Virus record (IMG/VR): IMGVR_UViG_3300030107_001068
Coordinates: 1-23,413 of that record
Source of the DNA: a virus
Strand: one strand, 5' to 3'
Length of the DNA: 23,413 bases
Below, piece by piece: positions 1 through 23,413 of the stretch. Below the pieces are notes generated by a model, which did no database searches, was not told the DNA's origin, and saw only the letters and a list, made by a program, of their open reading frames with translations. The translations under genes and the position numbers were made by a program. The number at the start of each line of letters is the position of its first letter. Positions within the stretch are counted from its first letter, which is position 1.

Positions 1-333
1 ATCACAACCAGGCATATTATAACCAAAGGCAATAGTGCCTCCTGTCATAGGTATCTGGACTAATCCTCTTTTTGATTTGTTTATATCAACTTGCTTCATA
101 GGATCATCGGATGCTCCGAAGTCCACTGTCTCATCAAGGAATGCTTTTCTACCTGAACCACTACCGATTGCTTGGTAGTTTACTCTGTTACCTCCTGACT
201 TTGCATAGTCGGAGAACCATCTACTGTATATCTTAGATGGAAAAGAAGCACCTGCTCCACTAAGTCTTGTTCGTGCTTCTGCACAACCAGGTACTAGGGT
301 AGCAAGTGCTGCTAATACGATAAGCCTTTTCAT
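1..333 (-). CDS. pstS: Phosphate-binding protein PstS, 5' part (runs off window)
   Basis: This is the first 111 codons of a periplasmic phosphate-binding protein of the PstS family, the substrate-binding part of the high-affinity phosphate ABC transporter. The gene runs off the left edge of the window. The start is ATG at 333, beginning MKRLIVLAALATLVPGCAEA, a signal peptide with a short basic n-region, a hydrophobic core and a Cys that is only an imperfect lipobox (Pro at -2). The mature start LSGAGASFPSKIYSRW is the hallmark PstS N-terminus, followed by NYQAIGSGSGRKAF and VDFGASDDPM, which in the family contribute to the phosphate site. pstS is a well-known auxiliary gene of marine cyanophages and can be induced through the host PhoBR system under phosphate stress. 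It lies downstream of hsp20 in the same direction, with a 46-base gap that holds promoter-like and Pho-box-like elements. Codons appear intact. The family call is secure. Confidence 0.93.
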   Translation of the reverse strand, partial: MKRLIVLAALATLVPGCAEARTRLSGAGASFPSKIYSRWFSDYAKSGGNRVNYQAIGSGSGRKAFLDETVDFGASDDPMKQVDINKSKRGLVQIPMTGGTIAFGYNMPGCD

Positions 334-349
334 TAGGATCCGCTTAAGG

Positions 350-365
350 GCTCTTTATATAGAGC
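350..365. repeat. Short inverted repeat between hsp20 and pstS
   Basis: The arms GCTCT (350-354) and AGAGC (361-365) are perfectly complementary around a six-base A/T loop. The loop contains TATATA on the minus strand, which could instead be a -10 element for pstS. No U-tract follows, so it is not a standard intrinsic terminator. It would sit at or just ahead of the 5' end of the pstS message. Confidence 0.35.
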
Positions 366-394
366 AGTTTAATCTGATCTTAATCTCCTGTCAA
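366..394 (-). promoter_or_regulatory. Putative pstS promoter with Pho-box-like direct repeats
   Basis: Two readings overlap here. Read as a sigma70 promoter on the minus strand, TTGACA (389-394), a 17-base spacer and TAAACT (366-371) precede pstS. Read as a PhoB/SphR site, the plus strand has two octamers, TTTAATCT (368-375) and CTTAATCT (379-386). Both fit the cyanobacterial Pho-box consensus PyTTAAPyPyT, spaced 11 bases apart (one helical turn); a weaker third unit may lie at 390-397. The octamers point away from pstS, which is the reverse of the usual orientation. The element overlaps the stop codon of hsp20. Phosphate-responsive control of pstS is expected from other cyanophages, but the exact binding site here is inferred. 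Confidence 0.5.
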
Positions 395-820
395 GTAATC
401 CTTACGGGTATGGTGTTCGGGAACTACTTTTCCCAATTCCACGGACAAGAGTCCGTCTTCAAATACGACCTGTCGAACTTCGCAATCCTCGCTGAGTTGC
501 CAAGAACGCTTGAATGAACGTTGTGCCAATCCCCTGTGCTGATATGTCGCATCTGTTTCCTTATCTTCCTTGATGCCTTCGACATGTAATTTTCCAAACT
601 CTGTGAAGACTTTGACCTCTTCTTTCTTGAAGCCTGCAAGTGCGACTTCCAATCTCGACTCATGATTATTCAATTGCACCAAATTATATGGTGGATAATT
701 AGTTTGGGATTCAGACTCCCAGAACCTATTTAGATAATCATCCATGCCAATGCCGTTACGAGTAATCTTCTCCATTAATTCTGGAAGATTTGCAGCATGG
801 TATCTTGCTAAATTTTGCAT
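380..820 (-). CDS. hsp20: Small heat shock protein Hsp20 (alpha-crystallin family)
   Basis: The product is a 146-residue small heat shock protein, an ATP-independent holdase; hsp20 is a near-universal gene of T4-like cyanophages. The N-terminal arm of about 50 residues is variable. The alpha-crystallin domain spans roughly residues 50-135, with the strand motif LEVALAGFKKEEVKV, the GLAQRSFKRSWQL segment that corresponds to the conserved R-x-F-x-R-x-x-x-L core, and the closing strands FEDGLLSVEL. The C-terminal I-x-I-type motif is not obvious. The ATG at 820 is preceded by a good ribosome site (AAAGGAG). The length is normal for the phage family. Upstream lies a 151-base divergent region shared with the first secreted gene. 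Its job is presumably to stabilise host or phage proteins during infection, which is inference. Confidence 0.95.
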   Translation of the reverse strand: MQNLARYHAANLPELMEKITRNGIGMDDYLNRFWESESQTNYPPYNLVQLNNHESRLEVALAGFKKEEVKVFTEFGKLHVEGIKEDKETDATYQHRGLAQRSFKRSWQLSEDCEVRQVVFEDGLLSVELGKVVPEHHTRKDYLTGD

Positions 821-872
821 AGTAGTTCTCCTTTAAAAGCGAGTGTAAATGGTGTCCCTGACGGCGACATTA

Positions 873-880
873 CTATTTAA
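873..880 (-). promoter_or_regulatory. Possible T4-type late promoter for hsp20
   Basis: On the minus strand the octamer reads TTAAATAG, about 53 bases upstream of the hsp20 start. It resembles the T4-like late promoter (TATAAATA; cyanophage variants differ) recognised by gp55-bound RNA polymerase. A short motif of this kind occurs easily by chance in A+T-rich DNA. The rest of the 821-971 divergent intergenic region shows no open gene. Confidence 0.25.
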
Positions 881-931
881 CCACATATAAAGTAAATATT
901 AAATGGGAGACTCCGAACCTTTTAGTGGGGT

Positions 932-949
932 TATAAACACCTATATAGT
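932..949 (+). promoter_or_regulatory. Possible promoter for the secreted-protein genes
   Basis: On the plus strand TATAAACA (932-939) differs from the T4 late octamer by one base, and TATAGT (944-949) is one base from a sigma70 -10 element. No good -35 is present 17 bases upstream of the latter (TTTAGT). Either could start transcription of the three plus-strand genes beginning at 972. It is weakly supported. Confidence 0.25.
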
Positions 950-971
950 CTAGGTAAAAGTATAGGCGGTT

Positions 972-1487
972 ATGAAAAGAATTCTTCCAATTATAATGAT
1001 GACTAGTCTGGGATCTTTTGTAGCACCAGTTAAAGCCGATTTGACACATAGACTGAGTTCCTCAACGCAACTGCAGGTTGACGCAGGATACACTCAGGTG
1101 TCTAGAGCAGCAAATTCTTATAGTACCAGTGGATCTGGTGTATCAACAACTATTACACCTTCTGGTGGTAGTGCAGCTAGTAATCTAGGTGGCATATCTG
1201 CTGTTAGTGCAGCAGGTGCAGCAACGTTTGCTCTTCCTGATGTAGCACAGACAACCCAAGGAAATGCATATAGTTTCACACAATCAGTATCAATGGGTGA
1301 CAGTATAGTTACTACTGCTGCTGATGTAGGTGATGTAAATGGATATAGTAATACAGTCTCGACTGCCCCTGGTACCGCAGGATCCTTGGCTGGAACCATC
1401 AGTTCTGCTGGTGCAATGGCGATAACAGCTGGTGGAGCTGGTACATCGGCTACTGGACAGTTCGTTACAGAGGTCACCATACGCTAG
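972..1487 (+). CDS. Exported Ser/Thr/Gly/Ala-rich protein of unknown function (1 of 3)
   Basis: The product is 171 residues with a clear Sec signal peptide: a basic start MKR, a hydrophobic stretch of about 15 residues and a probable cleavage after VKA (about residue 22). The mature protein is of low complexity, rich in Ser, Thr, Ala and Gly, with runs such as TSGSGVSTT and AGGAGTSATG, and contains no Cys. I see no catalytic motif. This composition suggests an extended beta-rich or fibrous secreted protein. Similar proteins occur, from memory, in other cyanomyoviruses, without known function. The ATG at 972 has a modest ribosome site (AGGCGG). It is the first of three co-directional genes with signal sequences. 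It might be a virion surface component or an exported host-modifying protein; neither can be decided here. Confidence 0.85.
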   Translation: MKRILPIIMMTSLGSFVAPVKADLTHRLSSSTQLQVDAGYTQVSRAANSYSTSGSGVSTTITPSGGSAASNLGGISAVSAAGAATFALPDVAQTTQGNAYSFTQSVSMGDSIVTTAADVGDVNGYSNTVSTAPGTAGSLAGTISSAGAMAITAGGAGTSATGQFVTEVTIR

Positions 1488-1498
1488 GGTGATATATA

Positions 1499-1975
1499 AT
1501 GAAACGAGTTGTCGTATTACTATGGCTTAGTCTATCTGGTTCTGCTGCAATGGCAGTTCCAGTGGTACCAAATTTCCAGCAGGGCTCTATGACGAGCCAT
1601 ACGGAAACTGAAAGCACAGTGACCGAGACAATAAATTCAATTGATTATAGGACAGGATGGGAATACACAGTGTCAGGGGTTGGAATCTCCAACGACGGAG
1701 AAGCACTAAATCCAAACGTGAATACATCAACAGTAACAGTAACTCCAAGTGCGTCAGCAACGTCAACAGCAGGAACAGCAGTAACAGGTTCAGTAACAAG
1801 TTCCTTCGACTCATTGGACTTCTCAAGCTCTCCAACGTTTACAATAACAGATCCAGGAGGGGCTTTTCAATTCGTACAATCATATCAAGGACCAGGTATG
1901 ACGAATCAGACAATAATACAAAGAGTCACCACCATAAAAAGCGTGACCGACACAACAAGTACGTTTACCCAGTAA
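1499..1975 (+). CDS. Exported Ser/Thr-rich protein of unknown function (2 of 3)
   Basis: The product is 158 residues and starts 11 bases after the previous stop, with GGTGAT as a ribosome site ahead of the ATG. A Sec signal peptide (MKRVVVLLWLSLSGSAAMA, cleavage near residue 19) is followed by a mature domain very rich in Ser and Thr, with repeated T-V-T-V-T and S-A-S-A-T stretches and no Cys. The pattern of alternating Thr and Val suggests beta strands. Function is unknown. Its 3' end is read in two frames: the open frame of the third secreted gene is already open here, from 1657, in the +1-relative frame. The alternative frame inside this gene is very basic and Ser/Asn-rich and looks like a shadow, so I treat the frame described here as the real one through to the stop at 1973. 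Confidence 0.82.
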   Translation: MKRVVVLLWLSLSGSAAMAVPVVPNFQQGSMTSHTETESTVTETINSIDYRTGWEYTVSGVGISNDGEALNPNVNTSTVTVTPSASATSTAGTAVTGSVTSSFDSLDFSSSPTFTITDPGGAFQFVQSYQGPGMTNQTIIQRVTTIKSVTDTTSTFTQ

Positions 1976-2910
1976 TTGCAACGGGTCTCGTTCTTAATTC
2001 ATTACTACCAATTAAAGCCTTAGCAGAAGGTGTTGGTGGTGTATCTGCTACTGCCAATCCTATCGCGAATAGTTCTGGCTCAGTAACGAACCAGGCAATA
2101 CAAGTTTTACAAGGTCCATACATAACTAACACCTACGGTGGTGGAGTCCAGTGTCAAGGTGCTACGTTTAATCTTACTCCCTATATCCAATTTGCTGATA
2201 GTAGAAAGGATCCTTGGGAGGATTTTTATAATGAACCGCAATATGATATGACTGACTTCACTGGTAGGACTACACAACAGACAGTGACAGTTAAAAACTA
2301 TCCTTGGGAGTCATGGTATGATACTAGGACTAAGGCAGATGGAACTAGATGGTTTGATGATGGTGATGATATGGATATTACTATTGATGTAGATGGTCCT
2401 GATGGTAAACCAGATAATCCAGGAGATGTTGTATGGCATAAACCTGTTCGTACTGATATGCGTGCCAACCAAAGCTTAAACTTAGGTTTATCTGCTACAC
2501 TATCAATACCATTAAATAGAAAATTCCAAAAGCAATGCCATGAGGCCGCGAATGCTCAGATAGCAATGCAGACTCAATTAATATCTAATAAAAGATTAGA
2601 CTTTGAGATCGCAAGATTAAAAAATTGTGGTGAACTCAAAAAACAAGGTATCATGTTCCATCCAGCATCACCATACTATGCTGTATGTGCTGACGTAGTT
2701 GTAACTTCACCTGGTGGACAGATCATTCCACACGAGCATCAGTTACCAAAACTTAAATTTGATGATCCTCAAAAGAGAGATTCTATTTCTTCTTCTTCAA
2801 CTTCTTCAGTGGAAGTAATCCCTTCTTCTCTCGATAACGGTCTGCCAACACTTCAGATCGGGACGGTCTCTGAGGGGTCTTCCCAAGAATCTTCTGAACC
2901 TTCCCAATAG
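1870..2910 (+). CDS. Exported protein of unknown function (3 of 3); start codon not evident
   Basis: The coding frame is clear from about 1950 to the stop at 2908. It contains a signal-peptide-like segment, KYVYPVIATGLVLNSLLPIK followed by ALA-EG, then conserved-looking sequence with SGSVTNQAIQVLQGPY, a middle part rich in Asp and aromatic residues, a helical segment ending RLKNCGELKKQG, the motif YYAVCADV, and a Ser-rich tail. The only ATG in this frame upstream of the signal is at 1657, which would add about 100 basic, Ser/Asn-rich residues overlapping gene 2; there is no GTG or TTG. I give the ATT at 1870 as a working start because AGGAGG lies at 1855-1860, nine bases upstream. Alternatives are a -1 slip at the A5 run (1936-1940) or a sequence error. 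The last 128 bases overlap the opposing gene. Function is unknown. Confidence 0.7.
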   Translation: MRTIISRTRYDESDNNTKSHHHKKRDRHNKYVYPVIATGLVLNSLLPIKALAEGVGGVSATANPIANSSGSVTNQAIQVLQGPYITNTYGGGVQCQGATFNLTPYIQFADSRKDPWEDFYNEPQYDMTDFTGRTTQQTVTVKNYPWESWYDTRTKADGTRWFDDGDDMDITIDVDGPDGKPDNPGDVVWHKPVRTDMRANQSLNLGLSATLSIPLNRKFQKQCHEAANAQIAMQTQLISNKRLDFEIARLKNCGELKKQGIMFHPASPYYAVCADVVVTSPGGQIIPHEHQLPKLKFDDPQKRDSISSSSTSSVEVIPSSLDNGLPTLQIGTVSEGSSQESSEPSQ

Positions 2911-3670
2911 CTTTCTTTATAACAGGTTTTACTACCTTAAGTAAAAGGTCTGCTATAGGTTTTGCTAATAGAGCAGAGGTTGTAGCAACAGCAGCTATAG
3001 TTGCAGTGGTAGATATGACTGGAATACTTGGGAGGAATTGTTCTACTGCTGGAACATCTGCCCATAAAGTAATACATTCAGTTTTATCAACACTTAATTT
3101 ATATCCAGTTACCTTTTCTGTACCTGCCTGATTTAAGTCTCCAATGCGTCTTGCATTATTAGGAGGACAATCAGGTTCTTTAGCAGTCTCTCCTGGTGTT
3201 ACAGGAGGTTCTGGAGTGTCTATATCAGGTGTAGGTGGTTCTCCAGTATCAATACCTCCTGCTTCTGGTTGGTCTTGAGTAATAGTTTGCCAAGTTAATT
3301 CTCTATAATCATAGTTGGGTGGTTCAAAGTAAGGCATACCACCATCACATAATACTACATTCTGTTTAGGATCATCATTTACTAATTGATTATTCTTATT
3401 CTTAGGATTCTTTGCATTCTCTTTGTGTACCTTGACACAACCAGGCATATCAACAATAGGAGTACCAATAATAGTTACTACTGGCAGATCAACAGGTACT
3501 GCTTGTGGAGGTTCTGACACCCATACTCTACGATCAGCAATCTGTCTAAGATTAATTTGTCTTACACCTTGGTCATAGACATTAACATTATTAGTCCTAA
3601 GAGATCTTATTATATGGATCCCTGAACTATTAGTCTGAATATTATTAATGTTGATATCATTGATAGGCAT
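2783..3670 (-). CDS. Conserved phage protein, proline-rich with C-terminal membrane segment; possible virion protein
   Basis: I do not recognise a defined family. The start ATG at 3670 (MPINDININN) lies one base beyond the stop of the upstream gene (3672), which fits coupled translation; an in-frame ATG at 3736 would add 22 residues that lie inside that gene and is less likely. The product is about 295 residues: an N-terminal region predicted to be mixed alpha/beta, with VPVDLPVVTIIGTPIVDMPG, a Pro/Glu/Thr-rich linker (GEPPTPDIDTPEPPVTPGE), a Cys-containing segment, a hydrophobic stretch from VISTTATIAAVATT through LLLKVV, and a very basic tail ending KKLKKKK. I believe similar proteins occur widely in cyanomyoviruses, where they may be structural. 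The 3' 128 bases overlap the convergent plus-strand gene. Confidence 0.8.
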   Translation of the reverse strand: MPINDININNIQTNSSGIHIIRSLRTNNVNVYDQGVRQINLRQIADRRVWVSEPPQAVPVDLPVVTIIGTPIVDMPGCVKVHKENAKNPKNKNNQLVNDDPKQNVVLCDGGMPYFEPPNYDYRELTWQTITQDQPEAGGIDTGEPPTPDIDTPEPPVTPGETAKEPDCPPNNARRIGDLNQAGTEKVTGYKLSVDKTECITLWADVPAVEQFLPSIPVISTTATIAAVATTSALLAKPIADLLLKVVKPVIKKAIGKVQKILGKTPQRPSRSEVLADRYREKKGLLPLKKLKKKK

Positions 3671-3671
3671 A

Positions 3672-3941
3672 TCATAAAGGTGGATACTCGGATTCAATGT
3701 TAAGTTCTTCTTTATTGCCTGGATCAAACTGTTCACACAATCGTGCTACTTGTTTTCTATCAAGACCTGCAAGTGCTCTACAATTATCTAAACACTTGTA
3801 AATACATTCTCTATCAGTTATAGGTGGTGCTATCTCCCACCCTTGCTCATCATAATACTTCTTACCTTCAGTAACTTGTGCTTCTACTGAAGCAAGATCA
3901 TGTCTTGCCTTAGAAGGATTGGAATAATTATGCTTGGTCAC
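3672..3941 (-). CDS. Hypothetical 89-residue protein
   Basis: The start is GTG at 3941, overlapping the preceding gene's stop as GTGA. The product (MTKHNYSNPS...) is soluble, with four Cys-containing positions in the second half (IYKCLDNCRALAG, RLCEQF) that could form disulfides or bind a metal, though the spacing fits no motif I can name. The C-terminus is acidic. It has no signal peptide or membrane span. It belongs to the five-gene run of unknown proteins at 2783-5145. Function is unknown. Confidence 0.75.
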   Translation of the reverse strand: MTKHNYSNPSKARHDLASVEAQVTEGKKYYDEQGWEIAPPITDRECIYKCLDNCRALAGLDRKQVARLCEQFDPGNKEELNIESEYPPL

Positions 3942-4198
3942 TTTTGAGGTATCACATTTTTATAATTTTTATTAGGTATCTTAAGACCTTTAACTGGACC
4001 AGATGATTCTGGCCAGTTTGCTTTTAATTGAAGATAGATTTCTTCTGCAACTATTTGTCTTATCTGTTCTATCCTTTCACTCTCTCTTCTTTCAGGACCG
4101 CCTTTATAGTTATCGAGGGCTTGATTACCCCCGACAAACGTACCAGTTCCTACGACTGCAGCAGCAGATCCATAGGTAGCAATCTTCTGGAGATCCAT
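3938..4198 (-). CDS. Hypothetical 86-residue protein with N-terminal hydrophobic segment
   Basis: The product begins MDLQKIATYGSAAAVVGTGTF. The hydrophobic, Gly/Ala-rich stretch at residues 8-23 could be a membrane anchor or uncleaved signal. It is followed by a charged helical part (RRESERIEQIRQIVAEE) and a basic tail. The ATG at 4198 overlaps the stop of the upstream gene by one base (TAATG), and the 3' end overlaps the next gene by four bases. Function is unknown; small anchored proteins in such runs may be lysis or envelope-associated, which is only a suggestion. Confidence 0.75.
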   Translation of the reverse strand: MDLQKIATYGSAAAVVGTGTFVGGNQALDNYKGGPERRESERIEQIRQIVAEEIYLQLKANWPESSGPVKGLKIPNKNYKNVIPQK

Positions 4199-4389
4199 TA
4201 CTTCTTCTTAGAACACTTATACTTTGCTACAGCAGCACCTAGTACAATAACTATAGCAGCTATACCAATACCAGTTCCCCATCCAATACCCTGCGGTTCT
4301 GGTTCAATAAGTTCCTGTAAAGCAGGAACTTCTTCTAACATTTTTGTTGCTTCCTTTGGTATCGGAAGATCTTTAATAATAGTTTCCAT
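4198..4389 (-). CDS. Small membrane protein, 63 residues
   Basis: The product has an acidic, Pro-containing N-terminal half (about residues 1-34) and one strong membrane span, roughly IGIAAIVIVLGAAVA, followed by the basic tail KYKCSKKK. By the positive-inside rule the tail would be cytoplasmic and the acidic half external. The ATG at 4389 lies close to the stop of the upstream gene (4392). Function is unknown. A single-span topology with a charged tail is compatible with a spanin- or holin-like accessory protein, but nothing specific supports that. Confidence 0.78.
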   Translation of the reverse strand: METIIKDLPIPKEATKMLEEVPALQELIEPEPQGIGWGTGIGIAAIVIVLGAAVAKYKCSKKK

Positions 4390-4391
4390 TT

Positions 4392-4667
4392 TTAAAAAGG
4401 TGATGATGGTGTAGGTAATGCTAATCCTGCTGAGTCAGGAGCAGATGCTTGATCACTAGGAGCAGCAAGATCAGGTGTTCCTATAGGAAGTGATCCTCCA
4501 CCCATACCGCCAAGACCTCCCAGAGATCCTGTAACAGCTTCCATAACTTGAGATTTAACTCCATCAATGATGGATGCCCTATTGAGATAAACGTATACCC
4601 CACTACCAACAACGGCAGTAGATACAACAGTAGACGCAATAGCAAGTACATTGATTACTTTTTGCAT
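4392..4667 (-). CDS. Membrane-anchored Gly/Pro-rich protein, unknown function
   Basis: I use the ATG at 4667 (MQKVINVLAIAS), four bases after the upstream stop, not the in-frame start at 4712, which would overlap that gene by 41 bases. The 91-residue product has an N-terminal hydrophobic segment (VINVLAIASTVVSTAVVGSGVYVYLNR), a short charged linker, a Gly/Leu-rich stretch (GSLGGLGGMGGGSLPIG) and a low-complexity Pro/Ser/Ala tail. This arrangement appears, from memory, in other cyanophages without known function. It is likely anchored in the inner membrane by its N-terminus. Confidence 0.75.
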   Translation of the reverse strand: MQKVINVLAIASTVVSTAVVGSGVYVYLNRASIIDGVKSQVMEAVTGSLGGLGGMGGGSLPIGTPDLAAPSDQASAPDSAGLALPTPSSPF

Positions 4668-4671
4668 GATT

Positions 4672-5145
4672 TTATAACTTATAAGGTTTATCGTCTTCGG
4701 TTGAGACACCAACTATTTTGAGAGGTGCTTGCTCAATACGAATAGTTTGAGTAGGACCAGCTTTCGCTATGATCGCTTCAATATCTTTTGCAGTAACAGG
4801 AGGTGTTCCATTACCATTACCGTTTCCATTACCATTCATCTTCATAGTACCATCTCCTTTCTTAGAAGCAGTCTGAATTCCGAAGCTAGCTAAAACTCCT
4901 GTAAAAACCGAAGCTATAAATGTAGGATCTATTTTTTGTTGTGGTACACCTGGTATGGCAACATAATTAAGAGTCAATATTCCACCGCTCCAGGCAAGAA
5001 CGGTAATGCGAACAGCTGTACTAATGATTGCTGCTTGTTCTTCAGCATCTGGTAGTAAAGCGGCTTTCGCTTTACCAAAGAATCCTTTCTTTTCTTCTTT
5101 GGGTTCTTCTTCTATAAGTTCCTCTTCTTTTACTTCTTCAGCCAT
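4672..5145 (-). CDS. Membrane protein with acidic N-terminus and Asn-Gly repeat
   Basis: The product is 157 residues. Residues 1-20 are strongly acidic (Glu-rich), then comes a basic segment, then two hydrophobic stretches, ISTAVRITVLAWSGGILTL (about 40-58) and FIASVFTGVLASFGI (about 75-90). A five-fold Asn-Gly run (NGNGNGNGNG) forms a flexible linker before a C-terminal domain of about 45 residues. Two spans with a short loop recall small phage holins, but the long tail is unusual and no lysin is seen next to it. Similar proteins seem common in cyanomyoviruses. The gap to regA upstream is 27 bases and includes a TATAAT at 5165-5170 without a good -35. Function is unknown. Confidence 0.78.
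   Translation of the reverse strand: MAEEVKEEELIEEEPKEEKKGFFGKAKAALLPDAEEQAAIISTAVRITVLAWSGGILTLNYVAIPGVPQQKIDPTFIASVFTGVLASFGIQTASKKGDGTMKMNGNGNGNGNGTPPVTAKDIEAIIAKAGPTQTIRIEQAPLKIVGVSTEDDKPYKL
4808..4837. repeat. Hexanucleotide tandem repeat (five units)
   Basis: Five imperfect copies of CCATTA lie head to tail (third and fifth units diverged). On the coding minus strand they encode the alternating Asn-Gly linker of the membrane protein at 4672-5145. Being in whole codons, gain or loss of units would keep the frame. Confidence 0.75.
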
Positions 5146-5172
5146 ATAACTTATGCAACTTCATATTATATA

Positions 5173-5598
5173 TCATTCTGAAGTCTGTCTTTTTTTACCT
5201 ATGTTATATTTGGACTCTAAGAACCATTGTTCTTTTTCTCTGTATGCGATAACTTTTATCTGACTAAGTGGGGCTGCATCTTTAATTGCATCCTCTTTGA
5301 CTATCTCAACTAATCCCCAATCAGATAAAAGTTTAATAATTCTATTACGTCTTTGAACATCATTCTCTGATAGGTTTGCCTTCTTACCATCCAGAGCAAA
5401 TAGTTCTTTAAAATGTACTATGTAATACTGTCCCTTCTTATGAAGGATGTGACATGATTGGTATAACTTCTTTTCTTTCCGAGATGCTACACCAATTCTT
5501 GTAAGAGTCTCACGAACTTTCAGGAAGTCGTCAGGTTCTTTCAAACTGACCTCCACCATATCATCTTTAGTCCACTGAACTTCCTTTAGTTCATTCAT
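5173..5598 (-). CDS. regA: RegA translational repressor
   Basis: The product is 141 residues and matches the T4 RegA protein closely by eye: VEVSLKEPDDFLKVRETLTR near residues 15-34, then KLYQSCHILHKKGQYYIVHFKE and LLSDWGLVEIV. RegA binds the ribosome-binding regions of early phage messages and represses translation, including those for the clamp, clamp loader and itself. It has about 13 extra residues before the T4 start. I keep the ATG at 5598 because GGGAGGT lies six bases upstream and the codon overlaps the gp62 stop (ATGA). It follows gp62, as in T4, where 44-62-regA is the standard order. Confidence 0.96.
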   Translation of the reverse strand: MNELKEVQWTKDDMVEVSLKEPDDFLKVRETLTRIGVASRKEKKLYQSCHILHKKGQYYIVHFKELFALDGKKANLSENDVQRRNRIIKLLSDWGLVEIVKEDAIKDAAPLSQIKVIAYREKEQWFLESKYNIGKKRQTSE

Positions 5599-5993
5599 TT
5601 CTTACCTCCCTTATTCAGTTTTGTTCTAATAAAATCTAGTTGTTGCGGAGATAAAATCCTCAAAGCCTGCTTTGCTTTTTCATTACTATAACCATAGTAT
5701 TGCTTAACAAGATCAAGATCATCTATCTTTTGTTTCTTACCCCAAGGAGAAAATCTCTTTCGGGGTCTCACGATATTTATAAGAAAATCATATTGTAATT
5801 TCCTATCAAGTCCTGAATAACGATTCATCTCGTTAGCATATGCTAGTGTATCAAGATGATGTGATAAACATTTGTTTATAACATACGCTGGATAATTCTT
5901 TTCCCAAGAGGGATCTTCATCCATTAAGTAATCTTTATTAAGATTAATAGAATTTAAATAATCTTTAAGAGGGTAGCGATCATCATAAGCCAT
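5595..5993 (-). CDS. gp62: Clamp loader small subunit gp62
   Basis: gp62 pairs with gp44 to form the sliding-clamp loader of T4-type replisomes; it has no ATPase site. The start chosen is ATG at 5993 (MAYDDRYPLKDYLNSINLNK), giving 132 residues. The frame is open further upstream to 6104, but that extension lies inside the preceding gene and reads as random sequence. Family features seen are the N-terminal PLKDYLNSIN, the central YPAYVINKCLSHHLDT-YANEMNRY, the LQYDFLINIVRPRKRFS block, and a C-terminal YYGYSNEKAKQALRIL helix. The start overlaps the end of the 62-residue gene by 11 bases; AGGTG lies upstream. The cyanophage form is much shorter than T4 gp62 (187 residues). The gene sits directly before regA as in T4. 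Confidence 0.9.
   Translation of the reverse strand: MAYDDRYPLKDYLNSINLNKDYLMDEDPSWEKNYPAYVINKCLSHHLDTLAYANEMNRYSGLDRKLQYDFLINIVRPRKRFSPWGKKQKIDDLDLVKQYYGYSNEKAKQALRILSPQQLDFIRTKLNKGGKK
5774..5781 (-). promoter_or_regulatory. Exact T4 late-promoter octamer inside gp62
   Basis: The minus strand reads TATAAATA, identical to the T4 late -10 octamer, about 180 bases upstream of regA and inside gp62 codons. It may be chance in A+T-rich sequence; late transcription of regA and the following membrane-protein genes would be a consequence if real. Confidence 0.22.
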
Positions 5994-6171
5994 TGTCTTC
6001 ACCTGCTTCAAATTCTTCAATCTGATCAACATAAACCTCGTTGCCAGCAATATTATATTTGTGTCCACGTTCATCTTCACCAAGATATTCAAGGGCATTC
6101 TCACCAGAGAATGTATGTTCTCTTAAGACTGCCTGAAGTCTATGGTGTAATAGTTCTACTTTAGTAATCAT
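5983..6171 (-). CDS. Hypothetical 62-residue acidic protein
   Basis: The product begins MITKVELLHHRLQAVLREHTFSGENALEYLG and ends with an acidic tail. It is soluble, with one Cys-free alpha/beta-looking domain, and resembles no family I can name. The ATG at 6171 overlaps the dam stop as ATGA, and its own stop lies 11 bases inside gp62. The tight packing on both sides supports it as a real gene. Function is unknown. Confidence 0.78.
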   Translation of the reverse strand: MITKVELLHHRLQAVLREHTFSGENALEYLGEDERGHKYNIAGNEVYVDQIEEFEAGEDNGL

Positions 6172-6995
6172 ATGGCATAGTTAGTTAGAACTAGTTCTTT
6201 ACGTTCTGCCTGTTCCTTCATGTAGTCACCTGTAGTACGCATACTATAAGTTAAATCAAACTCAGCAGCATTCCAATCTTTGAATCTACTTCTTATAATC
6301 TGACTACTGTTATATGATATCATCTGATGGTTAGTATGTCCATCACAATCTTTTGCGAAGGCATCATGATCAAAGTACTTGTGCAACTCACCTCTCTTAC
6401 CATAGATAGGTATTCCAATCTCATAAGGAGGATCGAAATAAGTAAACACATCCTTCTCATCAGTTGCTAACTCCTCATAAGAAAGATTAGTTATCTTCCA
6501 GTTCTCTATCAACTTAGAATATGCTGGTAACTTTTCTATGCCTCGTAAACTAAAGTTACTGTCTGAGGCTTGTTTTGAGAAGGAGCTCGATTCGGTAAGA
6601 CCTGAGAAGCTACACTTATTAACAATATAAAAACTAACAGCACGGGTAACGAGACTGGCTGAGGCATCGTTAACCAATTCTTTACTCTCGATAAAAAGTT
6701 CACGTGCTTTATCTGGGGTGGGGTATGATGTTTTAAAGGTTCTGAGCCTGGTCGTAATTTCATCTCCTTCATGCTGTAGTTGTTGCCAAAAGTTTGCTAA
6801 GGGTGCATACAGATCATTCACCCATATTTGTAGATGAGGATACTGTTTTGTCATGTATAAAGCAACAGAACCACCTCCAAGAAAAGGTTCTCTGTATTTT
6901 TTATACTTAGTCATGTCTGGTAAGTACTGTGCCATCTTTGTGATAGCACGTGACTTTCCACCTGGATATCTAAGAGGGGTTTTCAGTTGAGTCAT
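6168..6995 (-). CDS. dam: DNA adenine methyltransferase (Dam type)
   Basis: The 275-residue product is an N6-adenine DNA methyltransferase of the Dam class (alpha group). The AdoMet-binding region is near the N-terminus, with LRYPGGKSRAI (residues 7-17) and REPFLGGGSVALYM (36-49). The catalytic motif IV is FDPPYEIG in the second half, within YFDPPY. The target is probably GATC by family resemblance, which the sequence alone does not prove. No endonuclease gene adjoins, so it is likely an orphan methylase, perhaps protecting phage DNA or marking it. The ATG at 6995 lies 26 bases inside the upstream membrane-protein gene, whose stop is at 6970. Length and motifs are intact. Confidence 0.93.
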   Translation of the reverse strand: MTQLKTPLRYPGGKSRAITKMAQYLPDMTKYKKYREPFLGGGSVALYMTKQYPHLQIWVNDLYAPLANFWQQLQHEGDEITTRLRTFKTSYPTPDKARELFIESKELVNDASASLVTRAVSFYIVNKCSFSGLTESSSFSKQASDSNFSLRGIEKLPAYSKLIENWKITNLSYEELATDEKDVFTYFDPPYEIGIPIYGKRGELHKYFDHDAFAKDCDGHTNHQMISYNSSQIIRSRFKDWNAAEFDLTYSMRTTGDYMKEQAERKELVLTNYAI

Positions 6996-7269
6996 TACGA
7001 AGTTTGCGAATAGATCCTTCTTTGTGTGAGTGTGCTATACCTAGTTCATGCATCTTAGAATGTTCTGCTATCTCATCTCTTAGATCCTTTCCACCTGATC
7101 CAAAGGTCATGTATATTCCCCATATCATTAGGGCAACAACCAATAGTCCCATGAATACTGCGAACGCAGGTCCAGGTGCTAGATTAAGATGATGGATAAG
7201 TGGTTCCTTACATTCAGTCCAAGTACCTGGTAAATGATAGACTGGTGGACAAGATAAAAATATATTCAT
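6970..7269 (-). CDS. Membrane protein of unknown function, 99 residues
   Basis: The product has an N-terminal part with two Cys (FLSCPPVYHLPGTWTECKEP), then one strong membrane span, LAPGPAFAVFMGLLVVALMIWGIY being split around residues 30-53, and a charged cytoplasmic tail with DLRDEIAEHSKMHELGIAHSHKEG. The two Cys before the span could form a disulfide outside the membrane. I recall very similar proteins in many cyanomyoviruses, always without function. The ATG at 7269 overlaps the stop of the upstream gene by four bases. Confidence 0.82.
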   Translation of the reverse strand: MNIFLSCPPVYHLPGTWTECKEPLIHHLNLAPGPAFAVFMGLLVVALMIWGIYMTFGSGGKDLRDEIAEHSKMHELGIAHSHKEGSIRKLRNDSTENPS

Positions 7270-7457
7270 TTCTTTAACTCTCTATATTTAATACGAATCT
7301 GATCTTTCAACCATGCAGACCTACTGGTAGCACAGTCATCCTTTACTAATTGATCTAGACATTCTATCAATGGTCCTTCATTTTGTCCGAAAGAAAGATT
7401 GATGATATTGCCACCCTTACGATCTTTTAAGTCGGCGACACTTTTTCTAGCTGGCAT
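7266..7457 (-). CDS. Small ribbon-helix-helix-like protein
   Basis: The 63-residue product has a basic N-terminus (MPARKSVADLKDRKGG), a strand INLSF, and two predicted helices, PLIECLDQLVKD and SRSAWLKDQIRIKYREL. This beta-alpha-alpha order and size fit the ribbon-helix-helix (CopG/Arc) DNA-binding fold, which acts as a dimer. The fold call is by pattern only. The start ATG at 7457 lies 11 bases inside pyrE. It could be a phage transcription factor regulating its own operon, which is inference. Confidence 0.7.
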   Translation of the reverse strand: MPARKSVADLKDRKGGNIINLSFGQNEGPLIECLDQLVKDDCATSRSAWLKDQIRIKYRELKK

Positions 7458-8013
7458 TGATGATTTCCTCCAAGGTGTAAATGCTGTAAAGTTCTAGTCC
7501 TTCTGATTCCATTGCTTCATCTATCTCCACATCTTCCTGTCTATCGACAATAGAAACAACACGTTCTACACAATATCCTGCATCACGCAGTTTATGTGCT
7601 GCCTTAATAGCAGACGCACCTGTAGTAACTACATCCTCTAACACTGTAACACGAGAACCTTTTTCTGGCAAGGGGCCTTCAATCCATGCTCCTGTACCAT
7701 GACCTTTTGGTTCTTTACGAACAATCAAACCATTGATTGTTTGCTCATCTAATGCTGCTGCCATAGCAACACCACTAACAAGGGGATCAGCACCAAGAGT
7801 AAGTCCTCCTACTGCTACTGATGCCTCTTCAATAAAGTCAAGCATCATAAAACTGACATAACACAATCCTCTACAATGTAGAGTAAGTGGTTTACAGTTA
7901 ATATAATGAGGACTCATTATACCTGAAGAAAGTTTATATTCACCTTTACGGTAACAATCTTTCTTCAGCATCCGCAATACTTCTTCACGCATATCATCAA
8001 TATCGTATATCAT
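7447..8013 (-). CDS. pyrE: Orotate phosphoribosyltransferase
   Basis: The product is 188 residues and would convert orotate and PRPP to orotidine 5'-monophosphate, the fifth step of pyrimidine synthesis. It has the N-terminal substrate loop YKLSSGIMSPHYINCKPL (about 27-44), which matches the F-x-L-x-SG-x-x-S-x-x-Y-I-D signature, and the PRPP-binding motif VLEDVVTTGAS (about 123-133). RKEPKGHGTGAWIEG is the flexible catalytic loop with the conserved Lys and His. All key regions are present and the length is near that of bacterial PyrE (about 200). The ATG at 8013 overlaps the upstream stop by one base. It sits in the clamp-loader operon, which suggests it boosts UMP supply during phage DNA synthesis. 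Confidence 0.94.
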   Translation of the reverse strand: MIYDIDDMREEVLRMLKKDCYRKGEYKLSSGIMSPHYINCKPLTLHCRGLCYVSFMMLDFIEEASVAVGGLTLGADPLVSGVAMAAALDEQTINGLIVRKEPKGHGTGAWIEGPLPEKGSRVTVLEDVVTTGASAIKAAHKLRDAGYCVERVVSIVDRQEDVEIDEAMESEGLELYSIYTLEEIINAS

Positions 8014-8216
8014 TAATATATTACCCCATCTCTAGGATATGGTATCTCAATCATAACAGGTGATTTCAATACCTTTTCAATAGTATCTGACATCCTATTA
8101 AATCCATTACCAACATGTATCTGTCCTGCAAATACAGATACAGTAGCAGCACCCCAGAAGATATAATACCATCTGGATTTAACTTGTGCTCTTAGTTTTC
8201 TTTTGTCTTTGTTCAT
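8013..8216 (-). CDS. Small membrane protein, 67 residues
   Basis: The product has a basic N-terminus (MNKDKRKLRAQVKSR), one membrane span (WYYIFWGAATVSVFAGQIHV) and an external part with a Pro-containing tail. It lies between gp44 and pyrE with a four-base overlap at its start. Proteins of this size with this arrangement occur, from memory, in the same place in other cyanomyoviruses. Function is unknown. Confidence 0.78.
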   Translation of the reverse strand: MNKDKRKLRAQVKSRWYYIFWGAATVSVFAGQIHVGNGFNRMSDTIEKVLKSPVMIEIPYPRDGVIY

Positions 8217-9154
8217 TTAAAGTTACACTCCAGCATAATTTGGGTAAGACAAGCCAATAGGTTTATCTCTTGATCCACAACGAAAGCAGCTTTGTATTGG
8301 TAATCTGCAATGATTAATACTGCAGCAGCAACACTAGGACCATCCATCATAGGACTAAGATTATCATACAGTTTTCGCATAATAATCGTAGCATCACTAT
8401 CTAGGTTTTGTGTAACCCACTTCTTTACTTCTGCAAACTTCTTCTCCTTAAGGTGTACTACTAAACTATCAACGTTTGCATCACCTAACGTTGCGAGGAT
8501 TCCAGTATCGATAGAACCCGTTGAACTATATCTTTGGAGTTCATTGATTGTTCTTCTGAAATCTGGGAAGTATTTTTGTACGATCTCGACAACCACTTTG
8601 TCATTGAACCGTACCTTCTCTCTGGAAAGGATGTCTCTGCATCGCTCAAAGAACTGAGCTGCGAGAGTTTGCTTAGTTTTTCCTCTGACATTGAAATCAA
8701 TTACAGTTGTTCTACTATGTAATGGTTCTATTATTTTATTCTTAAAGTTACACGTGAATATGAAACGGCAGTTCTTCTGGAACTCCTCAATCGAGGCTCG
8801 TAAGAGTAACTGTACGTCGGGTGTCGTATTGTCCGCTTCATCAATAATGAGAATTTTATGACGAGATTCAGATGTAAGAGAAACAGTAGCAGCAAAGGTC
8901 TTTGCCTGATTGCGTACAGTGTCCAAGAATCTACCCTCATCAGACCCATTAATGACATAAAAATCTGCTCCCAATTCATTACACAATGCTTTCGCAATGG
9001 TGGTCTTGCCAACTCCAGCAGTTCCTGACAAGAGAAGATTTGGTATCTCCCCTTGCTCTATGAAACTCTTAAAGGTGGTCTTCACTTCTGTAGGAAGTAT
9101 ACAGTCCTCAACTTTCTGAGGTCTATACTTCTCTACCCATAAAAAATCATTCAC
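8213..9154 (-). CDS. gp44: Clamp loader ATPase gp44
   Basis: The 313-residue product is the large, ATP-hydrolysing subunit of the T4-type clamp loader. It starts EKYRPQKVEDCILP, typical for RFC-family AAA+ proteins. The Walker A GTAGVGKTT is at 44-52 and Walker B ILIIDEADN at about 101-109. The sensor 1 region FIFTCNFKNKI and the RFC-box arginine in HSRTTV follow. The start codon is GTG at 9154, overlapping the purC stop as GTGA, with GAGGAAG as the ribosome site. Four copies combine with one gp62 to load gp45. In T4 the gene directly follows gp45; here purC lies between them, and the order gp44-(two genes)-gp62 is likewise broken. Confidence 0.96.
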   Translation of the reverse strand: MNDFLWVEKYRPQKVEDCILPTEVKTTFKSFIEQGEIPNLLLSGTAGVGKTTIAKALCNELGADFYVINGSDEGRFLDTVRNQAKTFAATVSLTSESRHKILIIDEADNTTPDVQLLLRASIEEFQKNCRFIFTCNFKNKIIEPLHSRTTVIDFNVRGKTKQTLAAQFFERCRDILSREKVRFNDKVVVEIVQKYFPDFRRTINELQRYSSTGSIDTGILATLGDANVDSLVVHLKEKKFAEVKKWVTQNLDSDATIIMRKLYDNLSPMMDGPSVAAAVLIIADYQYKAAFVVDQEINLLACLTQIMLECNFK

Positions 9155-9840
9155 GTAATCTTCCTCAGTTTATCTAGGATAGAATTATATGCTTCTACTA
9201 TATCACCTTCTCCTTTTCTAAACAAGTCTTTGTCAAAACTCTTTCCATCTTTCCAGAGTCGCATCGAGTCAGGTGATAGTTCATCAGCCAAGAGTAAATC
9301 GCCGTTAGCATCGTGTCCAAACTCCAATTTAAAATCAACAAGTGTAAGACCAATCTGTTCAAATAGTCTTGATATAATACCATTAACTTCTCTAGCAGTC
9401 TGTTCCATATCCCTTAATGGATAATTACCCATTGCCCATATACGAGCCTCTGTTAATAGAGGATCATCTTTCTCATCATCTTTCAGATACCACTCAACTA
9501 ATGGCCAATCAAAATTAGTACCTTCTTCAATAGTTGTCTGTCTAACTATAGAACCAGCAGCAACATTTCTTACTACCACTTCTATAGGTATAATATCAAC
9601 TCTCTTGCAGCACATAATTGCTACTGGATGCATGTTGATATAGTGTGTGCGTATACTATACTTCTCTAAATGCTCAAAAAGTAATTTAGAGATTTCACAA
9701 CAGACTCGACCTTTACCTTCAGGAAAATCTATTTTCCTACCGTTACCAGCAGTAACCTTATCCTCATATTGTATGAGAACTTCTTCAGGTTCAGATGTGC
9801 TGAACACTGTCTTTACTTTTCCCTGTAGGATTGTGGTCAT
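9151..9840 (-). CDS. purC: Phosphoribosylaminoimidazole-succinocarboxamide synthase
   Basis: The 229-residue product would join aspartate to CAIR with ATP to form SAICAR in purine synthesis. Recognisable parts are the ATP-binding start LQGKVKTVF, DKVTAGNGRK (matching the D-K-x-S-A-F-D region), RTHYI, the conserved VVVRNVAAGSIVRQ, the aspartate-binding LVDFKLEFG, and DELSPDSMRLW near the C-terminus. The length fits bacterial PurC (about 237). The ATG at 9840 overlaps the gp45 stop (ATGA). Purine genes are frequent auxiliary genes in cyanophages, but their placement between the sliding clamp and loader ATPase is striking. It should raise purine nucleotide supply for phage DNA. Confidence 0.95.
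   Translation of the reverse strand: MTTILQGKVKTVFSTSEPEEVLIQYEDKVTAGNGRKIDFPEGKGRVCCEISKLLFEHLEKYSIRTHYINMHPVAIMCCKRVDIIPIEVVVRNVAAGSIVRQTTIEEGTNFDWPLVEWYLKDDEKDDPLLTEARIWAMGNYPLRDMEQTAREVNGIISRLFEQIGLTLVDFKLEFGHDANGDLLLADELSPDSMRLWKDGKSFDKDLFRKGEGDIVEAYNSILDKLRKIT
9152..9167 (-). promoter_or_regulatory. Ribosome site of gp44 resembling the T4 RegA operator
   Basis: On the minus strand the segment reads TGAGGAAGATTACGTG, ending in the GTG start of gp44. The T4 gene 44 RegA target, as I remember it, is AAUGAGGAAAUUAUG; the match to the core TGAGGAA-ATTA is close, with one extra base. As regA lies downstream in the same operon, autorepression of the clamp loader by RegA is plausible. It also serves simply as a Shine-Dalgarno site. 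Confidence 0.4.
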
Positions 9841-10496
9841 GTGTTTGGTTCTAAAGCGATGAAATACTTAATGCCATCTCCTTGGAATAGAGCAACATTA
9901 GTTTTACTAACAGAAACTTGATAAGATCCTGGTAGGAGTTTTAAGTTCTCAACTTTAAAACAATAACAGAATTCATTAGAAGTTTCACCAACAGAAACTG
10001 AGAAACTATTAGAACTATCATTCTTCTTATCAGTTACACGAAGTTGGATGTCTGTACCATCTCCATATAAACAAAGATCTGGAAGTTGATAAACACTTGC
10101 AGCACGTTGTAACTGTGATAGGACACTACTATCCAATCTAAAATCAACATCAATACTGGGAAGAGAAATTTCCTTCTCAGGTGGTTGAGTGATTACATCA
10201 GGATCTGCATAGAAGAATCTAGTCTTAGAACGACCTGCAGTATCACTTACTGTTAGATAATTGTCCTTTGAAGTATCGATCTTAGGTTGATCAAATAAAG
10301 ATAACCCTCCAAGGAACACTCCCAGATCATAGATAGAGATTTGTGAATCAAACCTTTCTTCCACATCTGCAATAGCAAGTATGTTCTTGTTAATACTAAG
10401 CGTTGCAATCTGATTGCCAGGTTTAATGACAATAGATTTATTAATAGAACAGAAGTTCTTAAGGACTTCAATTGTTGGTTTGGTAATTACTGTCAT
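9837..10496 (-). CDS. gp45: Sliding clamp gp45
   Basis: The 219-residue product is the DNA polymerase processivity clamp of T4 type, a ring-shaped trimer around DNA; in T4 it also activates late transcription with gp55 and gp33. Recognition rests on the start with TIEVLKNFCSINKSIVIKPG, the central YDLGVFLGGLSLFDQPKI and the segment SKTRFFYADP. These match the family order well, and the length is close to T4 gp45 (228). The stop overlaps purC by four bases and the start overlaps the DUF3310-like gene by four. A strong promoter lies a short distance upstream, at 10831-10859. Confidence 0.95.
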   Translation of the reverse strand: MTVITKPTIEVLKNFCSINKSIVIKPGNQIATLSINKNILAIADVEERFDSQISIYDLGVFLGGLSLFDQPKIDTSKDNYLTVSDTAGRSKTRFFYADPDVITQPPEKEISLPSIDVDFRLDSSVLSQLQRAASVYQLPDLCLYGDGTDIQLRVTDKKNDSSNSFSVSVGETSNEFCYCFKVENLKLLPGSYQVSVSKTNVALFQGDGIKYFIALEPNT

Positions 10497-10807
10497 TTGT
10501 CGTAGTCAACTGCAAAGGCGGTACTGTTGTTAGCGTTAATACGATCTGCCTTCTCTCGTTTATCATTAAAATGTAAGAGGAGCATACCGTAATGGATAAT
10601 CTTAATGATATCCTTTCTTGCTGATCCCTTGCGGTCATACCTTGAAGCATACTTAAGGACATTACTCCTACAGAATGCTTCAGCATCACCTACAGAATCA
10701 ATGAGGTCAAGAGTCTGAACGTTTCCGACAGAATAATGACCTCGGTAAGTATTGGAGATGTAATCTGACATCTCTTTGAGGATCTCGTCCTCATTATACT
10801 TTTTCAT
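10493..10807 (-). CDS. DUF3310-like protein
   Basis: The 104-residue product contains YRGHYSVGNVQTLDLIDSVGD, FCRSNVLKYASRYDRKG and KDIIKIIHYGMLLLHF. This order, with N-K-Y-x-x-R-x-x-x-K-G followed by a basic/helical HY segment, matches the DUF3310 family common in phages, sometimes annotated as nucleotide kinase without clear support. The molecular function is not known. The gene opens the replisome operon, starting 24 bases downstream of a TATAAT box, with a short gap to the cobS-like gene. Confidence 0.8.
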   Translation of the reverse strand: MKKYNEDEILKEMSDYISNTYRGHYSVGNVQTLDLIDSVGDAEAFCRSNVLKYASRYDRKGSARKDIIKIIHYGMLLLHFNDKREKADRINANNSTAFAVDYDK

Positions 10808-10818
10808 AATGAAGAGAT

Positions 10819-11895
10819 TTAACTCTCTCCATTATACTCTTCTTCTTCCCCTGCGTCAACCTTTGTGTATAGATCTAAGAAAGACTGCTTTGTATCATCA
10901 TCAAAACGATTGACACAATTGGTTATTGCAGTTAAACGATCACCAAAGATCTTAAATGCCTGAACGATGTGAACCAAACGACGAGTTGTAATAACCTCAT
11001 CAACCCCACCATCAAAGAATGTCTTACGAATTACATTTGCCCACTTGATAAGGTTATCAGTGAATGCTTCATCACATCCTTGATTGATAAGGATTTTAGT
11101 TTCTATAGATGCAGAAGGATACTCTTGCTCAAAAGTAATTGGGAAACGCTCTAGGAATGCTTCATTAAGAACGTTGGTACCAATGAATCTTCCATCATCA
11201 GATCCTTTACCTTTAGTGTTAGCAGTGGCAATAATGTTAAATCCAGCAGAAGGTCTAACATACTTACCAATCTTTTTCAAGAACACACCTTTGCCTTCAA
11301 GAATGGATTGTAAGCAGAGTATCTTGTTACTCGCCAAGTCAATTTCATCGAGTAGCAAGATAGCTCCTCTTTCGAGTGCCTCCACGACAGGTCCGTTATG
11401 CCAAACAGTTGACCCATCAACAAGACGGAACCCACCAATAAGATCATCTTCATCAGTTTCAATAGTAATGTTTACACGAATGAGTTCTCTATTCAAATCA
11501 GCAGCAGCTTGCTCTACAGATAAGGTCTTACCATTACCTGAGAGTCCAGTAATAAATGCTGGATAAAATAGTTTAGACTTGATGATCTTTTTAATAGAAT
11601 TGAAATTACCAAAAGGAACATAAGTTGGATCCTTATCTGGAATATAATTCACTTCAATAGCAGGTGTTGCAGCAGGTGCTTCATAAGCATCAATTAAATC
11701 TTGTGCTGTTAAGTACCACTTGCCACGAGCAACTTTAGTTAAACGACCAATCTTGTTCATCCTTTTAGTAACACTTTGAACTTGGACTCCAAGATGGTCA
11801 GCAGCAGATTTAACATTAACTGCTGTGATCTCCTTTCCGAATTGTGAAAGGTAATCGATTAGATTTTCATCTGTAAATTTGCGAGAGAAAGGCAT
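10819..11895 (-). CDS. cobS: CobS-like AAA+ ATPase
   Basis: The 358-residue product has an N-terminal helix-turn-helix-like region (about 20-65; ADHLGVQVQSVTKRMNKIG) and a AAA+ domain: Walker A GLSGNGKT (117-124), Walker B AILLLDEID (178-186), sensor 1 FNIIATANTKG, and NEAFLERFP with a candidate arginine finger. This is the CobS/MoxR class. CobS is one ATPase subunit of aerobic cobalt chelatase, and the gene is annotated cobS in most cyanophages. The HTH extension is not part of bacterial CobS as I know it. A partner with CobT-like features lies nearby (12823-14982). A metal-insertion or protein-remodelling role are both possible. ATG at 11895; promoter at 11918-11946. Confidence 0.9.
   Translation of the reverse strand: MPFSRKFTDENLIDYLSQFGKEITAVNVKSAADHLGVQVQSVTKRMNKIGRLTKVARGKWYLTAQDLIDAYEAPAATPAIEVNYIPDKDPTYVPFGNFNSIKKIIKSKLFYPAFITGLSGNGKTLSVEQAAADLNRELIRVNITIETDEDDLIGGFRLVDGSTVWHNGPVVEALERGAILLLDEIDLASNKILCLQSILEGKGVFLKKIGKYVRPSAGFNIIATANTKGKGSDDGRFIGTNVLNEAFLERFPITFEQEYPSASIETKILINQGCDEAFTDNLIKWANVIRKTFFDGGVDEVITTRRLVHIVQAFKIFGDRLTAITNCVNRFDDDTKQSFLDLYTKVDAGEEEEYNGES
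10831..10859 (-). promoter_or_regulatory. Sigma70-type promoter for the gp45 operon
   Basis: The minus strand has TTGACG (10854-10859), a 17-base spacer and a perfect TATAAT (10831-10836). It lies in the last codons of the cobS-like gene, about 25 bases ahead of the DUF3310-like gene, so it would feed gp45, purC, gp44 and the genes after them. Confidence 0.7.
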
Positions 11896-11917
11896 GGGTT
11901 CTTTTGTTTATACATGT

Positions 11918-11946
11918 ATTATAACAGTAATGGCTTATAGAATCAA
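11918..11946 (-). promoter_or_regulatory. Sigma70-type promoter for cobS
   Basis: The minus strand has TTGATT (11941-11946), a 17-base spacer and a perfect TATAAT (11918-11923), in the short gap ahead of the cobS-like gene. The expected start of transcription would leave a leader of roughly 15-20 bases. The remaining gap (11896-11963) shows no gene. Confidence 0.72.
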
Positions 11947-11963
11947 CATGGTGTGGACAGTTA

Positions 11964-12128
11964 TTATTCCGTCCACTCTCTCTTAAGTTGACGAACATCA
12001 GAGACACCAAAGAGTGCTTTACATTTCTGTTCAGCATCTTCTCTTAGATTAGAATGACAAAGGAATTCTACTTTTGTTAATCTATTTGAATTTAATAGGA
12101 TTTGTGCAGACCATTTAATTTCTTTCAT
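11964..12128 (-). CDS. Hypothetical 54-residue protein
   Basis: A short gene starting with ATG at 12128, overlapping the pcyA stop as ATGA, and ending in TAA at 11964-11966. The product begins MKEIKWSAQILLNSNRLTKV and continues with a predicted alpha/beta pattern and a basic C-terminus (RQLKREWTE). It has two Cys and no signal peptide or membrane span. The overlap and codon pattern support it as real. Function is unknown. Confidence 0.72.
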   Translation of the reverse strand: MKEIKWSAQILLNSNRLTKVEFLCHSNLREDAEQKCKALFGVSDVRQLKREWTE

Positions 12129-12826
12129 AAGGTTAATAATGGTGGTGGATTATCAAATAAAACATTATCAATATAATTATCTGCCCATTCTTTATCAAAC
12201 CATTTACTAAGAACTGCTTCAGTTTTCCTATTCATTTTCTGTTTCTTACAATAGTAAAGTTGATCTTGATATCTTTTATAAGCATCTTCTATAGATCCTT
12301 TCTTAGCATTATTAACTTCCTTACAAAATACTTTAAGATATTTGTCCACTATTTGCCAATAAGCAACCTTCTCCCATTCTTCATTCAACCTCATAAACTT
12401 ACAGTAAGGTGAAAATATATCTGCCCATGCAGGTAACTTACGATAATCAAAATCGTGAAACTCTTCACAGATTGGTTTTATATCTTTATAGATATCTTTC
12501 ACTCCATGAACAGGAGATATATCAACAATAGCAGCAGTTACTCTATGTTGATTAGCAACAATATCACATCCAAATATAGGAAGATTGTAAAGAGGGTCTG
12601 GAAAGAATACACAATGCATCACTTCTAGACTACCTGTCTCTCCATATTCTAAGTGTACTTTACGGAGACCATCACATGTCCACATTTCATTTACTAAGTG
12701 AACATCATTGTGACGTATTTCTGGGAACTCAGATTCCTTAGTATTAACATTAGGAAGGGTATCCACTGCATTGCGGATAACCCTTGCCATCGAAGTTACG
12801 ATACTTTCATCATCTTTAATAATCAT
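12125..12826 (-). CDS. pcyA: Phycocyanobilin:ferredoxin oxidoreductase PcyA
   Basis: The 233-residue product belongs to the ferredoxin-dependent bilin reductases and matches cyanobacterial PcyA along its length: RKVHLEYGETGSLEVMHCVF, YNLPIFGCDIVA, VTAAIVDISP, LPAWADIFSPYCKFMR, and a C-terminus with KTEAVLSKWFDKEWADNYI and VLFD. PcyA reduces biliverdin IXalpha in two two-electron steps to phycocyanobilin using reduced ferredoxin. The catalytic residues known from Synechocystis PcyA are present: Glu76 (HLEYG), His88 (MHCVF) and Asp105 (FGCDIV). It resembles PcyA and not the phage PebS. It shows the host is a cyanobacterium. The gene overlaps its neighbours by four bases on both sides. Confidence 0.96.
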   Translation of the reverse strand: MIIKDDESIVTSMARVIRNAVDTLPNVNTKESEFPEIRHNDVHLVNEMWTCDGLRKVHLEYGETGSLEVMHCVFFPDPLYNLPIFGCDIVANQHRVTAAIVDISPVHGVKDIYKDIKPICEEFHDFDYRKLPAWADIFSPYCKFMRLNEEWEKVAYWQIVDKYLKVFCKEVNNAKKGSIEDAYKRYQDQLYYCKKQKMNRKTEAVLSKWFDKEWADNYIDNVLFDNPPPLLTL

Positions 12827-14982
12827 GCTATTTGCTCAATGAATTTATTAAGAATAGTTTTGTTGGACATTTTAGAACCCATATGTTTTTTAAATGCACG
12901 AGTTAGTTCTGCTCTAGTTGCTTCTTCACCTTTCTGTTTAACTTCAAGGTTTGCAGTGCCTTCACCAATTCCTTGATCTGGCATAAAGAATGCTTCACTA
13001 AATCCACACTTTTCTTTAATGGATGCAAATCTTTCTTTCTTCCATTGCTTATCAAGAATAGAATAATTCTCATCAGCAAAGTAACGAAAGACTCTATTCG
13101 CTTCTGACTTACTGCATAGACGAATACCAATCCAGTTATAGTTAGTTATCCCACGAAAGAATGATACAATTTCTTTTGTTGTAACATATGGACTTGTACT
13201 AATCTTCTTAGTAACTCCAGTTTCAGGATCCCTTATAAAGAATACCCTTCCACCAGAATGACATAACTGTCTTGGAAGTAATCCATCTCCATAGTAATCA
13301 GATGAACGTTCTTGTAACCATTGTATAGGATTTGATTCACCATCAGTTAAGCAAACTACATTTACTTTCTGAACCTTGTCAGTCCTCTTTAAGTCATTAA
13401 CAATATCACGAGCACAATATATTGCTTCTGCTAATGGTGTTCCACCGAGATTATAACCTTGATGAATTCTCATCCTCCAACTATTCATAGCAAATGCTTG
13501 AGCATAAACAAGTTTTAGAGATTCCTCTAATGATCTTGGATTTTGTCTAGAAGAGAAGAATTCGATCAAACGAAAATCACTCCCAATATGTAGTTGATTT
13601 TCTTTTGGGTTCTTAACACACTCATGACTATAGGATTCACTCCTACTGTAGTAACCATTCTGGAAAGCAAGAACTCTAAATGGGATATTAGATTTCTTAC
13701 AGAACCATATAAGATTGTAAGTTTGCTTAAGAGTGTCAAGTAATACTTGATTCATGGATCCTGACCAGTCAAGAAACATTACAAGTCCATGATTCTTACC
13801 ATCACTAACAGTAGTAATCTTCTTGAAAATATCTTCAGTCAATTTATACTGATGAAGTTTATTAGTATCAATAACACCAGTCTTAGAAGTTGCTGCTCTC
13901 TTATACTGATCTGCTGCTTTCTTCATTTCAAACTGTTTCACTAGATAGTTGACAGTTTTTTGAGTATCCTTTTTAAACTTTTGATAGTGTTGTATAGCAT
14001 ACTCAAGTGATTCTTCATGCTGCTGTAACTCTTCTTTAGAAGAAACTGCTAGTCCATAGAAATGGAAACGAAGATCTTCTTGTACTTGAGCAGCAGGAGT
14101 AACAACCTTCTTCACATCAATTTTAGGAAGATCTAAATATACCCACTCCTTTGCACTGTCATCTATAAGTGTTTCAAGTGCTTCTTTAAATGCTGAGTCT
14201 GTTAAACTTTCAGTCTCATCATAATCTTTTGGTTCAGGTTTAAAATCTTGTAACCCTTCTCCACCATAATTAAGTTGATCTAGTAACTCAGAATCAGACA
14301 ACTCTCCTTTATTATCTTGAGACTCATCTGTTTCCTCTTTAGAAACTGGATCAATTTCTAATTCCTCTTCCTTATCAACTGAAATATCACCATCCTCATC
14401 TACTAGATCAGGGGAGTCAGGAGCATCAGCAATCTGTTCTTTTGTTTCTTGTGCTTGCTGTGCGTAATCATATAAGTCATTTGCTAGATCAAGAACATCC
14501 TGAAATGTTTTTGTTTTTGATGCACGACTTACAAATATTTGCTCTGCATCAGTAAACTCAATAGTACTATTACCTTTAAAATATAAATTGATACGATCAA
14601 TTAAAGGAATCTTAGTTAAATCTTCATTGGCAACAGAGAAGAAATCTCTATCCCACAACTCTTTATACCCATCAAAGAATGTCTTTCTAAGACCAGGATA
14701 AGTTACTTTCATCATGCGTTCAATACGAGCATCCTCTAAGACATTTACAAATGCCTTGGGAGCGTCCTCTAAACCCTCCTGTGGGGTGTAAAGAGCATGT
14801 CCTACCTCATGTCCTACTAGAAGATCATATACAGTCTCTGAAGCAGTGTTCCAGATAGGAAGACAAAGCAATCTTTTCTCAACATCGAAATATGCTGTTG
14901 TTACTCTACGATGCTCAACAGTTAGGTTCTCTGTTGCAAGTAATCTTGCTAGTGTGCCTTTGACTTCCTGATTTACTGTCAT
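12823..14982 (-). CDS. CobT-like protein with HExxH metallopeptidase-type site and VWA domain
   Basis: The product is 719 residues from ATG at 14982, chosen because GAGGAG lies seven bases upstream; an in-frame ATG at 15003 overlaps the previous stop and would add seven residues. The N-terminal domain has VGHEVGHALY (HExxH at about 58-62) and VNVLEDARIERMM, a possible third metal ligand. An acidic linker follows (about 185-235). A von Willebrand A domain starts near 400 with the MIDAS motif DWSGS, then GGTPLAEA and LTDGES, which supply the Thr and Asp of that motif. This combination matches the CobT-type VWA proteins of viruses, often annotated as peptidase in cyanophages. It probably partners the CobS-like AAA+ ATPase two genes away, as in chelatase and MoxR-VWA systems. 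The substrate is unknown. Confidence 0.85.
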   Translation of the reverse strand: MTVNQEVKGTLARLLATENLTVEHRRVTTAYFDVEKRLLCLPIWNTASETVYDLLVGHEVGHALYTPQEGLEDAPKAFVNVLEDARIERMMKVTYPGLRKTFFDGYKELWDRDFFSVANEDLTKIPLIDRINLYFKGNSTIEFTDAEQIFVSRASKTKTFQDVLDLANDLYDYAQQAQETKEQIADAPDSPDLVDEDGDISVDKEEELEIDPVSKEETDESQDNKGELSDSELLDQLNYGGEGLQDFKPEPKDYDETESLTDSAFKEALETLIDDSAKEWVYLDLPKIDVKKVVTPAAQVQEDLRFHFYGLAVSSKEELQQHEESLEYAIQHYQKFKKDTQKTVNYLVKQFEMKKAADQYKRAATSKTGVIDTNKLHQYKLTEDIFKKITTVSDGKNHGLVMFLDWSGSMNQVLLDTLKQTYNLIWFCKKSNIPFRVLAFQNGYYSRSESYSHECVKNPKENQLHIGSDFRLIEFFSSRQNPRSLEESLKLVYAQAFAMNSWRMRIHQGYNLGGTPLAEAIYCARDIVNDLKRTDKVQKVNVVCLTDGESNPIQWLQERSSDYYGDGLLPRQLCHSGGRVFFIRDPETGVTKKISTSPYVTTKEIVSFFRGITNYNWIGIRLCSKSEANRVFRYFADENYSILDKQWKKERFASIKEKCGFSEAFFMPDQGIGEGTANLEVKQKGEEATRAELTRAFKKHMGSKMSNKTILNKFIEQIA

Positions 14983-14999
14983 GTGTCTCCTCTTGATAC

Positions 15000-15224
15000 T
15001 CATAGTATAGCACCATCAGCAATGCGTTGCTCAAGAATAGGGACACTTTCTGGACTGTCACCCCAGTGTCTTATAACCCCCGCAACGATAAAGCAATTAG
15101 TGACAAGATAAGTAACAAAGATAATAGATCGTACAATGACCACAGGATTGTCATACCGCTTCGTCTTCTCATCAGAGAAACTACCCAACGCATACTTCCA
15201 AGTCCTCCATAGTTTTTTAAACAT
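15000..15224 (-). CDS. Small membrane protein, 74 residues
   Basis: The product has a basic, aromatic N-terminus (MFKKLWRTWKYALGSFSDEK), one membrane span (VVIVRSIIFVTYLVTNCFIV) and a short external tail. It starts at ATG 15224 inside the last codons of gp46 (stop at 15217) and ends overlapping the CobT-like gene region. Function is unknown. From memory a similar small protein sits after gp46 in other cyanomyoviruses. Confidence 0.78.
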   Translation of the reverse strand: MFKKLWRTWKYALGSFSDEKTKRYDNPVVIVRSIIFVTYLVTNCFIVAGVIRHWGDSPESVPILEQRIADGAIL

Positions 15225-16935
15225 CTTCTGTTAATTTTGAGAAATCGTTTATTTTTTCAAATCGTAAAGTCTTAGGAAACTTCTCTATTAGTATATCACC
15301 TTTATGAGATATGACAAATATATTTGTTGACTTTCCTAAGTTACCAAGGATAGCAAGTAAAGCAGCCGTGCTATCAGCATCTAAAGAACTATCAAATACT
15401 TCATCTAATATAAGAAGATTAGTTGCTGCTGAATTCTTCATACGGGCAACCTCTCTCCATGTAAACAGAAGTGCTAAATCAATCTTCTGTTTCTCACCCT
15501 CAGAGAAGGAAGAATAACTAAACTCATCTCTAAACCTACTCTTAAGAACTTCATTAAACTCTTCATCAAGTGTGAAATTCACAAAGAAGTCCATACTATG
15601 AAGATATTTATTAATGAGGTTGTTAAAAACAGGAACGTATTTTTTAATAATTTGTTTCTTAATACCAGAGTCTTTTAATAAAGATGACACTACAGTAAAC
15701 TCATCTATAGTTTTACTAACCTGACCACAATCAATTTTAGTTTGTTCCAACTCTTCTGTATATACATTAAGAGTCTTTAACTCTTTTTCAATCTTAGGGG
15801 TACTAGTTAATTCACTCAACTCTTTTTCTATTTGTAAGTTATCAGAATCTAATCTAACTAGATCTCTTTCAAAAGAAGAAATATCACTTCTAAGTTCATG
15901 AGCCTTCATCGACAACGCATCAGCTTGCTCTATCAAAGAAACTACTTTTTCAATAGCTTTTTGTTCTTTCTTATAAGCTTTTGATAATTTAACACCACTC
16001 TCAGTTAAAGAGGATATCTTTGTTTCTTTAAAATCTTTATCAATAGACTGATGACAAGTAGGACAATCATCATGTGACTTAAGGAATTTCATATCCTTAG
16101 ATACTCTCTTGAGTTCTGAATTAATATCAGATCCTCTTTGTCTTAATTCTTGAAGATGAGATGCTTTATCTTCTGTTCCAGATATTTTACTTTCTATCTC
16201 TTTAAGTTCAACTTCTTTATCAGATATGCTACTTTGTGTTGTACTTATTTTAGCCTTGTTAAGTATTACTTTATCTTCTTTTTCTTTTCTTCTAGTAGTG
16301 TTTATTTCTCTTAATGATTTTATAAGATTCTCCTGTGAATTTACCCTCTCTTCTGCCATACTGAGAAGATAAATACAGTCCTTACTTTTTACTTGTGCTT
16401 CACGAACTCTCTCCTTAAGGAGTAGATTCATGTTTGAGAAGATCTTGATGTCCAATAAATCTTCGATAACTTCTCTCCTGTGAGGGACGGTAAGTTGCAT
16501 GAAGGGGACAAATGTGGATGAACCAAGTATGACGACTTGGGTAAAACTTTTGTAGTTGAGTTTAAGTATTGATTGTTCCAAGTGTTTCTGCGTGTCCTTG
16601 ACTGCAGCGTCTTGGTCAACCATTTTATTATTTTTGTAAACCTCGAACCCATTTGGTTTGATTGTTCTGAATACACGATAGTCATCCTTTCCTATACTAA
16701 AATTGACTTCAACTTTGGTACCCTTTTCATTTATACTATTAACTAATTGACCCTTATTAATCCTGCGAAAAGGTTTACCAAACAAAGCAAAGGTTAATGC
16801 GTCAAGTAGAGTTGATTTACCAGCACCATTTGATCCAACTATCAACGTTGCTTTAGATTCACACAATGAGATCTCAGTCCATTGGTCACCAGTGGAAAGA
16901 AAATTTTTCCACCGAATACTTTCAAATGTGATCAT
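15217..16935 (-). CDS. gp46: Recombination endonuclease subunit gp46 (SbcC/Rad50-like)
   Basis: The 572-residue product is the ATPase subunit of the T4 gp46/gp47 nuclease, which resects DNA ends for recombination-dependent replication. Walker A GSNGAGKST is at 34-42. A long coiled coil follows, with a zinc hook CPTC (291-294) that joins two coils. The ABC signature SFSEGEKQK is at about 477-484 and Walker B LLILDEVFDSSLD at about 507-519. All functional motifs are intact and length is near T4 gp46 (560). The ATG at 16935 overlaps the DUF3110 gene stop by one base. gp47 lies two genes upstream. Confidence 0.97.
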   Translation of the reverse strand: MITFESIRWKNFLSTGDQWTEISLCESKATLIVGSNGAGKSTLLDALTFALFGKPFRRINKGQLVNSINEKGTKVEVNFSIGKDDYRVFRTIKPNGFEVYKNNKMVDQDAAVKDTQKHLEQSILKLNYKSFTQVVILGSSTFVPFMQLTVPHRREVIEDLLDIKIFSNMNLLLKERVREAQVKSKDCIYLLSMAEERVNSQENLIKSLREINTTRRKEKEDKVILNKAKISTTQSSISDKEVELKEIESKISGTEDKASHLQELRQRGSDINSELKRVSKDMKFLKSHDDCPTCHQSIDKDFKETKISSLTESGVKLSKAYKKEQKAIEKVVSLIEQADALSMKAHELRSDISSFERDLVRLDSDNLQIEKELSELTSTPKIEKELKTLNVYTEELEQTKIDCGQVSKTIDEFTVVSSLLKDSGIKKQIIKKYVPVFNNLINKYLHSMDFFVNFTLDEEFNEVLKSRFRDEFSYSSFSEGEKQKIDLALLFTWREVARMKNSAATNLLILDEVFDSSLDADSTAALLAILGNLGKSTNIFVISHKGDILIEKFPKTLRFEKINDFSKLTEDV

Positions 16936-17192
16936 TATTTAAGGTTGGCAGGAGGAATTACGAAAGTGTCTGGAGTTATTACAGTATAGCTATAACCATA
17001 GTTACCACATTGAAGTGCTACTAAGTCATGTTCTATCTCTTGTAAATGAAGTTCTGGTTTATAATCATCTGCTTCTAAGAGACCTTTGTACCTTTCGGCA
17101 TCATCTCTTTCTTCAAAACATTGGACAATCTTTTTCTTTTCCTTATCAGGGACAGAGTATACTCCACCCTTCTTAGTAGTTAATATGAACAT
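16935..17192 (-). CDS. DUF3110 protein between gp47 and gp46
   Basis: The 85-residue product contains FEERDDAERYKGLLEADDYKPELHLQEIE, quoted in parts: FEERDDAERYKGLLEADD is the hallmark of the DUF3110 family, which is typical of cyanobacteria and chloroplast-related genomes. The function of the family is unknown. It lies between the two nuclease subunits and overlaps gp47 by one base and gp46 by one, so it is made together with them. It may be an accessory of the complex or a host-derived hitchhiker. Confidence 0.85.
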   Translation of the reverse strand: MFILTTKKGGVYSVPDKEKKKIVQCFEERDDAERYKGLLEADDYKPELHLQEIEHDLVALQCGNYGYSYTVITPDTFVIPPANLK

Positions 17193-18226
17193 TATAATTC
17201 TGATGCCTCCATATAGAGAGATCTCATAACATTCTTAACATTAGATTTATCAACTTTAAGATCTATTTCATCTATGTAGTTGTCCAACATAGTTAAAGTG
17301 TCTTCGGTTTCCATTAATGGATCCCCAGACTCAAGTTCAACACTAAGATCTTCAACAATCTTAAGATCCCCAAGGGACATATGTTGAAGTTTCTGAACCG
17401 TATAATCGAATTTAGAATAGTCTCCTTTGTCTTCTACAATGAGTTTGACGAAGGTTCCTTTAATTTCTTCTTCAGACGGGAGAGTAACTCCACCATTATA
17501 ATACAACTTATGAAAAGTGTCAAAGGGATTTCTATAGAAAGTAGTTCGTAGAGTCTCTGTATCAAAGACATGGAACCCTCTTTTTGATTTGTAGTCATTC
17601 CAATATAATTGATAGGGGTTACCAAGATAATAAACATTACCCTTATTAGATTTAGAATGGTAATGTCCTGTAAATACCTTTTTAAATTTCTTAAAGATAT
17701 AAGGATCCATTCCTCTATCCATTATGTGACCAGGATGAGCCTCAAAGCCGTTAAGCTCAAGATGGCCCATACAGACAGGAGCAGTACTTTCTGTGATGCA
17801 TCGTAACGTTCTCTCATAGTTATCATCACATATCCAAGGGAGAAGTAGAATATCAGTACCACCAAAATTACAGGTAGTAGGTTTATCGATGACGGTAATG
17901 TTCTTATATTCTCCCAATAATTCTGTGGGAGCATTTACTCTAAGTGTATTTTTATAATAGATGTCATGATTTCCTATAAGTGCTGTCATAGAAACATTAA
18001 GATCTCTCAAAGGATCAAACCACATATCCTTTGCCTCATCAAGAGACATGAAATTAATACTTCTACGCTTATCAAACGTATCTCCTAAGTTGATAATAGT
18101 ATCAATCTTAGCCGCCTTAATAAAGGGTATAACTATCTCACCATAAAATTTCTTATAGTGATTAATAAAATGTTGGTTATCATTACGAACACCAAAGTGT
18201 TGATCCGTAATTAAGAGAACTTTCAT
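17192..18226 (-). CDS. gp47: Recombination endonuclease subunit gp47 (SbcD/Mre11-like)
   Basis: The 344-residue product is the metallophosphoesterase subunit of the gp46/gp47 nuclease. The metal-binding motifs appear in order: DQHFGVRN (7-14; D-x-H), NLGDTFDKRRS (G-D-x-x-D), LIGNHDIYYKN (G-N-H-D), GHLELNG and TGHYHSK (G-H-x-H). Length matches T4 gp47 (339). The start ATG at 18226 overlaps the gp55 stop (ATGA). A perfect consensus sigma70 promoter lies inside the gene at 17495-17523, and another promoter lies just ahead of it. It works with gp46 in DNA end resection and host DNA degradation. Confidence 0.97.
   Translation of the reverse strand: MKVLLITDQHFGVRNDNQHFINHYKKFYGEIVIPFIKAAKIDTIINLGDTFDKRRSINFMSLDEAKDMWFDPLRDLNVSMTALIGNHDIYYKNTLRVNAPTELLGEYKNITVIDKPTTCNFGGTDILLLPWICDDNYERTLRCITESTAPVCMGHLELNGFEAHPGHIMDRGMDPYIFKKFKKVFTGHYHSKSNKGNVYYLGNPYQLYWNDYKSKRGFHVFDTETLRTTFYRNPFDTFHKLYYNGGVTLPSEEEIKGTFVKLIVEDKGDYSKFDYTVQKLQHMSLGDLKIVEDLSVELESGDPLMETEDTLTMLDNYIDEIDLKVDKSNVKNVMRSLYMEASEL
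17495..17523 (-). promoter_or_regulatory. Perfect consensus sigma70 promoter inside gp47
   Basis: On the minus strand TTGACA (17518-17523), exactly 17 bases, then TATAAT (17495-17500). Both boxes match the consensus at all 12 positions. It lies within gp47 codons, about 300 bases ahead of the DUF3110 gene, and would drive DUF3110 and gp46. Confidence 0.68.
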
Positions 18227-18693
18227 CGTTTAGTATTCATTTCTACACGTGATTTAATTTGATTATAATCAGCACTACTATCTCCATCAACAGAGAATAC
18301 ATGATCGTATCCAGATTTCTCTAGAATTTTATCTTTAATATCCATCTGGCGTTTCTCCTTAGCAATACGGCGTAGGAATGCATAATAAACTATCTGCGTA
18401 AAATAAGCAAAAGGGTTTTTACTCTTTGCTGGATCAAAATTATCAATATACTGTATACAATTTTCTATGCCATCACAAACCATATCATCTTTATACATGT
18501 AGTTGATGAAGTTTGGTCTGTACGACAAGTGTGTTGCTATTTTTAAAAAGCATCCACCTATGTAATTACTGACACGAGGTTTAGCCAAACCTTTCAGTTT
18601 TGCAATCTCAACCTTTTCTTTATATTTGATAATAGCAGCAAGAAACTCCTGATTATCAACGTAGTGTTGTTTCTTTTTTGTGTTCTTGGCCAT
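18223..18693 (-). CDS. gp55: Late transcription sigma factor gp55
   Basis: The product is a small sigma70-related factor that directs RNA polymerase to late promoters, with gp45 as activator in T4. The start is ATG at 18693 (MAKNTKKKQHYVDNQEF), giving 156 residues. A TTG further upstream at 18726 lies in the promoter's -10 region and is rejected. Recognisable segments are YIGGCFLKIATHLSYRPNFINY, the sigma region 2-like DDMVCDGIENCIQYIDNFDP and NPFAYFTQIVYYAFLRRIAKEKRQ, the core-binding and -10-recognition helices. The length is a bit shorter than T4 gp55 (185). It overlaps gp47 by four bases. Confidence 0.94.
   Translation of the reverse strand: MAKNTKKKQHYVDNQEFLAAIIKYKEKVEIAKLKGLAKPRVSNYIGGCFLKIATHLSYRPNFINYMYKDDMVCDGIENCIQYIDNFDPAKSKNPFAYFTQIVYYAFLRRIAKEKRQMDIKDKILEKSGYDHVFSVDGDSSADYNQIKSRVEMNTKR
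18262..18290 (-). promoter_or_regulatory. Sigma70-type promoter ahead of gp47
   Basis: On the minus strand TTGATG (18285-18290), a 17-base spacer and TATAAT (18262-18267), inside the last codons of gp55 and 36 bases ahead of the gp47 start. The -10 is perfect; the -35 matches four of six bases. Confidence 0.55.
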
Positions 18694-18714
18694 ATAGGTT
18701 TGTCGCTTGTCGTA

Positions 18715-18743
18715 ATTATACCACAAAAAATCCAGTCATGCAA
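18715..18743 (-). promoter_or_regulatory. Extended -10 sigma70 promoter for gp55
   Basis: On the minus strand TTGCAT (18738-18743), a 17-base spacer and TATAAT (18715-18720), preceded by TGG so that TGnTATAAT forms an extended -10. It occupies the only sizeable gap (18727-18800) in this stretch. It predicts a leader of about 15 bases and settles the gp55 start at 18693. Confidence 0.75.
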
Positions 18744-18800
18744 CTTGACAAACTAATCAATTACATGTAGACTAACCGTGTAAGGGTTCAAGGGAACAGA

Positions 18801-19250
18801 TTAGCTACTTTTAAATAGGTCTTCTAATTTAGAACGATACTCCTCAACCTTTCCTATAAAACCAATAGACTTGTGTTTATCAGGATCTAGATTGAGCTTT
18901 GCTTTCTTAGCTGCTGCTCCATCTTCTCCATTGATAAAAGTTTCATACATGAAGATAACATCTTTACTCATAGACGAAACTGTTATAATATCTTTCTCTC
19001 GTAAAATATAAAAATCTTCATCAGATAGTTGTTGCCATTTAGCAAACCCTATCCCTCGTGCCATCTTATTCTCATCCAATGGTTTTTGAACTATATGTAC
19101 TGCCACTGGGTCTTGTAAGAAAACTAATGTCTCAACTGATCCTTGACCTTCATCTTTTGTTAATACAGCCCTACCCAAGACTTCCTCGCCATTGACGAGT
19201 TTAAAGACTCCATAAAATTCTTCTTCGTGTTTTGCGTAGTTTAGTGTCAT
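18801..19250 (-). CDS. Conserved hypothetical protein between uvsW and gp55
   Basis: The 149-residue product begins MTLNYAKHEEEFYGVFKLVN and continues GEEVLGRAVL...VETLVFLQDPVAVHIV. The pattern of short strands (GVFKLVNGEEVLGRAVL) recalls the Sm/LSm-like barrel seen in small RNA- or nucleic-acid-binding proteins, but this is only a visual impression. A C-terminal charged helix ends with KVEEYRSKLEDLFKSS. It lies 5 bases downstream of uvsW. I recall it as common in cyanomyoviruses at this position. Function is unknown. Confidence 0.8.
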   Translation of the reverse strand: MTLNYAKHEEEFYGVFKLVNGEEVLGRAVLTKDEGQGSVETLVFLQDPVAVHIVQKPLDENKMARGIGFAKWQQLSDEDFYILREKDIITVSSMSKDVIFMYETFINGEDGAAAKKAKLNLDPDKHKSIGFIGKVEEYRSKLEDLFKSS

Positions 19251-19255
19251 AAAGA

Positions 19256-20710
19256 TTAAAGTTTGACTTCTATGATTTCATAATTAAATTTCTCTTCGCT
19301 ATAAATTTTGACTCTTTCCATTAAATGATTCAACGTGTAGTTGTTTCCTCTATCTGTAGAAATGTCATCAGCGATATCATATAGAGTAGCCTTTGACTTG
19401 TTATCCCCCTTTCTTAGAACTCTTCCTATTGATTGTAAGTTGCGAATCCTTGATTTAGAAGGAGATGCAAAAATCACATTATGTAGATTTCTGATATTGA
19501 TACCAGTAGAGAACGTTCCATAGGATGCTACTATTATAGCATCATCTGACCTTTCAGTTAGAAAACGAATCTCTTCACGATCATCAGTATCCACACCACC
19601 ATGAACAAGATAGACAGGACTGTCTGTATTACTATTTATCAATTCATGCAGGGGGATTCCGTGACGTTCTACATAGTTGAAGAGCACCAGTGTGTTTCCT
19701 TTTAGATCAAGAGCGAGATTTTTAATAAAGTTATTTCTCACATCATGTTCAATAAGATAATCAATTTCATCTTGGTACCCCTCGAAGATTTGATCCTTAT
19801 GTTTAAGTAGAATTATTTTTACTTTTAACTTAGCAACATAACCTTGTTTCATCAATTCATTTGTTCTAGTTACTTTAGAACATCTACCAAACACACCCTC
19901 TAACACTAACTGATTAACGTTAGCACCATCTAATGTTCCAGTAAAACCAATACGGTATTTACATCCATGCAACTTAGTCATCAACGTTGTCAAAGACTTA
20001 GCTTTGAAAAGGTGAGCCTCGTCACCTATCACAACATCGAACCTAGAAAAAAACTTGTTCGGTTCCTTGTAGATAGATTGCCAAGTGGAAATTACCACAT
20101 CATGATTAGTGTATTTTTCCTGCCCTCCATATATTTTGTGGCAGTGTTTGGATGCCATCCATCCATATTCCTCAAAGTCTTTATACATCTGCTCCACCAA
20201 AGAAGTGGTAGGAACTACGATTAAGACTTTCCTATTAACATTTACATGAAAACGTACCAATGAATAAATCATCAAGGATTTCCCGCTTGCAGTTGGGGAC
20301 AATAGGAGTCGTCTGTTGTATCGTAGGCATTCGTATACTGCTCGGTATTGGTAGTCCCTCATCTTTACAGGAAGAGATAAAGCTTTTACGAACTGACCCA
20401 CCCCTTCAGGAGTTATCAGAGAGTTCTCCTCAATAGGGTTTCCAAAGTTTTCATCTTCTTCAAACTTATAATTATATCCTTTCTCCTTTGCCCAATCAGT
20501 TAGATAACTAACTAAACCACAATATATTTCTCCAGTGGCAGGGGAGTATAAACGTATCTTTCCATCCCACCCTTTCCAACGACGTTGCTTCTGCATATAC
20601 TTTGCAGACTCTACCTCAAAGGTAAAGAAGTCTGCTAGTTCATAATTGATATGAGGTTCTGCTTCAACTTTTAAATAAACTTCATTCTTCTTACGAATAA
20701 GGAGGTCCAT
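19256..20710 (-). CDS. uvsW: UvsW RNA/DNA helicase
   Basis: The 484-residue product is a superfamily 2 helicase of UvsW type, which in T4 processes recombination and replication fork intermediates and unwinds R-loops at origins. The N-terminal 110 residues include the small substrate-binding domain (RRWKGWDGKIRLYSPATG). The helicase motifs follow: Walker A PTASGKS (139-145), motif II DEAH (230-233), motif III GFTGTL, and motifs V/VI with YGTFSTGINI and QSIGRVLRKG. All are intact, and the length is near T4 UvsW (503). The ATG at 20710 lies 20 bases inside the oxygenase gene. Confidence 0.96.
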   Translation of the reverse strand: MDLLIRKKNEVYLKVEAEPHINYELADFFTFEVESAKYMQKQRRWKGWDGKIRLYSPATGEIYCGLVSYLTDWAKEKGYNYKFEEDENFGNPIEENSLITPEGVGQFVKALSLPVKMRDYQYRAVYECLRYNRRLLLSPTASGKSLMIYSLVRFHVNVNRKVLIVVPTTSLVEQMYKDFEEYGWMASKHCHKIYGGQEKYTNHDVVISTWQSIYKEPNKFFSRFDVVIGDEAHLFKAKSLTTLMTKLHGCKYRIGFTGTLDGANVNQLVLEGVFGRCSKVTRTNELMKQGYVAKLKVKIILLKHKDQIFEGYQDEIDYLIEHDVRNNFIKNLALDLKGNTLVLFNYVERHGIPLHELINSNTDSPVYLVHGGVDTDDREEIRFLTERSDDAIIVASYGTFSTGINIRNLHNVIFASPSKSRIRNLQSIGRVLRKGDNKSKATLYDIADDISTDRGNNYTLNHLMERVKIYSEEKFNYEIIEVKL

Positions 20711-21236
20711 AAAACCATGCTACAATTGATTTTCTTACACCAGAGGTGACGGGACGTACTCTATGCCATTGATCTGCTTGGAAAAAAATAGCAGACCCCT
20801 TTTCAAGTTTAAAACTTTCAAATCTAGGATCTGTCCCTGGTTTATATAGCTCCAAATCAAACTCCCCTCCTTCATAATCCTCATTGAGGAAAAGAGACAT
20901 GCTTATTTTTCTTACTTGATTTAATCTGGCATTATGTTGATCTACATGCCAGTCATAGAAACCACCTTCAGGATATATACCAAACTGAACAGGTTCAACT
21001 CCTTCTATATCTAAACCCCAATTACCATTATTACAATAGTCACATGCTTCTAATAATATATTATTAACACTCTCATCATTAATCCAAGTTACCTCAGACT
21101 TTCTTAAAACTCTACCTTTTGCTTCGGGTACTACACCAGTTTCCCACTCCATTTTATTATTATTAATTGCACGATTAATCTTTTGTAATCCTCGTGAATC
21201 AAAATTAATTATCCTATAGGGAGACCCGTACCTCAT
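20691..21236 (-). CDS. 2-oxoglutarate/Fe(II)-dependent oxygenase (prolyl 4-hydroxylase-like)
   Basis: The 181-residue product has the double-stranded beta-helix core of Fe(II)/2-oxoglutarate oxygenases of the P4Hc type. The metal-binding motif is HVD in YDWHVDQHN (His97, Asp99), the distal His is in DQWHRVRPV (His158), and the Arg that holds 2-oxoglutarate is in SGVRKSIVAWFYG (Arg168). All ligands are present. The start is ATG at 21236 overlapping the uvsY stop; a GTG at 21239 is an alternative. The substrate is unknown: protein (prolyl or other hydroxylation) or DNA/RNA are both conceivable. Such genes are widespread in cyanophages. Here it lies between uvsY and uvsW. Confidence 0.9.
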   Translation of the reverse strand: MRYGSPYRIINFDSRGLQKINRAINNNKMEWETGVVPEAKGRVLRKSEVTWINDESVNNILLEACDYCNNGNWGLDIEGVEPVQFGIYPEGGFYDWHVDQHNARLNQVRKISMSLFLNEDYEGGEFDLELYKPGTDPRFESFKLEKGSAIFFQADQWHRVRPVTSGVRKSIVAWFYGPPYS

Positions 21237-21664
21237 CACAAACCATTTTTAAATTTTTCCCAGTCTATTGCATTTTTAATTTGAAAGTTACGGTTATTCA
21301 ACATCCGTAAAACGCTGTCAAGAAAATATAAGACCTGATCTATGTAGTCTATTTTATACTGAAGTTTTCTGACCTCTTCATCAGCACCAATAAACATTTC
21401 TAATTCTTTTTTATCTGTTAATTTTAAATCAAAAGGTAGTTCTTTATATACTGTAGCAGGTGCTTTACCTTTATAATATATCCATTTCTCTTTAACTAAT
21501 CCTTTCATTTCACTTTCACGTTCTTTCTTCATCAGAGCAAACGTATTATAAGATTCCATATACCTCATATGTAATTGAGGTATTCTAATAGACTCTTCAC
21601 AGTAGAGATCAGTATCAATTACACTGTCTTTCTTCCACTGCTCTTGGAGCTGTTCAAGATTCAT
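21236..21664 (-). CDS. uvsY: UvsY recombination mediator
   Basis: The 142-residue product matches T4 UvsY in order: LEQLQEQWKKDSVIDTDLY at the N-terminus (T4 LEDLQEELKKDVFID), an all-helical middle with a basic patch and YYKGKAP, KLTDKKELEMFIGADEEVRK (T4 KSEMKTVLSADKDV) and the C-terminal helix with LDSVLRMLNNRNFQIKNAID (T4 GALDAIKSRGFAIKH). UvsY loads the UvsX recombinase onto gp32-coated single-stranded DNA. The length agrees with T4 (137). The ATG overlaps the upstream stop by one base (TAATG). Confidence 0.92.
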   Translation of the reverse strand: MNLEQLQEQWKKDSVIDTDLYCEESIRIPQLHMRYMESYNTFALMKKERESEMKGLVKEKWIYYKGKAPATVYKELPFDLKLTDKKELEMFIGADEEVRKLQYKIDYIDQVLYFLDSVLRMLNNRNFQIKNAIDWEKFKNGL

Positions 21665-21894
21665 TATATGCCTTGGTCTTTAGTTTTGTTAAAAAATTCC
21701 TTTAGTGATGATTGTACATTAGGTGGTTCAGGTTCTTTAATACCTTTTATCTTCTTCCATTTATTATGTAATGCACCCATCATCCATGACTGAGATAAAC
21801 TCCTAGGACCATTCTCAAGCAGTTCTAACTCATACTTGCTAGTGGTGTAGGCTTTCATCTCCTCTCGCCAATTGGATTCTTCTTGCTCTGCCAT
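21664..21894 (-). CDS. Conserved hypothetical 76-residue protein upstream of uvsY
   Basis: The product begins MAEQEESNWREEMKAYTTSK and is acidic and helical, with LELLENGPRSLSQSWMMGAL and a C-terminal part SLKEFFNKTKDQG. It has no signal peptide or membrane span. It is the first gene after the promoter at 21919-21947 and runs directly into uvsY. I recall a similar small gene at this place in other cyanomyoviruses. Function is unknown. Confidence 0.8.
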   Translation of the reverse strand: MAEQEESNWREEMKAYTTSKYELELLENGPRSLSQSWMMGALHNKWKKIKGIKEPEPPNVQSSLKEFFNKTKDQGI

Positions 21895-21918
21895 TTGAAA
21901 CTACCCACAGGTATATGA

Positions 21919-21947
21919 ACTCTAGCACTATTTACGAGTTTTGTCAA
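21919..21947 (-). promoter_or_regulatory. Sigma70-type promoter for the uvsY-uvsW genes
   Basis: On the minus strand a perfect TTGACA (21942-21947), a 17-base spacer and TAGAGT (21919-21924, four of six). The spacer includes GTAAATAG, which also resembles a late promoter. The element fills the gap between the 47-residue gene and the 76-residue gene and would drive uvsY, the oxygenase and uvsW. Confidence 0.65.
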
Positions 21948-22091
21948 CTAGAGCAGTATTGCCCCTATAACAAATCCCTTAGCGAATGCTAGACAAAGCA
22001 TTTGATAATCAGTCAAGTTAAACTTGTCCTGTATCTTTTTTGCCCACTTCTTATCCCATTCTTTAATTTGATTTAATTTTTTAATAATCAT
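21948..22091 (-). CDS. Small membrane-associated protein, 47 residues
   Basis: A short gene from ATG at 22091 to TAG at 21948-21950. The product is MIIKKLNQIKEWDKKWAKKI followed by a neutral and then hydrophobic C-terminus with LAFAKGFVIGAILL. The very basic amphipathic first half and the hydrophobic end suggest a membrane-binding helix. The start overlaps the tail-tube-like gene's stop as ATGA. From memory small proteins with the same YQ-x-x-C-x-x-FAKG pattern occur in other cyanophages. Function is unknown. Confidence 0.8.
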   Translation of the reverse strand: MIIKKLNQIKEWDKKWAKKIQDKFNLTDYQMLCLAFAKGFVIGAILL

Positions 22092-22648
22092 CTTCTTGTT
22101 AATGAACTAACGTTTCTTACTTCAAACAACATATATTTAAACGTTGCTGATGCAGTTAAATATGTATTATCATTTCCAGTAACATCAAATGGTAATCCAC
22201 TCAATGCAGTTGGGTATAGCGATCTAAACAGAATATCAAAATTTGCTAAGTTATTATTATTCAATATCTGAAGTGTTGCATCTGAAAATCTTGGATCATC
22301 TCTCTCAGACATTTTCCATTTCTGTTCCCATTCTTTTCTTTCTCCATAATTTTGAGGAGTTCCTAATGCTCTCATCCAGTTATGGATCTCCATATAGTTT
22401 CTTAAATCTTCATCTACAATAAACTCAACTTCCAAATCACCATAAACCATGTTCCCTTCAATAGGAATTGGAACCATACCAGGAGTAGGTATTGGAACTT
22501 CACCGATTGATATTGTAGGTACAGTTGCTTTCTGGCACAAGAAAGAAGTCTTACTTGCCTTCTTCAATAAGAAAACAAAACCTATAGGAGACAGAAAGTT
22601 TTTATTTGTTAATTGGTCTTGATACCAGTTGTTAGCTGTGCTAGCCAT
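22088..22648 (-). CDS. Tail tube-like (T4 gp19 fold) virion protein
   Basis: The 186-residue product begins MASTANNWYQDQLTNKNFLS and resembles T4 gp19-type tail tube proteins: an N-terminal strand FVFLLKKA, the CQKATVPTISIGEVPIPTPG segment (compare CKATALPAG in T4 gp19), the strand pair YGDLEVEFIVDEDLRNYMEIHNWM (quoted in parts: LEVEFIVDEDLRNYMEIH, compare WTVTVMNDEAHDARQKFVDW), and a C-terminal strand ATFKYMLFEV. The likeness is in pattern, with moderate identity. It may be the tail tube monomer or a related tube-cap/baseplate protein such as gp54. It lies apart from a visible structural cluster, next to uvsY genes and a tRNA. Confidence 0.8.
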   Translation of the reverse strand: MASTANNWYQDQLTNKNFLSPIGFVFLLKKASKTSFLCQKATVPTISIGEVPIPTPGMVPIPIEGNMVYGDLEVEFIVDEDLRNYMEIHNWMRALGTPQNYGERKEWEQKWKMSERDDPRFSDATLQILNNNNLANFDILFRSLYPTALSGLPFDVTGNDNTYLTASATFKYMLFEVRNVSSLTRR

Positions 22649-22654
22649 GAAGTC

Positions 22655-22675
22655 AAATACTTAACAATAGTATTT
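22655..22675. repeat. Inverted repeat at the tail-tube gene leader
   Basis: Perfect 7-base arms AAATACT (22655-22661) and AGTATTT (22669-22675) surround a seven-base loop, just upstream of the tail-tube-like gene. It could fold in the message leader or mark a protein-binding site. Confidence 0.45.
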
Positions 22676-22678
22676 AGC
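22671..22678 (-). promoter_or_regulatory. Possible late promoter for the tail-tube-like gene
   Basis: The minus strand reads GCTAAATA, close to the T4-like late octamer, 23 bases upstream of the tail-tube-like start. A structural gene is the type expected under gp55 control. It overlaps the inverted repeat. Confidence 0.4.
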
Positions 22679-22693
22679 TTTGATATATAGTAA

Positions 22694-22776
22694 CTCTAGG
22701 GGATGGAGTCGAACCACCAAGACTAAAAGTCAACACGGAAACAGCGTGTCGCGTTTACCAGTTTCGCCACCCTAGA
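22694..22776 (-). tRNA. Atypical tRNA, anticodon GUU (Asn), long variable arm
   Basis: The minus strand folds into a full cloverleaf. The acceptor stem is TCTAGGG with CCCTAGA (seven pairs), followed by G as discriminator base; CCA is not encoded. The D stem is GCG/CGC around AAACTGGTAAA. The anticodon stem is ACACG/CGTGT (five pairs) with loop CTGTTTC, giving anticodon GTT (Asn). The T arm is GGTGG/CCATC with loop TTCGACT. The variable region is 14 bases and forms a four-pair arm, GACT/AGTC. Such an arm is typical for Leu, Ser and Tyr tRNAs, not Asn, and the D-arm resembles tRNA-Leu. Base 37 is U, where a purine is nearly always found. It begins eight bases after the stop of a synthetase-like gene. 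Confidence 0.82.
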
Positions 22777-22780
22777 TTGA

Positions 22781-22797
22781 GGCACTATGAAAGTGCC
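22781..22797. repeat. Hairpin across the synthetase-like stop codon
   Basis: Perfect six-base arms GGCACT (22781-22786) and AGTGCC (22792-22797) surround a five-base loop. It covers the stop codon of the synthetase-like gene and lies four bases ahead of the tRNA. No U-run follows, so a role in message end formation or tRNA processing is more likely than termination. Confidence 0.55.
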
Positions 22798-23413
22798 GAG
22801 ATTATGCGAGTCATACCAATGCCTCCACCTGATCTTGGGAAGAAATCGAATGAGAGGAAGTCTTCTAATTCTTTCTCTACTCTACTTCTACCAAATAGAT
22901 CAATAATCAGTTGAGCATATTGTCCATCTGATATAGTGTAAAAGGTATTACGCATTTGATCTTTGTCGGTACTGCGTTCTGCAGAACCTATTGTCTCCAT
23001 CCCATTGAGAATAACATCAATCTTTTTACTTGTGCCATCATCATTACGTGCCATGTTCCAGAATGGTGATGTCCACTCAGGGAAGTCAGTAATCATACCA
23101 CGACCAATAGATTCTTCATGGTCATGATCAAGTTCTTTAGTGTTAAACTGATTAGCCCAATCATTATATTTCTTAATCTTATTCTGTTCGTCTAATGGTA
23201 AACCCAACCAACGACACAATTCAATCTCCATATCTTTAAGTTCATCAACACCACCCTTCATCTCGAACTCAAACATGGGGAAGATAGTTTCATGTCTACC
23301 TGCTACAGGATTGGGTTCTGCTCTATATGATGTAGAGACACAGAAAAACCCCTCTGCTTTGGGGTTAGAAAGTAATTCATATTCAAGCCACATCTGACCT
23401 GTCTGAGGTAGTG
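22785..23413 (-). CDS. Class II aminoacyl-tRNA synthetase-like protein, 3' part (runs off window)
   Basis: The gene enters from the right edge; a Met at 23393 is internal, since the frame continues upstream without a stop (LPQTGQMWLEYELL). The visible 209 or so residues contain the class II catalytic core. Motif 2 is SYRAEPNPVAGRHETIFPMF (R-x-E, then R-H), then FEMKG. ETIGSAERS follows, and motif 3 is GGGIGMTRI with its conserved Arg. This matches the Asp/Asn/Lys synthetase group and the small stand-alone 'amino acid-tRNA ligase-related' proteins, which lack an anticodon-binding domain; asparagine synthetase A is also related. The sequence ends right after motif 3. Substrate cannot be told; Asn is suggested only by the tRNA that follows. 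Confidence 0.82.
   Translation of the reverse strand, partial: LPQTGQMWLEYELLSNPKAEGFFCVSTSYRAEPNPVAGRHETIFPMFEFEMKGGVDELKDMEIELCRWLGLPLDEQNKIKKYNDWANQFNTKELDHDHEESIGRGMITDFPEWTSPFWNMARNDDGTSKKIDVILNGMETIGSAERSTDKDQMRNTFYTISDGQYAQLIIDLFGRSRVEKELEDFLSFDFFPRSGGGIGMTRIISALS

Follow-up and report, generated by a model that had tools for sequence, protein, structure and literature searches.

A phage tRNA with asparagine identity elements beside an AsnRS-like gene: a possible link to pyrimidine synthesis

INTRODUCTION

AsnRS reads the anticodon GUU and the discriminator base G73, and GatCAB reads the U1-A72 pair; together, GUU, G73, and U1-A72 make up the bacterial tRNA-Asn set. Aminoacyl-tRNAs can also serve as biosynthetic substrates, as in the conversion of Glu-tRNA to 5-aminolevulinate by HemA, and dedicated nonribosomal tRNAs exist, such as the peptidoglycan tRNA-Gly of S. 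aureus.

Here, we describe a tRNA gene in a 23,413-nucleotide stretch of viral DNA (IMG/VR record IMGVR_UViG_3300030107_001068, hereafter the window) that directly follows the gene of an AsnRS-like enzyme. This tRNA and its counterparts in other phages are referred to as companion tRNAs, and no description of the enzyme-tRNA pair was found in the literature searched. Companion tRNAs share GUU, G73, and U1-A72 with bacterial tRNA-Asn(GUU), and the loop CUGUUAA itself occurs in some relatives; unlike tRNA-Asn, they mostly have a Leu-type body with a long variable arm and a pyrimidine at position 37, and 11% of them have a base other than U at position 33. With bacterial tRNA-Leu (class II), they have in common the D arm, the long variable arm, and the overall body (our model R1 matches tRNA-Leu next best), but they carry GUU and G73 in place of a Leu anticodon and A73. 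The neighboring enzyme shares its fold, motifs 2 and 3, and an AsnRS-type TGQxxLE with the class IIb enzymes AsnRS and AspRS and with the archaeal AsnRS-related asparagine synthetase, whereas its length (264-268 aa), its lack of an anticodon-binding domain, and its low identity to them (<22%) set it apart.

By analogy with the Glu-tRNA used by HemA and the S. aureus tRNA-Gly, we propose a charged tRNA that would act outside translation while its translation features drift; it differs from both in that it is phage-borne and in that its partner is an AsnRS-like enzyme tied to pyrimidine synthesis. Like the CarAB-PyrB-PyrC route to dihydroorotate, the proposed pathway would feed PyrD, PyrE, and PyrF, but PyrB is absent, and CarB and PyrC are mostly absent, where the bacterial homologue of the enzyme occurs.

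RESULTS

A tRNA gene of mixed identity

ARAGORN found a single tRNA in the window (positions 22694-22776, minus strand, 83 nt, anticodon GUU), and the same span was matched by Rfam RF00005 (45.9 bits; E = 5e-9 for a search of 251 bases). That this is a real tRNA gene is confirmed. Its sequence reads TCTAGGG TG GCG AAACTGGTAAA CGC G ACACG CTGTTTC CGTGT T GACT TTT AGTC TT GGTGG TTCGACT CCATC CCCTAGA G, with an acceptor stem of 7 bp closed by U1-A72, a discriminator G, and no encoded CCA. The anticodon loop CTGTTTC supplies G34, U35, U36, and U37, and the four-pair variable arm reported in the initial annotation is present. The features of the gene are as follows.

22694-22776, minus strand: companion tRNA with a Leu-type class II body and the Asn identity set (ARAGORN, Rfam, 149 distinct relatives, covariation)
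22776 and 22695, minus strand: U1 and A72 of the acceptor stem; 22694, minus strand: G73
22742-22740, minus strand: GUU anticodon
22739, minus strand: U37
22732-22719, minus strand: variable arm

The initial annotation had described a mixed identity, i.e., a Leu-type long-arm body combined with an Asn anticodon, G73, and U37, and this description was borne out. The best matches in bacterial genomes for a covariance model of the phage tRNA family were ordinary tRNA-Leu genes, which supports the Leu-like body.

The Asn identity set is fixed in companion tRNAs

Our first sample comprised 80 relatives of the synthetase-like gene from IMG/VR, and nearly all of those whose contig reaches far enough have a tRNA just 3' of that gene. 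A wider sample was scanned for tRNAs without imposing an anticodon; earlier scans, which had imposed GTTT and were therefore uninformative on anticodon invariance, were left out of that count. In the wider sample, the companion tRNA lies directly downstream of the same PF00152 'tRNA ligase' gene in 215 loci (149 distinct sequences), and the genes flanking the pair differ from phage to phage. The pair also occurs in the isolates P-SSM7, P-SSM2, and P-SSM5, where it is annotated as 'tRNA ligase' and tRNA-Asn. The P-SSM2 record (L083, NC_006883.2) places its sole tRNA at 164094-164179, within a coding gene; the actual tRNA lies at about 162083-162168, directly after 'tRNA ligase', so that the record is offset by ~2 kb.

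In an alignment of 31 relatives, standard pairs filled 98.2% of the base-pair cells, compared with 41-52% in slid controls, and two-sided changes were found at 20 of the 25 pairs, i.e., the cloverleaf has the compensatory base pairs of a functional tRNA. Given this covariation, chance or decay of the tRNA is excluded. With 149 distinct relatives intact, the proposal of a decayed tRNA is refuted; together with the covariation, these relatives also dispose of a private mutation or sequencing error. A normal Leu anticodon was looked for in related phages, and none was found.

The anticodon is GUU in 144 of the 149 distinct tRNAs, and in all 149 after offset correction in five with loops of type TTGTTGG. 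G73 (144/144) and U1-A72 (143/144) are similarly constant, and thus the set used to charge tRNA-Asn is found across companion tRNAs. They depart from the class I body, the uniform U33, and the purine 37 of tRNA-Asn, and the Leu anticodon and A73 of tRNA-Leu are replaced by GUU and G73 throughout. Since this bacterial Asn set is the unvarying part of the tRNA, charging with an unexpected amino acid, as initially envisaged, is disfavored. Mischarging by LeuRS or SerRS was likewise considered and appears disfavored, in that G73 would argue against Leu and the invariant set corresponds to Asn.

The variable region spans 5-39 nt overall and mostly 13-39 nt; since one group of relatives has a variable loop of 5-7 nt, a long arm is usual but dispensable. 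In L260, L266, L271, L274, L275, L296, and L308, the companion tRNAs measure 74-76 nt and combine a short variable loop with the same GUU, U1, and G73; they represent a class I-like version of the companion tRNA. In one phage group (L161, L260, L265, L274, L281, and L296), a small ORF of the 'IIPIYKNGxGIHELxxELQRQ' type lies between the enzyme and tRNA genes.

Positions 33 and 37 are relaxed

At position 33, companion tRNAs have U in 128, C in 13, A in 2, and G in 1 (n = 144; non-U, 16/144), and at position 37 they have U in 126, A in 11, G in 4, and C in 3 (n = 144; pyrimidine, 129/144; purine, 15/144). Invariance of U37, which the first 80 loci had suggested, was dropped, as the wider sample has A, G, or C in 18 of 144. 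A control set of 85 other tRNA genes from the same loci has U33 and a purine at position 37 in every case (85/85 each), so that companion and control tRNAs differ at position 33 (p = 7e-4) and position 37 (p = 1e-47), with the reservation that related sequences are not independent. Judged from these alignments, the recognition elements for charging enzymes do not vary, and the elements of the ribosomal decoding site are relaxed. This comparison indicates that selection maintains Asn charging, not decoding. Some ribosomal use may persist, since U33 is retained in 89% of companion tRNAs.

The partner enzyme is an AsnRS-like catalytic core

The enzyme gene runs past the end of the window, which leaves its N-terminal part outside, and its stop codon lies 8 nt upstream of the tRNA.

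22785-23413, minus strand: AsnRS-like catalytic-core protein ('tRNA ligase', T4-GC 194, phrog_29758), C-terminal 208 aa (PF00152)

The phrog_29758 assignment comes from a PHROG match on relatives of the enzyme. Full-length relatives (264-268 aa) consist of the catalytic core only. The best sequence match of the enzyme profile is AsnRS, and the predicted structure of a full-length relative (L012, pLDDT 92.8) best matched AsnRS 1x54 with Asn-adenylate, followed by other AsnRS and AspRS structures. The TGQMWLE segment, which includes E68, lines up with AsnRS, as do motif 2 and R203; across 54 sequences, neither E68 nor R203 varies. Together with PF00152, these matches describe a class II core with an Asn pocket, and the enzyme is, on sequence and predicted structure, an AsnRS-like catalytic core. 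The anticodon-binding domain of AsnRS is missing, and the curated NCBIfam AsnRS and AspRS models score the enzyme far below their cut-offs (TIGR00457, 18 bits versus a cut-off of 342.6); therefore, we do not class it as an AsnRS.

Bacterial homologues occur with pyrimidine genes and without PyrB

A scan of GTDB genomes revealed relatives of the enzyme (50-68% identity) in Bacteroidota, Patescibacteria, Pasteurella atlantica, Rickettsiales-like symbionts, and others. Many of these homologues adjoin pyrD, pyrE, or pyrF (Pfam/NCBIfam assignments), although those of Patescibacteria mostly do not, so the clustering holds in many but not all lineages. That the family of the neighboring gene occurs in pyrimidine gene clusters was absent from the initial annotation and changes the question. 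In Pasteurella atlantica, the cluster (L126, 4959-6892 and upstream) has the order pyrD (divergent)-homologue-pyrF-PRTase, and a U-rich leader with a terminator hairpin, resembling the pyrBI attenuator, precedes the homologue.

PyrB was absent from all nine homologue-carrying bacterial genomes tested. More specifically, PyrB scored over the cut-off in 0 of 7 genomes with the homologue versus 14 of 14 controls, and within the Saprospiraceae, where 3 of 120 genomes have the homologue, in 0 of 3 with it versus 19 of 20 without it (p = 0.002). PyrC models exceeded the cut-off in 0 of 7 homologue genomes (with one sub-cut-off match, in Aureispira) and CarB in 1 of 7 (1 of 3 in the Saprospiraceae set), figures to be read with the caveat that MAGs are incomplete and that Pasteurellaceae, for example, may lack genes for other reasons. 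Given these absences, the bacterial homologue is probably a replacement for PyrB, perhaps also for PyrC, and in many cases for CarAB. A separate AsnRS is present in several of the homologue-carrying genomes.

No GUU long-arm tRNA was seen adjoining the bacterial or huge-phage homologues, and a pattern scan of nine bacterial and huge-phage genomes yielded no credible unlinked GUU long-arm tRNA; the matches inspected were tRNA-Leu only, plus one non-tRNA pattern match. Since these homologues have no adjacent GUU long-arm tRNA, the reaction of the enzyme need not require a special tRNA. The huge phages in question have genomes of 735 kb (L084) and 484 kb (L085) and enzymes of 45-50% identity with no adjacent tRNA. 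Upstream of the L084 homologue, a tRNA-like fold fell short of significance (z = -1.4).

In the tree, the tRNA-bearing enzymes form one marine phage clade within the bacterial family, and three members of that clade have no tRNA. Most simply read, the tree has the tRNA partner acquired in a single event, by an enzyme that would already have been in its metabolic setting. Approximately 13 phage-type loci with sufficient flank have no tRNA, e.g., L186 and L187 (89% identity to L087). One clade member without a tRNA, L093, has a hairpin (TCCGGGG-TC-CCCCGGA-GCCA, about 5866-5886) just 3' of the gene. This hairpin corresponds to the acceptor stem of a tRNA, complete with G73 and CCA, from which the body is missing; it would be a deletion remnant or an assembly effect.

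Pyrimidine genes accompany the pair in phages

The window also contains a pyrimidine gene that co-occurs with the pair in cyanophage isolates.

7447-8013, minus strand: pyrE, orotate phosphoribosyltransferase (TIGR00336, over the cut-off)

In other phages, clusters of the order pyrD-enzyme-tRNA-PRTase (L227 and L239) and pyrF-PRTase-enzyme-tRNA (L294) were found. Neither the L227 nor the L294 PRTase reaches a Pfam family alone, and both were identified through their similarity to PRTases of the bacterial clusters. In addition, pyrD lies beside the pair in L087, L091, and L180, and pyrE in L012, L038, L039, and L044. Overall, pyr genes were near the pair in a minority of phage loci (26 matches over 156 loci, many of them on short contigs).

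Among isolates designated Prochlorococcus phage, Synechococcus phage, or cyanophage (at least 437 cyanophage records searchable), this PyrE is confined to P-SSM2, P-SSM5, and P-SSM7, and so is the enzyme, a co-occurrence that amounts to about two independent lineages. Since the two genes are far apart in P-SSM2 and P-SSM7, it goes beyond mere linkage. Overall, the link of the pair to the pyrimidine pathway is well supported.

DISCUSSION

We propose that the tRNA is a dedicated Asn-accepting tRNA belonging to the upstream AsnRS-like enzyme and that the two function in phage pyrimidine synthesis instead of decoding, a reading to which we assign a probability of roughly 50%. Among the options raised in the initial annotation, a nontranslational role is the best supported. 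More tentatively, the aminoacyl-tRNA itself may be a substrate of nucleotide synthesis, in that a private Asn-tRNA and the AsnRS-like enzyme would build dihydroorotate without CarAB, PyrB, and PyrC; this specific version is possible but doubtful.

We infer the reaction chemistry and the exact role of the tRNA as follows. The companion tRNA would be charged with Asn by the host AsnRS, by the host AspRS and GatCAB, or by the phage enzyme, and would hand its Asn to the AsnRS-like enzyme. The enzyme might then spend ATP on closing an Asn-derived ring, in which Asn and a bicarbonate-derived carbonyl would give dihydroorotate, a step that is chemically reasonable, and PyrD, PyrE, and PyrF would convert the product to UMP. 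Holding the alpha-carboxylate as a tRNA ester could steer ATP away from that carboxylate, and the weak decoding features at positions 33 and 37 would prevent the charged tRNA from being used by the ribosome. The weak points of this explanation are the bacterial homologues, which have no dedicated tRNA, and the persistence of U33 in most companion tRNAs.

A phage AsnRS/tRNA-Asn pair for translation, in which a truncated synthetase charges an extra Asn isoacceptor reading AAC and AAU in phage mRNA, would fit the intact Asn identity set, the AsnRS-like pocket of the enzyme, and the Asn codons of the 14 window ORFs (5.3%; AAU, 159; AAC, 71). We consider it unlikely, given that the pyrimidine-37 (129/144) and non-U33 (16/144) forms of companion tRNAs have no counterpart in the neighboring tRNAs (0/85 and 0/85) and that the enzyme's family is at home in pyrimidine clusters rather than in translation. 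Moreover, the companion tRNA is the sole tRNA gene found in the 252-kb P-SSM2 genome (PMC3037559; also our own genome scan), and it duplicates the standard Asn anticodon. A passenger gene without function, or a decoy for an anticodon nuclease, is far less probable still. Phages carry tRNAs for many reasons, and the long arm and loop are unusual, but a passenger would not have remained next to a single gene at 215 loci while 20 of its 25 base pairs underwent compensatory change, and a decoy need not retain G73 or U1-A72 or adjoin an AsnRS-like pyrimidine gene.

Two further explanations accommodate the bacterial homologues, which manage without a dedicated tRNA. The tRNA could be a ligand or sensor that binds the AsnRS-like enzyme and tunes its activity by Asn charging without being a substrate, and the acceptor end, where U1-A72 and G73 are invariant, could be bound even by an enzyme that has no anticodon domain. 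The invariant GUU, however, implies that the anticodon is read, be it by the ribosome or by a charging enzyme of some kind, and no regulatory precedent was found, which leaves this role quite improbable. Alternatively, the enzyme may need free Asn only, and the tRNA may provide it by hydrolysis in hosts whose sole route to Asn is tRNA-bound (AspRS and GatCAB). The constancy of U1-A72 (143/144), the known GatCAB mark, and of G73 (144/144) would suit such a supply, which we regard as at least as improbable as the sensor.

If our proposal of a dedicated tRNA serving pyrimidine synthesis is true, abundant ocean phages would retain a tRNA for metabolism rather than translation, and this tRNA would be tied to a pyrimidine route that, in scattered bacteria and phages, takes the place of the first enzymes known from textbooks.
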